Part shown: one piece after another, positions 1 to 64,000 of the stretch
Numbering within the stretch: the stretch's first letter is position 1
Layout of the letters: each line of letters starts with the position of its first letter
Assembly: GCA_030525685.1 (NCBI GenBank)
Contig: JAUNEG010000005.1
Span: 1 to 64,000 of the forward strand
DNA: 64,000 bases
Direction: 5' to 3'
DNA from: Atopobiaceae bacterium
Lineage (GTDB): Bacteria; Actinomycetota; Coriobacteriia; Coriobacteriales; Atopobiaceae
Program-made: the position numbers and the translations under genes
The notes under the pieces: generated by a model
The model's input: the letters and a program-made list of their open reading frames with translations, nothing else
What the model was told of the DNA's origin: nothing
The model's database searches: none

Positions 1-1
1 C

Positions 2-232
2 GTGGAGACCATCGCCGGCATCATCGCCGACGAGATGGCCATCGGCGTCATCAACACCAAGACCACGGCGGTGCGCCTCATCCCGGCGATCGGACGGGCG
101 GAGGGCGACATGCTCGAGTTTGGCGGCCTCTTCGGCTCCGCGCCGGTCATGCCCGTCAACCGGTTCGCGGGGTCGGTCTTCGCGCACCGCGGCGGCCGCT
201 TCCCGGCGCCGCTCAACTCGCTGAAGAACTAG
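2..232 (+). CDS. PFL family (UPF0210/DUF711) protein, C-terminal end
   Basis: This is the last 76 codons of a gene that begins before the window. The peptide carries the C-terminal features I associate with the PFL/UPF0210 family: a [16 protein letters not shown] stretch, the [14 protein letters not shown] core and an [14 protein letters not shown] ending. Family members are cytosolic proteins of about 450 residues related to pyruvate formate-lyase and often encoded beside an ACT-domain protein; their biochemical role is not settled. The true start is outside the window, so the first methionine/valine codon here is not meaningful. I am confident of the family and unsure of function. Confidence 0.85.
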
Positions 233-311
233 CGAGAAGAACGACGTGCCGAGGTTCTTCTCGCCGCGCGCGCAGGAAAACGCGACCCGTCCCCGCCCTT
301 CTCGCCATGCG

Positions 312-420
312 CGTTAAGAATCCCGGCGCGTCCCCCTTGAAACGATACTTCAGAGGGGGACGCGCCGGGATTTCTAACCCGGACACGCTTCCACACGGGG
401 ACGCAAGCGGATTCCTAACC
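312..420. repeat. REP-like repeat cluster, three copies (GGTTA ... GTCCCC family)
   Basis: Three copies of a 24-bp unit sit in the gap between the convergent PFL and murB genes. The unit is a GTTA head, about eight variable bases, then CCGGCGCGTCCCC or GCTTGCGTCCCC. Copies are at 312-335 (plus), 356-379 (minus) and 397-420 (minus). The first two form a strong hairpin that could terminate both flanking genes. The two same-direction copies start 41 bp apart. Three more copies lie at 49686-49794. Confidence 0.75.
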
Positions 421-433
421 CGCGCCCGCAGCC

Positions 434-1357
434 CTAGCCCAGGAAGCGCACCTCGGGCTCCAGGCGCACGCCGAACTGACGCTCGACCTCGTCCTGGACG
501 TGCTCGATCACCGCGCGGACGTCCGTCGCCGTGGCGCCGCCCGTGTTGACGACAAACCCGGCGTGCTTGCGGGAGACCTCGGCACCGCCCACGCGATAGC
601 CCTGCAACCCGGCGTCCATGATCAGCTTGCCGGCGAAGTGGCCCTCGGGGCGCTTGAACGTGCTCCCCGCGCTCGCCATCTCCAGCGGCTGCTTCTCCTC
701 GCGCCGGTGCGTGAGGTCGTCCATCGTGGCGCGAATCTTCTCGGGATCGCCCTTCTCGAGGCCGAACGTGGCGGAGAGCACGACCAGCCCCTCGCTCGCC
801 ACACGGCTCCGGCGATAGCCGAGGTCGAGCTCGTCCACCCCCAGGGCCTCCTGCGACCCGTCCGGGAGCAGCACGCGCACGCTCTCCAGCACGTCGGCGA
901 CGCAGCCGCCGTACGCCCCGGCGTTCATGAAGCACGCGCCGCCGACCGACCCCGGAATCCCGCACGCGAACTCGAGGCCGGAGAGCCCCAGCTCGCAGGC
1001 CATCTCCGAGGCCTCGCGCAGGTCGACGCCCGCCTGGCAGGTCATCTGCGTGCCGTCCACGGAGACGCCCACCAGCCCGTCGCCCACGGCGACGATGACG
1101 CCGCGATAGCCCTCGTCGGAGACCAGCAGGTCGGACCCGCGCCCGAGCAGGAAGCGCCGCGCGCCCGCCTCGTCGCAGGCGAGAAGGACCTCGCGCAGCT
1201 CGTCGAAGCTCTCGGGGATGACGTAGAGATCGGCCGGGCCTCCCACCTTGAACGTGGTGTGCTCGCTCATGGGCTCGTCGACGAGGACGTTCTCCTCGCC
1301 CACGATGGCGCGCAGCCGCCACTCGAGGGGCTCTCGGGGGCTCTCGCTCTCGGGCAT
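434..1357 (-). CDS. murB: UDP-N-acetylenolpyruvoylglucosamine reductase
   Basis: MurB reduces UDP-GlcNAc-enolpyruvate to UDP-MurNAc with NADPH and FAD in cytosolic peptidoglycan precursor synthesis. The 307-residue product has the FAD-binding motifs TTFKVGGPADLYVIPES near the N-terminus and GIPGSVGGACFMNAGAYG, the catalytic serine context AGSTFKRPEGHFAGKLI, and a C-terminal LEPEVRFLG carrying the conserved glutamate. Length and motif order fit a type II MurB. I chose the ATG at 1357 because AGGAAA precedes it at good spacing; a longer reading frame upstream adds only low-complexity residues. The neighbouring FMN riboswitch and ribU are divergent. A TATACT -10-like box lies on the minus strand at 1389-1394. 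Confidence 0.95.
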   Translation of the reverse strand: MPESESPREPLEWRLRAIVGEENVLVDEPMSEHTTFKVGGPADLYVIPESFDELREVLLACDEAGARRFLLGRGSDLLVSDEGYRGVIVAVGDGLVGVSVDGTQMTCQAGVDLREASEMACELGLSGLEFACGIPGSVGGACFMNAGAYGGCVADVLESVRVLLPDGSQEALGVDELDLGYRRSRVASEGLVVLSATFGLEKGDPEKIRATMDDLTHRREEKQPLEMASAGSTFKRPEGHFAGKLIMDAGLQGYRVGGAEVSRKHAGFVVNTGGATATDVRAVIEHVQDEVERQFGVRLEPEVRFLG

Positions 1358-1430
1358 GCTTTCCTTTCGACGCACATCAGATTGTCCCAGTATAGCAGCG
1401 ACGGCACGACCCCAAAGTGCTACACTGGCA

Positions 1431-1573
1431 CCGTCAGTTTCAGGGCGGGGTGAAAGTCCCCACTGGCGGTGACGGGCGGCCGTGAGCGGCGCCCCCAGTC
1501 CGCGAACCGCAAAAAGGCGGCTGACCCGGTGCGATTCCGGGACCAACGGTCACAGTCCGGATGGAAGAAACGG
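1431..1573 (+). ncRNA. FMN riboswitch (RFN element)
   Basis: The segment matches the RFN consensus closely: AGGGCGGGGTGAAAGTCCCC, ACTGGCGG, AGTCCGCGAAC, TGACCCGGTGCGATTCCGG, GACCAACGGTCACAGTCCGG and the closing ATGGAAGAAACGG. The P1 helix pairs GTTTC at about 1437-1441 with GAAAC at about 1567-1571. It ends only a few bases before the ribosome-binding site of ribU, so FMN binding probably blocks translation initiation. A TACACT -10-like box lies at 1421-1426. Confidence 0.97.
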
Positions 1574-1581
1574 AGGGCCTC

Positions 1582-2163
1582 ATGGCCGTTCCCACGCGCA
1601 CGCACGTCTCGCACGACTCCCACTCCACCACGTCGGGGGGAGCCTGGTCCACCCAGCGGATCGCCACGACGGCGCTGCTCTGCGCCCTGGCGTTCGTCCT
1701 CACCTTCGTCGAGGTTCCCATCTTCCCGCCCGCGCCGTGGCTCATGTACGACCCGTCCGGAATCGTCGCCTTCGTCGCCGCGCTCGTCTACGGACCCGCC
1801 ACCGGAGCCATCGTTGCCGTGCTCCCCTGGGTGCTCAAGACGCTCTTCAGCTTCAACGTGTGGGGCCACCTCATGGCGATCCTCGCCGGCGTGGCGCTCT
1901 GCGTGCCCGCCGCCCTCGTCGCGCGCGGCGTGGGCGGGACGCGGGGGCTTGCCGCGGGCATGGCGGTCGGCGGCGTGGTCTCGCTCGCCGCGTGCATCCT
2001 CGGCAACATCGTCGTGACGCCGCTCTACACCGCGGTCTCCACGGCCGAGGTCATCGCCATGATCGTGCCGATCCTGCTGCCGTTCAACCTGCTCAAGATC
2101 ATTCTCAACTGCGTCGTGACCGCCCTCGTCCAGAGGCCGGTCTCCGCGCTCGTCAACCGCTAG
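1582..2163 (+). CDS. ribU: Riboflavin ECF transporter S component
   Basis: This 193-residue, strongly hydrophobic protein is the substrate-binding membrane subunit for riboflavin uptake. It has about five or six membrane segments and typical RibU features (ALAFVLTFVEVPIFP, the MYDPSGIVAFVAALVYGP loop, and a late NLLKIILNCVVT segment). The FMN riboswitch directly upstream and the ECF ATPase and T genes downstream support the riboflavin assignment. The ATG at 1582 is chosen because GGAGGG precedes it; an earlier in-frame ATG at 1561 is part of the riboswitch 3' consensus. Expression should fall when FMN is abundant. Confidence 0.93.
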   Translation: MAVPTRTHVSHDSHSTTSGGAWSTQRIATTALLCALAFVLTFVEVPIFPPAPWLMYDPSGIVAFVAALVYGPATGAIVAVLPWVLKTLFSFNVWGHLMAILAGVALCVPAALVARGVGGTRGLAAGMAVGGVVSLAACILGNIVVTPLYTAVSTAEVIAMIVPILLPFNLLKIILNCVVTALVQRPVSALVNR

Positions 2164-2184
2164 GAGTCGGCAGGCGAGAAGGTC

Positions 2185-3909
2185 GTGACGCCGTCGACGG
2201 ACACGCTCGTGCGGCTCTCGCACGTGAGCCTCTTCTACGGGGGGGGCGTCACCGCGCTCGATGACGTCTCCCTCGAGCTGCGCCGCGGCGAGCGGATCTG
2301 CGTGCTCGGGGCGAACGGTTCCGGCAAGTCCACGCTCGCCTCGGTGATCTGCGGGCTGCTCGCCCCCGACGAGGGCGAGGTCGAGCTCGTGGGCGAGCGC
2401 GTGTCCGCGGACGGCCGGCCCGACCTCGAGGCGTACCGTCGCGCGCGGCGCTCGCTCGGGCTGGTCTTCCAGAACCCGGACGACCAGATCGTCACGAGCG
2501 TCGTGGAGGACGACGTCGCCTTCGGGCCGGAGAACCTCGGCCTACCTCGTGGGGAAATCGCCGCGCGCGTGGCCCGCGAACTGCACCGCGTTGCCATGGA
2601 GGACTACGCGCAGGCGGACCCGTCCCGTCTCTCGGGGGGCCAGCGGCAGCGCGTGTGCATCGCCGGCGCGCTGGCGATGGAGCCGGCCGTGCTCGTGCTG
2701 GACGAGCCGGGGTCGCTGCTCGACGTGCGCGGGCGCTCGGCGATCGTGCGCGTCATGGGACGGCTCGCCGCGGCGGGCACCGCGCTGGCCCACGTGACCC
2801 ACTTCATGGAGGAGGCCCTCGAGGCCGACCGCATGATCGTCCTCGACCACGGGCGCGTGGCGCTGGAGGGCACCCCGGAGGAGGTCTTCTCGCACGGAGA
2901 GAAGCTCGTCGAGCTCGGCCTTGAGGTCCCGTTCGCGGCGCGGCTCTCGCAGCGGCTCGGCCTCCCCTGGACCTGCGACGAGCCCACCCTCGTCTGTGAA
3001 TCGGGGACAGTCCCCAATTCACAGAAAGGTTTTATGCCATCGCGCCCCCGCGTCAAAAAAGCGTGCGAATCGGGGACTGTCCCCGATTTACAGGTCGAGC
3101 ACGCGAGCTTCTCGTACCGGCTGGGCTCGCGCGCGCTCGGCGATGTGTCGCTCGAGGTCGTCCCCGGCACCTCGACGGCAATCGTCGGCCAGACGGGCTC
3201 CGGAAAGTCCACGCTGCTGCGGCTGATCTGCGGCCTCGAGGTCCCCGACGAGGGACGCGTCCTGGTACGCGGCAATGACACCTCGACGAGGCGCGGGCGC
3301 CGGGGGGCGCGCCGACTCGTCGGCTATGTCATGCAGCACCCGGAGCGCCAGCTCTTCGCCGAGACGGTCGAGAAGGACGTGGCGTTCGGACCGCGCAACC
3401 TCGGGCTTCCCGCGGATGAGGTGGACCGCCGCGTGACGAGGGCGCTCGAGCTCGTGGGGCTGGCCGCCCGGCGTGGGGCGTCCCCGTTCAAGCTCTCCGG
3501 GGGGCAGCGCCGGCTCTGCGCGCTCGCCGGCATACTCGCCATGGAGCCGCGCATCCTCGTGCTCGACGAGCCGACCGCCGGCCTTGACCCCCGCGGCCGT
3601 GCGATGCTGAGAAGCGTGCTCGCCCGCCTGCGCGGGGTCGGCGTCACCCTCGTGCAGGTCACGCACAGCATGGAGGACGCCGCGCGGGCGGACCGCGTCA
3701 TGGTGCTCGACCAGGGGCGCGTCGTCGTCGACGGCACGCCGACGGAGGTCTTCTCTGCCGGGAACGAACGGCGCCTCACCGAGATCGGACTCGGCATACC
3801 GCGCGCGCTGCGCGTCGCCCGCACGCTCGAGCGGGATGGCTGGCCCTCTCTGGGCGACCCCCTCACCACCGACGAGCTCGTCGCCGCGATCCGAGGGGGC
3901 GAGTCCTGA
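2185..3909 (+). CDS. ecfA: Fused ECF transporter ATPase, EcfA1-EcfA2 type, two ABC domains
   Basis: This 574-residue protein joins the two energizing ATPases of an ECF transporter in one chain. Domain 1 has Walker A GANGSGKST near residues 42-50, signature LSGGQRQR and VLVLDEPGSLLD. Domain 2 has GQTGSGKST near 335, LSGGQRRLCAL and VLVLDEPTAGLD. H-loops (VTHFMEE, VTHSMED) are present. Separate EcfA and EcfA' genes are the commoner arrangement. The linker (about residues 270-303) is encoded by two copies of a GGGGAC/GTCCCC palindromic repeat, giving two CESGTVP peptides. The start is GTG at 2185. It follows ribU by 21 bp and overlaps ecfT by one base. It probably powers RibU and other S components. 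Confidence 0.92.
   Translation: MTPSTDTLVRLSHVSLFYGGGVTALDDVSLELRRGERICVLGANGSGKSTLASVICGLLAPDEGEVELVGERVSADGRPDLEAYRRARRSLGLVFQNPDDQIVTSVVEDDVAFGPENLGLPRGEIAARVARELHRVAMEDYAQADPSRLSGGQRQRVCIAGALAMEPAVLVLDEPGSLLDVRGRSAIVRVMGRLAAAGTALAHVTHFMEEALEADRMIVLDHGRVALEGTPEEVFSHGEKLVELGLEVPFAARLSQRLGLPWTCDEPTLVCESGTVPNSQKGFMPSRPRVKKACESGTVPDLQVEHASFSYRLGSRALGDVSLEVVPGTSTAIVGQTGSGKSTLLRLICGLEVPDEGRVLVRGNDTSTRRGRRGARRLVGYVMQHPERQLFAETVEKDVAFGPRNLGLPADEVDRRVTRALELVGLAARRGASPFKLSGGQRRLCALAGILAMEPRILVLDEPTAGLDPRGRAMLRSVLARLRGVGVTLVQVTHSMEDAARADRVMVLDQGRVVVDGTPTEVFSAGNERRLTEIGLGIPRALRVARTLERDGWPSLGDPLTTDELVAAIRGGES
2994..3092. repeat. Pair of GGGGAC/GTCCCC palindromic repeats inside the EcfA linker
   Basis: Two palindromes lie inside the open reading frame: 2994-3024 (CTGTGAAT, GGGGACAGTCCCC, ATTCACAG) and 3064-3092 (AATCGGGGACTGTCCCCGATT plus flanks). 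A third copy with matching flanks is intergenic at 20544-20572. They are in frame and cause no stop, so they look like repeat insertions tolerated in an inter-domain linker. Confidence 0.85.
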
Positions 3910-4703
3910 TGGCGCTGCGCATCGACATCGGCCAGTACTACGCCGCCGACTCCCCCGTCCACCGGATGGACGCCCGCGCCAAGCTCCTCTGTGCGCTCGC
4001 GGCACTGGTGGCGATCTTCTGCATCACAAACGCCCCGCAGCTCATAGCCGGTGCGACCTTCGTCCTGGCCGTCCTCTTCGCGGCGCGCGTGCCAGGCGGC
4101 CGCGTCCTCGCCTCCGTCCGCCCGCTCGTGGTGTTTCTCGTCGTGCTCTCGCTCTTCAACCTGGTCTTCGTCCGGACGGGAGACCCGCTGCTGTCCCTTG
4201 GGCCGGTGAGCGTCACCACCGGAGGCGTCTGGGCGGCGGCCCTCTACGCCATTCGCTTTTCCCTCGCCCTCGTCCTGGGCTCCCTCGTGCTGCTCACCAC
4301 CACCCCCACGCAGCTCTCGGACGCCCTCGACTCGCTGCTCTCCCCGCTCTCGCGCATCGGGCTGCCCGGGCACGAGATCGCCATGGTCTTCTCGCTCATG
4401 CTGCGCTTCGTCCCCACGCTCGCCGACGAGGCGTCCGCGATCATGGACGCTCAGGCCCTGCGCGGCGGCGGCCTCGACGAGGGCGGCCCGACGCGGCGCG
4501 TGCGCTCGATCGTCCCCGTGGTGGTGGCGCTGCTCGCCAGCGGCCTTCGGCATGCCGACGGCCTGGCACGCGCCCTCGACGCCCGCTGCTACGAGGGCGG
4601 GTCGGGCCGCACCCACTACCACGACCAGCGCCTCGGCCGCCGCGATCTCCTAGCCGCCGCCCTCACCACAGCGTTCGTCCTCGCGCTCGCCCTCCTCGGT
4701 TAA
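3909..4703 (+). CDS. ecfT: ECF transporter transmembrane T component
   Basis: EcfT is the membrane scaffold that couples the ATPases to the S component. The 264-residue protein has several hydrophobic segments and the two arginine-containing coupling-helix motifs, seen here as AQALRGGG and LDARCYEGG. The N-terminal SPVHRMDARAKLLC is characteristic. Its ATG overlaps the ATPase stop codon (TGATG), implying translational coupling and equal stoichiometry. With ribU and the fused ATPase it forms a complete riboflavin-type ECF transporter under the upstream FMN riboswitch. Confidence 0.94.
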   Translation: MALRIDIGQYYAADSPVHRMDARAKLLCALAALVAIFCITNAPQLIAGATFVLAVLFAARVPGGRVLASVRPLVVFLVVLSLFNLVFVRTGDPLLSLGPVSVTTGGVWAAALYAIRFSLALVLGSLVLLTTTPTQLSDALDSLLSPLSRIGLPGHEIAMVFSLMLRFVPTLADEASAIMDAQALRGGGLDEGGPTRRVRSIVPVVVALLASGLRHADGLARALDARCYEGGSGRTHYHDQRLGRRDLLAAALTTAFVLALALLG

Positions 4704-4724
4704 TCACTGCACCGTCCGCCTACG

Positions 4725-4898
4725 GCACGGGGTTCCATAGAGGTCTACGACACGCGACAGCCCCTCGACCCCAAGGGCTCCGTCGGTGTTCCGTAGAGAA
4801 GTTCCGCGAAGCGCACGTCTCGAAGGAACACCGACGGGCCCCACGGGACGCATGTCTGGCGTTTGCCGTAGAATGGAGACCTCTATGGAACCCCGTGC
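4725..4898. repeat. Nested inverted repeat between ecfT and purL
   Basis: Outer arms of 22 bp are perfect inverted repeats: 4725-4746 (GCACGGGGTTCCATAGAGG plus TCT) and 4877-4898. Inside is a second hairpin at about 4775-4841, with arms GTCGGTGTTCC and GGAACACCGAC. Its apex holds GTTCCGCGAAGCGCAC, shared with hairpins at 8676-8742 and 23788-23851. It could end ecfT transcription or act in the purL leader. No purine riboswitch consensus is visible. Confidence 0.75.
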
Positions 4899-4919
4899 AC
4901 ACACCGGAGGTAGCAGCGC

Positions 4920-7900
4920 ATGGTCTCTCGCATCTACGTGGAGAAGAAGCCGGGCTTTGACGTGGAGGCGAAGCAGCTCCTGGCCGAGCTCGCAAACGTC
5001 GTCTCCGAGGGGCTGGCGCCCGACGCGCGCCTGCGCATCATCAACCGTTACGACGTCGAGGGCCTGAGCGACGAGCTCTTCGAGCGCTGCGTGCCCGTCG
5101 TCTTCTCCGAGCCGCAGGTGGACGTCACCTACCGCGAGCTCCCGACGGCGCAGGGCGAGAAGGATGTGCGCGTCTTCGCCGTCGAGGCACTGCCCGGCCA
5201 GTTCGACCAGCGCGCCGACTCCGCCGCCGAGTGCGTGCAGCTCATCTCCCAGGGCGAGCGCCCCACGGTGCGCTGCGCCAAGGTCTACGTGATCGAGGGC
5301 ACCTGCACCGACGAGGCGCTCGCGGCGATCAAGCACTACGTGATCAACCCCGTCGAGGCGCGCGAGGCGAGCCTCGAGGAGCGCGAGACCCTGCGCCAGA
5401 GCTATCCCGAGCCGGCGGACGTGGAGGTGCTCGACGGCTTCCTCAAGCTCGACCAGAAGCAGCTCCAGGCCATGATCGACGGCCTGGGTCTTGCCATGGA
5501 CCTCGCGGACATCACCTTCTGCCAGGAGTACTTCTCCGGCGAGGGCCGCGTCCCCACGATCACCGAGATCCGCATGATCGACACCTACTGGTCCGACCAC
5601 TGCCGCCACACCACCTTCGGCACGCTCCTGGAGCACATCCAGTTCGATGACAAGGTCGTGGCAGCCGCGTTTGACCGCTACCTGGAGATGCGCGCCCGCC
5701 TGGGTCGCGAGGACCGCCCCGTCACCCTCATGGACATGGGCACGATCGGCGCCAAGTACCTCAAGCACACGGGCCAGCTCACCGGGCTGGACGAGTCCGA
5801 GGAGATCAACGCCTGCACCGTCAAGGTCACCGTGGACGTGAACGGCGAGGACCAGGACTGGCTCTTCCTCTTCAAGAACGAGACCCATAACCACCCGACC
5901 GAGATCGAGCCCTTCGGCGGCGCGGCGACCTGCATCGGCGGTGCCATCCGCGACCCGCTCTCGGGCCGCAGCTACGTCTACCAGGCGATGCGCGTGACCG
6001 GCGCAGCCGACCCCACGGTCCCCGTGTCCCAGACCATGGCCGGCAAGCTCCCGCAGCGCAAGCTCGTGACCACCGCCGCCGCCGGCTACTCCAGCTACGG
6101 TAACCAGATTGGCCTGGCCACCGGCCAGGTCTCCGAGCTCTACCACCCCGGCTATGTGGCCAAGCGCATGGAGATCGGCGCCGTCGTGGGCGCCACCCCG
6201 GCCTCCCACGTCCGCCGCGAGTGCCCCGCCCCGGGCGACAAGATCGTCCTTCTCGGCGGGCGCACCGGCCGCGACGGCATCGGCGGCGCCACCGGCTCCT
6301 CCAAGGCGCACAACGTCGAGTCCCTCGAGAAGGACGGCGCGGAGGTCCAGAAGGGCAACCCGCCCATCGAGCGCAAGCTCCAGCGCCTCTTCCGCCGCGA
6401 GGACGCGTGCCGCCTGATCAAGCGCTGCAACGACTTCGGCGCGGGCGGCGTCTCCGTGGCGATCGGCGAGCTGGCCGACGGCCTGGACATCAACCTCGAC
6501 CTCGTGCCCAAGAAGTACGAGGGCCTCGACGGCACCGAGCTCGCCATCTCCGAGTCCCAGGAGCGCATGGCCGTGGCGCTGGCACCCGAGGACGTCGACG
6601 AGTTCATGCGCTACGCCCGCGAGGAGAACCTCGAGGCCACCGTCGTGGCCACCGTCACCGAGGAGCCCCGCCTGCGCATGAGCTGGCGCGGCAAGACCAT
6701 CGTCGACGTGAGCCGCGCGTTCCTCTCGTCCAACGGCGCCCCCAAGGCGACCTCCGTGCGCGTGGAGAAGCCCGCCGAGTACGAGCGCGGCTGGGACGGC
6801 GAGACGCTCTCCGAGAAGATGCGCTCCCTCGTGACCGACCTCAACGTCGCCTCCAACAAGGGCCTCTCCGAGCGCTTCGACTCCACGATCGGCGCCGCCA
6901 CCGTGCTCATGCCGTTCGGCGGGCGCACCCAGCTCACCCCCACCCAGGCCATGGTCGCCAAGCTCCCCGTCGACGGCGAGACCACCACGTGCTCCGGCAT
7001 GGCCTGGGGCTTCAACCCCTACCTCATGAGCGCCAACCCCTACACCGGCGCGTACCTCTCCGTGGTCGAGTCCGTGAGCCGCATGGTGGCGACCGGCTTC
7101 GAGCACAAGGGCCTCTACCTCACGTTCCAGGAGTACTTCGAGCGCCTGCGCGACGTCCCCAGCCGCTGGGGCAAGCCCACGGCGGCGCTGCTCGGCGCCC
7201 TCATGGCCCAGGTCGACCTGGACATCGGCTCCATCGGCGGCAAGGACTCCATGTCCGGCAGCTTCGAGGACCTGGACGTGCCGCCCACCCTCGTGTCCTT
7301 CGCCACGGGCCTCGGCAAGGTCGGCCGCGTGGTCTCCCCCGAGTTCAAGGCCGCCGGCCACCGCGTGGCCGTGCTCGTGCCGGACTACGCCGACGACGCG
7401 CTCACGCCGGAGCCGAGCGCCCTTCTCGCCACCTATGGCCTGGTGGAGAGCCTGGTCGAGAAGGGCTCGGTGCTCGCAGCCTCCACGATGGGCTACGGCG
7501 GCGTGGCCGAGGCCGTCTTCAAGATGTGCGTGGGCAACCGCCTGGGCATCGAGGTCGCCCCGGCCTTTGGCGCCGACGCCCTGTTCTGCCCGTCCTACGG
7601 CAGCTTCCTCCTGGAGCTCGCCGACGACGCCGAGCTTCCCGAGCTGCCCGCGGGCGTCACCGCATCCCTCTTCGGCACGACGACGGACGCCTACGAGCTG
7701 GTCGCGGGCGACGAGCGCCTCGACCTGGCCGAGCTGCAGGAGGCCTGGGAGGGTGCGCTGGAGTCCGTGTTCCCGTACCGTGCCCGGGGCGAGAAGGTCG
7801 AGGCCGTCTCGTTTGACGTCGCGAGCGCAGGGGTCTCTCGCCCCGCCCCGGCGGTCCGCGTCGCCCGCCCGCGCGTCGTCATCCCGGTCTTCCCGGGCAC

Positions 7901-8666
7901 CAACTGCGAGTACGACACCGCCCACGCCTTCGAGCGCGCCGGCGCCGTGGCGGACGTCTTCGTCATCAACAACCTCACGCCCGAGGCGGTCGCCGAGAGC
8001 ACCCACGAGCTGGCGCGCCGCATCCGCGAGAGCCAGATCGTCATGATCCCCGGCGGCTTCTCCGGCGGCGACGAGCCCGAGGGCTCGGCCAAGTTCATCA
8101 CCGCGTTCTTCCGCGCCCCCGAGGTCACCGAGGCGATTCGCGACCTGCTCCAGGCCCGCGATGGCCTCATGCTGGGCATCTGCAACGGCTTCCAGGCGCT
8201 GGTGAAGCTGGGCCTCGTGCCCTACGGCGACATCGTCGAGGCCACGCCCGACGCGCCCACGCTCACGTTCAACACCATCGGTCGCCACCAGAGCCGTCTG
8301 GTGCGCACGCGCGCGGCGAGCAACCTCAGCCCGTGGCTCTCCAAGTGCGCGGTCGGGGACGTCCACAACATCGCGATCTCCCACGGCGAGGGACGCTTCG
8401 TGGCCTCCCCCGAGATGGTCGAGAAGCTCGTCGCCGCCGGTCAGGTTGCCACGCAGTACGTTGGCGAGGACGGCGTGCCGGGCATGTCGCTCGACGTCAA
8501 CCCCAACGGCTCCGTGCTTGCGATCGAGGGCATCACCTCGCCGGACGGCCGCGTGCTGGGCAAGATGGGCCACACCGAGCGTTCCGGCGCCGGGCTCTAC
8601 AAGAACGTGCCGGGCAACGCATACCAGCCCCTCATCGAGGGCGGCGTGGGTTATTTCACTGAGTAG
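4920..8666 (+). CDS. purL: Phosphoribosylformylglycinamidine synthase, single-chain form
   Basis: This enzyme converts FGAR to FGAM with ATP and glutamine, step four of purine synthesis. The 1248-residue chain combines the synthetase and a C-terminal class I glutaminase. Visible features are the ATP/AIR-synthase-like motif TYWSDHCRHTTF, NETHNHPTEIEPFGGAATC, a second AIRS-like half containing GGKDSMSG, and a glutaminase domain with FPGTNCEYDTA, nucleophile Cys near residue 1088 in GICNGFQAL and His/Glu near 1155/1157 in SHGEGRF. Length and order fit the FGAM synthase subtype found in Firmicutes and Coriobacteriia. GGAGG precedes the ATG. It stands alone between two structured repeats. Confidence 0.97.
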   Translation: MVSRIYVEKKPGFDVEAKQLLAELANVVSEGLAPDARLRIINRYDVEGLSDELFERCVPVVFSEPQVDVTYRELPTAQGEKDVRVFAVEALPGQFDQRADSAAECVQLISQGERPTVRCAKVYVIEGTCTDEALAAIKHYVINPVEAREASLEERETLRQSYPEPADVEVLDGFLKLDQKQLQAMIDGLGLAMDLADITFCQEYFSGEGRVPTITEIRMIDTYWSDHCRHTTFGTLLEHIQFDDKVVAAAFDRYLEMRARLGREDRPVTLMDMGTIGAKYLKHTGQLTGLDESEEINACTVKVTVDVNGEDQDWLFLFKNETHNHPTEIEPFGGAATCIGGAIRDPLSGRSYVYQAMRVTGAADPTVPVSQTMAGKLPQRKLVTTAAAGYSSYGNQIGLATGQVSELYHPGYVAKRMEIGAVVGATPASHVRRECPAPGDKIVLLGGRTGRDGIGGATGSSKAHNVESLEKDGAEVQKGNPPIERKLQRLFRREDACRLIKRCNDFGAGGVSVAIGELADGLDINLDLVPKKYEGLDGTELAISESQERMAVALAPEDVDEFMRYAREENLEATVVATVTEEPRLRMSWRGKTIVDVSRAFLSSNGAPKATSVRVEKPAEYERGWDGETLSEKMRSLVTDLNVASNKGLSERFDSTIGAATVLMPFGGRTQLTPTQAMVAKLPVDGETTTCSGMAWGFNPYLMSANPYTGAYLSVVESVSRMVATGFEHKGLYLTFQEYFERLRDVPSRWGKPTAALLGALMAQVDLDIGSIGGKDSMSGSFEDLDVPPTLVSFATGLGKVGRVVSPEFKAAGHRVAVLVPDYADDALTPEPSALLATYGLVESLVEKGSVLAASTMGYGGVAEAVFKMCVGNRLGIEVAPAFGADALFCPSYGSFLLELADDAELPELPAGVTASLFGTTTDAYELVAGDERLDLAELQEAWEGALESVFPYRARGEKVEAVSFDVASAGVSRPAPAVRVARPRVVIPVFPGTNCEYDTAHAFERAGAVADVFVINNLTPEAVAESTHELARRIRESQIVMIPGGFSGGDEPEGSAKFITAFFRAPEVTEAIRDLLQARDGLMLGICNGFQALVKLGLVPYGDIVEATPDAPTLTFNTIGRHQSRLVRTRAASNLSPWLSKCAVGDVHNIAISHGEGRFVASPEMVEKLVAAGQVATQYVGEDGVPGMSLDVNPNGSVLAIEGITSPDGRVLGKMGHTERSGAGLYKNVPGNAYQPLIEGGVGYFTE

Positions 8667-8675
8667 CGTCGGGTA

Positions 8676-8742
8676 GGCGGTCGCAGGCTTTCACGCAGGA
8701 GTGCGCTTCGCGGAACTCCCGCTTAGAAAGCCTGCGACCGCC
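8676..8742. terminator. Long hairpin after purL with conserved apex
   Basis: Arms of 17 bp, GGCGGTCGCAGGCTTTC at 8676-8692 and its perfect complement at 8726-8742, enclose a loop. On the minus strand the loop reads GTTCCGCGAAGCGCAC, the same apex as at about 4801 and 23812. Its position directly after the purL stop suggests a terminator, but there is no U-tract. Confidence 0.65.
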
Positions 8743-8777
8743 GACGCAGCTCGTAAAATGTCGAGGTAGTTTCTGTT

Positions 8778-9746
8778 GTGAGTGATTCCCAGCCCAAGCC
8801 ATTCATCGCCACGACGCCGGGGGTGGTGTTGGCGTGTCTGGCATCGTGCCTTCTGTGGGGCTCGGCGTTCCCGTGCGTGAAGATCGGCTACGAGCTGTTC
8901 GCAATCGACGCCGCGGACGTCCCGTCGATCCTCGTGTTCGCGGGCACGCGCTTCGTGATCGCAGGCCTCATGGTGGCCGCGGGCATGAGCGTGGCGCAGC
9001 GCCGGGCGTTCGTGCCGGCGCGGCGTGACCTGCCGTACGTGACCGCGCTCGCGACCTTCCAGACGATCCTGCAGTACATCCTCTTCTACGTGGGACTGGC
9101 CAACTGCGCGGGCGTGACGAGCTCAATCCTGGAGGCGAGCAACTCGTTTCTCTGCGTCCTGCTGGCCGCGCTCGTGTTCCGCTTCGAGCGGCTTACGGGA
9201 CGCAAGGTGCTGGGATGCGTCGTCGGCTTTGCCGGCGTGGTGCTGGTGAACGTCGCGGGCGAGGACGGCGGCCTCAGCTTCACGCTCGCGGGCGAGGGCA
9301 TGGTGCTCGCGTCCACCGTCGCCGCCGCCACGTCGAGCAACCTCGCCAAGCTCTTCTCGCGCGACCACGATCCCGTGCTGCTCTCCGGCTGGCAGTTCGT
9401 CCTCGGCGGCGCCGTGCTGCTCGCGGCAGGGCTCGCCCTCGGCGGACGAATCGCCCCCGCCGACGCCGGGAACCCGCTCTCCGCGCTTGCGCTTCTCGCC
9501 TACCTGGGCTTCATTTCCGCAGGCGCCTACTCGCTGTGGTCGGTCGCGCTGGCCGCGAACCCCGTCTCGCGCGTCGCGGTCTTCGGATTCATGAACCCGG
9601 TCTTTGGCGTGCTGCTCTCCGCCGCCCTTCTCGGCGAGACCGACGTGGTGAGCCCCGCGGTCTCCGTCGTCGCGCTCGCCCTGGTGAGCGCGGGCATCGT
9701 GATCGTTAACCGACGCGATGACCAGGCGTGCGCCGCGGACGGGTAA
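8778..9746 (+). CDS. EamA/DMT superfamily permease
   Basis: The 322-residue product has about ten predicted membrane segments arranged as two EamA repeats. It begins with the typical LASCLLWGSAFPCVKIGYE segment, and the second half includes FISAGAYSLWSVAL and FGFMNPVFGVLLSA, followed by a late glutamate (LLGE) motif. Such proteins are inner-membrane drug/metabolite exporters or uptake permeases; the substrate cannot be read from sequence. The start is GTG at 8778 after a weak GAGGT site. It is followed 34 bp later by the serpin gene, possibly on one transcript. Confidence 0.9.
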   Translation: MSDSQPKPFIATTPGVVLACLASCLLWGSAFPCVKIGYELFAIDAADVPSILVFAGTRFVIAGLMVAAGMSVAQRRAFVPARRDLPYVTALATFQTILQYILFYVGLANCAGVTSSILEASNSFLCVLLAALVFRFERLTGRKVLGCVVGFAGVVLVNVAGEDGGLSFTLAGEGMVLASTVAAATSSNLAKLFSRDHDPVLLSGWQFVLGGAVLLAAGLALGGRIAPADAGNPLSALALLAYLGFISAGAYSLWSVALAANPVSRVAVFGFMNPVFGVLLSAALLGETDVVSPAVSVVALALVSAGIVIVNRRDDQACAADG

Positions 9747-9780
9747 GATGGGGGCAGACTTCCCGACGAAGGGAGACGCC

Positions 9781-11013
9781 ATGATCCGCCGCATCCTCGG
9801 AGTCGCCGCCCCTGCCCTCGTTGCCGCCTCGCTGCTCGTCGGGTGCGGCGGCAACAACCTCACGGCAACGGAGCTCACCGCCGGCATCGAGCCCGCAGAC
9901 GCCGCCTCGCTCGAGACCGGAGAGGGGACGGACACCTACGACTTCGCCCTCGACCTGCTGCGACAGAGCGCCGACGGCGAGAACGCGCTCGTCTCCCCGC
10001 TCTCGGTGCTCTCTGCGCTCGCCATGACGGAAAACGGCGCCGACGGCGAGACCCTCGCGCAGATGGAGCAAGTCACGGGCATGAGCGTGGGCGAGCTCAC
10101 GGACCTGCTCCAAGCCTACGGGGCCCTGGTCGACGACGGTCCGCTCTCCGTTGCCAACTCCGTCTGGCTGCGCGACTCAGACGGCCTCGTCGTGGAGGAC
10201 GACTTCCTCGAGACGTGCGGCGAGCGCCTCGGGGCGCAGGTCTTCTCGGCGCCCTTCGACGACTCCACCGTGGCCGACGTCAACGCGTGGATCAGCGAGA
10301 AAACCCACGAGATGATTCCCAGCATGCTCGAACGGATCTCCGAAGACGCGCAGCTTCTCCTGGTGAACGCGCTTGCGTTCGAAGGCGGCTGGGAGGACCC
10401 CTTCGATTCCGAGCTGGTCTCGCCCGACACGTTCACCCGTGAGGACGGCACCGAACGGGACGTCACGATGATGCGCTCGACGGAGGACAGCTACCTGGAG
10501 AACGAGCTGGCGACCGGCTTCGTCAAGCCGTACGAGGGCTACGACTACGCCTTCGTGGGGCTGCTGCCCGCCGAGGGCGTGACCGTGGACGAGCTGCTTG
10601 CGAGCCTCGACGGGAGCGCGCTGGAGGAGCTGCTCACGCCCGTGGAGGGCGCTGGCGCTGATATTGGGCTCCCCAAGTTCACGGCCGCCTACGAGGCGGA
10701 GCTCGGGGACGCGCTGCGGGCGCTCGGGATGACGGACGCCTTTGACCCCGACCTCGCGGACTTCTCTCGCATGGGCACCTCCGACCGGGGTCCGCTCGCC
10801 GTGGGAGGCGTGCTGCACAAGACGTTCATCGACGTCAACGAGGAGGGCACGCGCGCCGCGGCGGCCACGGTCATCGCGATGGACGCCGCCGCTGCCCCCG
10901 GCGACCCCATCGAGTACCACGAGGTCATCCTCGACCGGCCCTTTGTCTACCTCATCATGGACCTACGCTGTGACCTGCCGGTCTTTATCGGCACCTACAT
11001 GGGCACGGAGTAG
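9781..11013 (+). CDS. Serpin-family protease inhibitor lipoprotein
   Basis: The 410-residue product begins with a lipoprotein signal ending in a LLVGC lipobox, so it should be anchored on the outer face of the membrane. The rest is a full serpin fold with SPLSVLSALAMTENGADG, NALAFEGGWEDPF and a hinge near residues 353-364 (NEEGTRAAAATV). Smooth alanines in the hinge indicate an inhibitory serpin. Counting along the loop puts P1-P1' at Ala-Ala, which would suit elastase-like proteases; that is inference. Related serpins in gut Bifidobacterium inhibit host neutrophil elastase. AGGGAG precedes the ATG. Confidence 0.93.
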   Translation: MIRRILGVAAPALVAASLLVGCGGNNLTATELTAGIEPADAASLETGEGTDTYDFALDLLRQSADGENALVSPLSVLSALAMTENGADGETLAQMEQVTGMSVGELTDLLQAYGALVDDGPLSVANSVWLRDSDGLVVEDDFLETCGERLGAQVFSAPFDDSTVADVNAWISEKTHEMIPSMLERISEDAQLLLVNALAFEGGWEDPFDSELVSPDTFTREDGTERDVTMMRSTEDSYLENELATGFVKPYEGYDYAFVGLLPAEGVTVDELLASLDGSALEELLTPVEGAGADIGLPKFTAAYEAELGDALRALGMTDAFDPDLADFSRMGTSDRGPLAVGGVLHKTFIDVNEEGTRAAAATVIAMDAAAAPGDPIEYHEVILDRPFVYLIMDLRCDLPVFIGTYMGTE

Positions 11014-11429
11014 GCCGCCCGCCACGCGCGAGATTACCTACGAGGAGTGCCGCGAGGTGATCGAGTCCCTGCGCTTCGGCCGGGAGAGCTCGCTCTTTGG
11101 CGTGGAGAAGGACGGATCGTTCAAGGGAGCCATCGGCAACGTCTTCCAGAGCTTTGGCGGGCGCGACTCTACCCCACGCTCGAGGAGAAGGCGGCTCACC
11201 TGCTCTGCTTCGTGGTGAAGGACCACAGCTTCCTCGACGGCAACAAGCGCATCGCCGCGGCGGTCTTCCTGTATTCCTCGATCGCAACCGGGCGCTCTTC
11301 ACGCCGGCGGGCGAGAAGGCCATCCACGACAGCGCGCTCGTTGCCATGACCATCCTCATCGCCGAGTCAGAGCCGGAGGAGAAGGACGTGATGGTGGCGC
11401 TCGTGATGCACTTCCTTAAGAGGGCGTAA
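11014..11429 (+). pseudogene. Fic/Doc-like (RhuM-associated) gene remnant, frameshifted
   Basis: Three reading frames in succession encode a continuous homologue: EITYEECREVIESLRFGRES and GVEKDGSFKGAIGNVFQSFGG, then LYPTLEEKAAHLLCFVVKDH and SFLDGNKRIAAAVF, then RALFTPAGEKAIHDSALVAM up to MVALVMHFLKRA. The Fic catalytic motif is HSFLDGNKR. Frame changes occur near 11165 and near 11270, and no convincing start codon or N-terminal domain exists, so this is a C-terminal remnant. Intact relatives are Fic/death-on-curing AMP-transferase or toxin-like proteins. It follows the serpin stop directly. Confidence 0.85.
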
Positions 11430-11434
11430 GAAAA

Positions 11435-11473
11435 CCGCCCCGACGCCCTTCTCGCGAAGGAGCGTCGGGGCGG
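11435..11473. terminator. Bidirectional terminator
   Basis: Twelve-base perfect arms, CCGCCCCGACGC at 11435-11446 and GCGTCGGGGCGG at 11462-11473, lie between the convergent Fic remnant and malic enzyme gene. The loop contains CTTCTCGCGAAGG. Confidence 0.85.
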
Positions 11474-11507
11474 CCGGCGTGCAAACGTGCCTGCCCCCTT
11501 TGCACAC

Positions 11508-12686
11508 CTAGAGGCGGGCGACGCCGGAGGTGCGGGCGGCCTCGGCCACGGCGGCGGCGACGGCGGGCGCCACGCGCTCGTCGAAGGCGCCGGGGATGAT
11601 GTAGTCGGCGGCGCGGTGCTCGTCGTCCACGAGGCCGGCGATCGCGTAGGCCGCGGCCTCCATCATGTCGTCGTTGATGTCGGACGCGCGCACGTCAAGG
11701 GCGCCGCGGAAGATGCCCGGGAACGCGAGCACGTTGTTGATCTGGTTGGGGAAGTCGGAGCGGCCCGTGGCGGCGACGGCGGCGCCGGCGGCCAGCGCCT
11801 CGTCCGGCATGATCTCCGGCACGGGGTTGGCGCAGGCGAAGATGATCGGGTCGGCGGCCATGGTGCGGACCATGTCCTGGGTGAGCACGCCGGGGGCGGA
11901 CACGCCCACGAAGACGTCGGCGCCCTTGACGGCGTCGGCGAGGCTGCCCTTCACGCCCTCGCGGTTGGTCCAGGTGGCAATCTCGGCCTTCTCGGGGTTG
12001 AGGCCCTCGCGGCCCTCGTAGATGGCGCCCGTGCGGTCGCAGATGATGACGTCCTTGACACCCATGCGCTGCATGAGCTTGGCGATGGAGATGCCCGCGG
12101 CACCGGCGCCGGAGAAGACTACGCGCACGTCGGAGAGCGCACGTCCCGTGAGGCGGCAGGCGTTGATGAGCGCGGCGCAGGTCACGACCGCGGTACCGTG
12201 CTGGTCGTCGTGGAAGACGGGGATGTCGCAGCACTCCTTGAGGCGGCGCTCTATCTCGAAGCAGCGCGGCGCGGAGATGTCCTCGAGGTTGATGCCGCCG
12301 AAGCTACCGGCGATGAGCTCGACGGTGCGGACGATCTCGTCGACGTCCTTGGAGCGCACGCAGAGGGGGAACGCGTCCACGTCCGCGAAGGTCTTGAACA
12401 GGGCGCACTTGCCCTCCATGACCGGCATGCCCGCCTCGGGGCCGATGTCGCCGAGGCCCAGCACCGCGGTGCCGTCAGTGACCACGGCCACCAGGTTGCC
12501 GCGACGGGTGTAGGTGTAGGAGTCCTCCACGTTCTCGGAGATCTTGAGGCACGGCTCGGCGACGCCCGGCGTGTAGGCCACGGCCAGCTCCTCCGGCGTG
12601 GTGATCGGCGCGCGGGTGATCACCTCGACCTTGCCCTGCCATTCCCTGTGCTTGTCCAGCGCGTACTGCTTGGCGTCCTCGGCCAT
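11508..12686 (-). CDS. NAD(P)-dependent malic enzyme
   Basis: The 392-residue cytosolic enzyme decarboxylates malate to pyruvate with reduction of NAD(P). Motifs are AYTPGVAEPC near the N-terminus, AVVTDGTAVLGLGDIGPEAG, FHDDQHGTAVV with the metal-binding acids, the nucleotide-binding loop FSGAGAAGIS, and FACANPVPEI. Length fits the short bacterial class (about 390-400 residues) without a phosphotransacetylase domain. The ATG at 12686 follows AGGAG; a longer upstream frame would run into a repeat array and is not credible. It is monocistronic, with a terminator downstream. Confidence 0.94.
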   Translation of the reverse strand: MAEDAKQYALDKHREWQGKVEVITRAPITTPEELAVAYTPGVAEPCLKISENVEDSYTYTRRGNLVAVVTDGTAVLGLGDIGPEAGMPVMEGKCALFKTFADVDAFPLCVRSKDVDEIVRTVELIAGSFGGINLEDISAPRCFEIERRLKECCDIPVFHDDQHGTAVVTCAALINACRLTGRALSDVRVVFSGAGAAGISIAKLMQRMGVKDVIICDRTGAIYEGREGLNPEKAEIATWTNREGVKGSLADAVKGADVFVGVSAPGVLTQDMVRTMAADPIIFACANPVPEIMPDEALAAGAAVAATGRSDFPNQINNVLAFPGIFRGALDVRASDINDDMMEAAAYAIAGLVDDEHRAADYIIPGAFDERVAPAVAAAVAEAARTSGVARL

Positions 12687-12856
12687 GGATGCTCCTATCT
12701 CGCGGGCCGGCAATCGCCGGCCTCCTTTCACGCCACACACAAGTTTAGTCTCGCGCCGGCGGAAGCGGAACGCATTTCTCGACTTTTGACACTGGCTGGG
12801 GTTACCGCCGCAGGCCGGGTCGCATCGGCGGAGCTCACCACTTTGGTGCTGCGGCC

Positions 12857-13129
12857 GTCCCGGAAACAGCGATGTTCTCCGCCTTGGCGAAAGGGGCGTC
12901 CGAGAATTGGCGACCTTCTCCGCCTGGCAGGTCTTCTCGTCCCGAAAAGAGGGAGGTTCTCCGCCTAGGTGGCCCCCGACGCGGAGAAGGTCGCCGTTTC
13001 CGGGACGTGCGCACCACGCAGCCGGAGAAGGTCGCCATTTCCGGGACGAGAAGGACGCACGCTCGGGGAACATCGCCGATTCCGGGACAGCCGTGGATCT
13101 CGAGCGGAGAAACCCCTCGTTTTGCGGAC
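12857..13129. repeat. Seven-unit 41-bp-pitch repeat array, copy 1
   Basis: Seven 26-bp units, each close to GCGGAGAAGGTCGCC followed by ATTTCCGGGAC, fill the region upstream of malic enzyme. Minus-oriented units start at 12857, 12898 and 12939; plus-oriented units start at 12981, 13022, 13063 and 13104. Same-direction units are exactly 41 bp apart and the halves face each other across a 16-bp centre. Units are imperfect dyads (CGGAGAA and TTTCCGG). 12687-12856 contains the malic enzyme leader and nothing else I can identify. A second array with identical layout is at 44987-45259. Confidence 0.9.
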
Positions 13130-13166
13130 CCGTCCAGGCCCATCCAAGCCCGCCCGACCCGCGCCC

Positions 13167-13430
13167 CTACGCCAGCGCGATGCCGCCCAGCCAGCCCCAG
13201 CGCGGCTCGCACGCCGCGCAGAGGTCCTCCCCCATGGCCGGCGTGACCAGCGCGCACTCCACCAGCCGTCGCTGCAGCGTCCCGGCGCCGAGAAGCGTCT
13301 GCGGCTCGTGCCCCGCCGGAACCGGGCGCCAGGCCGGCTGCCCGAAGGTCGTGGTCGCGCCGTCGGCGGCGAGAAGCCCGCGCGCCCGCAGCGCCGCCAG
13401 CACCCGCGACCGCATGCCCTTCTCGCCCAT
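13167..13430 (-). CDS. Small protein of unknown function, 87 residues
   Basis: I do not recognise this protein. The frame is supported by almost exclusive G/C at third codon positions, by an ATG at 13430 preceded by GGAGGG, and by its place in an otherwise non-coding gap. The sequence has an arginine-rich N-terminus, a central RPVPAGHEPQTLLGAGTLQR and a C-terminal LCAACEPRWGWLGG with a CxxC pair that might bind metal. There is no signal peptide or membrane segment. It is divergent from galE, and the repeat array lies just downstream. Confidence 0.55.
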   Translation of the reverse strand: MGEKGMRSRVLAALRARGLLAADGATTTFGQPAWRPVPAGHEPQTLLGAGTLQRRLVECALVTPAMGEDLCAACEPRWGWLGGIALA

Positions 13431-13569
13431 GGCGCTCCCTCCGTCACGAAGACGGTACCAGAACGCCCGGACTCAACCGTCCGCCGCGAGCCCGCGCGCG
13501 CCCGTGCCTCGCCGACGTATACTAAAAAGTGGACGAAAGCATCTGTGAGCAACGGGGAAAGGACCCACC

Positions 13570-14625
13570 ATGAGTGAGAAGATCGCGCCCGCCGAGACCT
13601 GCGTGCTCGTGACCGGAGGCGCCGGCTTCATCGGCAGCCACACCGTCGTCGAGCTGCTCCAGGCCGGTTACCAGGTCGTCATCGTGGACGACCTCTCCAA
13701 CGCCTCCGTAAAGGTGCTCGACCGCATCAGGACGATCGTGGGTGACGACGCCGCCGCGCGCATGACCTTCTACGAGGCCGACGTCAACGACCGCGCCACG
13801 CTCGCCAAGATCTTCGACGCGCACCACCCCAGCCGCGTGATCCACTTCGCCGGCTACAAGGCCGTGGGCGAGTCCGTGACCAAGCCCATCGAGTACTACT
13901 CCAACAACATCGGCAACACGCTCACGCTCGTGGACGTCATGCGCGAGCACGGCTGCAAGTCCATCATCTTCTCCAGCTCCGCCACCGTCTACGGCGACCC
14001 GGACTCCCTGCCGCTCACCGAGGAGAGCCCCAAGAAGCCCGCGACCAACCCCTATGGCTGGACCAAGTGGATGATCGAGCAGATCCTCACCGACCTCCAC
14101 ACGGCCGACCCGGAGTGGAACGTCGTGCTGCTCCGCTACTTCAACCCCATCGGCGCACACCCCTCGGGCCTCATGGGCGAGGACCCCAAGGGCATCCCCA
14201 ACAACCTCGTGCCCTACGTCGCGCAGACCGCCATCGGCAAGCGCGACGCCGTCCACGTCTTCGGCAACGACTACGACACCCCCGACGGCACGGGCGTCCG
14301 CGACTACATCCACGTGGTCGACCTCGCCGCCGGCCACGTCGCGGCCCTCGGCTGGATGAACGGTCGCACCGGCGTGGAGATCTTCAACCTGGGCACGGGC
14401 ACGGGCACCTCGGTGCTGCAGATCGTCGAGGCGTTCTCCGCCGCCTGCGGCCACGAGATCCCCTACGTCATCGAGCCCCGTCGCGCCGGCGACGTCACGG
14501 CCAACTACGCCGACTGCTCCAAGGCCCGCGAGCTCATGGGCTGGGAGGCCAAGTTCGACATCAAGGACATGTGCCGCGACTCCTGGAACTGGCAGTCCCA
14601 CAACCCCGACGGCTACGAGGGCTAG
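13570..14625 (+). CDS. galE: UDP-glucose 4-epimerase
   Basis: GalE interconverts UDP-glucose and UDP-galactose (Leloir pathway, envelope sugar supply). The 351-residue protein shows the NAD-binding GGAGFIGSHTVVELL motif, the SSSATVYGDP serine motif, and the catalytic YxxxK in NPYGWTKW with Tyr near residue 162 and Lys near 166. ADCSKARELMGW near the C-terminus is typical. AAAGGA precedes the ATG. Sixteen bases separate it from the polyprenyl synthase gene, suggesting co-transcription. A TATACT -10-like box is at about 13517. Confidence 0.96.
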   Translation: MSEKIAPAETCVLVTGGAGFIGSHTVVELLQAGYQVVIVDDLSNASVKVLDRIRTIVGDDAAARMTFYEADVNDRATLAKIFDAHHPSRVIHFAGYKAVGESVTKPIEYYSNNIGNTLTLVDVMREHGCKSIIFSSSATVYGDPDSLPLTEESPKKPATNPYGWTKWMIEQILTDLHTADPEWNVVLLRYFNPIGAHPSGLMGEDPKGIPNNLVPYVAQTAIGKRDAVHVFGNDYDTPDGTGVRDYIHVVDLAAGHVAALGWMNGRTGVEIFNLGTGTGTSVLQIVEAFSAACGHEIPYVIEPRRAGDVTANYADCSKARELMGWEAKFDIKDMCRDSWNWQSHNPDGYEG

Positions 14626-14641
14626 GCGGGACGAGAAGAAC

Positions 14642-15685
14642 ATGGCAAGCCCCTTCGTTGACTACCTCGGTCGGCGCCTGCCCCTCGTGGAGCGGGCGCT
14701 GACGGATGCCGCGGCAGCCCCGCTCACGGACGGCGCCGCGGCGGCCGACCTGAGCCGCTACCTCTACGACCCGCTCGCGCGCTTCACCGCGTCCGGCGGG
14801 AAGCGCGTGCGTCCCGTGCTCGCGCTCCTCGGCGCGGAGGCCGTGGGCGGGAGCGCGGAGGACGCGCTCTCCAGCGCCGTCGCCGTGGAGCTCTTCCAGA
14901 GCGCCGCCCTGGTCCACGACGACATCGCCGACGAGGGCGAGCTGCGCCGCGGCGAGCCGTGCCTCCACCGGGTGGAGGGCACGGGACTGGCGATAAACGC
15001 CGGAGACCTCGCGCTCACCCAGGTCTTTGAGGTCGTGCTCGGCGATCGTCGCCTGGACGACGCCCGGAAGCTGGGCGTCCTCTCCGACCTCGCGCTCATG
15101 GAGCGCCACACCCTGGAGGGTCAGGCGCTGGACCTCGGCTGGGTGCGCGACGGCCGCTGGGACGTGACGCCGGACGACTACCTCTACATGGTCACGAGCA
15201 AGACCGCCTGGTACTCCTCCGCGATGCCGCTGCACGTGGGCGCGCTGGCGGGCGGCGGCTCGCGCGAGACGGCCGACGGCCTGCTCGCCGTGGGCCTCGC
15301 CGCGGGCGCGGCCTTCCAGCTGCAGGACGACCTGCTCAACCTCGTGGGGGACGGCGACGCCCAGGGCAAGGACCTCCGCACGGACGTCACGGAGGGCAAG
15401 CGCACGCTCGCCGTGGTCTGGGCCCTCGCGCACCTGGGGCCGGAGGAGCGCGCGGAGCTCGTGGCCCTTCTCGACGCGCACACAACGGACGCGGGCGAGC
15501 TGAAACGAGCGGTTGAGCTCATCGAGCTCGGCGGCGGCCTCGAAAGGTGCCGCACCCTCGCGCGCGAGCGCGCCGAGGAGGCGAAGGCCGGCGCGCGCGA
15601 CCTGGCGCGCACCGGCGGCATCTCGGACGAGGCAACCGAGCTGCTATGCTCTATGGCAGACTTTTTCGTGGAACGCGCGAGCTAG
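14642..15685 (+). CDS. Polyprenyl (geranylgeranyl-type) diphosphate synthase
   Basis: A 347-residue all-alpha prenyltransferase that chain-extends isoprenoid diphosphates. The first aspartate-rich motif is DDIAD (residues 93-97, preceded by LVH). The second is DDLLN starting near 229, with Asn in place of the usual final Asp. GGKRVRP near the N-terminus binds pyrophosphate. Product length cannot be deduced reliably; candidates are GGPP or longer polyprenyl diphosphates for quinones or carrier lipids. The ATG follows GACGAGAAGAAC, with no strong Shine-Dalgarno sequence. It lies between galE and a peptidoglycan-binding gene in one apparent operon. Confidence 0.9.
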   Translation: MASPFVDYLGRRLPLVERALTDAAAAPLTDGAAAADLSRYLYDPLARFTASGGKRVRPVLALLGAEAVGGSAEDALSSAVAVELFQSAALVHDDIADEGELRRGEPCLHRVEGTGLAINAGDLALTQVFEVVLGDRRLDDARKLGVLSDLALMERHTLEGQALDLGWVRDGRWDVTPDDYLYMVTSKTAWYSSAMPLHVGALAGGGSRETADGLLAVGLAAGAAFQLQDDLLNLVGDGDAQGKDLRTDVTEGKRTLAVVWALAHLGPEERAELVALLDAHTTDAGELKRAVELIELGGGLERCRTLARERAEEAKAGARDLARTGGISDEATELLCSMADFFVERAS

Positions 15686-15710
15686 GCGCGCAACCCAACC
15701 GGGAGAGACG

Positions 15711-16628
15711 ATGGAAGCGATTCACGAAGGGGCGACCGGGGTCGCCGTCGAGGACATCCAGGAGCGGCTCACGTCGCTCGGCTATGCGATCGAGGAGGAC
15801 GAGCGGAAGGCCCAGCTCTTCGGGCGCTCGACTGCCACCGCCGTCGCGCGCTTCCGCCTGGACCACGGCCTCTCCCTCGGCGACGCCGTCGACACCGCCA
15901 CCTGGTCCGTCCTTGTCGACGAGGGCTACCGGCTGGGCGACAGAACCCTCTACCTGCGTCTCCCCAACTTCCACGGCAACGACGTGCGCCAGCTCCAGGA
16001 GCGCCTCAACGTGCTCGGATTCTCCTGCGGCGAGCCCGACGGCGTCTACGGCGTCCACACGGAGGCCGCGGTGAAGCTCTTCCAGGAGAGCATCGGCGCG
16101 CTGGCGGACGGCATGGCGTTCCCCGACACCTTCGACGCCGTCGAACGCCTGCGCCACGTCTGGGCGGGCAAGCCGGCCGCGGGGCCGCACCCCCAGGGCA
16201 TGATGGGCTTCGCCCGCGCCGCGAGCGTGCTCGAGGACGCCGGGATCGCCATCACCGCCGACGACCCGATCTCCCGCAACGTGGCCGGGCGCATCTGGAA
16301 CCTCGCCCACGCCACGGTCGACGACTGCGCGCTCGAGCTCGTGGATGCCGCCGAGTCCGCGAGCCCGGAGACGCGCGTGCTCATCGTGCTCTCCGCCGAC
16401 CCCCTGCCGGACAACGTCGCGGCGGGCGTGGGCAACCTCTCGCTCGATGGCTTCGACACGCTGCCGCTGCGCCTGCGCACGGCGATCCAGAGCTCCGACA
16501 CCACGCCGAGGGTCATCCGCATCGAGCTCCCCGTGGGCGCTGCCACCTTCACCATGAGCGACGCCCAGACCTTCGCCGTCCTGCTCCTCGACGCGATCTG
16601 CGCCGCCTTCGACCGCCTGGAGCTGTAG
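15711..16628 (+). CDS. Tandem peptidoglycan-binding-domain protein
   Basis: The 305-residue product has two N-terminal PG_binding_1 repeats (VEDIQERLTSLGYAI and VRQLQERLNVLGFSCGEPDG, each followed by a helical TATAVARFR or TEAAVKLFQES segment). A C-terminal half of about 140 residues has no catalytic motif that I recognise, though an amidase-like fold (LIVLSADPLPDNVAAGV) is possible. No signal peptide is visible, so it may work on spore-like or intracellular cell-wall material or be exported by another route. The ATG at 15711 follows GGGAGA. It sits between a prenyl synthase and an AlbA_2 protein. Confidence 0.75.
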   Translation: MEAIHEGATGVAVEDIQERLTSLGYAIEEDERKAQLFGRSTATAVARFRLDHGLSLGDAVDTATWSVLVDEGYRLGDRTLYLRLPNFHGNDVRQLQERLNVLGFSCGEPDGVYGVHTEAAVKLFQESIGALADGMAFPDTFDAVERLRHVWAGKPAAGPHPQGMMGFARAASVLEDAGIAITADDPISRNVAGRIWNLAHATVDDCALELVDAAESASPETRVLIVLSADPLPDNVAAGVGNLSLDGFDTLPLRLRTAIQSSDTTPRVIRIELPVGAATFTMSDAQTFAVLLLDAICAAFDRLEL

Positions 16629-16685
16629 CGGCCCGGGACGGGCGGACGTCGTCACGCCACGCTTCCACACACGTGAGGAGGGCCC

Positions 16686-17957
16686 ATGTTCAGCCCGTTT
16701 CGCGATGCCAACGGCGCGCCCAAGCGCCTCGCTGACGTGACGTGGGACGACCTCCCCCAGCTCGCCGACCTCGACGAGGGATTCGTCCTCGAGTTCAAGC
16801 GGGAGTACAACGCCTCCGTCCAGCGAAAGATCCCCAAGATCGTGGCCTCCTTCGCGAACTCCCGCGGGGGCTGGCTCGTGATCGGCGTCGCGGACGACAC
16901 CCACGCCGTCTGCCCGGTCCCACGCCAGCGGGCGGACTTCGGCCAGACCATCGGCGAGCTCTGCCGCCGACACGTCTCTCCCGCGCCCCCCTTCGACGTG
17001 CGCTTCGTCGCCGACCCCGCTGACGACGCCCGCGGCGTGGTGGTCGTGCGGGTCGAGGAGGGGGACTTCCCGCCCTACATCGCCGACGGCGTGGTGGAGA
17101 TTCGCGAGGGCTCCACGTCCGGGCCCGCGACCGGCGCCGCCCTCGTGGAGCTCTATGGCAAGGCAACGGGCAGGCGTCGCGAGATCGCCGAGTTCGGCCA
17201 CCGCACGGTGTTCTATCCGGCGACCGACGCCTACGGTCGCCCGCTGCCCCTCTTCGACCTCTACCTCTACCGGATGGGGCGCGACCGCGACGCCGCCTCG
17301 CGCGAGGAGGTCGCCGAGCACGTGCGGGCCATGCGGTCGGCCTTCGCGCAGCAGCGCGCAACCTGCCACGTGAGCCACGCGCACGACTCCCTCATCCTCC
17401 GCACCACCCTGCCCGCGGGCCCGGGGGACACCCACTCGGCCATCGAGCTCTTCGGTGACGAGTCCATGAAACTCACGGTCCCCGCCGTCCTTCTCGACGC
17501 CGCGCGACGGGAGCGCGCCGTGGCGCGCATGCGCGAGCTGGGGCTCTTCTCGGCCGAGGAGAGCCGTCTCATAGACGCCCGCTCCACGCTGCGCCGCGTC
17601 TCGCGCATGGCCTCGCTGCTCGACCGCTACGTGCGCCTGCGCGGCATCGCCTGGCAGGAGTACGCCGTGTCCTACGAGCTGGAGAACGTGGCCGGGATCA
17701 TCCTCTGGAGCGACTCCCCCGTCTACCAGGACTACGTTGCCGAGAAGGGCGTGCTCTCGTGCGGCACCACGGACTGCCGCAGCCGCGTTCGCTACCTCGA
17801 CGACGGCGCGCACGACTCGTTTCGCGCCCGGCAGTTCGCGGGGAGCCACTTCTTCGAGGCGTGCGGCCTCCCCCTTGGCTCGCAGGACCCCCGCGACGAG
17901 GCGCTCGTTGACGCGCTTCTCAGCACCTCGGCCGGGCGGCGCCGCGACGAAGCGTGA
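16686..17957 (+). CDS. AlbA_2/Schlafen-like DNA-binding domain protein
   Basis: The 423-residue protein begins with an AlbA_2 (divergent AAA-4/Schlafen) domain: EFKREYNASVQRKIPKIVAS, FANSRGGWLVIGVAD and later GVVEIREGSTSGPA. Such domains bind nucleic acid and occur in transcription regulators and some defence-linked proteins. The remaining 260 residues are unfamiliar; they include two cysteines (SCGTTDC) and no membrane segment. GAGGAGG precedes the ATG. It lies at the end of the galE run, upstream of tRNA-Gln. The target is unknown. Confidence 0.75.
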   Translation: MFSPFRDANGAPKRLADVTWDDLPQLADLDEGFVLEFKREYNASVQRKIPKIVASFANSRGGWLVIGVADDTHAVCPVPRQRADFGQTIGELCRRHVSPAPPFDVRFVADPADDARGVVVVRVEEGDFPPYIADGVVEIREGSTSGPATGAALVELYGKATGRRREIAEFGHRTVFYPATDAYGRPLPLFDLYLYRMGRDRDAASREEVAEHVRAMRSAFAQQRATCHVSHAHDSLILRTTLPAGPGDTHSAIELFGDESMKLTVPAVLLDAARRERAVARMRELGLFSAEESRLIDARSTLRRVSRMASLLDRYVRLRGIAWQEYAVSYELENVAGIILWSDSPVYQDYVAEKGVLSCGTTDCRSRVRYLDDGAHDSFRARQFAGSHFFEACGLPLGSQDPRDEALVDALLSTSAGRRRDEA

Positions 17958-17986
17958 GCGCGCGAGCCAGCCGCGGCCCTTCCTGA

Positions 17987-17992
17987 TACAAT
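17987..17992 (+). promoter_or_regulatory. Candidate extended -10 element for tRNA-Gln
   Basis: TGATACAAT, containing TACAAT, lies 14 bases before the tRNA 5' end. The same TACAAT box occurs before nfnA (21350) and before the second lipoprotein gene (about 26698). No good -35 is seen here. Confidence 0.45.
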
Positions 17993-18006
17993 GGCGCCGG
18001 CGGCAC

Positions 18007-18081
18007 AGGGGTATCGTCCAATGGTTAGGACAGTGGTTTTTGGTGCCATCAATGTGGGTTCGAATCCTACTACCCCTGCCA
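18007..18081 (+). tRNA. tRNA-Gln (anticodon TTG)
   Basis: The cloverleaf is clear. The acceptor stem is AGGGGTA with TACCCCT. The D arm is GTCC with GGAC. The anticodon arm GTGGT/GCCAT has loop TTTTGGT (anticodon TTG, reading CAA). The T arm is GTGGG-TTCGAAT-CCTAC and a CCA end is encoded. Confidence 0.96.
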
Positions 18082-18147
18082 CCGCCGCCCCGCTCTATCA
18101 TGTTCCTGTAATGATTCCGGGACTCACGCATCGCTTGGAGGCCTCAC

Positions 18148-19542
18148 ATGCCCATGACCGCGATCGTCCTCGCTGCCGGCGAGGGAACGCGCATGAAGTC
18201 CCGCCACCCCAAGGTTCTGCACAAGCTCCTCGACCGACCGCTCGTCTCCTGGGTCACGCGCGCCGCGCGCGAGGCCGGGGCCGAGCGCATCATCGTGGTC
18301 GTGGGACATGGCGCGGACGAGGTGCGGGCCCATCTTGCCGCCGAGAAGGACGTCGAGTGCGTCGAGCAGGCCGAGCGCCTGGGCACCGGCCACGCCGTGC
18401 GCGTGGCGCTCGAGGCCACGGGGGTCGACTCCGGCCCCGTCGTCATCCTGAACGGCGACCTGCCGCTCATCGAGCCGGCCACCGTCCGCGCCTTCGCCGA
18501 CGCGGTGGCGGACGGCAGCCACGCCGCGGCGATCCTCACGATGACGCCGCCCGACCCGTTCGGCTACGGTCGCGTCGAGCTCGCTGCGGACGGCACCGTG
18601 ACGCGCGTCGTGGAGCAGAAGGACTGCACGCCCGAGCAGAGCGCGACGCTCGTCGAGTGCAACGCCGGCTGCTACGCGTTCGACGGCGCCCTTCTCGCCA
18701 CCCACGTGGGCGAGATCGGCAACGACAACGCCCAGCACGAGTACTACCTCCCCGACATGGTGGAGATCCTGCGCGGCCACGGCCACGCTACCACCGTGCT
18801 CCACTGCGACGACTACCGCGAGGGCCTCGGCGCCAACAACCGCGTCCAGCTGGCCGAGCTCGCCGCCATGGCCCGCGACCGCATCAACGTGCGCCTCATG
18901 GAGGGCGGCGTCACCATGCTCGACCCGGCGACCACCTGGGTGGGCCCGGACGTCACCGTGGGCCGCGACACCGTGCTCCTCCCCATGACGATGCTCTGGG
19001 GCAGGACGAGCGTGGGCGAGGAGTGCGTGCTCGGCCCCAACACGCGCCTCACGGACTGCACCGTGGCGGACGACGTCACGCTGGAGGAGACCGTGGGCGT
19101 GGACGTCACCATCGACGAGGGCGTCACCTGCGGCCCGCGCGCCTACCTGCGCGGCGGCGCGCACGTGCTGGCGGGCGCCCACGTGGGCACGCACGTGGAG
19201 ATCAAGAACTCCGTGATCGGCGAGGGCTCCAAGGTGCCGCACCTCTCCTACATCGGCGACTGCACCATGGGCGCGCACGTCAACATCGGCGGCGGCACGA
19301 TCACCTGCAACTACGACGGCGTGCACAAGAGCCGCACCGTCATCGGCGACAACGTCTTCATCGGCTCCGACACCATGATGGTCGCGCCCGTGACCATCGG
19401 CGACGGCGCCATAACCGGAGCCAGCTCCTGCATCACCAAGGACGTCCCTGCCGACGCGCTCGCGATCGAGCGCAGCGAGCAGCGCATCGTAGAGGGGTTC
19501 GCCTCGCGGCGACTCGAGAGACTCAAGAGAGATGAGGCCTAG
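18148..19542 (+). CDS. glmU: Bifunctional GlmU uridyltransferase/acetyltransferase
   Basis: GlmU acetylates glucosamine-1-phosphate and then makes UDP-GlcNAc. The 464-residue protein has an N-terminal uridyltransferase domain (LAAGEGTRMKSRHPKVLHKL, ILNGDLPL, NAGCYAFDG) and a C-terminal left-handed beta-helix acetyltransferase domain with hexapeptide repeats (GPRAYLRGGAHVLAGAHVG, NIGGGTITCNYDG). GGAGG precedes the ATG. The stop codon abuts the prs start with no gap. It links to glmS and glmM elsewhere in this window, completing the UDP-GlcNAc route. Confidence 0.97.
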   Translation: MPMTAIVLAAGEGTRMKSRHPKVLHKLLDRPLVSWVTRAAREAGAERIIVVVGHGADEVRAHLAAEKDVECVEQAERLGTGHAVRVALEATGVDSGPVVILNGDLPLIEPATVRAFADAVADGSHAAAILTMTPPDPFGYGRVELAADGTVTRVVEQKDCTPEQSATLVECNAGCYAFDGALLATHVGEIGNDNAQHEYYLPDMVEILRGHGHATTVLHCDDYREGLGANNRVQLAELAAMARDRINVRLMEGGVTMLDPATTWVGPDVTVGRDTVLLPMTMLWGRTSVGEECVLGPNTRLTDCTVADDVTLEETVGVDVTIDEGVTCGPRAYLRGGAHVLAGAHVGTHVEIKNSVIGEGSKVPHLSYIGDCTMGAHVNIGGGTITCNYDGVHKSRTVIGDNVFIGSDTMMVAPVTIGDGAITGASSCITKDVPADALAIERSEQRIVEGFASRRLERLKRDEA

Positions 19543-20541
19543 ATGTACGAGAACCTGAGCGAGCCCATGTCGCTGAAGAAGGAGATCAAGCTCTACTCCG
19601 GCACCGGCAACCCCGCCCTTGCGGAGAAGGTCGCCGACATCCTCCACCTCGAGCTGCAGGGCCTCAAGATCGAGAAGTTCGCCAACGGCGAGATCTACGC
19701 CCGCTTCGACGAGTCCGTCCGCGGCGACGACGTCTTCTTCATCCAGTCCCTCTCCGGCGCCAACGTGAACGACCTGCTGATGGAGACACTCGTGGTCGCC
19801 GACGCCGCCAAGCGCGCCTCCGCCTCCAAGTTCACCGCGGTCATCCCGCACTACTGCTACGCCCGTCAGGACCGCAAGGCGTCCTCGCGCGAGCCGATCA
19901 CCGCGCGTCTCGTGGCGAACCTCCTCGAGGCCGCCGGCGTCAACCAGGTCATCACCGTCGACCTGCACCAGGGCCAGATCCAGGGCTTCTTCGACATCCC
20001 CGTGACGCACCTCACCGCCCTCTACCTCATCGGCGACTACTTCAAGGCCAAGGACCTCGACTGGGAGAACACCGTCGTGGTCTCCCCCGACATGGGTCGC
20101 GCGAAGGTCGCCAAGCGTCTCTCCGACTACCTGGGCTGCGAGGTCGCCATCGCCCACAAGAGCCGTCCCAAACACAACGCGTCCGAGGTCATGGGCATCA
20201 TCGGCGACATCAAGGGCAGGACCTGCATCGTCAACGACGACATGATCGACACTGCCGGCACGCTCTGCGGCTCGGTGCGCAAGCTCAAGGAGATGGGCGC
20301 CGGCGACATCTACGTCTCCGCCACCCACGGCATCTTCTCCGGCGCCGCCATCGAGCGCCTGCAGGACGCCCCGCTCGTCGAGTGCGTGGTCACCGACATC
20401 ATCCCCTGCGAGGCCGCTGACAAGCCGGGCTCCAAGATCAAGACCGTCTCGGTCGCCAACGAGCTGGCCGAGGCCATCAACAGCGTCTACATGCGCAAGT
20501 CCGTCTCCGAGATCTTCGGCGGAACCGGCGCCGAGATCTAG
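19543..20541 (+). CDS. prs: Ribose-phosphate pyrophosphokinase (PRPP synthase)
   Basis: Prs makes PRPP from ribose-5-phosphate and ATP for nucleotide, His, Trp and NAD synthesis. The 332-residue protein shows NGEIYARFDESVRGDDVFFI, the ATP-site YARQDRKASSREPITA, divalent-cation motif VDLHQGQIQGFFDIP, and the PRPP-binding loop NDDMIDTAGTL. The glmU-prs arrangement is conserved in Gram-positive bacteria. It starts directly after the glmU stop codon. Confidence 0.97.
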   Translation: MYENLSEPMSLKKEIKLYSGTGNPALAEKVADILHLELQGLKIEKFANGEIYARFDESVRGDDVFFIQSLSGANVNDLLMETLVVADAAKRASASKFTAVIPHYCYARQDRKASSREPITARLVANLLEAAGVNQVITVDLHQGQIQGFFDIPVTHLTALYLIGDYFKAKDLDWENTVVVSPDMGRAKVAKRLSDYLGCEVAIAHKSRPKHNASEVMGIIGDIKGRTCIVNDDMIDTAGTLCGSVRKLKEMGAGDIYVSATHGIFSGAAIERLQDAPLVECVVTDIIPCEAADKPGSKIKTVSVANELAEAINSVYMRKSVSEIFGGTGAEI

Positions 20542-20543
20542 TC

Positions 20544-20572
20544 CGTAAATTGGGGACAGTCCCCAATTTACA
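20544..20572. repeat. GGGGAC/GTCCCC palindromic repeat, intergenic copy
   Basis: The palindrome GTAAATTGGGGAC with GTCCCCAATTTAC lies three bases after the prs stop. Its downstream flank (CAGAAATGTTTGATG) resembles that of the copy inside ecfA (CAGAAAGGTTTTATG), so the mobile unit is longer than the palindrome. It may serve as a prs terminator. Confidence 0.8.
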
Positions 20573-20698
20573 GAAATGTTTGATGTGGCGCGGGGCCGTC
20601 TTCGGGCGACCCCGCTTTTCTCGGCAGCTGAGCCCGTTCGGCCCGCGCGCCGTGGTAGTGTACGTAACCGATGCACGCAGGCCGCAGAGAGGACCACC

Positions 20699-21262
20699 AT
20701 GCCCCAAGCCGCAAAACCCGCCACCATCCGCATCGTCTGCGGCCTCGGCAACCCGGACGCCGAGTACGCCCGGACTCGGCACAACGCCGGCTTTGCCACC
20801 ATCGACGCCGTGGCCGCTCGCCGGGGCGTGCGCTACTGGAAGTCCGAGGCCGGCGCGCAGGTGGCGTCGATCACGGTGAGCGACAAGGACGGCGAGAGGC
20901 ACGAGGTCCTTCTCGCCAAGCCGATGAGCTACATGAACACCTCCGGCGGACCGCTCTCCAAGCTGGCGCGCGCCCACCACGTGAGGCCGGAGGAGATTCT
21001 CGTGGTCCACGACGAGGTCGACCTGGCGGCGGGCGAGGTCAGGCTCAAGCTGGGGGGCGGGCTCAACGCCCACAACGGCCTGCGCTCCATCGCGGACAAG
21101 CTCGGAAGCCGCGACTTTGCGCGCGCGCAGTTTGGCATCGGACGGCCGCCCGGGCGCATGCAGGTCGCCGACTACGTGCTGCGCGAGCTCAAGGGCACCT
21201 TCCTGGAGGACTTCGAGCTCACCGTCGAGCGCGCAGCCGACCTCGTGGAGCAGACGCTGTAG
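20699..21262 (+). CDS. pth: Peptidyl-tRNA hydrolase
   Basis: Pth releases peptides from tRNAs dropped by ribosomes. The 187-residue protein has the family motifs GLGNP, ARTRHNAGF with the catalytic histidine, KPMSYMNTSGG, VVHDEVDL with the catalytic aspartate, and the GGLNAHNGLRSI loop. The last is usually GGxAGHNGL, so Asn-Ala replaces Ala-Gly. The ATG at 20699 follows AGAGGA. The prs-pth neighbourhood is conserved in many Gram-positive bacteria. Confidence 0.95.
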   Translation: MPQAAKPATIRIVCGLGNPDAEYARTRHNAGFATIDAVAARRGVRYWKSEAGAQVASITVSDKDGERHEVLLAKPMSYMNTSGGPLSKLARAHHVRPEEILVVHDEVDLAAGEVRLKLGGGLNAHNGLRSIADKLGSRDFARAQFGIGRPPGRMQVADYVLRELKGTFLEDFELTVERAADLVEQTL

Positions 21263-21327
21263 GCGTGAGACCAATGAAACCGTCCCCTTTGCCTCGTCAC
21301 CGGCTCACGCCGCTCGCCGCACGGATG

Positions 21328-21355
21328 TTGGAATGCATCGGCACTCGGGTACAAT
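21328..21355 (+). promoter_or_regulatory. Candidate sigma-70 promoter for nfnAB
   Basis: TTGGAA at 21328-21333 and TACAAT at 21350-21355 are separated by 16 bp, about 70 bp upstream of the nfnA start codon. Confidence 0.55.
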
Positions 21356-21426
21356 GAGGAGTGTTGGAAAGGCCCAGCACAGGGCCGCCAAACCTTGAGA
21401 GGGAATGCAGGAGAGGAGTGCGGTTA

Positions 21427-22269
21427 ATGTACAAGATCCTCGAAAAGACGCAGTTCTCAGAGAAGGTGTTCAAGTTCCGCATCGAGGCGCCCCGGATGGC
21501 CAAGCACGCTCACGCCGGCCAGTTCCTGATGGTGCGCGCCAACGAGACGGGCGAGCGCGTCCCGTTCACGCTCGCGGGCTGGAACGCCGAGGAGGGCTGG
21601 GTCGAGTTCATCTTCATGGTGATCGGCAAGACCACGGAGATGCTGTCCACCTACAACGAGGGCGACTCCATCAAGGACGTCACCGGCCCGCTGGGCGTCC
21701 CCACCGAGATGGCCGAGGGCCCCTGCGCGGTCATCGGCGGCGGCGTCGGCCTGGCCATCGCCTACCCCGTTGCCAAGCACCTGGTCGAGACCGGCCACGA
21801 GGTCCACGCCATCATGGGCGCCCGCACCAAGGACCTGCTGCTCCTCGAGGACCAGTTCCGCGAGCTCCTGCCCGACGATCACATTCACATCACCACCGAC
21901 GACGGCTCCTATGGCGAGAAGGGCGTGGTCACCGCGCCGCTCGAGCGCCTGCTCCAGGAGAAGGCCGTCACCCAGGTCTTCTGCGTCGGCCCCGTGCCGA
22001 TGATGAAGTTCTCCGCCCTCACGGCCGAGAAGTACGGCACGCCGATCACCGCGTCGCTCAACCCAATCATGGTCGACGGCACCGGCATGTGCGGCTGCTG
22101 CCGCGTCGAGGTCGATGGCCAGACGAAGTTCGCCTGCGTCGACGGCCCCGACTTCGACGCCACCAAGGTCGACTGGAACGACCTGCGCGCGCGTCAGGCC
22201 GCGTATCTCACCGAGGAGGGCCAGTCCCTCAAGGCCTATGAGGAGGCGAACTGCGCATGCCACAGGTAA
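21427..22269 (+). CDS. nfnA: NfnA-like ferredoxin:NADP+ oxidoreductase small subunit
   Basis: This 280-residue FAD/NAD-binding subunit has the ferredoxin-reductase layout: an N-terminal FAD barrel (VPFTLAGWN), an NAD-binding GGGVGLAIAYPVAKHL segment and a C-terminal cysteine set MCGCCRVEV with a later FACVDGP for a PyrK-type [2Fe-2S] cluster. With NfnB it forms either a flavin-bifurcating transhydrogenase coupling NADH, ferredoxin and NADP+, or a sulfide/glutamate-synthase-like reductase. AGGAG precedes the ATG at 21427. The nfnB start overlaps its end by 13 bases, so the two are translationally coupled. Confidence 0.88.
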   Translation: MYKILEKTQFSEKVFKFRIEAPRMAKHAHAGQFLMVRANETGERVPFTLAGWNAEEGWVEFIFMVIGKTTEMLSTYNEGDSIKDVTGPLGVPTEMAEGPCAVIGGGVGLAIAYPVAKHLVETGHEVHAIMGARTKDLLLLEDQFRELLPDDHIHITTDDGSYGEKGVVTAPLERLLQEKAVTQVFCVGPVPMMKFSALTAEKYGTPITASLNPIMVDGTGMCGCCRVEVDGQTKFACVDGPDFDATKVDWNDLRARQAAYLTEEGQSLKAYEEANCACHR

Positions 22270-23657
22270 ACGGTCGCTTTGTCCCCGACATGAAGTCCCC
22301 GCGCACGCCGGACAACGAGGAGCCGGCCGCCGAGCGCGCGTGCGACTTCCGTCCCGTCGACAAGGGCTTCACCAAGGAGATGGCGCTGGCCGAGGCCGAG
22401 CGCTGCATGGACTGCAAGAAGCCGTTCTGCGTTGACGGCTGCCCCGTCAACATCAACATCCCCAAGTTCATCGAGAAGATCCGCGAGGAGAAGTTCGGCG
22501 AGGCGCTGGACATCATCCGCGAGGACTCCATGCTCCCCGCCATCTGCGGCCGCGTGTGCCCGCAGGAGAACCAGTGCGAGGGCAAGTGCATCCGTGGCAA
22601 GAAGGGCGACCCGGTGGCCATCGGCCAGCTGGAGCGCTTCCTCGGCGACCAGCCCGAGCTTGCCTCCAAGCCCAAGATGGCCCCCAAGAACGGCAAGAAG
22701 GTCGCCGTCGTGGGCTCCGGCCCGTCCGGCATCACCTGTGCCGGCGAGCTCGCCCGCAACGGCTTTGACGTCACCGTCTTCGAGGCCTTCTTCACCGGCG
22801 GCGGCGTGCTCGTCTACGGCATCCCCGAGTTCCGTCTGCCCAAGGCGGTCGTCAAGCGCGAGATCGACGGCCTCGAGGAGATGGGCGTCAAGTTCGAGTA
22901 CAACTCCGTCGTCGGCCGCATCGCCGACGCCGAGGAGCTCTTCGCCGAGGGCTTCGACGCCATCTACATCGCCACGGGCGCGGGCCTGCCCAAGTTCCTC
23001 AACGTCCCGGGCGAGAACCTCCCCAACGTCTTCTTCGCCAACGAGTACCTCACGCGCGTGAACCTCATGAAGGCGAACCACTTCCCCGAGTACGACACGC
23101 CCACCAAGCACGGCAAGAACGTCGTGGTCTTCGGCGGCGGCAACGTCGCCATGGACGCGGTGCGCACCGCCAAGCGCCTGGGCGCCGAGCGCGCGATCAT
23201 CGCCTACCGCCGCACCGAGGAAGAGATGCCCGCCCGTCGCGCGGAGCTCCACCACGCCAAGGCCGAGGGCGTCGAGGTCATGCCGCTCGTGGCCCCGCTC
23301 GAGTTCGTGAAGGGCGAGGACGGCTGCGTCTGCGCCGTGCGCGTGCAGAAGATGGAGCTCGGCGAGCCCGACGAGTCCGGTCGCCGTCGTCCGGTGCCCA
23401 TCGAGGGCGCCATCGAGGAGATCCCCTGCGACGTGGCCATCTCCGCCATCGGCACCAACGCCAACCCGTTCGCCAAGATGATCGGCGACATCAAGCTCAA
23501 CAAGTGGGGCTACATCATCGCCGACGAGGACGGCCGCACCTCCGACCCGCGCATCTGGGCCGGCGGCGACATCGTCACCGGCGCGGCCACGGTCATCCTG
23601 GCCATGGGCGCCGGCAAGACCGCCGCGGCGAGCATCACCAAGGCGCTCGTCGGCTAG
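22257..23657 (+). CDS. nfnB: NfnB-like / glutamate synthase small-subunit-like oxidoreductase
   Basis: The 466-residue flavoprotein has N-terminal cysteine clusters for two [4Fe-4S] centres (CMDCKKPFCVDGCP and CGRVCPQENQCEGKC). It also has an FAD GSGPSGITCAGELARNG motif, an NADPH-binding GGGNVAMDAVRTAKRLG motif and a C-terminal WAGGDIVTGAATVILAMGAG. This order is shared by NfnB and GltD-type proteins annotated gltA. Fusion-like overlap with the PyrK-type partner favours NfnAB, which would supply NADPH and balance ferredoxin in an anaerobe. GGAGG inside nfnA serves as the ribosome-binding site. Confidence 0.9.
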   Translation: MPQVNGRFVPDMKSPRTPDNEEPAAERACDFRPVDKGFTKEMALAEAERCMDCKKPFCVDGCPVNINIPKFIEKIREEKFGEALDIIREDSMLPAICGRVCPQENQCEGKCIRGKKGDPVAIGQLERFLGDQPELASKPKMAPKNGKKVAVVGSGPSGITCAGELARNGFDVTVFEAFFTGGGVLVYGIPEFRLPKAVVKREIDGLEEMGVKFEYNSVVGRIADAEELFAEGFDAIYIATGAGLPKFLNVPGENLPNVFFANEYLTRVNLMKANHFPEYDTPTKHGKNVVVFGGGNVAMDAVRTAKRLGAERAIIAYRRTEEEMPARRAELHHAKAEGVEVMPLVAPLEFVKGEDGCVCAVRVQKMELGEPDESGRRRPVPIEGAIEEIPCDVAISAIGTNANPFAKMIGDIKLNKWGYIIADEDGRTSDPRIWAGGDIVTGAATVILAMGAGKTAAASITKALVG

Positions 23658-23684
23658 CGAGAAGAGCGTCTGACCGCAAGGTCC

Positions 23685-23715
23685 GGCCCTCCCGGTTCTT
23701 GGAACCGGGAGGGCC
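23685..23715 (+). terminator. nfnAB terminator
   Basis: Perfect 14-bp arms GGCCCTCCCGGTTC and GAACCGGGAGGGCC enclose a three-base loop, followed by CTTCTCTG. It lies 28 bp after the nfnB stop. Confidence 0.8.
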
Positions 23716-23787
23716 CTTCTCTGTCGAGGTCCTTCTCGACTCATAACCCATCAGGCCGAGGCCTCCAAGGCCCAAACTAACGAGAAG

Positions 23788-23851
23788 AGTCCCCCGGTGT
23801 TCCGGAGAGAAGTTCCGCAAAGCGCACTTCTCGAAGGAACGCCGGGGGACT
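23788..23851. repeat. Structured hairpin with conserved apex between nfnB and groEL
   Basis: Arms AGTCCCCCGGTGTTCC and GGAACGCCGGGGGACT enclose GAAGTTCCGCAAAGCGCAC. The apex matches those at about 4800 and 8710. Placed between convergent genes, it probably acts as a bidirectional terminator. Confidence 0.75.
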
Positions 23852-23880
23852 CGCCGAGTCAGGTTAGTTCAGGCGCGAGC

Positions 23881-25563
<1,683 letters not shown>

Positions 25564-25854
25564 TTAGTCCTCGATGACGGCGTAGATGTCGTCGGCGCGC
25601 AGGAGCAGGAAGTCCTCGCCGTCGATCTTCACCTCGTTGCCGCCGAACTTGCCGTAGTAGACCTCGTCGCCAACCTTGACGTCGATGGCGATGCGCTCGC
25701 CCTTGTCGTTCACCTTGCCGGCGCCCACGGCGACGACCTGGCCGCGCTGCGGCTTCTCCTGCGCACCGCTGGAGATGTAGAGACCGGACGAGGTCTTCTC
25801 CTCCTTGGGGGCGGGCTTCACGAGGACGCGGTCACCAAGCGGCTTGAGAGTCAT
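25564..25854 (-). CDS. groS: Co-chaperonin GroES
   Basis: This is the 96-residue lid of the GroEL chamber. It has the family signature [19 protein letters not shown] at the N-terminus, a mobile loop ([17 protein letters not shown]) and the [18 protein letters not shown] segment. GGAGG lies seven bases before the ATG at 25854; an earlier in-frame start has no ribosome-binding site. Forty-five bases separate it from groL. Confidence 0.97.
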
Positions 25855-26069
25855 GTTCAAGAACCTCCTTCTTGTGCCCGGGGGCACGTCTGCGACGCGG
25901 GTGCCGCGCCGCCATAGCCAACGCTCAAAATAATACCCAGCAACGCGGACTTATACCACCTCGCTAGAAAAAATCTTCCAACTCGCACTTAGATTTTCTG
26001 AGGCGCGGGCGCGCACGGCAATTGGCGCACACTCTGATAGCATGGGCACGACCGACAAAGGAGCAGCCC

Positions 26070-26671
26070 ATGAGGCAAACGACGCTCGCGTGCGGCGCAC
26101 TTCTCGCCCTGGTCGCGCTTCTCGCCTTTGCTGGTTGCGCGTCCGGGCAGGTCGCGGAGGCCCCGGAGGAGCCCGCTGCCGAGGAGGAGGCCACGGTGGA
26201 CGAGTTCGTGAGCACGGCGATGGTCGTCACGTTTGGCGACGGCGAGAAGTACGACGAGCTGGTGGCGCAGATCTGGCAGCCCAAGGACCCGTCCGAGCCG
26301 CCGCTGGCCTCGCTCGAGTACACGACGGAGCTGGCCGCAACGTCCGTCATGCTCGGAACGTACGGCTACACCTGGACCTACGAGGAGGGCGGCTCGAAGC
26401 AGACCGTGACCGCGGACGGCCGCACCCCACCCAGCTGGAGGTAGACAGCCTGCCCGACGTACGCGTGGACGGGCCCACCGAGGTCACCGTGAGTTTTGAC
26501 GTGAAGAATACGGAGCTTGTGGTCTCTCGCTGGAGCGAGGGCGCGCTTGATGTCGAGGGTGAGCCGGTCGAGGTGGAGGGCGGCACATTCATCGTCGAGC
26601 CGGGGTATCGCTACGCCTTCTTCGCCACCTTCTACGCCGGCCACGCCACCTACGCCTTCACTGTCCGATAG
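26070..26671 (+). pseudogene. Secreted lipoprotein gene, single frameshift
   Basis: An ATG at 26070 after AAAGGAG starts a lipoprotein with signal and lipobox LAFAGC, then an acidic linker. At about 26420-26430 (CACCCCACCC) the frame is lost and would stop at 26444. The neighbouring frame continues immediately with TQLEVDSLPDVRVDG to the end IVEPGYRYAFFATFYAG and FTVR. The combined protein resembles the next gene, whose intact copy has YTWSYMNG and ends FTVR. One missing base in a C-rich run explains the break, either mutation or sequencing error. Function unknown. Confidence 0.8.
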
Positions 26672-26757
26672 ATCCAGCGTGCAAGGGGGAGTAGCCGTAC
26701 AATGAGGACAGCCACTTTTGCACGTTTGCGCGGCTTTTGTTGGGAAGCGAGGCGCGT

Positions 26758-27333
26758 ATGAAACCTAAGGCATCTCGTGGCATCGCGATAGCGGCGATTC
26801 TGGCCATCTTCGTTGCCACCTTTGCGTCCTGCGTGACACTTCCGCGCAGCGGCGCGCACGACCCCGAGGCCAACGTCCCCGGGGCGCAGGCCCTAGTATC
26901 CGGGGAGGACGACGCCGTCCCGCTGACCCTGGGAACTTACACCTGGAGCTACATGAACGGCAGCGAGAGGCGCATCGAGGAGCTCCGCCAGATCGACCCA
27001 CAGGAATGGCACGCCGACGAGCTGGCGCAGGTTTCGGTCACGGCGGGGTCGACCGTCACCGTGCGCTTTGACGAGGAGCCGCTCTGGGCGTACGTGCGGA
27101 GCTGGGACGAGGAGGAGCTCGCCGCCGGCTCGTTGGCGGACTCGCCCCTCCTCTGGCGGCTGCGGACGCCGATTGACGCGGCCGAATCGGTGGGCGACGA
27201 GGTCAGCTCGACCTTCAAGGACGGAGCCCTCACGTTTGAGGTCGAGCCCGGGCGCCGCTACGCGATCAGCGCAACCTATGAGCAGGGCTTCTCGGGCAAC
27301 GACCACATCGAGTACGTCTTCACCGTGCGGTAG
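26758..27333 (+). CDS. Secreted lipoprotein, paralogue of the preceding gene
   Basis: The 191-residue product has a hydrophobic signal ending in the lipobox TFASC, so it should be lipid-anchored outside the membrane. The mature part shares a YTWSYMNG-type motif, alternating beta-like segments and a C-terminal EVEPGRRYAISATYEQ followed by VFTVR with the frameshifted gene upstream. The two form a tandem duplication of an unrecognised, probably Ig- or beta-sandwich-like, extracytoplasmic domain. A TACAAT box lies about 60 bp upstream and GAGG precedes the ATG. No enzymatic motif is visible. Confidence 0.8.
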   Translation: MKPKASRGIAIAAILAIFVATFASCVTLPRSGAHDPEANVPGAQALVSGEDDAVPLTLGTYTWSYMNGSERRIEELRQIDPQEWHADELAQVSVTAGSTVTVRFDEEPLWAYVRSWDEEELAAGSLADSPLLWRLRTPIDAAESVGDEVSSTFKDGALTFEVEPGRRYAISATYEQGFSGNDHIEYVFTVR

Positions 27334-27357
27334 GCCGCCCTGCACGGCCGCCTTACG

Positions 27358-29286
27358 CTACAGGCTCTCGAGCTCGGCGAGCCAGAGGGCGGAGCAGGAG
27401 TCGGACGGCATGCGCAGGTCGCCGCGCGGGCTCACGGCCGCCGAGCCCACCTTGGGGCCGTCCGGCAGACAGCTGCGCTTGAACTGCTGAGCAAAGTAGC
27501 GGCGGTAGAAGACCTTGAGCCAGGAGAGGATCGTCTCGTCGTCGTAGGTCCCGCCCAGCGCGTGGCGGGCAAGGCGGTAGACCTTGGCCGGGTTGGTGCC
27601 GCGACGCAGGACCTCGTAGAGGAAGAAGTCGTGCAACTCATAGGGCCCGACGAGGTCCTCCGTCTTCTGCGCGATCTGTCCGTCGCCCGTGGCGGGCAAA
27701 AGTTCCGGGGAGACCGGTGTGTCCAGCACGTCGAGAAGAACGTCCTTCTCGGCCGCATTTCCGCAGGTGTCGGCCACGTAGCGCACGAGATGGCGTACCA
27801 GCGTCTTGGGCACGCTCGCATTGACGGCGTACATGGACATGTGGTCGCCGTTGTAGGTGGCCCAGCCCAGCGCCAGCTCGGAGAGGTCGCCGGTGCCGAT
27901 GACGAGGCCGCCCTCCTGGTTGGCCACGTCCATGAGGATCTGCGTGCGCTCACGGGCCTGGGCGTTCTCGTAGGTGACGTCGTGGACGGACTCGTCGTGC
28001 CCGATGTCGGCGAAGTGCTGGCGCACGGCGGGACCGATCACGATCTCGCGCAGCTGAACGCCGAGCGCGTCGGAGAGCTGGGTGGCGTTGTCGTGCGTGC
28101 GGTCGGTGGTGCCGAAGCCGGGCATGGTGACCGCGATGATTCCGCTGCGATCCAGGCCGAGAAGGTCGAAGGCGCGCACGGCCACGAGCAGCGCGAGCGT
28201 GGAGTCGAGGCCGCCGGAGACGCCGATGACCGCCTTGCTCGAGCGCGTGTGCGCGAGGCGCTTGGCGAGGCCATGGGCCTGGATCGAGAAGACGTCCTCG
28301 CAGCGCTCCGCCCGGCGGGCAGCGTCGGACGGCACGAAGGGGTGCGGGTCGACCCAGCGCGTGAGATGCACGTGATGCACGTCGAGCGTGAAGCGGCCCA
28401 CGTGGTAGTCAAGCTGCGCGGCGTTGGCGACGGTCTGGAACGTGGACATGCGGCGACGCTCGGCGGCGAGCTGGCGCACGTCGACCTCGCTGAGCGCTCG
28501 GCCGTCGCCGAAGGGGGCGCCCTCCGCGAGCAGGCGGCCGTTCTCGGCCACGAGGTCGTGGCCGGAGAAGACGAGATCCTGCGTGGACTCGCCCGTACCG
28601 GCGCTAGCGTAGACGTAGCCGCAGACGAGGCGGGCGCTCTGACCGCGCACCAGCTCGCGACGGTAGTCCGCCTTGCCGACGAGGGCGTTGGAGGCACTGA
28701 GGTTGCAGACGAGCGTGGCGCCGGCCTGCGCGTGACGGATCGACGGGGTCTCCGGGACCCAGAGGTCCTCGCAGATCTCCGCGGCAACGACGAGCTCCGG
28801 CAGCTCCTCGCAGGCGAAGAGCTGGCTCATGCCGAAGGGGACGTCGAGCTGGCCCGCCACGTCTATGGGCACAACGTCCGCCGTGCCGGGGACGAAGTGG
28901 CGCCCCTCGTAGAACTCGTTGTAGGTGGGGATGTGGCGCTTGGGGACCACGCCCACGATCGTGCCGGACGAGACGACGGCGCAGCAGTTGTAGAGCTTGG
29001 CGTTCACGCGCACGGGCACGCCCACGAGCAGGAGCGCGTCGAGGTCCTCGGTGCGCGCGGCAAAGTCCGCCAGACCGCGCTCGGCGGCGTCGAGCAGGGC
29101 GTCCTGCCAGAAGAGGTCCTCGCAGGTGTAGCCCGTGATGGCGAGCTCGGGCAGCACCACGACCGAGGCGCCGTCCTCGGTGCAGGCGCGCTCCGCGGCG
29201 GCCACGCACGCATCCACGTTGAAGGCGACGTCCGCGACGCGAACCTCCGGCGTCACCGCCGCGACCTTGACGAACCCGTCCTGCAT
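27358..29286 (-). CDS. nadE: Glutamine-dependent NAD+ synthase
   Basis: NadE amidates nicotinic acid adenine dinucleotide to NAD+. The 642-residue protein has an N-terminal nitrilase-type glutaminase with the Glu-Lys-Cys triad ([44 protein letters not shown]). A C-terminal synthetase domain carries the PP-loop SGGLDST near residue 355 and [15 protein letters not shown]. Length fits the two-domain class. The ATG follows AGGGGG. It is downstream of the ABC transporter genes but separated by an inverted repeat. Confidence 0.96.
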
Positions 29287-29308
29287 GGTGCCCCCTCTCG
29301 CTGTCCTC

Positions 29309-29391
29309 AGCCCATCGTATCAAAGGCGACCATACACACCCCCTTAATCTGAGGCTAAATCACCCCAAAACAGGTAGGTATGTATGGTTGC
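29309..29391. terminator. Imperfect inverted repeat between ABC operon and nadE
   Basis: GGCGACCATACACACC and GGTATGTATGGTTGCC are near-complementary arms around an A/T-richer centre. They lie after the end of glnQ on the minus strand and before nadE, consistent with a terminator or a nadE operator. Confidence 0.5.
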
Positions 29392-29396
29392 CCTCG

Positions 29397-30161
<765 letters not shown>

Positions 30162-30164
30162 GGC

Positions 30165-31325
30165 TTACTCCTCCACCTTCACGGGCTGGTCGGACGTGCT
30201 GCCCATGGTCTCGGCCTTGACGTTGAAGCGGTGCGCGAACTTGCCGAGCAGCCACGACGCGATCGCTGTCATGATCAGGTAGAACACGGCGGCCACGAGG
30301 TAGGCGTTGAGCTGCTTGTAGTAGATGCCCGCCACGGTGGACGCGGCGAAGGCCAGGTCGAACACACCGATGACCGAGAGCACCGACGAGTCCTTGATGT
30401 TGATGACGAGCTCGTTGGAGAGACCGGGGATGGCGAACCTGATGCCCTGCGGGAAGACGACCCGCACCATGGCCTGCCACTGCGAGAGGCCGAGCGAGCG
30501 CGCCGCCTCCATCTGGCCCTTGTCCACCGACTCGATGCCGCCACGCAGCACCTCCATCATGTAGGCGGTGGAGTTGAGCGAGACCACCACGAGGCCGGCG
30601 ATGAAGCGCGACCAGATGGCGTTGGTCTCGGTGACGCTGAGGCCAAAGCCGCTCACCACGGCGAAGCCGGCGTAGTAGATGATGACGCCCTGCACGAGCA
30701 TCGGCGTGCCGCGCACCACGGTGCTGTAGAGCTTGGCAAACCAGACGCCGATCTTCTTGAAGAAGCGAACGCAGTCGTTGTCGGAGCGGTCGATCTGCAT
30801 GATGCGCGCGAAGACCAGCAGCAGCGCCAGGAAAAACGCGATCAGCGTGCCGAAGACCGCCAGCTCGATGGTGGTGACGATGCCGGTGATGTAGGTGTCG
30901 CGACCCTGCTGGAACATGTAGAGCACCTGGGCGAGCATGTCGTCGGGCATCTTGTCCGCGGCGGCGGCCACCCGCCAGGCGCTCGCCAGGCCCATGGCCC
31001 AGCGGTCGACGAGAAGGACCGCGGCTATCGCCCAGATCACGTAGGAGCCCACGCGCAGCGCGCGAGCCGCGGCGGGCTTGGTGAACGGCGCCATCTCGGC
31101 GTAGCTCTGCCAGTGCGTGAGCTTGAAGAGCAGCGCCACGGCCGAGAGCACGAGCCACGCGGCCAGGACGTAGTACATCACCAGCTCGACGGTGAAGGCA
31201 CGCGCCAGGAAGGAGAGCTCCGGGCGCGGCGAGCTCGAGAGCAGCATGCCGAGAAACGCCACGACGCTTGTGCCCAGCAGCACGTAGCGATGGTCGCGCG
31301 TCACGAAGTCACGCAGTTTTGACAT
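30165..31325 (-). CDS. Polar amino-acid ABC transporter permease
   Basis: The 386-residue permease is longer than the usual 220-residue HisM/GlnP subunit. It carries an N-terminal extension of about 150 residues with three further membrane segments before the standard BPD_transp_1 domain. The domain has the EAA loop EAARSLGLSQWQAMVRVV that docks the ATPase, and VRGTPMLVQGVIIYY typical of the HEQRO family. AAGGAG precedes the ATG at 31325. It lies between the binding protein and glnQ. Confidence 0.9.
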   Translation of the reverse strand: MSKLRDFVTRDHRYVLLGTSVVAFLGMLLSSSPRPELSFLARAFTVELVMYYVLAAWLVLSAVALLFKLTHWQSYAEMAPFTKPAAARALRVGSYVIWAIAAVLLVDRWAMGLASAWRVAAAADKMPDDMLAQVLYMFQQGRDTYITGIVTTIELAVFGTLIAFFLALLLVFARIMQIDRSDNDCVRFFKKIGVWFAKLYSTVVRGTPMLVQGVIIYYAGFAVVSGFGLSVTETNAIWSRFIAGLVVVSLNSTAYMMEVLRGGIESVDKGQMEAARSLGLSQWQAMVRVVFPQGIRFAIPGLSNELVINIKDSSVLSVIGVFDLAFAASTVAGIYYKQLNAYLVAAVFYLIMTAIASWLLGKFAHRFNVKAETMGSTSDQPVKVEE

Positions 31326-31410
31326 CAGGGCTCCTTGCGGTTCTTGCGGTTCTTCTTGCCGTGAACGGGACGAGGGCCAAGGCCCCCGCCCCGCTCGGAT
31401 GAAACTAGGG

Positions 31411-31439
31411 TGTGGAAAGGTGCCTGGCACTTTTCCACG
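31411..31439. repeat. GTGCC/GGCAC palindrome
   Basis: GTGGAAAGGTGCC and GGCACTTTTCCAC form a near-perfect hairpin between the binding-protein and permease genes. It resembles dispersed REP-type palindromes and may also attenuate read-through, lowering permease levels relative to the binding protein. Confidence 0.65.
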
Positions 31440-31443
31440 GTCG

Positions 31444-32376
31444 CTACGCCGGCTGGCGATCCATGCAGTCCTGCCACATCTCGAGGCGCTCCTCCTCGGA
31501 GATGCCGGCAATGATCTCGTTCAGGCGGTCGAGCATCTCGTCGTTGCCCTTGGCGATGGCGGCGTTGTCCGGGTTGCTCGGGTCGGAGAAGCCCGCGCCC
31601 TCCTCGAGCTCGACTTTCATGAGGTCGGGATAGTTCTCGAGCAGGTTGGGCAGCGACATCGAGGAGAACGTGATGGCGTCGCAGGTGCCGTTCTCGATGG
31701 CGTCCACCACCAGCGGCACCGTGGCGACAGGCGTGAGGTGGTTGACGTCGGGAATCTCCTCGATGAGGTCGTCGTAGAAGGTGTCCTTCTGGCCGAGGAC
31801 GGAGGCACCGGAGAAGTCGGAGAGCTTGGTGGCGCCAGCGTAGGGGCCGTCCTTCTTCACGACGATGATGACCTCGTCGTCGATGTAGGAGTCGGTGAAG
31901 TCGGCGGACTCGGCGCGCTCCGGCGTGACGGACATGCCGGCGCAGATGATGTCGATGGTACCGTTGCTCAGGGAGTCGACGAGCGCGCCGAACTCCATCT
32001 TCACGGCCACGGGCTCCATGCCCAGCTCCTCGGCGATGCGCTTGGCGATCTGCACGTCGTAGCCGTCGGCATAGGCGCCCTCGACGTTCTCGATGGGGAT
32101 GGTGGTGTCGGACTCCTCGGAGACCTGCCAGTTGTACGGGGCGTAGGCTGCCTCCATGCCGACGCGCAGGGTCTTGCCGTCGCCGAGGGTCGCCCCGGCG
32201 GCGTCTGCCGCAGGCTCGTCGGCCGCGTCCGCGGCGTCATCGGCGCTCTCCTGCGCGGCGGGACCGCAGCCGGAAAGGACCATCACGCCCCCCATGCCCG
32301 CCACGAGGCTCGAGAGCTTCAGGAAGTCGCGGCGAGAGACTCTGTCAGATACAAGAACGTGCGGGGTGGCCTTCAT
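31444..32376 (-). CDS. Amino-acid ABC transporter substrate-binding lipoprotein
   Basis: A 310-residue extracytoplasmic solute-binding protein (family 3). The N-terminus has a twin-arginine-like SRRDFLKLSS followed by a hydrophobic stretch and lipobox VLSGC, so it is probably a Tat-exported lipoprotein. An acidic-alanine linker leads to LRVGMEAAYAPYNW, DGYDVQIAKRIAEELG and the conserved ICAGMSVTPERAESADFTDSY ligand loop. It is the first gene of the importer operon; a GGAGGGG/CCCCTCC hairpin lies in its leader near 32427-32447. Confidence 0.93.
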   Translation of the reverse strand: MKATPHVLVSDRVSRRDFLKLSSLVAGMGGVMVLSGCGPAAQESADDAADAADEPAADAAGATLGDGKTLRVGMEAAYAPYNWQVSEESDTTIPIENVEGAYADGYDVQIAKRIAEELGMEPVAVKMEFGALVDSLSNGTIDIICAGMSVTPERAESADFTDSYIDDEVIIVVKKDGPYAGATKLSDFSGASVLGQKDTFYDDLIEEIPDVNHLTPVATVPLVVDAIENGTCDAITFSSMSLPNLLENYPDLMKVELEEGAGFSDPSNPDNAAIAKGNDEMLDRLNEIIAGISEEERLEMWQDCMDRQPA

Positions 32377-32555
32377 GGTGGTTCCTTTCCCTTTGTGGTA
32401 ATCCCCTTCCGCGCGACGCAACCGGAGGGGACCCATTCCCCTCCCCCTTGCAACCTAATGCGAGAAAGTTACGCGCACGTGGGCAGAATACCCCGGGACG
32501 AGAAGAACCGCGAGCTGATACCATCGTGGGAAACACCGCCGTAACGGGTGGGCGT

Positions 32556-32684
32556 GCGACCAGGCTTCCCGTGGAGAACGTCGCGGCTCGGACGGGCTTT
32601 GCGGGCCCAAGCCACTTTGGGAAGCTCTTCCGCGAGCGAACGGGCCTCTCGCCCCGCGCCTATCGCACCGAAAAATGCTTCAAG
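32556..32684 (+). pseudogene. AraC-family HTH remnant
   Basis: A short plus-strand stretch encodes LPVENVAARTGFAGPSHFGK and LFRERTGLSPRAYR, which is the second helix-turn-helix and end of an AraC regulator. There is no N-terminal domain, no first HTH and no start codon, so only the C-terminus survives. A repeat containing GGGGTCTGTCCCC overlaps its 3' end (32685-32702), suggesting the gene was cut by rearrangement there. Confidence 0.7.
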
Positions 32685-32705
32685 AGGGGTCTGTCCCCTT
32701 TTGAA
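32680..32705. repeat. GGGGTCTGTCCCC repeat
   Basis: TTCAAGAGGGG, TCTGTCCCC and TTTTGAATC form an imperfect palindrome of the same general type as the GGGGAC/GTCCCC family. It marks the junction between the AraC remnant and the end of the tsa fusion gene. Confidence 0.6.
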
Positions 32706-35144
32706 TCACTCCCAGGTGGGAGGGACCGGGGCGTCGGGGGTGGCCCAGGTGCCCAGGGCGGCGTTGGGATCGGCATCCAGCGTAGACGGCGAGAAGGACC
32801 CGGCGCTGTAGCTCCTCAGGGCCGCGATGCCGATCATCGCCGCGTTGTCGCCGCAGGCGCGCATGGGCGGCACGGTCACGCGCACGCCGCGCTTCTCGAG
32901 CGCTTTCTTGTACGCCGCGCGCAGGCCCGGGTTGGCCGCCACGCCGCCGCCGACGCAGAAGTCGGAGACGCCGGTCTCCTCCACCGCGGTCACGGCCTTG
33001 GCCACCTGCACGTCGATGACCGCGGCCTCGAAGCTCGCCGCCAGGTCGGGCAGGTTGATCGCGCGGCCGGCGCGGTTCTCGCCCTCGATGTAGGTGATGA
33101 CGGCCGTCTTGAGGCCGGAGAGGCTGAAGCTGTAGTCCCCGCTGTGCATCATCGCGCGCGGGAAGTGGATGGCCTTGGGGTTGCCCTGCGCCGAGAGCCT
33201 TGAGATCACGGGGCCGCCGGGATAGCCCAGGCCGAGCGCCTTGGCCACCTTGTCGAAGGCCTCGCCAACCGCGTCATCAATCGTGGCGCCGAGAAGGACG
33301 TAGTCGCCCCAGGCGCGCACGTGCACGAGCATGGTGTTGCCGCCGGAGACGATGCTCGCCACGAAGGGCGGCTCGAGATCCGGGGTCTCGAAGAGGTTGG
33401 CCATGAGGTGGCCCTCGAGGTGATGCGCGGCAATGAGCGGCAGGTCGGCGGCCGCGCAGAGGCCCTTCGCGAAAGCGACGCCCACCACGAGCGCGCCCAC
33501 GAGGCCCGGGCCCGCCGTCACGCCCACGGCCGCGAGGTCGGACGGGGCCAGCGTGTCCACGCCGAAGCGCTCGCCGGCGCGCGCGAGCGTCTCCTCGAAG
33601 ACGCCGACGATGGCCTCGGTGTGCTTGCGGGAGGCGATCTCGGGCACCACGCCGCCGAAGCGCGCGTGGAAGTCGATCTGCGTGGCCACGACGCTCGCGC
33701 ACACCACGCCGTGGGAGTCGGTCACGGCCATGGCGGTCTCGTCGCAGGAGGACTCGATCGTAAGGATGAGCGGGCCGGCGGCCGCCAGCGCGGCCTCAGC
33801 CTCAGGAGTGCGCTCGCCGGGCACGATCGGCCACGGGCGGATGGACGGTGCCGGCTCGGGACGGCCGGTCGCGATCACGGCGTCCGCAGCCAGCGGCAGC
33901 GAGGCGCGCAGGATGAGCGCGTCGTGGCCGGCGCCGTAGTAGCCCGGGCGACGGCCCTCCTCCACGAGGCCGAGCGCCCCATAGAGGGCGCGGGCCGGCT
34001 CGTTCTTCTCGTCCACCTCAAGCGAGATCGTCTGCGCGCCGAGCATCTGCGCGTCGTAGGCAACGCGGGCGACGAGGCGCGTGGCAATGCCCTCGCGCCG
34101 ACGCGCCGCGTCCACGACGACCTCCTCGACCTCGAAGTCCGCCCCCGCGAGCACGCCGCCCGCAAATCCGATGACGGCCCCCTGGTCGTGCGCGACCCAC
34201 CAGCTGCGGCCGGGCTGGGAGAGCTCCTCGTAGAACATCCTCTCGGTCCACGGCGTGTGCGCCGCGCCCTCATAGACGGCCGCCTCGAGCGCGGCCACGG
34301 CGGCGGCGTCGTTCACCGTCATGGGGCGCAGCTGCAGGTGGATGCCCGCGAGCGCGTCATCGACGCCGGTGAGCTCCACGGACGCCGGCTTCTTGAGGCC
34401 CAGACGCGTGCGCTCCGCCTCCTCGGCGTCGGAGAGGCGCGTGTAGATGGGCAGGACGAGCGCCGGGTCGCCGGGCTGCTCGCCGAAGACGCCGGCCTCG
34501 ACGGCAGCGCGCAGCAGCCCCTCGCCCGCGGGGTACCACGCCTCCTCGGGCGAGAAGGACGCGAGGCCCGCGGCCTCGAAGCGCGCACGGTACTTGGCCA
34601 GGCCGTTGCCTGTGAGCGTGAGGTCGGCCGCGTCGGCGCGCTCCGCCCATTCGGCCACGCAGGCGCCGGCCTTGAGAACGGTCTCGGCCGGGAAGGTGCG
34701 ATGCGCGCTGGCGTCGTCGAGCTCGTAGATGCCGGGATAGACCTCGCCGCGCATGGCGTCGCCCGCCACGGCGAGCGTGCCGCGCACGCCGGCGTCCCAC
34801 GCCGACCACGCCATCGCGTCGAGCGCCGAGGTGCCGAAGAGCGGAATCCCCGCGCCGCACGCGAGGCCCTTGGCCGTGGCGATGCCGATGCGCACGCCCG
34901 TGAACGATCCAGGGCCGCGCCCCACAAGCACGGCATCGAGGTCGGCCATCGCAAGGCCGGCGTCAGCAAGCGCCCCCTGCACCGTGGTCACGAGCTCCAC
35001 GTTGGCCTGGCGACGGCACATATGGTCGCGCGCGGCCAGCACCGTCACGGCACCGTCGGCGTCCACGCGTCCGACGGCGCAGGCCAGCATGTCCGTGGAC
35101 GTGTCCAGCGCAAGGATGGTCTTCTCGGCGTTCTTCTCGCTCAT
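32706..35144 (-). CDS. TsaB-RimI-TsaD fusion: tRNA t6A synthesis and N-acetyltransferase
   Basis: One 812-residue chain carries three enzymes. Residues 1 to about 240 are TsaB (ALDTSTDMLACAVG, GRGPGSFTGVRIG). Residues about 270 to 430 are a RimI-type GNAT domain (RRREGIATRLVARVAY). About 460 to 812 is TsaD, with the metal-binding HHLEGH motif, SCDETAMAV and GGGVAANPGLR. TsaB and TsaD cooperate with TsaE to install t6A37 on ANN-reading tRNAs; tsaE lies 2 kb upstream on the same strand. The genes are separate in most bacteria, and fusion fixes 1:1 stoichiometry. The ATG follows GAGAAGAG. Confidence 0.93.
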   Translation of the reverse strand: MSEKNAEKTILALDTSTDMLACAVGRVDADGAVTVLAARDHMCRRQANVELVTTVQGALADAGLAMADLDAVLVGRGPGSFTGVRIGIATAKGLACGAGIPLFGTSALDAMAWSAWDAGVRGTLAVAGDAMRGEVYPGIYELDDASAHRTFPAETVLKAGACVAEWAERADAADLTLTGNGLAKYRARFEAAGLASFSPEEAWYPAGEGLLRAAVEAGVFGEQPGDPALVLPIYTRLSDAEEAERTRLGLKKPASVELTGVDDALAGIHLQLRPMTVNDAAAVAALEAAVYEGAAHTPWTERMFYEELSQPGRSWWVAHDQGAVIGFAGGVLAGADFEVEEVVVDAARRREGIATRLVARVAYDAQMLGAQTISLEVDEKNEPARALYGALGLVEEGRRPGYYGAGHDALILRASLPLAADAVIATGRPEPAPSIRPWPIVPGERTPEAEAALAAAGPLILTIESSCDETAMAVTDSHGVVCASVVATQIDFHARFGGVVPEIASRKHTEAIVGVFEETLARAGERFGVDTLAPSDLAAVGVTAGPGLVGALVVGVAFAKGLCAAADLPLIAAHHLEGHLMANLFETPDLEPPFVASIVSGGNTMLVHVRAWGDYVLLGATIDDAVGEAFDKVAKALGLGYPGGPVISRLSAQGNPKAIHFPRAMMHSGDYSFSLSGLKTAVITYIEGENRAGRAINLPDLAASFEAAVIDVQVAKAVTAVEETGVSDFCVGGGVAANPGLRAAYKKALEKRGVRVTVPPMRACGDNAAMIGIAALRSYSAGSFSPSTLDADPNAALGTWATPDAPVPPTWE

Positions 35145-35237
35145 TCGCAGCTCTTCTCGCTCGGAGTTTCAGCCTTTCCAGTGTAGTCAAAACACCCAGC
35201 CTCGGCCTCCGTCCGCCCCCCTTCCGGGTGCGACGCC

Positions 35238-35362
35238 CCCCTCTTCCGGATATGTACGAAGTTGCACTATTAATACGGTACCTTGCAATCATAAAACCGC
35301 GGGTAGGCGGATTGTTGAGAAGAACATCAATTTTGCAACAGTGTACATACCCGGAAAGAGGG
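35238..35362. repeat. MITE-like element with about 35-bp terminal inverted repeats
   Basis: The left end CCCTCTTCCGGATATGTAC continues to GTTGCACTATTAA. The right end is its imperfect complement (TTTTGCAACAGTGTACATAC then CCGGAAAGAGGG). The 125-bp segment is clearly more A/T-rich than its surroundings and has no reading frame. It lies between two minus-strand genes, so it may also supply a promoter or terminator. Confidence 0.65.
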
Positions 35363-35405
35363 AGCGGCAACCGAGGGGAGGTCGCACCGAAGGAGGACCT
35401 CGGCC

Positions 35406-35837
35406 CTACGCGTTGGCGGCATGCTCGGCGGCGACCGCCTCGATGAGCTGTGCGAGCGGCCAAGCACGGTTGGCCTTGGTGAGCAGGGCCTTGGGGCCCA
35501 CCACGCACCCCGCCTCGCGCGAGCGGGCGAGAAACTCGTTCACCTGCGCGTCGGTAAGACCGCAGAGCAGCACGAACTCCCCCGCCGCGGGCTCCGGGCC
35601 CGCATACGGCACGGGCGCCGGTCGGAACCCCGGCAGCCGGGCGAACGCGCCCACGGCGTCTCCCAGCCGCTCATACCCGGCCGTGCGCGCCACCACGCCC
35701 ATATCCTTCAGCACCGCCCGGACCGCCGCGCCCTTCTCGGAAGAGGGGTCAAGCCCCCAGAGCACCGCGCACGGCGCGGGCCCCGAGGGCTTGACCTTCT
35801 TCGATCCGACGGCCTTCTTCCTAGGCCTGCCAGCCAT
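35406..35837 (-). CDS. DUF3783-like protein
   Basis: The 143-residue protein has a lysine/arginine-rich N-terminus (GRPRKKAVGSKKVKPSG), possibly nucleic-acid binding, and a C-terminal segment FVLLCGLTDAQVNEFLARSR that resembles DUF3783. No catalytic motif is visible. Its start overlaps the stop of the rubrerythrin gene (TAATG), so it is the third gene of a perR-rubrerythrin operon and may have a role in oxidative stress, by context only. Confidence 0.7.
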   Translation of the reverse strand: MAGRPRKKAVGSKKVKPSGPAPCAVLWGLDPSSEKGAAVRAVLKDMGVVARTAGYERLGDAVGAFARLPGFRPAPVPYAGPEPAAGEFVLLCGLTDAQVNEFLARSREAGCVVGPKALLTKANRAWPLAQLIEAVAAEHAANA

Positions 35838-36424
35838 TAGCCGAAGTAGCGCTCGAGCAGGCCCTTGAGAGCCTTGCCGTGACGGGCCTCGTCGCGCGCC
35901 ATCTCGTGGACGGTGTCGTGGATGGCGTCGAGGTTGTTCTTCTTGGCGCAGGTGGCGAGCTCGACCTTGCCCTGCGTGGCGCCGAACTCGCAGTCGACGC
36001 GCCAGGCGAGGTTGGACTTGGTGTCAGCCTTCATGTTGGGCTCGAGCTCCTCGCCGAGCAGCTCGGCGAACTTGGAGGCGTGCTCGGCCTCCTCGTAGGC
36101 GGCCTTCTCCCAGTAGAGGCCGATCTCGGGGTAGCCCTCGCGGTGCGCGATGCGCGCCATGCAGAGGTACATGCCGACCTCGGAGCACTCGCCGGTGAAG
36201 TTGGCCTTGAGCTGCTCGAGGATGTAGGCCTTGTCCTCGTCGGAGATGTCGGGGTTGTCCTTGACGGTCTTGGCGTAGATGCCGTACTCGTGCTCGGCGG
36301 CGAGCTTGAGCTCCCCCTCGACCTTCTCGAACCGGCTGGCCGGAGCGTGGCAGACCGGGCACTCCGCCGGCGGCTCGGCGCCCTCGTAAATGTAGCCGCA
36401 GACCTTGCAGACCCACTTGTCCAT
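35837..36424 (-). CDS. Reverse rubrerythrin (NADH peroxidase-type)
   Basis: The 195-residue protein has an N-terminal rubredoxin domain ([10 protein letters not shown] and CPVCHAPAS) followed by a ferritin-like four-helix domain with the di-iron ligands ([40 protein letters not shown]). This domain order is that of reverse rubrerythrins, which reduce hydrogen peroxide and oxygen with electrons from NAD(P)H via rubredoxin reductase in anaerobes. AGGAGG precedes the ATG. The PerR-like regulator lies 75 bp upstream on the same strand and probably controls it. Confidence 0.94.
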
Positions 36425-36499
36425 CGTGAAACCTCCTTGTTGTTTCGTCGGCGGAGCCGCGGCCCCGCCCCTCTCCTATGCACACGGCCAGGCTCCCGC

Positions 36500-36898
36500 C
36501 TAGGCCGAAGATGCCTCGCATGCCTGGCATGCGGGACACACGCCGTCGAACTGCAGCGTGTGACCGGTTATGCGATAGCCCGACGCGCCCGACGCGGCGT
36601 CGTCGACGCCGTCGAGCACGGGGACCATCACGTCGTCCACGCGGCCGCAGCGGGTGCAGCGCACGTGGTAGTGCTCGAACGCGCGGTGGTCGAAGCGGTC
36701 CGCCCCGTTGTTGATGCGCACGCGCCCGATCTGGCCCTCGTCGGCGAGCAGGCTCAGCGTGCGGTAGACGGTCGCACGACCGATGCCGGGATGCTCCTCG
36801 CGGACGGCCTCGTAGACCTCGTCGGCGGTGGGATGGTTGGCGAGGCGCCGCAGCTCCTCTGCGATGATCTGGCGCTGGACGGTGTTTCTCGTCGGCAT
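36500..36898 (-). CDS. perR: PerR-like Fur family regulator
   Basis: The 132-residue protein has a winged-helix domain (HPTADEVYEAVREEHPGIGR, TVYRTLSLL) and a metal domain with RFDHRAFEHYHVRCTRCGRV, closely matching the RFD/HYH pattern of PerR. Two CxxC pairs (CTRC, CPAC) supply the structural zinc site. PerR senses peroxide by metal-catalysed histidine oxidation. The downstream rubrerythrin makes peroxide sensing likely. A near-perfect Fur-type 7-1-7 operator lies upstream, implying autoregulation. Confidence 0.88.
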   Translation of the reverse strand: MPTRNTVQRQIIAEELRRLANHPTADEVYEAVREEHPGIGRATVYRTLSLLADEGQIGRVRINNGADRFDHRAFEHYHVRCTRCGRVDDVMVPVLDGVDDAASGASGYRITGHTLQFDGVCPACQACEASSA

Positions 36899-36938
36899 GT
36901 CCCGCCTCCCCTCTCGGCCTACGAGAAGGATAGCATAT

Positions 36939-36953
36939 TGAGACTAAATCTCA
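36939..36953 (-). promoter_or_regulatory. Fur/PerR-type operator (7-1-7)
   Basis: TGAGACTAAATCTCA is a near-perfect 7-1-7 inverted repeat (TGAGACT, A, AATCTCA) 41 bp before the perR start. It matches Fur-family box geometry and overlaps the expected promoter region. Confidence 0.75.
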
Positions 36954-37091
36954 CAAAGAAAATTCCCGGCGGTCTCGTTGACGGGTTTTGCGGTCCGCCG
37001 ACGCCGATTCATGGGCATAAGGCGAAAAAGTCGTCACCCGCGGCAACGCCAAAGCCTCGCCAGGGGGCGAGAAGGGCCACTGCCCGCCGCG

Positions 37092-37571
37092 TCACAGTGC
37101 GGAGAGCAGCCCCTCGCCGCGCACGTCGTGCGCGACCAGCCGGACCTCACGCGGGGGTTCCTCCCCGGGCTCGGCCTCGTCATCCAGGCGTGTCACGAAG
37201 ACGTCCACGCGCGCGTCGCCGATCTCGTCGGCGAACTGCTCGCCCCACTCGATGACGCAGACGCCGTCGGCGCCGAGCACGTCGAAGATGCCCGTGTCCT
37301 CCAGCTGCTCGGCGTCGTCGAGCCGATAGAGGTCAAAGTGGCAGAGCGGCATCTCCGCCCCCTCGTAGACCATCTCGATCGTGAACGTGGGGCTCGTGAC
37401 GTCACCCCTCACGCCCATGCCCGCGGCGATGCCCTTGGTAAGCTGGGTCTTGCCGGCGCCGAGATCGCCGGTCAGGACGAGCACGTCGCCTGCGCGCAGG
37501 GTCTCCCCCAGGCGCTCGCCCAGCGCGATGGTCTCCTCGCGCGACACGGTCCGGAAGCTCTTCTCGCTCAT
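37092..37571 (-). CDS. tsaE: tRNA t6A biosynthesis ATPase TsaE
   Basis: TsaE is the small P-loop ATPase that drives the TsaB-TsaD complex. The 159-residue product has Walker A GDLGAGKTQLTKG near residues 39-51, the SPTFTIEMVYEG switch, FDLYRLDD and the W-containing VIEWGEQFADEI. The ATG at 37571 overlaps the stop of the UDG gene by four bases (ATGA), so the two are coupled. The other t6A subunits are in the fusion at 32706-35144. Confidence 0.95.
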   Translation of the reverse strand: MSEKSFRTVSREETIALGERLGETLRAGDVLVLTGDLGAGKTQLTKGIAAGMGVRGDVTSPTFTIEMVYEGAEMPLCHFDLYRLDDAEQLEDTGIFDVLGADGVCVIEWGEQFADEIGDARVDVFVTRLDDEAEPGEEPPREVRLVAHDVRGEGLLSAL

Positions 37572-38182
37572 CGCGCCTCCCCCGCCGGGTGCTCGGCGAG
37601 CCAGGTGCCCACCATCCGCAGGTCGTCCTCGAGCAGCGGCTGCCACTCGGAGTGGTAGATGCAGGCGGCCGGGTGGAACGTCGGGCACACCACGAAGTGG
37701 CCCGTCTGGTGAAGGCGGCCGCGCAGCGACGTCACGCCCGCGCTCGTCCTCAGCACGAACTGCGACGCGAAGTTGCCCAGGCACACGATCACGTCCGGCC
37801 AGATCGAGCGGATCTGCTCGCGCAGGAACGGGGCGCACGCCTCGATCTCCTCGGGCTTGGGGTTGCGGTTTCCGGGCGGTCGGCACTTGACCACGTTTGC
37901 GATGTAGATCTCGTCACGCGTGAGGCCGGCGCAGCCGAGAAGCGCGTCCAGCTTGTGGCCGGCGGCGCCGACGAAGGGCTCGCCCTGCAGGTCCTCGTTG
38001 CGGCCGGGGCCCTCGCCGATGAACATCACCCGCGCATGGGGGTTGCCCACACCGAAGACCAGGTTCGTGCGCGTGGCGCCCAGCGGGCAGAGCTGGCAGT
38101 TGCCCATGAGGTCGCGAATCTCCTGAAGCGAGACCTCGCGCGGCCCCTGGTGCTCGTGGCCAGGAATGCGCATGACGGACAT
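37568..38182 (-). CDS. Iron-sulfur uracil-DNA glycosylase (family 4 type)
   Basis: The 204-residue enzyme removes uracil from DNA. Motifs are CQLCPL near the N-terminus, [20 protein letters not shown] (the active-site loop), [13 protein letters not shown] and a C-terminal PTFHPAA. The cysteine pattern CxxC ... C ... C fits the [4Fe-4S] family 4/5. Two starts are possible; ATG at 38182 has an AGGGGG site at acceptable spacing, while 38173 lacks one. It lies between alr and tsaE. Confidence 0.92.
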
Positions 38183-38228
38183 GAGGTCGAGCCCCCTTCT
38201 CTCGGCGGCGGTCCTGCCGCCGGCGCGG

Positions 38229-39389
38229 CTAGGTGTAGATCTTCTCAAGACGCATCCCAAAGTCGCACACTACCTCGTAGTTGATGGTGTTCCTCAGCCC
38301 CGCCATCTCCTCGGCCGTGATGTGCTCGTCGTCGTCCGCCCCGATCAGGGTCACCACGTCGCCATACTCGACGGGGCGCGTGGGACGGTAGGAGCGGGCA
38401 CCGTTGACGTCCACGGCGAACATGAGCTGGTCCATGCAGATGTTGCCCACCTGGCGGCAGCGTACGCCGCCGACCAGCACGTCCATCTGGTTGGAGAGCT
38501 CGCGGGCGAGGCCGTCCGCGTAGCCGATGGGAACCGTGGCGACCTGGATGTTGCGACGGGGGACCCGCCAGGTGAGGCCGTAGCCCACGCCGTCCCCGAC
38601 GTTGGGGTAGATGACGCGCACCACGCGACCGCGCACGCTCATGACCGGCTCGAGGTCGATGCACCCGTGCGTGGTGTCGGCGGGGTGCAGGCCGTAGAGC
38701 CCCACGCCGACGCGGCACATGTCGAAGTGGCACTCGGGGTGAAGGATGGTGCCCGGGGTGTTGTCGCAGTGCACGAGCCCCGTGTCCAGGCCGGCGCCAC
38801 GCAGCGCCTCGACCGTCTCGCGGAAGCGGTTGAGCTGCAGGGCGAAGTCCCAGTCGTCGGGGACATCGGCGGTCGCGAAGTGCGTGAAGGTGCCCGCGCA
38901 CTCGAGGCCGCGGTGGAAGTCGATCGTGCGGCGCAGCTCGACGGCGTCGGCGCGACGGACGCCGATCCGGGTCATGCCCGTGTCCACGGCGAGGTGATAG
39001 CGCGCCACGCGACCGGCCGAGGCGGCGGCCTCGCCGAGGGCGAGCGCGAACTCGGAGGTGTACACGGCGGGCATGAGGTCGTACTCGACGAGCGTCTGGA
39101 CGCAGGTCGCCGGGGGCTCGGAGAGGATGAGGATGGGCCACTCGATCCCCGCCTCGCGAAGGGCGACGCCCTCCCTCACGGTGGCGACGGCGAACTGGCT
39201 GGCCCCGGCGGCGTGCATGGTCTTGATGCACGGAACGGCCCCGTGGCCGTAGGCGTCGGCCTTGACCACGCACATCATCTCGACGCCGCGGCCCAGGAGG
39301 CGCCTGAACGCCGACGTGTTCCTCCTCAGCGCCGCAAGGTTGACCTCGACCCAAGCCCAACGGCTCTCGGGTCCCTGAACCCTCTCCAC
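38229..39389 (-). CDS. alr: Alanine racemase
   Basis: Alr makes D-alanine for peptidoglycan using PLP. The 386-residue protein has the PLP lysine near residue 43 in VVKADAYGHG, the DTGMTRIGVR loop, the second catalytic tyrosine region VGYGLTWRVP and GNICMDQLMF. The start is GTG at 39389 with GGAGCC just before it. It lies between nnr and udg in the glmM-to-tsaE gene run; the nnr-alr-tsaE association is frequent in Gram-positive bacteria. Confidence 0.95.
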   Translation of the reverse strand: MERVQGPESRWAWVEVNLAALRRNTSAFRRLLGRGVEMMCVVKADAYGHGAVPCIKTMHAAGASQFAVATVREGVALREAGIEWPILILSEPPATCVQTLVEYDLMPAVYTSEFALALGEAAASAGRVARYHLAVDTGMTRIGVRRADAVELRRTIDFHRGLECAGTFTHFATADVPDDWDFALQLNRFRETVEALRGAGLDTGLVHCDNTPGTILHPECHFDMCRVGVGLYGLHPADTTHGCIDLEPVMSVRGRVVRVIYPNVGDGVGYGLTWRVPRRNIQVATVPIGYADGLARELSNQMDVLVGGVRCRQVGNICMDQLMFAVDVNGARSYRPTRPVEYGDVVTLIGADDDEHITAEEMAGLRNTINYEVVCDFGMRLEKIYT

Positions 39390-39419
39390 GGCTCCACCTT
39401 CCTGCGGCCTACGGCCGCG

Positions 39420-41033
39420 TTACTCCCCCGCCGGTCCGTCGGGATAGGCGACGTGCGCGTCGACGGCGTCCGAGGCGACGCCGACCACGTCTATGATGTC
39501 ACTCGCCATCACCGCGCGCGAGCCCCGGCGCTCGGCGGCGAGCGTTCCGGCGTAGGCGTGCACCTCGCAGACGTAGGCGGCCAGCAGCGCGGGGTCGACG
39601 TCGACCTCGGTACGCTGGGCCAGCGCGGACGCCATCATGCCCGCCAGCACGTCGCCCGACCCCGCCGTGGCGAGCGCGGCCGGACCCGGCTTGGGGAGCA
39701 CGGCCCGCTCCACGCTCACGCAGCAGGTCGCGGTGCCCTTGCCCACGACGACGAGCTCGGAGCCCCCGTCCGCCCAGACGATGTCGCGCGCGGCGTCGAG
39801 CTGGTCCGAGAGGGAGGAGACCCCGCCGGCCGGACGGCCCACCAGGCGCGCCAGCTCGCCCCGGTGCGGGGTGAGGACGAGCGGGGCGGAGCGGCGGATG
39901 ATCTCGGGGTACTGAGGGAGCGCGCCGCTGGTCAGGCGCGCGAGGCAGTTGAGGCCGTCGGCGTCCACCACCATCGGGACGTCCATGCCGAGAAGTGCCG
40001 AGACGACGGCGCAGGTGCCGCCGCTCACGCGGAGCCCCGGGCCCACCAAGACCGCGGAGGAGCGCTCGGCGAGCTTGCAGACCACGTCGCGCGCGTCGGC
40101 GGTCAGGGTCCCGTCGGCGTCCTCCGGGAGCGGCACCACGGGAATCTCCAGCAGATGCGCCTGGGCGACCGCCGCCGCGGAGGCGGGGGTCGCCAGCGTC
40201 ACGTAGCCGGCGCCCATGCGGGCGGCGGCGAGGGCGGCCATGATCGCGGCGCCCGGGTAGCGCCGAGAGCCGCCCACGACGAGCACGGAGCCGCGGCTGA
40301 ACTTGTCGACGGCGGACGTGCGGGGAAGCAGCGCCTCGAGGTAGTCCGCGAGGTCCGTCCTCCAAGCGACGGGGTCCTCGTCGACCACGAGCCGGTCGGT
40401 CTGCTCGGCGAGCGGCGCCACGACGATGGCGCCGCACACGTCCCGCCCGTCGTCGGTCAGCAGGCCCGGCTTGAGCGCCAGCATCGTCACTGTCATGTCG
40501 GCGACCACGCACGCCTCGGCGGCGAGGCCGGTCTGGGCGGACAGGCCGCTCGGAACGTCGACGGAGACCACGCGGGCCGCGCTCGCGTTGAGGCATTCGA
40601 TCCAGATGTCGAACGGGGCTCTGACCTCCCCGTGGAAGCCGGTGCCGAGCATGCAGTCGAGGGCGACGTCCGCCGTGGCGAGAAGGTCGTCGAGCTCGTC
40701 GCGGGACGGTCCCACCAGCACCGAGGCACCGGCGCGCACCGCGCTCTGCGCCACCTGGCGCGGGAGGTCCCCGGGCAGCGCGTCAGGCTCGACGGGGGAC
40801 ACCACGGTCACGTTGGCGCCCTGGGCGCGCAGCGCCTCGGCGGCGACCCACCCGTCGCCGCCGTTGTTGCCCATGCCGGCGAGGACCACGACGTTGTCCA
40901 TCTCGCCCAGCTCGAGCACCTCCTGGGCGGCGGCGAGCCCGGCCCGGTGCATGAGCTCGGAAACGCTCACGCCCTCGCGGGTCAGGGCCACCTCGACGCG
41001 CCTCACGTCATCAATGTTCAGCACTGGCTGCAT
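39420..41033 (-). CDS. nnr: Bifunctional NAD(P)H-hydrate epimerase/dehydratase
   Basis: Nnr repairs hydrated NAD(P)H. The 537-residue chain joins an N-terminal YjeF_N epimerase (AGMGNNGGDGWVAAEALRAQ, ALDCMLGTGFHGEVR, VDVPSGLSAQTG) to a C-terminal ADP/ATP-dependent dehydratase of ribokinase fold (VGGSRRYPGAA, VLTPHRGELARL, ATAGSGDVLAGM). ATG at 41033 follows GGAGG; a TTG seven codons earlier is less likely. It is between acpS and alr. Confidence 0.95.
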   Translation of the reverse strand: MQPVLNIDDVRRVEVALTREGVSVSELMHRAGLAAAQEVLELGEMDNVVVLAGMGNNGGDGWVAAEALRAQGANVTVVSPVEPDALPGDLPRQVAQSAVRAGASVLVGPSRDELDDLLATADVALDCMLGTGFHGEVRAPFDIWIECLNASAARVVSVDVPSGLSAQTGLAAEACVVADMTVTMLALKPGLLTDDGRDVCGAIVVAPLAEQTDRLVVDEDPVAWRTDLADYLEALLPRTSAVDKFSRGSVLVVGGSRRYPGAAIMAALAAARMGAGYVTLATPASAAAVAQAHLLEIPVVPLPEDADGTLTADARDVVCKLAERSSAVLVGPGLRVSGGTCAVVSALLGMDVPMVVDADGLNCLARLTSGALPQYPEIIRRSAPLVLTPHRGELARLVGRPAGGVSSLSDQLDAARDIVWADGGSELVVVGKGTATCCVSVERAVLPKPGPAALATAGSGDVLAGMMASALAQRTEVDVDPALLAAYVCEVHAYAGTLAAERRGSRAVMASDIIDVVGVASDAVDAHVAYPDGPAGE

Positions 41034-41082
41034 ATCCGCACCTCCGAAGGGCAACGGCGAACTTGGTCGTCACCCATCATAC

Positions 41083-41622
41083 TCAAGAGTCCAGCCGGGG
41101 TGACCCCGCCGCCCTGAGCTCCAGGTCGTCGAGCTCCGCGTCCTGCACGCGCTCGAGCTCGTCGAGCACGGCGCGCGCCTCCTTGAACGAGTTCGCGAGG
41201 GCTCGCTCCGCGTCGCGGCGGGTGTCGGGCGCGGGGCGGACGTCGTCGGTCACCGCGATGGCGTTTGCGACCGCGACGTCGTGGGTGTGCGATATGGAGA
41301 GGGCGATCTCGCGGATGCCCTTCTCGCGGGCGACCTCCGCCGCACGGCCGCTCAGCAGCGCGCGCGGCCGGCCCGACTCGTCGCGACCGACGGACACGTC
41401 GCGAAACCCGACGCCGTCCGCGAAACCGGTCCCCAGCGCCTTGACCACCGCCTCGCGCGCCGCGAAGCGCGCGGCGTAGTGCTCCGCCGGGCGGGCGCAC
41501 CTCTCGCAGTAGGCCCGCTCCTCGTCGGTGAAGACGCGCCGCGCGAAGTTGGGGCGCCGCGCGAGCACCCGCTCCATGCGGTCGATCTCCAGCATGTCCA
41601 CGCCGATTCCAGCAGTTGCCAT
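41083..41622 (-). CDS. acpS: Holo-[acyl-carrier-protein] synthase with C-terminal extension
   Basis: AcpS transfers 4'-phosphopantetheine to ACP. Motifs are GIGVDMLEIDRM, FTDEERAYC, FAAREAVVKALGTGF and SISHTHDVAVANAIAV. The core ends near residue 125, as usual, but the protein continues to 179 residues with a helical, acidic tail (ALANSFKEARAVLDELERVQ and so on) not seen in standard AcpS. The start ATG at 41622 lies three bases inside the spacer after the glmS stop. The tail's function is unknown. Confidence 0.92.
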   Translation of the reverse strand: MATAGIGVDMLEIDRMERVLARRPNFARRVFTDEERAYCERCARPAEHYAARFAAREAVVKALGTGFADGVGFRDVSVGRDESGRPRALLSGRAAEVAREKGIREIALSISHTHDVAVANAIAVTDDVRPAPDTRRDAERALANSFKEARAVLDELERVQDAELDDLELRAAGSPRLDS

Positions 41623-41624
41623 GA

Positions 41625-43475
<1,851 letters not shown>

Positions 43476-43541
43476 GGTGCCTCCTCTGGACGGGACGGCG
43501 GCGCCGCCCGTGGGTTCGGTCCGCGCCCGGCTCCCGCGCGC

Positions 43542-44879
43542 CTACGCGCGGTGGGGCTCAAGCGCCTCGAGCACGATGCCGTTCGCCTGCTTGCAGAGCT
43601 CGTCGGTGGGCGCCTCGGCCAGCACGCGCACGAGCGGCTCGGTGCCGGAGGCGCGCACGAGCACGCGGCCCTGGCCGGCGAGGAACTCCTCGGCCCGCTT
43701 GACGGAGTCCAGCACGGCGGCGTCTCCCATCGCGGCGTCCTTGTCCTTCACGCGGACGTTCACGAGCTCCTGCGGGTAGAGTTTCACCGGGGCGCAGAGC
43801 TGGGAGAGCGTCTCGCGCTCGGCGCGAATGACCTCCATGAGGCGCAGGGACGTCATGATGCCGTCACCGGTGCACTCGATGTCGCCGAAGATGATGTGGC
43901 CGGACTGCTCGCCGCCCAGGCTGTAGCCCTTCTCGCGCATGCAGGCGTAGACGAAGCGGTCGCCCACCGCGGTGGTCTCGTAGGAGAGGTGCGCCTCGTC
44001 GAGGGCCTTGAACAGGCCGTAGTTGCTCATGACGGTGGGGACCACGGTGCCGGCGGTGAGGCGACCGTGCTTGTTCAGGTAGACGCCGCAGACGTAGAGG
44101 ATCAGGTCACCGTCGACCACGTTGCCGCGCTCGTCCACGGCAAGGCACCGGTCGGCGTCGCCGTCGTAGGCGAAGCCCACGTCGAGGCCCTGCTCGACCA
44201 CGTGGCGGCGCAGGCGGTCGATGTGGGTGGAGCCGCAGTCGACGTTGATGTTGAAGCCGTCGGGGGCGTTGTTGATCACGCGCACGTCCGCGCCGAGGGC
44301 GTCGAAGACGGGCTTGGCGACGGAGGACGCGGCGCCGTTGGCGCAGTCCAGGCCGATCTTCACGCCCTGGAGCGAGAAGTTCGCGCTCGCGATGAGGTGC
44401 GCGACGTAGCGGTTGCGGCCCTGCATGTAGTCGACGGTGCAGCCGATGGCGTCGCCGGTCGCCAGCGGAACCTCAACCTCGCCGTCGATGTAGGCCTCGA
44501 TGAGTTCCAGGACGTCCTCGTCCATCTTGTAGCCCTCGCCGTTGACGAGCTTGATGCCGTTGTCGGTGTAGGGGTTGTGGCTCGCGGAGATGATGATGCC
44601 GCAGTCGAAGCGGCCGTCGACGGTCTCGTACGCCACGCCCGGGGTCGGGATCACGTGCAGGAGGTAGGCGTCAGCGCCGGAGGCGACGAGGCCGGCGACC
44701 AGGGCGTTCTCGAACATGTAGCTGGAGCGGCGCGTGTCCTTGCCCACGACCACGCGCGCCTTGCGCTCCTGGTGCGCACCGTAGTACCAGCCCACGTAGC
44801 GACCGATCTTGAACGCGTGGTCCACGGTCAGGGTGTTGTTGGCCTCGCCGCGGAATCCGTCGGTGCCAAAGTACTTCAT
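43542..44879 (-). CDS. glmM: Phosphoglucosamine mutase
   Basis: GlmM interconverts GlcN-6-P and GlcN-1-P. The 445-residue protein shows YFGTDGFRGEANN at the N-terminus, the phosphoserine loop ISASHNPYTDNGIK, metal-binding DGDADRC and sugar-binding GGEQSGHIIFG. C-terminal RASGTEPLVRV binds phosphate. ATG at 44879 is selected by homology. It opens the run glmM-glmS-acpS-nnr-alr-udg-tsaE. A seven-unit repeat array occupies the region directly upstream. Confidence 0.97.
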   Translation of the reverse strand: MKYFGTDGFRGEANNTLTVDHAFKIGRYVGWYYGAHQERKARVVVGKDTRRSSYMFENALVAGLVASGADAYLLHVIPTPGVAYETVDGRFDCGIIISASHNPYTDNGIKLVNGEGYKMDEDVLELIEAYIDGEVEVPLATGDAIGCTVDYMQGRNRYVAHLIASANFSLQGVKIGLDCANGAASSVAKPVFDALGADVRVINNAPDGFNINVDCGSTHIDRLRRHVVEQGLDVGFAYDGDADRCLAVDERGNVVDGDLILYVCGVYLNKHGRLTAGTVVPTVMSNYGLFKALDEAHLSYETTAVGDRFVYACMREKGYSLGGEQSGHIIFGDIECTGDGIMTSLRLMEVIRAERETLSQLCAPVKLYPQELVNVRVKDKDAAMGDAAVLDSVKRAEEFLAGQGRVLVRASGTEPLVRVLAEAPTDELCKQANGIVLEALEPHRA

Positions 44880-44986
44880 GTCGGGCCCCCAGGTGGTTTC
44901 GGCAAAAAGACCCACCTATTGTCGCACATCTGGGCCGGGTGCTCAGAAACTCGACAGTCCTGGAGTCCTGCGTGCGCCCGGACGAC

Positions 44987-45259
44987 GTCCCGGAATCGCC
45001 GGGCTTCTCGCTTAGCGAGAAGAGCGCGTCCCGAAATCGCCGGCCTTCTCCGCCTGATGGGATTTCTCGTCCCAGAAAACGGGAGGTTCTCCGTTCAAAC
45101 AGCACCTGTCGCGGGGAACTCCGCCAATTCTGGGACGGGAAGGGCGCTTGGCCGGAGAACCCCGCCAATTCCTAGAAGCCCTTCCCGCCCGGGCGGAGAA
45201 GGATGCCGTTTTCAGGACGCCGCTTGCGCCCAACCGGGGAATCTCCCACTTTTTAGGAC
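44987..45259. repeat. Seven-unit 41-bp-pitch repeat array, copy 2
   Basis: The layout is the same as at 12857-13129. Minus-oriented units start at 44987, 45028 and 45069; plus-oriented units start at 45111, 45152, 45193 and 45234. All same-direction steps are 41 bp and the centre step is 42 bp, as in copy 1. Units vary around GCGGAGAA then GCC and TTCCGGGAC. Spacers are also related between the copies (for example CTGATGGGATTTCTC against CTGGCAGGTCTTCTC). It lies between rpsI and glmM. Confidence 0.9.
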
Positions 45260-45280
45260 GGCTCTCCCGCACACAGAGAA

Positions 45281-45309
45281 GGGCCCGCCGAGAGGAACTC
45301 GACGGGCCC
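45281..45309 (-). terminator. rpsI terminator
   Basis: GGGCCCGCCGAG and CTCGACGGGCCC form a 12-bp stem with a five-base loop, 23 bp past the rpsI stop, followed on the minus strand by CTTCTCTG. Confidence 0.8.
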
Positions 45310-45331
45310 GAAAAGCGTATGCGAAGAAGCC

Positions 45332-45727
<396 letters not shown>

Positions 45728-45730
45728 CGG

Positions 45731-46171
45731 TTAGGCCCTCCAATCAATCTTGACGGGGTTCTGGGCCGTGTGCGGGTGCTCGGGGCCGGCGTAGACCTTG
45801 AGCTTCATGCCCTGCTTGCGGCCGAGGGTGGTCTTGGGGAGCATGCCCTTGATGGCGTGCTCGACGACACGCTCGGGGTGCTTCTCCATGGCCTCGCGGA
45901 AGCTCTCGAGCTTGAGGCCGCCGAGATAGCCGGAATGGCGCCAGTACTGCTTGTGCTCGGCCTTGACGCCCGTGAGGACGACCTTGTCGGCGTTGATGAC
46001 GACGACGAAGTCGCCGGTGTCGGCGTTGGGGGTGTACTGCGGCTTGTTCTTGCCGCGCAGGATCATGGCCGCGGTGGTGGCCAGACGACCGAGCGTCGCG
46101 CCCTCGGCGTCGATGAGCACCCACTTGCGCTCGACTTCGCCGTTCTTGGCGAACTGAGTCGACTTCTTCAC
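45731..46171 (-). CDS. rplM: Ribosomal protein uL13
   Basis: The 146-residue protein has [40 protein letters not shown] and the [20 protein letters not shown] segment of L13. GGAGG precedes the ATG. A TATACT -10-like box lies on the minus strand at 46266-46271. 46172-46411 holds this promoter region and the terminator at 46357-46388. Confidence 0.98.
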
Positions 46172-46356
46172 TTGACTCCTCCTACGTACCTGCTTGGTGG
46201 CGGCTTCTGGACAAACCGCCGTGCTTTTTGTCAGAGATTACGGGGCTCTGTGGAAAAGCTGTAAGAGTATAGCGCAACGACGCCGCGCCCCGCCTGTGAT
46301 TTTTCCGTACACAACCTGTACAGACACCGCCTTTTGGGCGGGGCGCCGAGAAGAAC

Positions 46357-46388
46357 GGGGCGCCGCGGGCACTCCCGCGACGCCCCGT
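46357..46388 (-). terminator. Terminator-like hairpin
   Basis: ACGGGGCGCCGCGGG and CCCGCGACGCCCCGT form a strong stem with a four-base loop, just past the end of the GH31 pseudogene. Confidence 0.7.
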
Positions 46389-46411
46389 TGGGCTGGTGCG
46401 GCCACCGCCCG

Positions 46412-48330
46412 CTAGTCGCGACGGTTCCGCAGCCTCACGACCACCGCTGCCGCCACGACGACCACGGCAGCCACGGCCACGCCCACCACGGGCAGGCTGG
46501 CGTCACCGGTCTTGGCGAGCTCGTCGCCCTCGTCCGTGGTGGTGTCGCCGGGCTTCTGGTCGCCGCCGGGCTTCTGCTCGTCGTCACCGCCGGGCTTCTG
46601 CTCGGCGTCCTTGAGGCCGTCGTAGGCGCTCTGGAGGGCGGAGAGCCTGGCGTCGACGTCGTCCTACGTGGCCGCGTCGTCGGCGAGGGCGCGCCGGGCG
46701 TCGGCAAGGGCGTTTGCGAACGGGGTCCACGTGGCCTCGGCGTAGTCCTCGGCGTTGAGACCGGCGGCCTCGATTTCATCGACGAGCTGCTGGAGCGCGG
46801 TCTTGTCAACGGCAGCCGGGTCCTCGTGTTTGGTGCCGTAGAAGCGAATCTCGGATGCGCTGCAGTACCGGTCCGGAACGTCGCCGCCGGCGTGGTTGAC
46901 CTTGAACATCACGTACCGGGTGGTCTGCAGGGCAAACGCGGCCTGCTGCCACGCGGTGCGGTTGGTCAGGTTCTTGCCGTCATTGGCGTACGTGAAGGTG
47001 CCAAGGCTCACGACCGTGGAGTCCTCGGCGGCCTCATAGCCGTTGTCGGCGTAGGCCTGGAGGTCCTCGGCGCTCGCGGCGGAGAGGATCTCGACCTCAA
47101 AGATGTCGCCGTTGGTGCCGTTCTGGCGTGGCAGGAACGTGACGTCGGTCAGGTCGTACTCCGCGGCAAGGTCGAAGATCAGGTACTGCGGCATGTACAC
47201 CGCGTTGTTGTAGTCGGAGTGCCAGTAGCTCTGATCGTTGTAATCGAGCACGCGCCCCGGATACGCGCCCTCGATCGCGCCGGCGTCGGAGGAGGCGTCA
47301 ACGACCGTGACGCTCGTCTCGGCATCGGTGTTAATGAGCGTCGTCTCGTCAACCGGGCGCATCTCGAGCGCGTCAATCGCATCCTGGGTGGCAACCGCGG
47401 CGGCGGCCACGTCGTTGGCGGAGTATCCGCCAGCGGCGATGAGGTCCTGGCCCGCCCTGACGGCAGCCTGGAGCGCCTCGAAGCTCTCGGCCGTGTAGGC
47501 GGAGGAGCTGTAGGCTCCGGCATCCCTGATGGCCTGCTCGAGCGCGGAGGTGTCCACGCCCTCGAGGACGGTCACGTCATAGGAGGCCGTCTTGGTCGGA
47601 TTCAGCACGGAGGCCACCGTAATGGTGGCCTTGCCGGCCTTGTTGCCGCGGAGGAATCAGACGATGTTGCCCTCGGCGGTGCCCGTGGGATGCTGATGGT
47701 GCTGCCCGTGTGGATGTAGCGGCCATTCTGCATGCCGCCGCCGAAGAAGTTCTCGGCGTTGCCCTTCTCCAGGTACTGCACCGTGGAGTTGCCGTTGAAC
47801 TGGATCGGCGCCGTCTCCTGCATCACGACGTTCTCGCCGTCGGAGACGGTCATGAGCGCGGACTCCCTGTCAAAGGAGACCGTGGTGTCACCGGCGGTGA
47901 TGGTGAGCTCATCCCCGTCAACGGTGACGCCCTGCGGCGACTCATAGGCGTCGGAGTCGTCCGGCTGCGCCTGGATGCGGGCCGTGTGATCCGAGCTGTT
48001 GGGCGTCGCGTACGGGTCAAACTCGCCGGACGGGTCGACCACGTAGTGGAAGATGCCGTCCTCGAGGAAGGTGATGCGGCCCTCAACCTCCCCGGAGTCC
48101 GTGTTGAACGTGATGTTCACCTGGCTGGGGTTCTGCTCGTCCTGCGTCATGCTCGCGACGCTCGCCAGCGAACCCTGGAAGTCCGCGTCAACCGGCGCCG
48201 CGAACGCCGGAATCGCCGGCATCGCCGTCAGCAGCAGCGAGGCGGTCATCGTGCCGGCAAGCGCACGGCGCAACCCGTCCCTCAATGCCTCTCGCCTTCT
48301 TGCTCTGTGCCCCTTTTGGTAGTCGGCCAT
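46412..48330 (-). pseudogene. Cell-wall-anchored GH31 glycosidase, decayed
   Basis: The start ATG at 48330 gives a signal peptide (MTASLLLTAMPAIPAFA) and a GH31 N-terminal domain ending ENFFGGGMQNGRYIHTG and STISI. Near 47640-47700 the frame breaks, with a stop, and the whole catalytic barrel is missing. Downstream come an Ig-like piece (NKAGKATITVASVLNP), a FIVAR repeat, an F5/8 type C/CBM32 domain (AAEYDLTDVTFLP, RYCSASEIRFYG), a second FIVAR repeat interrupted by an in-frame TAG at 46664, then ELAKTGDASLPVVGVAV and RLRNRRD, a sortase anchor. Intact relatives are surface alpha-glycosidases acting on host or dietary glycans. Confidence 0.88.
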
Positions 48331-48471
48331 ATGTTGCCACCTTTCCCCTCTGCCCCCTGCCGGACCCCCTGCGCCGCCCGCGCGGCAACCAGCCGGCATA
48401 CAAGAGCCTTTCACTAGCCCTCTCATTGTTTTACAGCCCCCCTTCAAGCCCTTCCTCACTTGTCCGTAGGC

Positions 48472-48558
48472 GGCAGAAAAGCCCCCCCCCCAGCGGCATT
48501 CAGACAGCTAAACGCCGGAGCTGGTATTAAAACTCTGATATAAGCTGGGCTTTCTGCC
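48472..48558. terminator. Large inverted repeat between GH31 remnant and fruK
   Basis: GGCAGAAAAGCCC (48472-48484) and GGGCTTTCTGCC (48547-48558) enclose an A/T-richer centre with a run of ten C. It lies in the divergent gap 48331-48668, which otherwise contains only the fruK ribosome-binding site. Confidence 0.5.
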
Positions 48559-48668
48559 AGTAACCAGTTGGAGCGTCCCAGACCTCATCCACCGACCGTT
48601 TTGCCCCGCCAGCCCCCGCAGGTTCTAAAATGTTTCCGACCGACATCGCCGCGCCAGAGGAGGCTCCG

Positions 48669-49601
48669 ATGATCTACACCGTCACGCTCAACCCCGCCCT
48701 CGACAAGACCGTCCACATCCCCAACTTCACCCTCGACGCGGTCAACCGCATCACCGAGCTGCGGCGCGACGCCGGCGGCAAGGGCATCAACGTCTCCAAG
48801 GTCATCGCCAAGCTCGGCGGCACCTCCGAGGCCGTGGCCATCCTCTCCGGCGACACGGGAAGCTGGATCGCCGGGGCTCTCAAGCAGGCGGGCATCCGCG
48901 TGAAGGCCTTCCCGGCCAACGGCGAGACGCGCACCAACCTCAAGGTCATCGACCCGGTGAACGACACCCACACCGACATCAACGAGCCCGGCCCCGCAGT
49001 CACCGACGACCTGCTGGACGAGATGCTCGACGTCCTGGCCGAGGAGATTTGCGAGGGCGACTACGTGGTCCTCTCCGGAAGCCTCCCCGCCGGCGTGAGC
49101 CGCTCGACCTACGGTGCCTGGACCCGCACGCTGCGCCACGCCGGTGCCCACGTCTACCTCGACGCCGACGGCGACGCCCTCGAGGCGGGCCTCAAGGGCA
49201 AGCCCTTCTTCACCAAGCCCAACAACCACGAGCTCTCCGCACTCGTGGGCCGCGAGCTCGCAACCGTGGACGAGATCGCCTCCGCCGCGCACGAGCTGGT
49301 CGACCGAGGCGTGGAGCGCGTGGTCATCTCCATGGGCGGCGAGGGCGCGCTGCTCGCCACCGCAAACGAGACCTGGCACGCCTCCTCGGTGAAGGTGCCC
49401 GTGGGGTCCACGGTGGGCGCCGGGGACTCCGTGGTCGCGGCCTTCGCCTACGCCGACGCCCAGGGCCTGGGCATCGAGGACTCGCTGCGCCTGGCCATGG
49501 CCACCGGCGCCGCCAACGTCATGGAGTCCGGCACGCAGGCCGCCGAGCGCTCCGTCGTGGACGGCCTCGTCGACCGCGTTGAGGTCACGCGCCTGGCGTA
49601 G
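48669..49601 (+). CDS. fruK: 1-phosphofructokinase-type PfkB kinase
   Basis: The 310-residue ribokinase-fold enzyme starts MIYTVTLNPALDKTVHI. It has GGKGINVSKVIAKLGG, LSGSLPAGVSRSTYGAW and the catalytic VGAGDSVVAAFAYA. The pattern fits FruK/1-phosphofructokinase; tagatose-6-phosphate kinase (LacC) is a close alternative. No PTS fructose gene is adjacent, so substrate is not certain. GGAGG precedes the ATG. Confidence 0.88.
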   Translation: MIYTVTLNPALDKTVHIPNFTLDAVNRITELRRDAGGKGINVSKVIAKLGGTSEAVAILSGDTGSWIAGALKQAGIRVKAFPANGETRTNLKVIDPVNDTHTDINEPGPAVTDDLLDEMLDVLAEEICEGDYVVLSGSLPAGVSRSTYGAWTRTLRHAGAHVYLDADGDALEAGLKGKPFFTKPNNHELSALVGRELATVDEIASAAHELVDRGVERVVISMGGEGALLATANETWHASSVKVPVGSTVGAGDSVVAAFAYADAQGLGIEDSLRLAMATGAANVMESGTQAAERSVVDGLVDRVEVTRLA

Positions 49602-49685
49602 GAGCCTGACGCGCGAGGCGGGGCGGGGCGGCCCGCGCCCACGTCCTTCGCGCCCGTCCTTCTCGCCCGCCATCCCCCTCGCGCG

Positions 49686-49794
49686 GGTTAGCTTTACCGG
49701 CGCGTCCCCGTCTGGCGCGTGACTTGGGTTAGATCTACCGGCGCGTCCCCCTCCTGATCGCCGAATTGAGGGGGACGCGCCGGTGGTTTTAACC
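49686..49794. repeat. REP-like repeat cluster (GGTTA ... GTCCCC family), three copies
   Basis: Copies lie at 49686-49709 and 49727-49750 (plus, 41 bp apart) and 49771-49794 (minus). Each reads GGTTA, eight variable bases, then CCGGCGCGTCCCC. The last two form a hairpin. The cluster lies between convergent fruK and patatin genes. It is the same family as at 312-420, with mirror-image organisation. Confidence 0.8.
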
Positions 49795-49831
49795 CGACGC
49801 CCGGCGGGGGCGTGTCAGGCGAGAAGGGCCG

Positions 49832-50740
49832 CTAGCCGAGAAACGCCTCGATCTCCGCGATCCGCTCGGTCGCCTGCCGACGCCCGGCGACGTAGAGGGA
49901 GAGCAGCGACTCGCCGTCGCGCGTGGACGACCCCACGGCGACCGGCTCCTCCGGGGCGATCACGAGGCAGGTGCCAGCCTCCTCGAGCTCCCAGAGCCGC
50001 TCGCGCTGGGCGTTGTAGCGCTCGGCGCGGGTGCGCAGCGCCTCCAGGTAGTAGGGGTAGCGGTCGTAGCGGTGCGAGCGCAGCGCGATCTGCTCGCTCG
50101 AGCCCGCCTGCTCGCGGACGTAGCCCCGGTCCTGCGTGAGCACCACGAGCGCCCGCTCGGCCGCCGGCCGCCCCGCGACCTCGGGCGCACCCGGCAGGCC
50201 CAGCGCGGCCGCGTAGGGGATCGAGTCCGTGGTGCCGCCGTCGAGGTAGCGATGCCCGCCTACCTCCACGAGACGGCTCACCGTGGGAAGCGAGGCCGAG
50301 GCGCGCACGCGGTCGATGTCGTCGGGGAAGCTTCGCACCGGCAGGTAGGCCGGCGTGCCGAACGTCACGTCCGAGACGACGACCCACAGGGGCGTCCCGC
50401 TCTCGTTGAACGTCGCCACGTCGCAGGGGTCCAGACGGTTCTGGACCTCGTCGTACATGAAGTCGGCGCCGGCGATGTCCCCGGTCGTGGCGAACGACCA
50501 CAGCGACATGAAGCGGCGGTCGTCGCGGAAGGCGAGGATGTCGCGCATGGTGCGCCCGATCTGGCGCGAGCGGAAGTTCGACGCGTTCACCGCGCCGGCC
50601 GAGACGCCCCAGATGCCGGAGAAGGCGTAGATGCCGCGCTCCTGCAGCACGTCGAGCACGCCTGCCGTGAACATCCCGCGAAAGCCGCCGCCCTCCAGCA
50701 CGAGCGCGGGCGCGACGACACCGTTCCTCTCGTCAGACAT
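49832..50740 (-). CDS. Patatin-like phospholipase
   Basis: The 302-residue protein has the oxyanion-hole motif GGGFRGMF, the nucleophile elbow GVSAG (GxSxG) and the second catalytic residue in YLDGG (DG). It lacks a signal peptide and membrane segments, so it is probably a cytosolic lipid acyl hydrolase of the RssA/YjjU kind. ATG at 50740 follows GGAGG. Its start overlaps the end of the serine recombinase reading frame by eight bases, and the mobile element begins about 20 bp upstream of it, so its native promoter has probably been separated from it. Confidence 0.9.
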   Translation of the reverse strand: MSDERNGVVAPALVLEGGGFRGMFTAGVLDVLQERGIYAFSGIWGVSAGAVNASNFRSRQIGRTMRDILAFRDDRRFMSLWSFATTGDIAGADFMYDEVQNRLDPCDVATFNESGTPLWVVVSDVTFGTPAYLPVRSFPDDIDRVRASASLPTVSRLVEVGGHRYLDGGTTDSIPYAAALGLPGAPEVAGRPAAERALVVLTQDRGYVREQAGSSEQIALRSHRYDRYPYYLEALRTRAERYNAQRERLWELEEAGTCLVIAPEEPVAVGSSTRDGESLLSLYVAGRRQATERIAEIEAFLG

Positions 50741-52367
50741 GAGACCTCCCAACGAAAAAATGACAGCGGCCGCGGGCCCTGGGGGCCGACGGCCGCGAAG
50801 CGTGCATGGTGGAGCCAAAGGGGAAGCAATCGAACTTGACGGCTTCCCCTCTATCAAAAGGGTTGCCGCCCTCCTCGAAGTACACTTCCCAAGGCACCTC
50901 GCCATGGTCGCCCGAGTACCACGACGTTATCATAAGCCCGGTCTCGCTGACGTATATCTTATCGACGAAGTATTCCAGCACCTGCCCGCGCACCTCCGGG
51001 TCGGAGAAGTCCGCGTGCAGGAACTTCTCGAAGTACGCCCGGATGCTGTGCTCGTCCTCGCACAGGGCGGCGCGGACGTTCTCCGTCTCGATGGCCTCGC
51101 CGAGTGCGCGCTTCTGCTCTTCGAGCTGCACCAGGCGCTCCGTGACCGTCTCGCTCACGACGCCCGACTCGATGACCTTGACGAGGTTCGCCAGGCTCTT
51201 CTCGACGTCCCGGCGCTTCGCCTCCAGCCCGTCCAGATACCCCGTGTCGCGGTAGTTCTTCTCGTAGTACGCGGCGGCGTCCACGGCTAGAGACATCAGG
51301 TTCTCGGAATCGTCCAGGATGTCCTCCAGAATCTGCAGGGCCACGTCCTCAATCACGTCCTTGCGCAGCTTCTTCATGTCGCACTCGTGGCGGCGCTGGG
51401 CGGCGCAATAGTAGTAGTAATACGTGCGCCCCGTCTTGCTCGTGCCGGACACGCCCTGCATCGGGCTTCCGCATTTGGCGCAGCAGAGCTTGCCCGTCAG
51501 CCAGTAGCGCGGCGCCTCGTTCTCGTCCATACCGCGCGCCCGCTGGGAGCCTCGCCGCTTGTTCTCGGCGAACTTCCGCTGCACGGCCTCGAAGGTCGCC
51601 ACGTCCACCAGCGCTGGCATGCCGCCATCGACCACGATGTCGCCGTGGCGGTACTCGCCGATGTAGGCGCGGTTCTGGAGCATCTTGTTCATCGTCTTCA
51701 CGCCGAACCTCGCGCCCCGCGTGGTGCGCAGCCCCTGGGCGTTCAGCTCGTCGCAGATGTCCTGCATCGCCTTGCCCGCCGCGTACTCCGCGAACATCCG
51801 CTGCACGAACGGCGCGGTGTCCGGGTCAACGACGTACTTCTTGGTCGCCTTGTCCACGCCGTAGCCGAACAGCTTGTGCCCGTTGTACAGGGCGTGCTGG
51901 GCGTTGTAGTCCATGCCGCGCTGGATGTTCTGCGAGAGCTGGCGGCTGTAATACTCCGCCATGGACTCCATCAGGCCCTCGATGAGCACGCCCTCCGGCC
52001 CGTCGGTGGGGATGTTCTCCGCCAGCAGGCGTATCTCGCAGCCCGCCTCTCGTATGGTGCGCTTGGCCATCGCCAGCACGTACTTGTCACGCCCGAGACG
52101 GTCGGTCTTCCACATGATGAGGACGCGGGGACGGATTTTTGCGACCTCCGACAGCATCAGCTGGAACCCCGGTCGGTTCTCGGTGGTGCCGGATATGGCC
52201 GCATCCTCGTACTCCTTCACGATGCGGAACCCGTGGGCGTCCGCCCAGTCGTGCGCAAGCTCGCGCTGCTGGTCGATGCTCGCCTCGTTCTGCGAGTGGG
52301 ACGAGAACCGATAGTACGCGATGGCGAGGTTGTTGTCGTTCAGCTCGGCTTTCTTGCGTCTCGCCAT
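50733..52367 (-). CDS. Large serine recombinase (integrase)
   Basis: The 544-residue protein has an N-terminal resolvase domain with the catalytic serine at about residue 22 (YYRFSSHSQ), then IDQQRELAHDWADAHG and the LIMWKTDRLGRD motif. A recombinase domain (FGYGVDKATKKYVVDP, GLRTTRGARFG), a zinc ribbon (CCAKCGSPM with YYYCAAQRRHEC) and a coiled coil follow. This architecture belongs to phage/ICE integrases. It is at the left end of the element and its last codons overlap patatin. The start abuts the RHH gene stop. Confidence 0.95.
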   Translation of the reverse strand: MARRKKAELNDNNLAIAYYRFSSHSQNEASIDQQRELAHDWADAHGFRIVKEYEDAAISGTTENRPGFQLMLSEVAKIRPRVLIMWKTDRLGRDKYVLAMAKRTIREAGCEIRLLAENIPTDGPEGVLIEGLMESMAEYYSRQLSQNIQRGMDYNAQHALYNGHKLFGYGVDKATKKYVVDPDTAPFVQRMFAEYAAGKAMQDICDELNAQGLRTTRGARFGVKTMNKMLQNRAYIGEYRHGDIVVDGGMPALVDVATFEAVQRKFAENKRRGSQRARGMDENEAPRYWLTGKLCCAKCGSPMQGVSGTSKTGRTYYYYYCAAQRRHECDMKKLRKDVIEDVALQILEDILDDSENLMSLAVDAAAYYEKNYRDTGYLDGLEAKRRDVEKSLANLVKVIESGVVSETVTERLVQLEEQKRALGEAIETENVRAALCEDEHSIRAYFEKFLHADFSDPEVRGQVLEYFVDKIYVSETGLMITSWYSGDHGEVPWEVYFEEGGNPFDRGEAVKFDCFPFGSTMHASRPSAPRARGRCHFFVGRSHV

Positions 52368-52562
52368 TTACTCGCTTCCTCCTTCCCGTTGCCACATCTC
52401 CTCGCCGGCGTGTTCCTCAATCCATCCGTGGATTATCGAGGCAATCGTGACCCCGCGTTCCGCCGCCATAATCTTGAGCGTCCGCTTGTCATCGACGGTG
52501 ATGGACAGGGAAAGCACCGTGCGCTCCGGCGCTGCGCCCGTCGTATTGGTCTTGTCAGCCAT
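52368..52562 (-). CDS. Small ribbon-helix-helix-like protein
   Basis: A 64-residue protein: SLSITVDDKRTLKIMAAERG then VTIASIIHGWIEEHAGEE, a strand followed by two helices consistent with an Arc/CopG-type RHH DNA-binding protein. AGGAGGGG precedes the ATG at 52562 and the stop directly precedes the recombinase start. It may regulate recombinase expression or act as a directionality factor; the role is inference from context. An A/T-rich promoter (TATAATTATATA) lies upstream at about 52588-52606. Confidence 0.75.
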   Translation of the reverse strand: MADKTNTTGAAPERTVLSLSITVDDKRTLKIMAAERGVTIASIIHGWIEEHAGEEMWQREGGSE

Positions 52563-52635
52563 AGTGCCCCTCCTAAAATTACTTATCTATATAATTATAT
52601 AATTTCAGGGAGGAAAAGTCAGTCAGTAGGAAGAG

Positions 52636-52665
52636 AAGGCCCGGCATGCCATCATGCCGGGCCTT
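52636..52665. terminator. Terminator after the Xre regulator
   Basis: AAGGCCCGGCATG and CATGCCGGGCCTT are perfect 13-bp arms around CCAT, between the Xre gene and the RHH gene. Confidence 0.85.
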
Positions 52666-52692
52666 CAGGGTCCTTCGATTCGGCCATCGCGC

Positions 52693-53028
52693 TCACCCCA
52701 TGTGCTTGTCCAGCGAGGCCTTGAGCGATTCCACGGTCTCCGCCATCACGCTCAGCTGCTCCTCCGTGCAGGAGTCAAGCACCCGCCGGACGCGCTCCGT
52801 GACCGCGTCCTTGCTGAAGCGGGGCGAGTCGTACAGCAGTGCGTCGACCTCCACGCCCAGCGCCCCGGACAGCCTCACCATGACCGGGAGGCTCAGCTTC
52901 GTGTTCCCCGTCTCAATATGGCTCATATGCGTGGCGGAGATGTCAACCCTCTCTGCCAGCGCCTCCTGCGACAGACCGCACGCCTTGCGATAGCGGCGTA
53001 TGCGCTGCCCAATCTCGTAATATTCCAT
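52693..53028 (-). CDS. Xre-family HTH transcriptional regulator
   Basis: The 111-residue protein has a classic HTH_3 domain (IGQRIRRYRKACGLSQEALA, ERVDISATHMSHIETGNTKL) near the N-terminus and a helical C-terminal tail (VLDSCTEEQLSVMAETVESL). It resembles element-borne Cro/CI or SinR-like repressors. I use the ATG at 53028; an earlier ATG at 53052 overlaps the operator palindrome. It is divergent from the cargo genes and probably autoregulated. Confidence 0.88.
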   Translation of the reverse strand: MEYYEIGQRIRRYRKACGLSQEALAERVDISATHMSHIETGNTKLSLPVMVRLSGALGVEVDALLYDSPRFSKDAVTERVRRVLDSCTEEQLSVMAETVESLKASLDKHMG

Positions 53029-53042
53029 CCTTTCACCGCCTA

Positions 53043-53069
53043 TACAATTCATCTATCACTTGAATTGTA
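53043..53069. promoter_or_regulatory. Operator-like palindrome in the Xre divergent region
   Basis: TACAATTCA and TGAATTGTA are perfect 9-bp arms separated by 9 bp. The site overlaps the Xre 5' end and lies just before the plus-strand small ORF, suiting repression in both directions. Confidence 0.7.
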
Positions 53070-53079
53070 TGGAGGTTTT

Positions 53080-53181
53080 ATGTCTAATAGAATATACTGT
53101 ATAGGCGGTTTTCCGCTCATATACTTCATGTTTTTCGGCTCAGCATGTATCATGGAACCTATCTATGGAGCCGTGCCTTGA
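53080..53181 (+). CDS. Possible 33-residue hydrophobic peptide
   Basis: An ATG at 53080 with GGAGG five bases upstream encodes a 33-residue peptide, IYCIGGFPLIYFMFFGSACI at its centre, with one likely membrane segment and the end MEPIYGAVP. It lies between the Xre operator and the lipoprotein gene on the same strand as the cargo. A leader peptide, a membrane microprotein or a toxin-like peptide are possible. Only the start site and hydrophobicity support it. Confidence 0.4.
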   Translation: MSNRIYCIGGFPLIYFMFFGSACIMEPIYGAVP

Positions 53182-53231
53182 CGGACGCGGCGGGAGGGAA
53201 GACGACTATTCATGAACACGGAGGTAGCAAT

Positions 53232-54254
53232 ATGAAACAGAAAGCAAAATCCGCCGTCGCGGTCGCGGCGGCATGTCTGCTCGCGGTCTCCCTCACGGGC
53301 TGCGGCGGCACGAACAGCACGAAACAGGAGGAGCCTCAGAACGAGACCACACAACAGGAGCAGAGCGCCCCTGCCCCCGAGCCGGAACCAGAGGACACAC
53401 TGGAGAGTCATGTGTCAATCACCGACGTCAGCCTGTCGGAAATCAAAGTGTACTCAACAAGTGTGGACAGCTACGACCCAGAGCGCGGTTACGTCATACA
53501 GGCGACCGTGACCAACGACAACGACGAGTCCTGCGACATCACTCCGTACTTCGCCGTGGACATAACGGGCGACGATGACTACGGAGCAGAACAGACCCAA
53601 AGGGTCATCATCTCCGGCAGCGAGATATTCACCCCCTACGGCCCCGAACCCGCAATGCAGAGCATGCAGCCCGTCGGTCTCGCCCCGCACGAGACCAAAG
53701 ACGTCAGATACTACGTCTATCTGGACGGCGCCGGCCCGATTCTGGCATCACCCTTGTCAAACGACAAAGAAGATACGTCTGAGGATTACGGAATCGGTCC
53801 GCTTGACTCCATCCCACTCGGAGGCGATGAAGACGGAAAATACTATTCCCATGAAATAACCTCTCTCGCGAACGTCGAGGTCGTCTCGTTCAGCGTAGCC
53901 GAGTCGAGCATGACGTATATTCCCGCCGACGAATGGGGGAAGGGCGTCATTCTGAACGAGGAGTACGACGACGGTTCGAGCTGGGGCGGCTATCCCACCT
54001 ACGAGAGCATCATCACCGGCTCCATCGCCAACCCGACGCAGGACCGATGGCTGTCAGCCACAGCCCAGTTCGACGTCGCCCTGAGCGGGCAGACGCTGAA
54101 CTCCGCGGGGCTTCGGGGAACCTACGCCACCCTCGACCACGTGGACAGGGGAGCTTCCGCCGAGCTTACCGAGAACTCCATCGTCACCACGCAGAACGAC
54201 TACGACGTGACGCTCACCCCGGCGCTTCTGGCATATGAGCCGGACTTGGGCTAA
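53232..54254 (+). CDS. Element-borne lipoprotein of unknown function
   Basis: The 340-residue product has a signal peptide and lipobox VSLTGC, then a Gln/Glu/Pro-rich spacer and a beta-rich ectodomain. SHVSITDVSLSEIKV and YVIQATVTNDNDESCDITPY resemble a DUF4352-like or immunoglobulin-like fold seen in Gram-positive element lipoproteins, but I cannot name it. GGAGG precedes the ATG at 53232. It is followed 25 bp later by a membrane-anchored surface protein; both are probably cargo expressed outside the cell, perhaps in adhesion, exclusion or host interaction. Confidence 0.85.
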   Translation: MKQKAKSAVAVAAACLLAVSLTGCGGTNSTKQEEPQNETTQQEQSAPAPEPEPEDTLESHVSITDVSLSEIKVYSTSVDSYDPERGYVIQATVTNDNDESCDITPYFAVDITGDDDYGAEQTQRVIISGSEIFTPYGPEPAMQSMQPVGLAPHETKDVRYYVYLDGAGPILASPLSNDKEDTSEDYGIGPLDSIPLGGDEDGKYYSHEITSLANVEVVSFSVAESSMTYIPADEWGKGVILNEEYDDGSSWGGYPTYESIITGSIANPTQDRWLSATAQFDVALSGQTLNSAGLRGTYATLDHVDRGASAELTENSIVTTQNDYDVTLTPALLAYEPDLG

Positions 54255-54279
54255 AACGCCTGAAGTGAGGAGAAAAACC

Positions 54280-55533
54280 ATGGATAAAATCAAGCAATGG
54301 ATTTCAAGCCACAAGCCGCAGACGGCGGGCATTGCCGTGACCGTCGTGCTCGCACTCGCACTCGGAGGCGTGGGCATCGCCTACACGACCGGCGCCTTCA
54401 CGCCGGGAGATGCGAACAGGCCCGTGACCGAGACGAAGAAGACTGATAAGACCAAGACCGAGGACGAGGCCAAGACCGCCGAGGTCACCCTCAACGTCAC
54501 CGCCGATGCGGGTTGGGACGAGGCTTCCACCCCCGCCATCGCCCACATCAAGGGCACAGACGGCACCGACACCGAGGGCGTCGACTTCTACCACGCCGTC
54601 GCGCCCGATGCCGAGGGCAACAAAGGTGCCTCCACCGTGACGCTCGCCGAGGGCGGCTACACCGTGAGCCTCATCAGCCCCGTCAACGCCGACGGCTCCG
54701 CCTACGAGGTCCCGGGCACCGGCAAGCCCGTCGACGTGACCGTGGACGCCGACACCCAAGACGCACCCGCCGTCGACTGCCCGATGACGCGAGTCCCCGC
54801 CGACGAGGTCACCGACGAGATGCTCGCGGACATCGTCGAGAAGACCAAGGACGCCGTCGAGGGAGGAGACGAGACCCTGAAGGGCGAGGCGGGCACGGAC
54901 GTCCTTGCCAAGCTCGAGGCCAACGTGGCCGCCAATGCGAACGTCACCGACGAGACCAAGCAGACCGCGAAGGACGCCGACAAGGAGGTCGACGTGGACG
55001 GCGCGCCCGCGAAGACCGCGCCGAAGGCACCCGATGCGGGCAACAAAGGCTCTGACAAGGGTTCCGACAAGGGTCGCGTCGTGGCACCGGCCAAGCCGTC
55101 CGCCCCGTCCAAGCCCTCCAAGCCCTCCGGCACGAACGCCTCGTCGAGCAAGCCCGCGAAGCCCGAGCCTAAGCACGAGCACCGTTGGGTGGAGCATAAG
55201 GCCACCCGCCAGGTCTGGGTCGAGAACTGGGTTGACGTGCCCGACTACGAGACGCGCGAAATCTCAGGTGGCCAGCTGTACACGCCCACCGACGACCCCG
55301 ACTTTTGGGCGCCGAACGGCGAGACCTATTGGTTCTACACGGATGCCGACCGTGAGGCGTTCCACAATCTCATTATCAACAAGATAAAGAACGAAGACTA
55401 CACCGGTAGCTATATCAACCGCTCCAAGACCGAGAAGGTCCAGGTCGGCTCCCACAGGGAGGACCACGGCCACTGGGAGACCGAGACCTACGTCGACTAC
55501 GTCTACTGCGCCGACTGCGGTGCGCGAAAGTAG
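54280..55533 (+). CDS. Membrane-anchored protein with C-terminal His/Cys domain
   Basis: The 417-residue protein begins with a cytoplasmic Lys-rich segment and one membrane helix (AGIAVTVVLALALGGVGIAY). Outside are a beta-sandwich-like domain (EVTLNVTADAGW), a helical region, a Lys/Pro/Ser-rich linker (PSKPSKPSGTNASSSKPAKP) and a C-terminal module HEHRWVEHKATRQVWVENWV ending VDYVYCADCGARK. The HxH and CxxC pairs suggest a zinc-binding module. A remnant of a second copy of this C-terminus follows at 55774-55850. GAGGAG precedes the ATG. Function unknown. Confidence 0.85.
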   Translation: MDKIKQWISSHKPQTAGIAVTVVLALALGGVGIAYTTGAFTPGDANRPVTETKKTDKTKTEDEAKTAEVTLNVTADAGWDEASTPAIAHIKGTDGTDTEGVDFYHAVAPDAEGNKGASTVTLAEGGYTVSLISPVNADGSAYEVPGTGKPVDVTVDADTQDAPAVDCPMTRVPADEVTDEMLADIVEKTKDAVEGGDETLKGEAGTDVLAKLEANVAANANVTDETKQTAKDADKEVDVDGAPAKTAPKAPDAGNKGSDKGSDKGRVVAPAKPSAPSKPSKPSGTNASSSKPAKPEPKHEHRWVEHKATRQVWVENWVDVPDYETREISGGQLYTPTDDPDFWAPNGETYWFYTDADREAFHNLIINKIKNEDYTGSYINRSKTEKVQVGSHREDHGHWETETYVDYVYCADCGARK

Positions 55534-55555
55534 TAGCACCGGACGCTTTCGCACA

Positions 55556-55585
55556 GGCGCCCCTCATCCGAGGGGCGTCTTTTTT
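55556..55585 (+). terminator. Cargo operon terminator
   Basis: GGCGCCCCTC and GAGGGGCGTC form the stem, followed by six T. It lies 22 bp after the stop of the His/Cys protein. Confidence 0.9.
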
Positions 55586-55772
55586 ATGGCGCAGGCGGCG
55601 CCGAGACGCCGCCGGGAGCGCGCGTACCCGTGGGAGGGCGGGCGCATACCCCCGAAAGTATGCGGTCGGGCGCCCGACACGCTCCAGCCCCGACACTGTC
55701 ATTCGCGTTTCTTGGTACGACACCGATGTCGCAACGGCATCGGGAGGCAGAGCCCTTGGCGCACGGGCGGAT

Positions 55773-55850
55773 GCAGAAGAGAAGGAGCATTACAAACAGG
55801 AGTCCTACGTGGACTACCAGTGTTGCACTGGCTGCGGTGCGACGAAATAG
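55773..55850 (+). pseudogene. Duplicated 3' end of the His/Cys protein gene
   Basis: In one frame this segment encodes EEKEHYKQESYVDYQCCTGC and GATK followed by a stop, clearly parallel to ETETYVDYVYCADCGARK and stop at 55533. No upstream reading frame remains, and a similar hairpin-plus-T-run terminator follows, so the gene end and its terminator have been duplicated and the rest lost. The rest of the 485-bp gap (55534-56018) contains only terminators. Confidence 0.75.
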
Positions 55851-55877
55851 CGCAGGGAATCTGCCCGCGTACGCGAG

Positions 55878-55905
55878 GCGCCCCCCTTTGAGGGGGCGCT
55901 TTTTT
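55878..55905 (+). terminator. Second terminator, after the duplicated 3' end
   Basis: GCGCCCCC and GGGGGCGC form the stem with a short loop, then six T. It parallels the terminator at 55556-55585. Confidence 0.85.
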
Positions 55906-56018
55906 CGCGTACAGCCTGAATGCGAATGCAGGGCCTCCGTTCCCCTGGGTGGAACTGCCCCCTTCGAAGGATGCCTTCGGCATCGGGTGCGCACGTGAAG
56001 CAGAAAGGAGGTCCAAGC

Positions 56019-56357
56019 ATGGACGAAGACTGGAAGAAGCTTCACGGAACGAAGGAAGACGTCGCGTGGCGCATCAGGGTGCTCAAGCGCACCTCGCGCT
56101 CGCTCGCAGCCAAGGCGAAGGAGCTGGAGCGGATGACCGAGGCTGACGCGGACATGCCCGCCATGGACAACGAGTCGCTGGGACGGGTGCTGCGGCGCAT
56201 CGACAACGTGATGGAGTGGCGGTTCGTTGACGCGCTGGGCGAGGTTCAGCTGGACGCCGACATCCTGTCGGAGAGCATCGACTGCGAGACCCTGCGCGCC
56301 ATGCGCGAGTGCGTCGTACACGCCCTCGAAGGGCTGGAAGGGGGCGGCCGTGGCTGA
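56019..56357 (+). CDS. Element protein of unknown function, 112 residues
   Basis: I do not recognise this protein. It is soluble and mostly helical, with charged heptad-like segments (RIRVLKRTSRSLAAKAKELE, LGRVLRRIDNVMEWRFVDAL) suggesting a small coiled-coil or helical bundle. AAAGGAGG precedes the ATG at 56019. It overlaps the next gene by eight bases, so the two are coupled. Confidence 0.75.
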   Translation: MDEDWKKLHGTKEDVAWRIRVLKRTSRSLAAKAKELERMTEADADMPAMDNESLGRVLRRIDNVMEWRFVDALGEVQLDADILSESIDCETLRAMRECVVHALEGLEGGGRG

Positions 56358-56628
56358 GTTCGGCATCGAGACCTACGCAGACCTGGCCGAGACCTGCCGG
56401 GGCATGGTGCTCGCCAACGAGGTCGCCAAACGCCCCTTGGAGCTTGTGAGCGGCGAGCTTCTGCCCTGGGACGAGGTGTTCCAGTGGTACATCGTGCAAG
56501 ACCCCTCGTTCCTCATGGGGCACACCGACGAGCCGGTGTTCTACGACGGGGAGCTTGGTCTGTACGTGTGGGGTGTGACAACCTTCGGCACGGGCTGGTC
56601 GATTCTGCCCGCGCCCGAAATCCACTGA
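56350..56628 (+). CDS. Element protein of unknown function, 92 residues
   Basis: A GTG start at 56350 overlaps the previous gene. The product (ETYADLAETCRGMVLANEVA, then ELLPWDEVFQWYIVQ and LGLYVWGVTTFGTGW) is acidic and aromatic-rich, a pattern I associate with small immunity- or antirestriction-like proteins, but the link is weak. It is the last plus-strand gene before a bidirectional terminator. Translational coupling suggests it works with the preceding 112-residue protein. Confidence 0.7.
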   Translation: MAEFGIETYADLAETCRGMVLANEVAKRPLELVSGELLPWDEVFQWYIVQDPSFLMGHTDEPVFYDGELGLYVWGVTTFGTGWSILPAPEIH

Positions 56629-56639
56629 CCCGAAAGAAA

Positions 56640-56663
56640 GGGAGGCAGCGTTCGCTGCCTCCC
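56640..56663. terminator. Bidirectional terminator between cargo and mobilization operons
   Basis: GGGAGGCAGC and GCTGCCTCCC are perfect 10-bp arms with loop GTTC, followed by CTTTTTC on the plus strand. It separates convergent operons. Confidence 0.9.
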
Positions 56664-56676
56664 TAATCTTTTTCGC

Positions 56677-58254
56677 CTACTCGTACTGCTTGTCGGCCTC
56701 TGCCTGCGGATTCGTGCTGTTGCCGAAGCTCATATTCGCCCGTCGCTCGCGATGCGCCATCGTCTCGCGTTTCTCGCGCTCGTGCTCGTTGCCGACAGCC
56801 TTCTCCGCCGCCTTCAGGCGCTTCTCGGCGTCCCACATGTCCCTGCGAGATTCGTAGAGCCGCTGCTCGACTTCCTCGCGCCGGCACTCAAGCAGCTCGC
56901 GCTGCATCCGCCGAATCATCTCGCTCAGCATCATGGCCGTCATGTCCGCCATCATGCGCGACACGGGGTCGCGGGCGTCGTGCCCGGTCTTGGCGAGGAG
57001 CCACGCCCCGCTGAGCAGGGTCGGGCACTTGGAGCGGCGCAGCTCCTCGGCCTGCTGCTTGGACATGCGGAAGTTCGCCCTCGCGGCGTCCACCTCCCCG
57101 CGCAGCCTCGCCAGCTGCTCGTCGGGGTGCCGCTGCGCATCCACGAGCCGCCGGAAGCGGTCGTCTGCGAACGGCCTGCCCTGCTCGCGTCGCTGGTTGA
57201 TGTGTGCCGTCTGGAGGTCGCCTGCCATCTGCTCCACGTCGGACTCGGTGACGAAGTACGTGCCGAACGAGGCGTCCCCGGGAACGTCCGCCTGCGGCGG
57301 CTCCTCCGCCGCGGCGACGGGTTCGCGCTCCGGCTCGGCTTCCCGCACGGGCGTCGGCTCGGGTTCCGTCACCTGAACCTGCGGCTCTTCCTGCGCCCTG
57401 GCTTCTGCCTGCGCGTCCATCTGCCGCTGCTTCTCCTCGAAGTAGACCTCGATGCCCTCGCGGGTCAGGTCGTCGGCGAGGTTGGACGCCCGGCGCTTGC
57501 GGGTGCGGCGCTTGGGACCCCACCCGTCCACCGCCTTGTACGACCAGCCCGTCGTGACCTCGCCCGTCTTCCTGTCGGTCTTGGTCGTCTCCTTCAGCGT
57601 GACGCCCTCGCGCTCGAGGTTGCGCCTGAACCCTTCCAGCGAGTCCGCGCCGTCACGCGCCTGCGCCACCTTGTCCCCGAGATGACGGTCGAAGGAGTCG
57701 TACTTGAACGTGTCGCGCCTCTCGGCCCAGGTGGACATCTGCCTGTCCGCCCCGAGCACCTGGAACCCGTTCTCACGGCTCAGCTTGTCGTTCACGGCCT
57801 GCACGCGGGGAGCATAGAGGCTCGTGTCCCCTTTGTTGATGACCTGCCCGGTGCGGCTGTCGTGGTTCGCGATGGTCGCATGGGCGTGCACGCAGCCGCC
57901 CTCGCCGTCCACGTGCATGGTGACCCAGCACACGGAGTCGGGGGCAAGCTCGTGGCACAGCTCGTAGGCATACTCCATGCCCCGCTGGATGTCGTCCGGG
58001 TCGTTCGGGTTCAGCTCGTCGGTCGCCCACGACACGCGGACCTCGTACCCCTCGTTGACCGCGTTCGGGTGCCTGCCTTTCAGCCCCTCGCAGTAGACGA
58101 TGAAGTCCTCCCTCGATGATGCGTCGCCCATCTGCGCGGCGATGCGGTCCGTGTCGTTCCTCAGATGCTCGCGTCTGCGCTCGCCCTCTCCGAACTCGGT
58201 GTACGACATGCGGCCGCGCACGTTCGGCAGGGGCTGCACATGCGTCGTCGACAT
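56677..58254 (-). CDS. MobA/MobL-type relaxase
   Basis: The 525-residue protein nicks the origin of transfer. An N-terminal relaxase domain has the metal-binding motif HVDGEGGCVHAHATI with the histidine triad, and upstream SWATDELNPNDPDDIQRGME. A long helical Glu/Arg-rich C-terminus (REEVEQRLYESRRDMWDAEK) is likely to contact the relaxosome or helicase partner. Its start overlaps the stop of mobC by one base. No coupling protein or secretion genes are in the element, so transfer would depend on a helper. Confidence 0.9.
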   Translation of the reverse strand: MSTTHVQPLPNVRGRMSYTEFGEGERRREHLRNDTDRIAAQMGDASSREDFIVYCEGLKGRHPNAVNEGYEVRVSWATDELNPNDPDDIQRGMEYAYELCHELAPDSVCWVTMHVDGEGGCVHAHATIANHDSRTGQVINKGDTSLYAPRVQAVNDKLSRENGFQVLGADRQMSTWAERRDTFKYDSFDRHLGDKVAQARDGADSLEGFRRNLEREGVTLKETTKTDRKTGEVTTGWSYKAVDGWGPKRRTRKRRASNLADDLTREGIEVYFEEKQRQMDAQAEARAQEEPQVQVTEPEPTPVREAEPEREPVAAAEEPPQADVPGDASFGTYFVTESDVEQMAGDLQTAHINQRREQGRPFADDRFRRLVDAQRHPDEQLARLRGEVDAARANFRMSKQQAEELRRSKCPTLLSGAWLLAKTGHDARDPVSRMMADMTAMMLSEMIRRMQRELLECRREEVEQRLYESRRDMWDAEKRLKAAEKAVGNEHEREKRETMAHRERRANMSFGNSTNPQAEADKQYE

Positions 58255-58712
58255 CAGACGTCACCCCCGCTCTCCACATGGGCCTGCAGGTCCGCACGCA
58301 GTCCCTCGACCTCGGCGCGGAGCTTGTCCACCGAGTCGCGGAACCCGTCGAACGCCTCCGCCGCCTCCCCGGTGGTCATCCGTTCGCGCGTCGCGTCCAG
58401 CAACCTCATGCCGTTGGGGCGACGGTTTCGCTCGCGGGCTATCTGGTTCACGTTGACGCCGATGCGGTTCAGCTCCATTCGGACGCGGTCCAGCAGCGGA
58501 ACGTCCAGAACCACCACATGCGTCCGCGGTGCCTGCCGTCTCTCGTACAGGGCACCGCGAAGGAAATTCGAGCGCGACTGCCGTCCGCGCCTCTCGTCCA
58601 GCAGGGAAAGCTCCTCGTTGCTCATGCGCACCTGGACCACCTTGTCGCGGCGGCTCCTTTCGTGTCTCTGGCGCGTCGCTTTCCCGCTTCTAATCTCATA
58701 CACATCCGCCAT
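58254..58712 (-). CDS. mobC: MobC-family relaxosome accessory protein
   Basis: The 152-residue protein has an N-terminal basic RHH-like part (VVQVRMSNEELSLLDERRGR, QSRSNFLRGALYERR) and the MobC core LNRIGVNVNQIARERNR, then a coiled-coil tail. MobC binds near oriT and opens DNA for the relaxase. AAGGAGG precedes the ATG. It is directly upstream of the relaxase gene. Confidence 0.92.
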   Translation of the reverse strand: MADVYEIRSGKATRQRHERSRRDKVVQVRMSNEELSLLDERRGRQSRSNFLRGALYERRQAPRTHVVVLDVPLLDRVRMELNRIGVNVNQIARERNRRPNGMRLLDATRERMTTGEAAEAFDGFRDSVDKLRAEVEGLRADLQAHVESGGDV

Positions 58713-58840
58713 GCGGAACGCCTCCTTTTCTGCTATCCAAAATCACCGCCTCCGGCGGACATCTCAAAACCCGGCTTTCGCCGAATTTCGCATTCTTTTC
58801 GCGAAAAGGGGGAGAGAGCAAGCATTGACTCCGTAGGTAC

Positions 58841-59002
58841 AAATTGCGAAATTCGCAATTTGACCCACTCCGTCAGCTTGCGAGGGGGCGGCTGCGCCGT
58901 CCCCTTCGAACCCCCGCCTTTTGTCCACCGAGTACAGCACGTCCGATGTCGGACACGGGAACGACTTCCCCTGTCCGACACGGAACTTGAATCTCTCGGT
59001 GG
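58841..59002. other. Candidate origin of transfer (oriT) with nested inverted repeats
   Basis: The 302-bp gap before mobC contains a palindrome AAATTGCGAA/TTCGCAATTT at about 58841-58861. It also has a nested hairpin: outer arms CCACCGAG (58925-58932) and CTCGGTGG (58995-59002), inner arms TGTCGGACA (58947-58955) and TGTCCGACA (58972-58980). Such structures beside mobC are typical of oriT. No nick site can be assigned by eye. Confidence 0.5.
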
Positions 59003-59007
59003 AACGC

Positions 59008-59038
59008 GGCACGGCTACCCTTGGTAAGCCGTGCCGGA
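59008..59038 (-). terminator. Hairpin at the end of the coiled-coil protein gene
   Basis: CGGCACGGCT and AGCCGTGCCG flank ACCCTTGGTA. It overlaps the last codons of the gene at 59015. Confidence 0.55.
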
Positions 59039-59335
59039 GAAACCGCCGTGCGCTTCCGACGACTCTCCAGCTTCTGCGGTCTGGGCATGCGCGGAAACCG
59101 CAGCGCCTCCGTCGCGCGGAACCGCCCCGCCGTGTCCGGCGTCAGGCCTCAGACTCTTGACGAAATCAAGCACCTCTTCCGCCGAACCCATGTCCTTCAC
59201 TTCAGGGAAAACCGTCACGAGCGCGTCGGCGTAAGCCTTCGTCCTCGCCGCCTTCGCCTCGCGGCGCAGCTTCTTCGCCTGAGCCTCCAATGTGCGCGCC
59301 CTCTCGGTCGCGTCATCGAACCTCTTCGTTGCCAT
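59015..59335 (-). CDS. Mobilization-region coiled-coil protein, 106 residues
   Basis: A soluble protein beginning MATKRFDDATERARTLEAQA and continuing KKLRREAKAARTKAYADALV, a basic coiled coil, then an Ala/Gly/Pro-rich tail. It is not recognised, but small coiled-coil proteins often precede mobC in mobilizable elements. AAAGGAGG precedes the ATG at 59335. It may be a third relaxosome part; that is inference. Confidence 0.7.
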   Translation of the reverse strand: MATKRFDDATERARTLEAQAKKLRREAKAARTKAYADALVTVFPEVKDMGSAEEVLDFVKSLRPDAGHGGAVPRDGGAAVSAHAQTAEAGESSEAHGGFSGTAYQG

Positions 59336-59363
59336 ATCAGATACCTCCTTTGTCGATAAATAA

Positions 59364-60275
59364 TTACTGCTCCGCAACCGAAGTCGGTTGCGCATCTACA
59401 AACATCCGAGCGCCGTCAATAGAACCATCAAGCGTGTAACCATTCAGCGACGTACTATCGGCACCGCCATAAAATGCGGCCCACTCATACATGTGTTCAT
59501 CGTCCTGGTACGGATGACCCTCGGCGTCGAGTATGAACGAGGTGCTTTCTTCAATTACGGGATAGTTCTCGATGTCACCATATGTGATTGCAGACACGAC
59601 CTGATTGGCCAAATCTGCCAGCTCTTCTTCGTTCAAATCGAAAGCAGCATCATTCGAACAGAACGCGTCGTAGCTGAGACCGTGTGCATCAAAAACAGAG
59701 CGCAACGCGTCATCGCGAATAATCCATCCGTTGCCGTCTTCGTCGTCATCAGCAACAGACATTCCAACAGCACCGCGCATATCCGACTCATCAGCATCGC
59801 GCGCACCGCAAATGATGCTCAGAATCCCATAGTGGGCGTCCGACCTTATCTGAACGAAATACTCTCCGCTTATGAACAAATCCGTACGCTTGTAATCAAT
59901 CGTCCCGGCCTCATGCCAAGTCGCCACATAATGCGCGTTGCCGCTCTGCTGGGCACCCAAACGAGCATTCATCGAGTCGCGGTATTCGATTGCGCTATCA
60001 ACAAGCCCCAGCCCGTAGCGTGCAATCGGCGGACCGAGAATCACCAGCGCGGCGACAATCACTGCTATGCCAGCAATCTTTCTGAGCACGTCCGGAATAT
60101 CGACGTTGGGCTTCGGCCTACCGCGCTTCGGCGGCTCGCCACCTTCGGGCAGCGGGGCAGAAGCAAGCTGCCTCGCCATGTAGTCGCTATAAACCTGCTG
60201 TTCCTCCGGCGTGAGCGTCCCGTGCCTCGCCTTCAGGTGTAGCCGTGCCGCCTCGTTCGGTGTCAAATTCGCCAT
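59364..60275 (-). CDS. Single-pass membrane protein of unknown function
   Basis: The 303-residue protein has a cytoplasmic N-terminus of about 60 residues (NEAARLHLKARHGTLTPEEQ), one membrane helix (IAGIAVIVAALVILGPPIAR) and a large acidic ectodomain with two or three cysteines. Codon and base use are distinctly more A/T-rich than in neighbouring genes, suggesting a different origin. It lies between the helicase and mobilization genes. Function unknown. Confidence 0.75.
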   Translation of the reverse strand: MANLTPNEAARLHLKARHGTLTPEEQQVYSDYMARQLASAPLPEGGEPPKRGRPKPNVDIPDVLRKIAGIAVIVAALVILGPPIARYGLGLVDSAIEYRDSMNARLGAQQSGNAHYVATWHEAGTIDYKRTDLFISGEYFVQIRSDAHYGILSIICGARDADESDMRGAVGMSVADDDEDGNGWIIRDDALRSVFDAHGLSYDAFCSNDAAFDLNEEELADLANQVVSAITYGDIENYPVIEESTSFILDAEGHPYQDDEHMYEWAAFYGGADSTSLNGYTLDGSIDGARMFVDAQPTSVAEQ

Positions 60276-60279
60276 ATCC

Positions 60280-62154
60280 TTAGTCCTCCTTGCTCTTTGA
60301 ATCTGAATCTGATTTATCGTTACTGCCCGAAACGGCAGCCGAAGCCCTCACGAACCCGCGATACCTGTCCGCCGCCTCTGGCGTGCACATCTGGTTCCTA
60401 TCAGGTCCCCTGTAATACGGATTCATCCACTCGGTGATGCCGTACTCCAGAAGCAGCGGCTCGGGCTTATCCATGCGCCCGGCAGTGCTCACCTTGTCCT
60501 GCGGCAGCCACCCGTACTCGGCGGACAGCCCCTTGATGGACTTGATGAACGCGTTCCTGCCCACGAGGCGACCGGAGGGCACGTTGCGCTGGAACCAACG
60601 ACGGTAGAAGTCGTACATGTACTTGTACGGGAGCAGGTCCCACGCCGCCGTGGTGAACGCCTCCTCGGCGAACTGGCGGATGGGGTCGTTCTCCAGCTTG
60701 AACTCCTCCAGCAGGTCTACGCACTCCTGCGGCACGTCCAGCTCGTAGTAGTCCGTCTCCGCGAGCAGCTTGTACGCAACGTACTCCAGCACCTCCTTGC
60801 GGTGCAGGTAGTCGTTCTTGATGTACTTGCGCTCCGCCCCCTCGAAACGCTTCTCGAACGGCACCACCAGCAAGCGACGATACAGGGACTCGGACTTGTC
60901 GCGGAGCTTCGGAAGCTCGTTGACGCACTGAACCATGAAGCCGTTGAACAGCACCGAGCGCGGCTCCTTGAACTTGCGGTCCATCAGGAACGGGTCGTGG
61001 GTGATGACCGACTTCAGCGCCGCCGCGTCGTCCACGAACGTGCCCGTGTCGTTCTCGTCGGTGATGATTGCCGAGACCCGCGACAGCGGCTCCAGCATGA
61101 ACGGATTCGAGAACGCCTTCAGGGGAAGCGACGCCCAAGCATCGTTGCCCAGCAGGCTGCGCATCAGCGTGCACAGCGTGCCCTTGCCGTTGTTGCCGCT
61201 CTCGGAGTAGAACCACGCCGTCTTGTTCCACGACACGTTCGGGCGAAGGACCGCGCCGACTATCTGCCACAGCAGCTTCACCATATCGGGATTGTCGGAC
61301 AGCGAATCGAACCAGGACTCCACGTCCCAGTTCGTGCCGTCCTCGTCGTTGCGAATGGCGCGGTTCGGTGCGTGGTCGATGAAATTCACATGGGACTTGC
61401 TGGTGAACACGAACGCCGGGTCGAAATCATACAGGCGCTTCCTCGCGTAGTCATACACGCCGTTGCCCATGGCAACCAGGTCGGGGTCGGTCGTCTTCGG
61501 CCTCACCTCGCAGACGGAGCGCAGGATTGCCTCCGTCTCGGCCACGCCGCGGACGGAAATCGCGCTGTTGTAGCCGCGGATGAGCCGCTCCAGGCTCGTG
61601 GGATTCGTATCATAGGTGCCCATCGCGGGACCCGACCACTGGAACACGCCGATGTCGAAGTTCCCATCGCTGTTCGACTCGTCCAGGCGGATGCCCACCG
61701 CACCGTGCAGCTCGCGCACCGCCAGAGCAATCTGGAGCGGGTGCAGCTCGTTCAGGCGCTTGTAGCGCTCACCGACCGGCTTCTTGTCGGGATAGGCGTC
61801 CTTCTCGGACGCACCCGCAGGGGCCAGCTCGTCGCGCTTGCCCGCGTTGTAGGCGTTAATGCAGAAGTTCGCCGCCGCCAGAAGCTCATGCTTCAGCTGT
61901 CCCTGGGATGGCGGGTTGTCGCGGTCAACCCCCGACAGGTACATCACGGTCGCGCCCTTCAGCACGTCGTCGTAGGTAATCGCCTGGTTGCGACACTCGT
62001 CGGCGAACCTGTCGAGAGTAGAATACTCCGCGACATAGTCCAAACACGCGTCCGAAACTTGACTCAAACGCGCAGCTGTGCTATCATAACTACAGTTAGT
62101 TGGAGCCGTCCCGGAAGCTGAGCAGGCATCGGGGCGGTTTTCTTTTTCACTCAT
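60280..62154 (-). CDS. Phage/plasmid-type SF3 primase-helicase
   Basis: The 624-residue protein has a D5-N/SF3 helicase core: Walker A SESGNNGKGT, Walker B AIITDEND, the NGFMVQCVNELPKL sensor and an arginine-rich RRLLVVPFEKRF. The N-terminal 250 residues are not a clear primase. The C-terminal helical domain (FYRRWFQRNVPSGRLVGRNA) resembles the Pox_D5/primase C-terminus. It should unwind the excised circle and so supports autonomous replication together with the repeat block. The ATG at 62154 follows AGGGGG. Confidence 0.92.
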   Translation of the reverse strand: MSEKENRPDACSASGTAPTNCSYDSTAARLSQVSDACLDYVAEYSTLDRFADECRNQAITYDDVLKGATVMYLSGVDRDNPPSQGQLKHELLAAANFCINAYNAGKRDELAPAGASEKDAYPDKKPVGERYKRLNELHPLQIALAVRELHGAVGIRLDESNSDGNFDIGVFQWSGPAMGTYDTNPTSLERLIRGYNSAISVRGVAETEAILRSVCEVRPKTTDPDLVAMGNGVYDYARKRLYDFDPAFVFTSKSHVNFIDHAPNRAIRNDEDGTNWDVESWFDSLSDNPDMVKLLWQIVGAVLRPNVSWNKTAWFYSESGNNGKGTLCTLMRSLLGNDAWASLPLKAFSNPFMLEPLSRVSAIITDENDTGTFVDDAAALKSVITHDPFLMDRKFKEPRSVLFNGFMVQCVNELPKLRDKSESLYRRLLVVPFEKRFEGAERKYIKNDYLHRKEVLEYVAYKLLAETDYYELDVPQECVDLLEEFKLENDPIRQFAEEAFTTAAWDLLPYKYMYDFYRRWFQRNVPSGRLVGRNAFIKSIKGLSAEYGWLPQDKVSTAGRMDKPEPLLLEYGITEWMNPYYRGPDRNQMCTPEAADRYRGFVRASAAVSGSNDKSDSDSKSKED

Positions 62155-62166
62155 ATCTGCGCCCCC

Positions 62167-62376
62167 TTAGTTCTTCGGCTCGACCAGCCTGTAATGCTCG
62201 GACACCCACGCCTCAAGGTCCTCGACCTTGTAGAACACCGCGCGCTTGCACTTGTAGAACCTCGGCCCCCTGTCCGTCGCCCGCCACGTGCGGAGCGTCG
62301 CCGGGCTGACACCGAGCAAATCGGCGGCCTCAAACGTGTTCAGGAAATTCTTCTGGTGAATCTGTTTCTCTTCCAT
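62167..62376 (-). CDS. xis: Excisionase-like MerR-type HTH protein
   Basis: The 69-residue protein has the HTH_17 pattern FLNTFEAADLLGVSPATLRT, WRATDRGPRFYKCKRAVFYK and VEDLEAWVSEHY. Such proteins direct excision or activate early promoters. AGGAGG precedes the ATG at 62376. It is the first gene of the minus-strand run xis-helicase-membrane protein-coiled coil-mobC-relaxase and lies just after a terminator-like attenuator. Confidence 0.9.
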   Translation of the reverse strand: MEEKQIHQKNFLNTFEAADLLGVSPATLRTWRATDRGPRFYKCKRAVFYKVEDLEAWVSEHYRLVEPKN

Positions 62377-62416
62377 TCGCTGCCTCCTAAATCCAATCTC
62401 GAACGCAAACAAAAAA

Positions 62417-62484
62417 AGCTCCTGCGGAAACCAGGACGGACGGAAGGCATAGACGCCTCGTCTGTCTCGGTTTCCACAGGAGCT
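62417..62484 (-). terminator. Attenuator/terminator in the xis operon leader
   Basis: On the minus strand the arms AGCTCCTGTGGAAACC and GGTTTCCGCAGGAGCT are followed by a run of T. Transcripts from the promoter at 62607-62635 must pass this hairpin before reaching xis 41 bp later, so it can control the entire replication/mobilization operon. Confidence 0.8.
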
Positions 62485-62606
62485 TCGTTCGTCGTTATTT
62501 CACCTGTGACGCTCGGCGGCATCGCCTCGCGCTCGGCCCTTATTCCCGATAGCAACCCCGCATCTCAGGCGGGACGGGTGCTGAGCCTGAAAATCTTTAC
62601 TTGCTA

Positions 62607-62635
62607 ATCATACTACGTAAACAGCGAAAACGCAA
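62607..62635 (-). promoter_or_regulatory. Promoter of the xis-replication-mobilization operon
   Basis: On the minus strand TTGCGT (62635-62630) and TATGAT (62612-62607) have a 17-bp spacer. The start of transcription would be near 62600, giving a leader of about 225 bases with the attenuator. Confidence 0.65.
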
Positions 62636-62769
62636 GCACAACATTTGTGTTTTCGCAGGCCAGAGTCCTGTTCCGAGCGTTTTCCGCTCATAAACGAGAG
62701 GAAACAGCCCGAAAAAATCCGCCCCCGGGAAGCAGAGGAAAAAGCGGCACGACGCCGAGGGAAGAGGGG

Positions 62770-63204
62770 TGCCCACTTTTGTGCCCACTTTTTCGAAAAA
62801 AAGTGGGCAGGACGTCCTCGCCCTGCACGTCGAAGAGTACGGGCGATTTCTGGCTAATTTTCGCTTTTCCCTGCCCACTTTTATTTTCGCCTTGGATTGC
62901 TCGCGAACGCCCTCTCCATCGGCATCCACGAGAATCGAAGACCCCAACTGCCCATAATGCCCACTTTTTTCCGAATCCCTTATATATAAATTATCAACGA
63001 CATAGGAGGATAGAAAATTTCCCTATATATGACTTCTAAAAAAGTGGGCATTATGGGCAGTCTTCTCGTACTCCCCGATGAACAGGGGAAGGAACCCTGC
63101 CCATTTCCATTTTCAAAAATGGGCAGCATTTTTGCCCAACTGGTCGTAGACCCCGATGAACACGGGGAAAACCACTGCCCATTTTTTGATTTCAAAAGTG
63201 GGCA
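62770..63204. repeat. Origin-like block of inverted TGCCCAC repeats (iterons)
   Basis: At least ten copies of TGCCCA(C/T)TTTT or its complement lie here, mostly as inverted pairs. One 24-bp pair, at 62948-62970 and 63038-63061, is a perfect inverted repeat (ACTGCCCATAATGCCC then ACTTTTTT) flanking an A/T-rich centre (TTATATATAAATTATC). A 77-bp stretch is duplicated (63066 and 63143), each carrying a CCCCGATGAACA hairpin. No reading frame is credible. Position and design suggest the element's replication origin. Confidence 0.7.
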
Positions 63205-63333
63205 CCCCTTCCGTGTCGTCGGCACCATGACCCGAGCCGCCGCCCGCAGGGCGGCCGTCCCCAGCATCGAGCGGCAGCGAGATGCGCACCTGCGCTCCGT
63301 CTGACGCCCTCAGAGCCGTTTTAAGGCACGAAA

Positions 63334-63370
63334 AAGCCCTCCCAGGGCACACGAGTACCCTGAAGGGCTT
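63334..63370 (-). terminator. Terminator near the right end of the element
   Basis: AAGCCCT...AGGG and CCCT...AGGGCTT arms lie at the right edge; on the minus strand a TTTTT run follows. It would insulate the origin block from ssrA read-through. Confidence 0.7.
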
Positions 63371-63420
63371 AAAACGTCTTAAAACGCCACATACGGCGTC
63401 CACATGATGACAGCCGAAAC

Positions 63421-63445
63421 GGGAGCACCCTTACCGGGTGCCCCC
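63421..63445 (-). terminator. ssrA terminator
   Basis: GGGAGCACCC and GGGTGCCCCC form a ten-bp stem 60 bp after the ssrA 3' end on the minus strand. Confidence 0.65.
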
Positions 63446-63504
63446 GAATCTATAAACAAGCGCGAACTCATTCCGAAAGAAGAATAGTTCGACGCTTCCT
63501 ACTC

Positions 63505-63876
63505 TGGTGGAGGTGCGGAGAATCGAACTCCGGTCCAAAGCGAACCCCTGACAGGTGTCTCCAGGCTCAGTGGCCAATTGGGTCTCGGACGCCGCGCACC
63601 TGGTCACCCGCGCTTGGCGTCCCAGCCGGTTCGGTCTTTGCGCGCGGCATACCGGCCACGTCCGCGCGCGCATCTCCCTAGAATGACGCCGCCCCGGGAA
63701 CGGGAGCGATCCCCGGTTTGACGCGCTGGTTAGTTAAGACTAAGCAGCGAGAGCCAGCTGAGGCTCGAAAGAGTTGTTCTCGTCAATTCAATTTGACGGT
63801 ACCCCTGTTTAACGTGGCGAGGAGACCACGACCTGCTGCCCATCTCAGGCCCACCCTGTCGAAACCAGTCACCCCC
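63505..63876 (-). ncRNA. ssrA: tmRNA
   Basis: tmRNA rescues stalled ribosomes and tags their products. On the minus strand the 5' end reads GGGGGTGACTGGTTTCGACA (63876 downwards), matching the tRNA-like start, and the 3' end has GTTCGATTCTCCGCACCTCC then ACCA. The acceptor arms CACCTCC and GGGGGTG pair. The tag reading frame encodes DENNSFEPQLALAA and stop, ending in the expected LAA degradation signal. The resume codon is probably GAC. A TTGACA lies about 38 bp upstream (63914-63919), but no good -10 is visible; 63877-64000 holds only this leader. Confidence 0.95.
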
Positions 63877-64000
63877 GGTTACAGGGCATGGCGAGAAGGA
63901 GCCACCATGCGGCTGTCAACGTACGGGCCGCTCGCGCGGCCGTGGGTGGTATTCTACCCGTTTTCGCGCGGTGCGAGTCGCGGGGCGACGTTCTTCTCGC

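Follow-up and report, generated by a model that had tools for sequence, protein, structure and literature searches.

Intergenic repeat arrays of several sequence families share a 41-bp pitch in Thermophilibacter

Introduction

Repeats dispersed between genes are commonly accounted for by their sequence: a palindrome and its transposase. In the BIME-2/REP clusters of enterobacteria, short repeats gather between genes and beside gene ends, in opposed orientations and at regular spacing. BIME-2 elements bind DNA gyrase in E. coli (PMC6379681, PMC2817692), and the gyrase motif displays a 10-bp phased variation in G/C (PMC6379681). Another family, the CGTC-tagged REPs, carries a CGTC tag followed by a stem of 8-9 bp and a loop of 4-5 nt. 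These elements occur mostly singly or as dimers, with negligible head-to-tail pairs and rare clusters, and the hosts given for them include no Actinobacteria (Di Nocera 2013, PMC3733652). In Pseudomonas fluorescens SBW25, REPINs and tandem REP arrays show preferred neighbour distances of 71, 110 and 184 bp (PMC3116915).

The arrays described here come from the genome of a gut actinobacterium of the genus Thermophilibacter (G000; 1.93 Mb in 49 contigs). There are dozens of them, short and intergenic, and they belong to several different sequence families. Each of the systems above resembles them in part; a search of the Thermophilibacter literature and of the REP papers found no description of such arrays. 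Their common property is a distance: nearly all units of one direction start 41 bp apart.

Arrays in the window and in the genome

The window is the whole stretch of DNA that was analysed, 64,000 nucleotides long (contig C29:1-64000). Two of its arrays belong to family I, which has a 24-nt unit of the form GGTTAGnAA...CGTCCCC. In the first, a plus-strand unit, CGTTAAGAATCCCGGCGCGTCCCC (312..335), is inverted relative to two minus-strand units, GGTTAGAAATCCCGGCGCGTCCCC (356..379) and GGTTAGGAATCCGCTTGCGTCCCC (397..420); the former faces it at 44 bp, start to start, and the latter lies 41 bp from the former. A degenerate plus-strand unit, CGCAGGAAAACGCGACCCGTCCCC (271..294), which is in phase and keeps 11 of 15 conserved positions, lies 41 bp upstream of the 312 unit and brings this cluster to four units. 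In the second array, plus-strand units GGTTAGCTTTACCGGCGCGTCCCC (49686..49709) and GGTTAGATCTACCGGCGCGTCCCC (49727..49750) are again 41 bp apart, and the minus-strand unit GGTTAAAACCACCGGCGCGTCCCC (49771..49794) faces them at 44 bp. The first-pass annotation had noted an exact 41-bp pitch in both clusters and a third, inverted copy in each, and both observations hold. Its unit sequence, GGTTA...GTCCCC, does not describe the unit at 397, which differs in its core and ends in CGCTTGCGTCCCC instead of CCGGCGCGTCCCC. The exact family I pattern matched four times in the window and not once in 100 shuffles.

The other two arrays, which the annotation called seven-unit arrays, belong to family II, with a 28-nt unit, CGTCCCGGAATCGGCGACCTTCTCCGCC. 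Both have the layout + + + - - - -, a pitch of 41 bp and a facing distance of 42 bp. One occupies 12856..13130, with units starting at 12856, 12897, 12938, 12980, 13021, 13062 and 13103, and the other 44986..45260, with units starting at 44986, 45027, 45068, 45110, 45151, 45192 and 45233. The window also contains a tmRNA (63505-63876), a Corio-PBP RNA (32405-32478) and an FMN riboswitch (1432-1576), as expected for a coriobacterium.

Genome-wide, family I has 17 exact matches, against 0 in the control, and 65 at up to three mismatches, against 0 for the reversed pattern; family II has 33 matches, against 0 in its control. Family III (CGTCCCGTGTACCGGTT) was met in the sister genome, Thermophilibacter gallinarum DSM 107455 (G040), at a site whose counterpart in G000 carries a family I array, and was then searched for across the genus. 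Units are bipartite: GGTTAGGAA and CGTCCCGGAAT are examples of the outer box, CGTCCCC and TTCTCCGCC of the inner one. The layout is nearly always + + - -, with outer boxes pointing outward and inner boxes toward the centre; family II arrays mostly have 4-8 units, with head-to-tail steps dominant. By a simple ORF and GC3 method of gene calling, all arrays are intergenic except three that this crude ORF finder called otherwise. Most lie beside gene 3' ends, divergent flanks are rare, and several are located at contig edges, among them those on C8, C9 and C39, whose C-runs and spacings of 42 or 46 bp may stem from assembly errors.

A common pitch of 41 bp

Same-direction distances were counted in G000 and G040, with orthologous arrays counted once in each genome. 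The spacing histogram that the first-pass annotation proposed is sharp for family I, with 63 of 68 distances at 41 bp, two at 42 and one each at 36, 39 and 55. Family II gives 125 of 141 at 41 bp, 11 at 31 and one each at 36, 39, 40, 42 and 45, while the nine distances in family III comprise four of 41 bp, two of 42, two of 31 and one of 58. The identical pitch that the annotation saw in different families thus extends to all three. The main exception, 31 bp in families II and III, is one helical turn shorter. Such steps occur in family II at about seven loci, all adjoining the array centre, and may share ancestry from a few events. Facing distances are likewise narrow in family I (44 bp in 39 of 40 cases, 49 in one). 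In family II they are mainly 42 bp (26/36), with 21 bp in two related arrays that lie next to each other (62 in counts that omit the overlapping unit). Family III faces at 28 or 38 bp; its middle units are placed at 28+41 or 38+31, and the outer distance is constant at 69 bp (70 in one orthologous pair).

The same value emerges when the distance is left free. In open-gap searches, which allowed distances of 21-51 and 26-56 bp, 30 of 32 family II pairs fell at 41 bp and two at 31, and 30 of 33 GGTTA-box pairs in 31 genomes of the genus fell at 41. The other three were one poly-A register shift and two matches next to C-runs at contig edges. When repeated 9-mers were counted on 380 kb of array-enriched sequence, with no family presupposed, there were 568 pairs at distance 41 and a second peak at 82, against a background of 0-19 pairs at neighbouring distances not divisible by 3; the peak at 41 drops to 4 pairs once families I-III are masked. 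As a control, a lax-pattern scan matched many unrelated genomes with mixed pitches, 41 occurring only once. Matches in Aquibacillus saliphilus proved to be near-perfect 42-bp tandem repeats (GTCCCGGAATGCGC...) near the ends of three contigs (L184, L224, L261) and are unrelated.

In viral contigs the GGTTA pair pattern shows broad spacing, and given these spacings there is no sign of a phage source for the arrays. The window alone showed just four clusters, and a coincidence among few copies was the outcome to be expected if spacing elsewhere had been broad. That outcome was not found: with nearly 200 same-direction steps of 41 bp in families I-III of the two genomes, and with the open-gap searches, the 9-mer spectrum and the viral contigs in agreement, coincidence can be regarded as refuted.

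Linker constraint and array turnover

The sister genome allows shared arrays to be compared site by site, their flanks being about 92-98% identical. In the 12 orthologous pairs without unit gain or loss, 75 of 641 linker positions have changed, as have 106 of 1271 positions in the flanks. Only 2 indels were counted over 2239 positions of the arrays, compared with 10 over the 1271 of the flanks (Fisher p=0.001), a conservative contrast since the flanks include some coding sequence. Linkers are therefore substituted as fast as flanks, and their length is almost never altered. Those of family II have no conserved sequence.

Elsewhere, arrays differ by whole units. Orthologous arrays differ in length by exactly one 41-bp unit at several sites (L045/L137, L079/L130, L092/L111, L099/L117). 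G040 has an array at C1:122564 and, 2.4 kb away at C1:124969, a near-identical copy in which the linkers too are reproduced; at this second site G000 holds only a short collapsed remnant. The slot at 49686 in the window is occupied by family I in G000 and, at the orthologous intergenic site (C2:500952), by family II in G040. Two further differences were observed between these genomes. G000 lacks a 6.5-kb segment that lies between two arrays in G040 and has a single array connecting the flanks (L281 vs L280); this may reflect an array-mediated deletion or an insertion in the sister. The site of the only RAYT gene of G000 holds a family II array in T. gallinarum (L291 3478-4393 vs L290 4139-4418).

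One-unit differences and whole-array duplication are in keeping with a pitch that is a by-product of copying. A founder dimer of 41-bp pitch would have been multiplied through slippage, unequal exchange and gene conversion, the families would be its diverged descendants, and no protein would measure the distance. The greater likeness of family I units within arrays (identity 0.69-0.74) than between them (0.54) also fits, as do the outer boxes that the families of related species have in common. Family II does not: its core identity is 0.66-0.69 within arrays and 0.65 between them, so that units are about equally divergent in both comparisons and the pitch, still intact, is not left over from recent duplication. 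Copying likewise leaves unexplained why linkers are stable in length yet free in sequence and why family III has neither outer box of the others, and it does not predict 31 bp as the chief alternative or the constant 69 bp of family III. As the source of the pitch, copying is unlikely.

Relatives in the genus

Among 31 genomes of the genus, the exact family II pair pattern was found only in G000 and G040. A GGTTARRAA pair search also matched three other Thermophilibacter species (G001, G017 and G042), each time with a pitch of 41 bp. Their arrays are intergenic and combine a GNTTAGGAA outer box with inner boxes of their own: TTGGAGGG in G001, where there are seven plus and seven clear minus units, TCGTTGC in G017 and CATCTTTGG in G042. 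The outer box and the pitch are retained across these relatives and the inner box is replaced. The annotation had called the sequences of the families unrelated. This is right only in part: families I and II have the two-box layout and a GGAAT stretch in common, and relatives keep the outer GNTTAGGAA box when the inner one changes.

Since relatives were searched with exact box patterns, the families and species counted here are to be taken as a minimum. A scan for 41-lag identity over 198 kb of other species detected no 41-bp array, and the same scan recovered just one of the window's four; its 42-bp matches were coding coiled-coil repeats. One further genome, G023, has a single family I array inside a 2.9-kb stretch that is 92% identical to G040 (L388 vs L280), which suggests transfer together with the flanking genes.

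Other intergenic elements were seen in the same surroundings. The slot to the left of murB, which holds a family I array in G000, holds other elements in relatives (L325-L351), such as inverted pairs of GATTAACACGCAGAATCCGG in G006 and G020 and, in many species, AT-rich loops enclosed by inverted repeats like AAACCTCACAGGTAGT. A short motif, GGCGAGAAGRRC / GYYCTTCTCGCC, recurs intergenically in many Thermophilibacter species, often as inverted pairs, and is also present in the murB slots of relatives. It occurs in array linkers and flanks, in the window at 232-270, 298, 2173, 11310, 13368-13428, 37066, 49659 and 49818, and in the middle of both arrays of G017; within genes, GEK codons add to its count.

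Symmetry and RNA folding

The + + - - symmetry and the usual location beside gene 3' ends raise the possibility that the arrays act as RNA, as bidirectional terminators or as 3'-end stabilisers, through nested pairing between the opposed arms. RNA of whole arrays, from either strand, folds far more stably than shuffled sequence (z -3.7 to -9.1), the 12856 array shows nested pairing in register, and a GTTCTTCTCGCC/GGCGAGAAGAAC hairpin is central in both G017 arrays. Mirror units are slightly more alike in family I (p 0.0045); family II, however, has no mirror preference (p 0.41). Unpaired linkers within a stem would need no exact length, steps of 10 nt would be unexpected, and asymmetric arms, with 31 bp in one arm, are tolerated. 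No Rfam match was found over the arrays. A role of this kind is quite unlikely to be the explanation.

Comparison with REP, BIME and CRISPR systems

The units had also been described as REP-like, with a RAYT transposase gene to be looked for in the genome. Like REPs, they are extragenic and multicopy (65 family I and 33 family II matches in G000), whole-array copying is seen, and their outward tags (GGTTA or CGTC) resemble head-to-head REP dimers. Other defining features that were tested are absent. Units are not palindromic beyond shuffles, the mean differences in unit MFE being +1.3 and +0.4 kcal/mol for family I and -0.3 and -0.1 kcal/mol for family II. The only Y1_Tnp gene of G000, at C6:111601, is flanked by TGAGACAAAGGGGACAGGTTCA hairpins and not by these units, and G040 has one short match (a 128-aa open frame). 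At 30 RAYT loci of the genus there was no clear family I or II unit, and none above background; about 13 of these loci carry GGGGACAG hairpins at their ends, and at others no terminal hairpin was recognised. CGTC-tagged REPs too are without a dedicated transposase (PMC3733652), but in those elements head-to-tail dimers are negligible, whereas here the head-to-tail 41-bp pitch dominates. Non-autonomous mobile elements of the REP/REPIN type, moved by a RAYT transposase, are thus an improbable account of the arrays, and membership among REPs, REPINs or BIMEs fails although position and abundance are alike. A separate hairpin family of the CTGTGAATCGGGGACAGTCCCCAATTCACAG type (window 2989-3105 and 20538-20585) resembles the repeats found around RAYT genes of the genus and is probably the true RAYT-associated REP family of this genome.

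By sequence, the class nearest to families II and III is that of the CGTC-tagged REPs, though these do not form head-to-tail arrays. Both have the CGTC start, a predominance of outward tags set head to head, no dedicated transposase and a position 3' of genes. The stem is missing here, as family II folds no better than shuffles and family III gives 3 bp, and it is the head-to-tail pitch that rules instead of predominant head-to-head dimers. BIMEs are alike in their intergenic clusters beside gene ends, opposed orientations and regular spacing; they alternate in orientation, however, whereas the present arrays consist of two opposed head-to-tail blocks (+..+ -..-) of non-palindromic units, with one pitch common to several sequence families. 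The SBW25 arrays are also highly ordered tandem arrays with preferred distances, but there the distances are family-specific and the flanking DNA is repeated too, while in the present arrays a single distance holds across several families, with unconserved linkers. CRISPR arrays offer a fourth likeness, with repeats of 28 or 24 nt and unique linkers of constant length. They keep one orientation and acquire spacers whole; here the orientation inverts at the centre, linkers measure 13-17 bp, units are degenerate and orthologous linkers drift by substitution.

Phased sites as a possible explanation

Distances shift mainly by about whole helical turns (41/31, 42/21, 28/38), and linkers keep their length as their sequence drifts, from which we infer that the double helix is read on one face. 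The arrays would then be phased DNA sites at gene ends, read by a DNA-binding, bridging or wrapping complex of the host, a reading to which roughly even chances can be given. At intervals of four (or three) helical turns the putative complex would sit on one face of the DNA, and it could act at gene ends, for instance as an insulator of topology or transcription. With two opposed arms it might bridge or wrap some 110-340 bp. Array number and content would change as 41-bp units are gained or lost, as whole arrays are copied or gene conversion takes place, as palindromes collapse and as arrays recombine with one another. Slippage and gene conversion could spread and homogenise the arrays, and the shared pitch would not be explained by copying alone. 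The annotation had proposed that a common host protein or copying mechanism sets the pitch. A putative protein is the best reading of the helical-turn steps and the fixed linker length; copying accounts for the whole 41-bp steps that do occur and leaves family II unexplained.

DNA gyrase may be considered one candidate reader, since its sites in E. coli include BIME-2 elements and its motif has 10-bp phased G/C variation. Within the family II cycle, AT content is strongest at the 10.25-bp harmonic, which was counted as a lead toward gyrase; in family I this harmonic is not dominant. Against phased reading stands the exactness of the pitch, hardly ever 40 or 42, since helical phasing by itself does not normally demand so narrow a spacing. 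The very stable RNA hairpins of whole arrays also speak against it, as does the possibility that the 31-bp steps of family II go back to few events.

Implications

What is conserved in these arrays is a distance, while linkers and even inner motifs change across the families of one genus. This would make the cause of the spacing in REP-like arrays directly testable, and it could bring to light an architectural site of a new type at the gene ends of Actinomycetota. If geometry is indeed read, the sequence of the sites could turn over while the pitch stays fixed. A broader possibility, rather doubtful at present, is a genus-wide system that organises or insulates the chromosome, in which one host complex would read the geometry of several unrelated, species-specific site families.

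What the first reader, a model, noticed from the sequence alone, without database searches (positions are those of the whole stretch)
12857..13129. Seven-unit intergenic array with an exact 41-bp pitch and mirrored halves
Three minus-oriented units (12857, 12898, 12939) and four plus-oriented units (12981, 13022, 13063, 13104) share a 26-bp imperfect dyad (CGGAGAA ... TTTCCGGGAC). Every same-direction step is exactly 41 bp, about four helical turns, so the sites would lie on one face of the DNA. The pitch is not a multiple of three, so it is not a coding repeat. This looks like a phased protein-binding array (architectural protein, partition-like or replication-related site) or a structured mobile repeat, and I know of no description of it.
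Basis: partly seen in the sequence, partly recalled or inferred. Interest (0 to 1): 0.85.

Follow-up and report, generated by a model that had tools for sequence, protein, structure and literature searches.

The report
Helically phased mirrored intergenic repeat arrays
In the gut-type bacterium Thermophilibacter, some 25 spots just after genes carry a mirror-image row of six or seven copies of a 25-letter DNA word spaced by whole turns of the DNA helix; evolution keeps the words and the spacing but not the letters between, so they look like docking sites for an unknown protein that lines up along one face of the DNA.

Summary
The window array has seven 25-bp units (three minus, four plus). The same unit forms 52 arrays in two related Thermophilibacter genomes. 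Every cleanly resolved array is divergent (minus units, then plus units). Measured between dyad centres (GAA-N9-TTC), neighbours lie 41 bp apart, including the central mirrored pair. The exceptions fall at 20, 30-31, 40, 42, 51-52, 61, 72 and 82 bp, i.e. whole helical turns. Between orthologous arrays, key unit positions differ at 1-2% of sites, linkers at 13-32%. Array length changes only by whole 41-bp units or single bases. Mirrored units do not co-vary, so an RNA or cruciform hairpin is not what is selected. A second family with another 25-bp sequence shares the 41-bp pitch. Other Thermophilibacter species, and single examples in related genera, carry further unit families at about 30, 31, 40 or 41 bp. 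Arrays hug stop codons and are gained or swapped between species. Best reading: dispersed, helically phased protein-binding arrays under selection, probably architectural or boundary elements at gene ends. Binding protein and function are unknown. I found no published description.

The parts
12857..13129 (.). Array A1: seven 25-bp family-A units, layout --- ++++, steps 41,41,43,41,41,41, between malic enzyme (minus) and an 87-aa ORF (minus)
12857..12881 (-). unit 1, CGGAGAACATCGCTGTTTCCGGGAC
   Evidence: 35.7 bits
12898..12922 (-). unit 2
   Evidence: 34.9 bits
12939..12963 (-). unit 3 (inner left)
   Evidence: 27.3 bits
12982..13006 (+). unit 4 (inner right); the array has one 41-bp unit more on this side than its T. 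gallinarum ortholog
13023..13047 (+). unit 5
   Evidence: 38.6 bits
13064..13088 (+). unit 6
   Evidence: 37.1 bits
13105..13129 (+). unit 7, weak
   Evidence: 12.6 bits
44987..45259 (.). Array A2: seven family-A units, --- ++++, steps 41,41,43,41,41,41, between glmM (minus) and rpsI-rplM (minus)
311..421 (.). Array B1: family-B units (GGGGACGMGCCGGTATTTCTAACCC), minus 311-335, plus 356-380 and 397-421; steps 45, 41
49685..49795 (.). Array B2: family-B units, minus 49685 and 49726, plus 49771; steps 41, 45; sits where T. gallinarum has a family-A array

Best explanation
Each 25-bp unit is a sequence-specific binding site for a protein, probably a dimer on the GAA-N9-TTC dyad with an extra contact to the outer GGAC. 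Neighbouring sites sit four turns (sometimes two, three or five) apart, so bound proteins stack on one face of the DNA and contact each other. The mirror layout gives a two-fold symmetric nucleoprotein block that looks the same from either side. Shown here: site conservation, fixed spacing, helical lattice, absence of hairpin co-variation, position at gene 3' ends, gain and exchange between species. Inferred: that a protein binds, its cooperativity, and the role, which I think most likely is architectural (a boundary between transcription units or a DNA-bending/condensing anchor), not a transcription terminator in its own right.
For: 52 arrays, same-direction steps 41 x190 and 31 x21, and no array with the reverse (convergent) layout. 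Dyad-centre distances 20, 30-31, 40-42, 51-52, 61, 72, 82; concentration of the non-41 distances R = 0.955 at a period of 10.4-10.5 bp. Orthologous divergence 1.4% (A/T) and 2.0% (G/C) at core positions against 31.6% and 13.2% in linkers; variable unit positions serve as an internal control. Array indels are only 41, 82 or 1 bp, flanks any size. Total units 5-8 with left and right counts anticorrelated (r -0.48, p 0.005). Stop codon median 35 bp away, start codon 250. No difference between the half transcribed first and second (p 0.54). Family B has the same pitch and its own fixed centre of 45.
Against: No binding protein identified and no experiment. Common descent could preserve some spacing, although linkers have diverged to 35% identity against 30% expected. 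Presence/absence between sister species shows that at least some arrays are dispensable. Units were located by a PWM built from the same genomes, a mild bias in favour of unit conservation. Gene calls and context rest on a simple ORF/GC3 heuristic.
Confidence: 0.6

Rival explanations
1. Miniature mobile elements whose ends carry several transposase-binding sites (as in Tn7 or Mu ends), fused head to head; the geometry is that of a transpososome.
For: Insertion at otherwise empty sites: G000 C42:65938 lies between two convergent stop codons that are nearly abutting in T. gallinarum and G014; slots hold different families in different species. Several families per genome. Intergenic, near 3' ends, like REPs/MITEs.
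Against: Fixed orthologous copies keep core positions while linkers drift, which mobility alone does not explain. Units vary in number with no fixed outer terminus; no consistent target duplication in three empty/filled comparisons; no half-arrays flanking a transposase seen; absent from the virus scan by exact pattern and without real matches in the phage and plasmid collections.
Confidence: 0.2
2. Bidirectional protein roadblock that terminates transcription from both sides.
For: 3'-end position in tandem and convergent contexts; the symmetric layout presents the same polarity to polymerase from either side.
Against: Array-adjacent gene ends do not lack intrinsic terminators (41% vs 28% of other ends, p 0.12); rpsI at 45332 has a strong terminator-like hairpin before array A2.
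Confidence: 0.12
3. REP/BIME-like RNA or DNA hairpin element.
For: Predicted RNA folds better than shuffles (z -6.7 and -4.5); position downstream of genes as for REPs (PMC3733652).
Against: Mirrored partners pair no better than shuffled partners (p 0.95 and 0.72); no excess of joint substitutions (13% vs 15%); spacing follows the B-DNA turn; no palindromic stem of 8-9 bp with a 4-5 nt loop in the unit.
Confidence: 0.06

Closest known systems
REP / BIME elements, including CGTC-tagged REPs (PMC3733652)
   Same: 20-40 bp intergenic units, often inverted, downstream of coding regions, species-specific families
   Different: No true palindromic stem, no co-variation, fixed 41-bp pitch on a helical lattice, 5-8 units always divergent, linkers of fixed length
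Iteron or operator arrays (plasmid origins, phased regulator sites)
   Same: Tandem, helically phased sites of about 20-25 bp (own knowledge)
   Different: Dozens of mirrored copies scattered at gene 3' ends, not at origins or promoters; no adjacent binder gene found
MITEs and multi-site transposon ends (Tn7, Mu)
   Same: Inverted sets of transposase-size sites; presence/absence between relatives
   Different: In-place purifying selection on sites; variable unit number; no fixed termini or consistent target duplication
CRISPR arrays
   Same: Regular repeats with unique linkers
   Different: 16- or 6-bp linkers, mirrored orientation, degenerate repeats, many loci

Membership tests
REP/BIME (incl. 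CGTC REP) | Palindromic stem of 8-9 bp with short loop and CGTC/GTAG tag | tested here: not met
   Unit dyad is GAA-N9-TTC with imperfect flanks; definition
REP/BIME (incl. CGTC REP) | Paired units able to form a maintained hairpin | tested here: not met
REP/BIME (incl. CGTC REP) | Intergenic, downstream of coding regions, many copies | tested here: met
MITE / transposon ends | Insertion at an empty site | tested here: met
   (C42:65938, C6:89101)
MITE / transposon ends | Fixed termini and constant target-site duplication | tested here: inconclusive
   Three filled/empty comparisons: an 8-bp CGGGACGG direct repeat at one, GAGC at another, none clear at the third
MITE / transposon ends | Cognate transposase | not tested
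   No autonomous copy was met among fetched loci; whole genomes were not available as files
Phased protein-binding array | Spacing in whole helical turns, conserved while linker sequence drifts | tested here: met
Phased protein-binding array | A protein binds the unit | not testable with these tools
   no binding assay or regulon data available
CRISPR | Near-identical direct repeats in one orientation with spacers of similar length to the repeat | tested here: not met
Known structured RNA (Rfam) | Match to a family | tested here: not met

The most novel reading that the evidence does not exclude
Coriobacteriia carry a new class of chromosomal element: mirrored arrays of about 25-bp sites locked to the helical repeat (about 20/31/41/52 bp), in many sequence families that share one geometry, inserted and exchanged at gene 3' ends, and bound by a family of rapidly re-specialised DNA-binding proteins that build a symmetric nucleoprotein particle.
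Probability: 0.4. Interest if true: 0.88.

Novelty: categorically new. Interest (0 to 1): 0.76.

Why it matters
Dispersed bacterial repeats are mostly explained as hairpins or transposon relics. Here comparative genomics alone shows protein-site-like constraint and a helical lattice across dozens of loci, and the same geometry recurs with unrelated unit sequences. That points to an undescribed DNA-organising or insulating system in a large group of gut bacteria, with a direct handle (a 41-bp probe) to find the protein.

Tried and rejected
RNA hairpin or cruciform: rejected by partner shuffling and by the lack of joint substitutions, despite low folding energy. Rho/RNA-side function: no asymmetry between the half transcribed first and second. 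Replacement of intrinsic terminators: not depleted at array-adjacent ends. Coding repeat: pitch not a multiple of three, intergenic. CGTC-tagged REP: stem and loop criteria fail. Phage or plasmid origin: no virus contig by exact pattern, no real match among phages or plasmids. Literature searches gave no description. An ECF-sigma promoter reading (GGAAC ... GTC) was considered from memory and dropped: the -10-like half does not fit.

Full report
OBSERVATION. The window contains seven copies of a 25-bp unit at 12857-13129, three on the minus strand followed by four on the plus strand, with same-direction steps of exactly 41 and a central step of 43. A second array of identical layout lies at 44987-45259. 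Even three sites at <=3 mismatches are never reached in 100 shuffles of the window. A PWM over 323 units carries about 31 bits; nearly invariant positions are GAA (5-7), C (11), TT (17-18) and GGAC (22-25).

GENOME SCALE. The host genome (1.93 Mb, 49 contigs) has 99 sites at <=2 mismatches to the unit pattern with none in the reversed control. PWM scanning of fetched stretches gives 24 arrays in the host and 28 in a sister species, which names as Thermophilibacter gallinarum DSM 107455 (family Atopobiaceae). Cleanly resolved arrays all run minus units, then plus units; the reverse layout is never seen (a few arrays show an extra overlapping weak hit). Same-direction steps: 41 x190, 31 x21, with single 40, 42 and 82; nearly all the 31 steps are next to the centre. 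Centre steps: 43 x33, 22 x7, and a few 32, 33, 42, 44, 53, 54, 74, 84. In the class-wide sample of 149 genomes the unit's sequence is abundant only in these two species; G028, G009, G014 and G030 of the same genus hold a few related arrays.

HELICAL LATTICE. Taking the midpoint of GAA-N9-TTC as the centre of each unit, the mirrored central pair is also 41 bp apart. Over both genomes the distances are 20 (7), 30 (2), 31 (20), 40 (3), 41 (216), 42 (2), 51 (1), 52 (1), 61 (1), 72 (3), 82 (4): all close to multiples of about 10.3 bp. The 61, 72 and 82 values probably span a unit that fell below threshold. Many of the 31s and 20s are probably related by descent, so the number of independent spacing changes is smaller than the counts, but several distinct layouts all fall on the lattice.

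SELECTION. For orthologous arrays between the two species, units differ at 7.6% of sites and linkers at 18.5%. Corrected for base, core unit positions differ at 1.4% (A/T) and 2.0% (G/C), variable unit positions at 24.9% and 7.2%, linkers at 31.6% and 13.2%, intergenic flanks at 16.4% and 9.0%. Indels inside arrays are 41, 82 or 1 bp; flanks show many other sizes. The window array itself has one 41-bp unit more than its T. gallinarum ortholog. Between different arrays linkers are 35% identical against 30% expected from composition, so spacing has outlived linker sequence.

NOT A HAIRPIN. The predicted RNA is stable, which any mirrored repeat family gives. But mirrored partners pair no better than partners shuffled among arrays (17.41 vs 17.77 Watson-Crick pairs, p 0.95 in the host; 17.82 vs 17.93, p 0.72 in T. 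gallinarum), and substitutions in a left unit are not matched in its mirrored right unit (9 of 69) more than in others (30 of 203). In tandem-gene contexts the half transcribed first and the half transcribed second score alike (p 0.54). This points to double-stranded DNA as the functional form.

CONTEXT. Facing stop codons are a median 35 bp away (32 of 55 within 50 bp), facing starts a median 250 bp (4 of 49). In the window, A2 follows rpsI (Pfam S9) and its terminator-like hairpin, and A1 follows an 87-aa ORF upstream of malic enzyme. Intrinsic terminators are not depleted at array-adjacent ends (16 of 39 vs 40 of 144, p 0.12), so I do not favour a terminator role. Totals per array are 5-8 units, and left and right counts compensate (r -0.48; variance below shuffled, p 0.005), which suggests the whole array acts as one assembly.

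TURNOVER. About 17-18 arrays are shared at orthologous sites. Others differ. C42:65938 is an insertion between convergent stops that are nearly abutting in T. gallinarum and G014; C6:89101 is absent from T. gallinarum, G028, G014 and G030; C26:77041 stands where T. gallinarum, G028 and G030 have another inverted repeat family. Where T. gallinarum has a family-A array at C2:500953 the window has a family-B array (49685-49795), and at C1:374235 the host has a family with units 40 bp apart. Arrays are thus gained and exchanged as wholes.

SAME GEOMETRY, OTHER SEQUENCES. Family B (GGGGACGMGCCGGTATTTCTAACCC) forms 16 arrays in the two genomes, mirrored in the same sense: 25 of 25 same-direction steps are 41 and 14 of 15 centres are 45; one array at a contig start shows only its plus half. 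A motif-free scan of intergenic DNA of ten other Thermophilibacter species finds lag 40 and 41 at 8 and 5 loci against a mean of 1.2 per other lag. Mirrored examples with their own units are seen in G014, G016, G030 and G008, in other Atopobiaceae (G072 at 30 bp, G112 at 40 bp) and once in another family of the order (G047: 41 and 30 bp). Outside the genus these are single examples and no lag excess is proven. Near-perfect inverted repeats of several other families also abound; some may be RAYT-type REPs, so not every inverted repeat here belongs to this class.

INTERPRETATION. What it works like: a phased array of protein sites forming a symmetric block on one DNA face. What it belongs to: no family whose defining features I could test is met in full. 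The function is inferred from position and symmetry; architectural or boundary roles fit best, mobile multi-site ends are the main rival. Novelty rests on searches of the held paper library only, which misses many subscription journals. I rate it 'categorically new' for geometry plus selection evidence, with about 0.4 probability that the full class-wide reading holds.

Noticed in passing
window intergenic DNA and L201-L254: GGCGAGAAG/CTTCTCGCC is the most over-represented intergenic 8-mer family in the window (CTTCTCGC 16 times in 10.8 kb) and in most other Thermophilibacter and some Atopobiaceae genomes; it resembles the left half of family-A units. Could be an uptake, Chi- or KOPS-like motif.
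   Followed up: partly
window 13169-13432 (minus): The 87-aa ORF next to array A1 is an internally deleted version of a 176-aa protein in T. gallinarum; neither has a Pfam match.
   Followed up: partly
L150 (G028:C1 about 1256793-1260090): G028's only detected family-A-like arrays are two, 3 kb apart, flanking ABC-transporter-like genes; a similar spot carries arrays in the host (C6:60203, 64808) and T. gallinarum (C2:54376, 59024). Possible transfer of a cassette with its arrays.
   Followed up: no
window 2992 and 20541 (minus): TGGGGACTGTCCCCRATTYACRGAC, a palindromic REP-like repeat, scores weakly with the family-A PWM.
   Followed up: no
L255 after the match: Where T. gallinarum has the array C2:9166, the host has a GGGGACAG-type inverted repeat followed by what looks like a REP-associated transposase gene (not confirmed by a profile search).
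   Followed up: no
L143 (G000:C26:77041): Two neighbouring 41-bp units share an identical linker (gctggcggccgatgcc): a recent whole-unit duplication.
   Followed up: no
window 50733-52367 (minus): ORF whose N-terminus reads like a large serine recombinase, about 1 kb from array B2 (not confirmed by a profile search).
   Followed up: no
window 63505-63876, 32405-32478, 1432-1576, 18007-18078: Rfam matches: tmRNA, Corio-PBP RNA, FMN riboswitch, tRNA.
   Followed up: no
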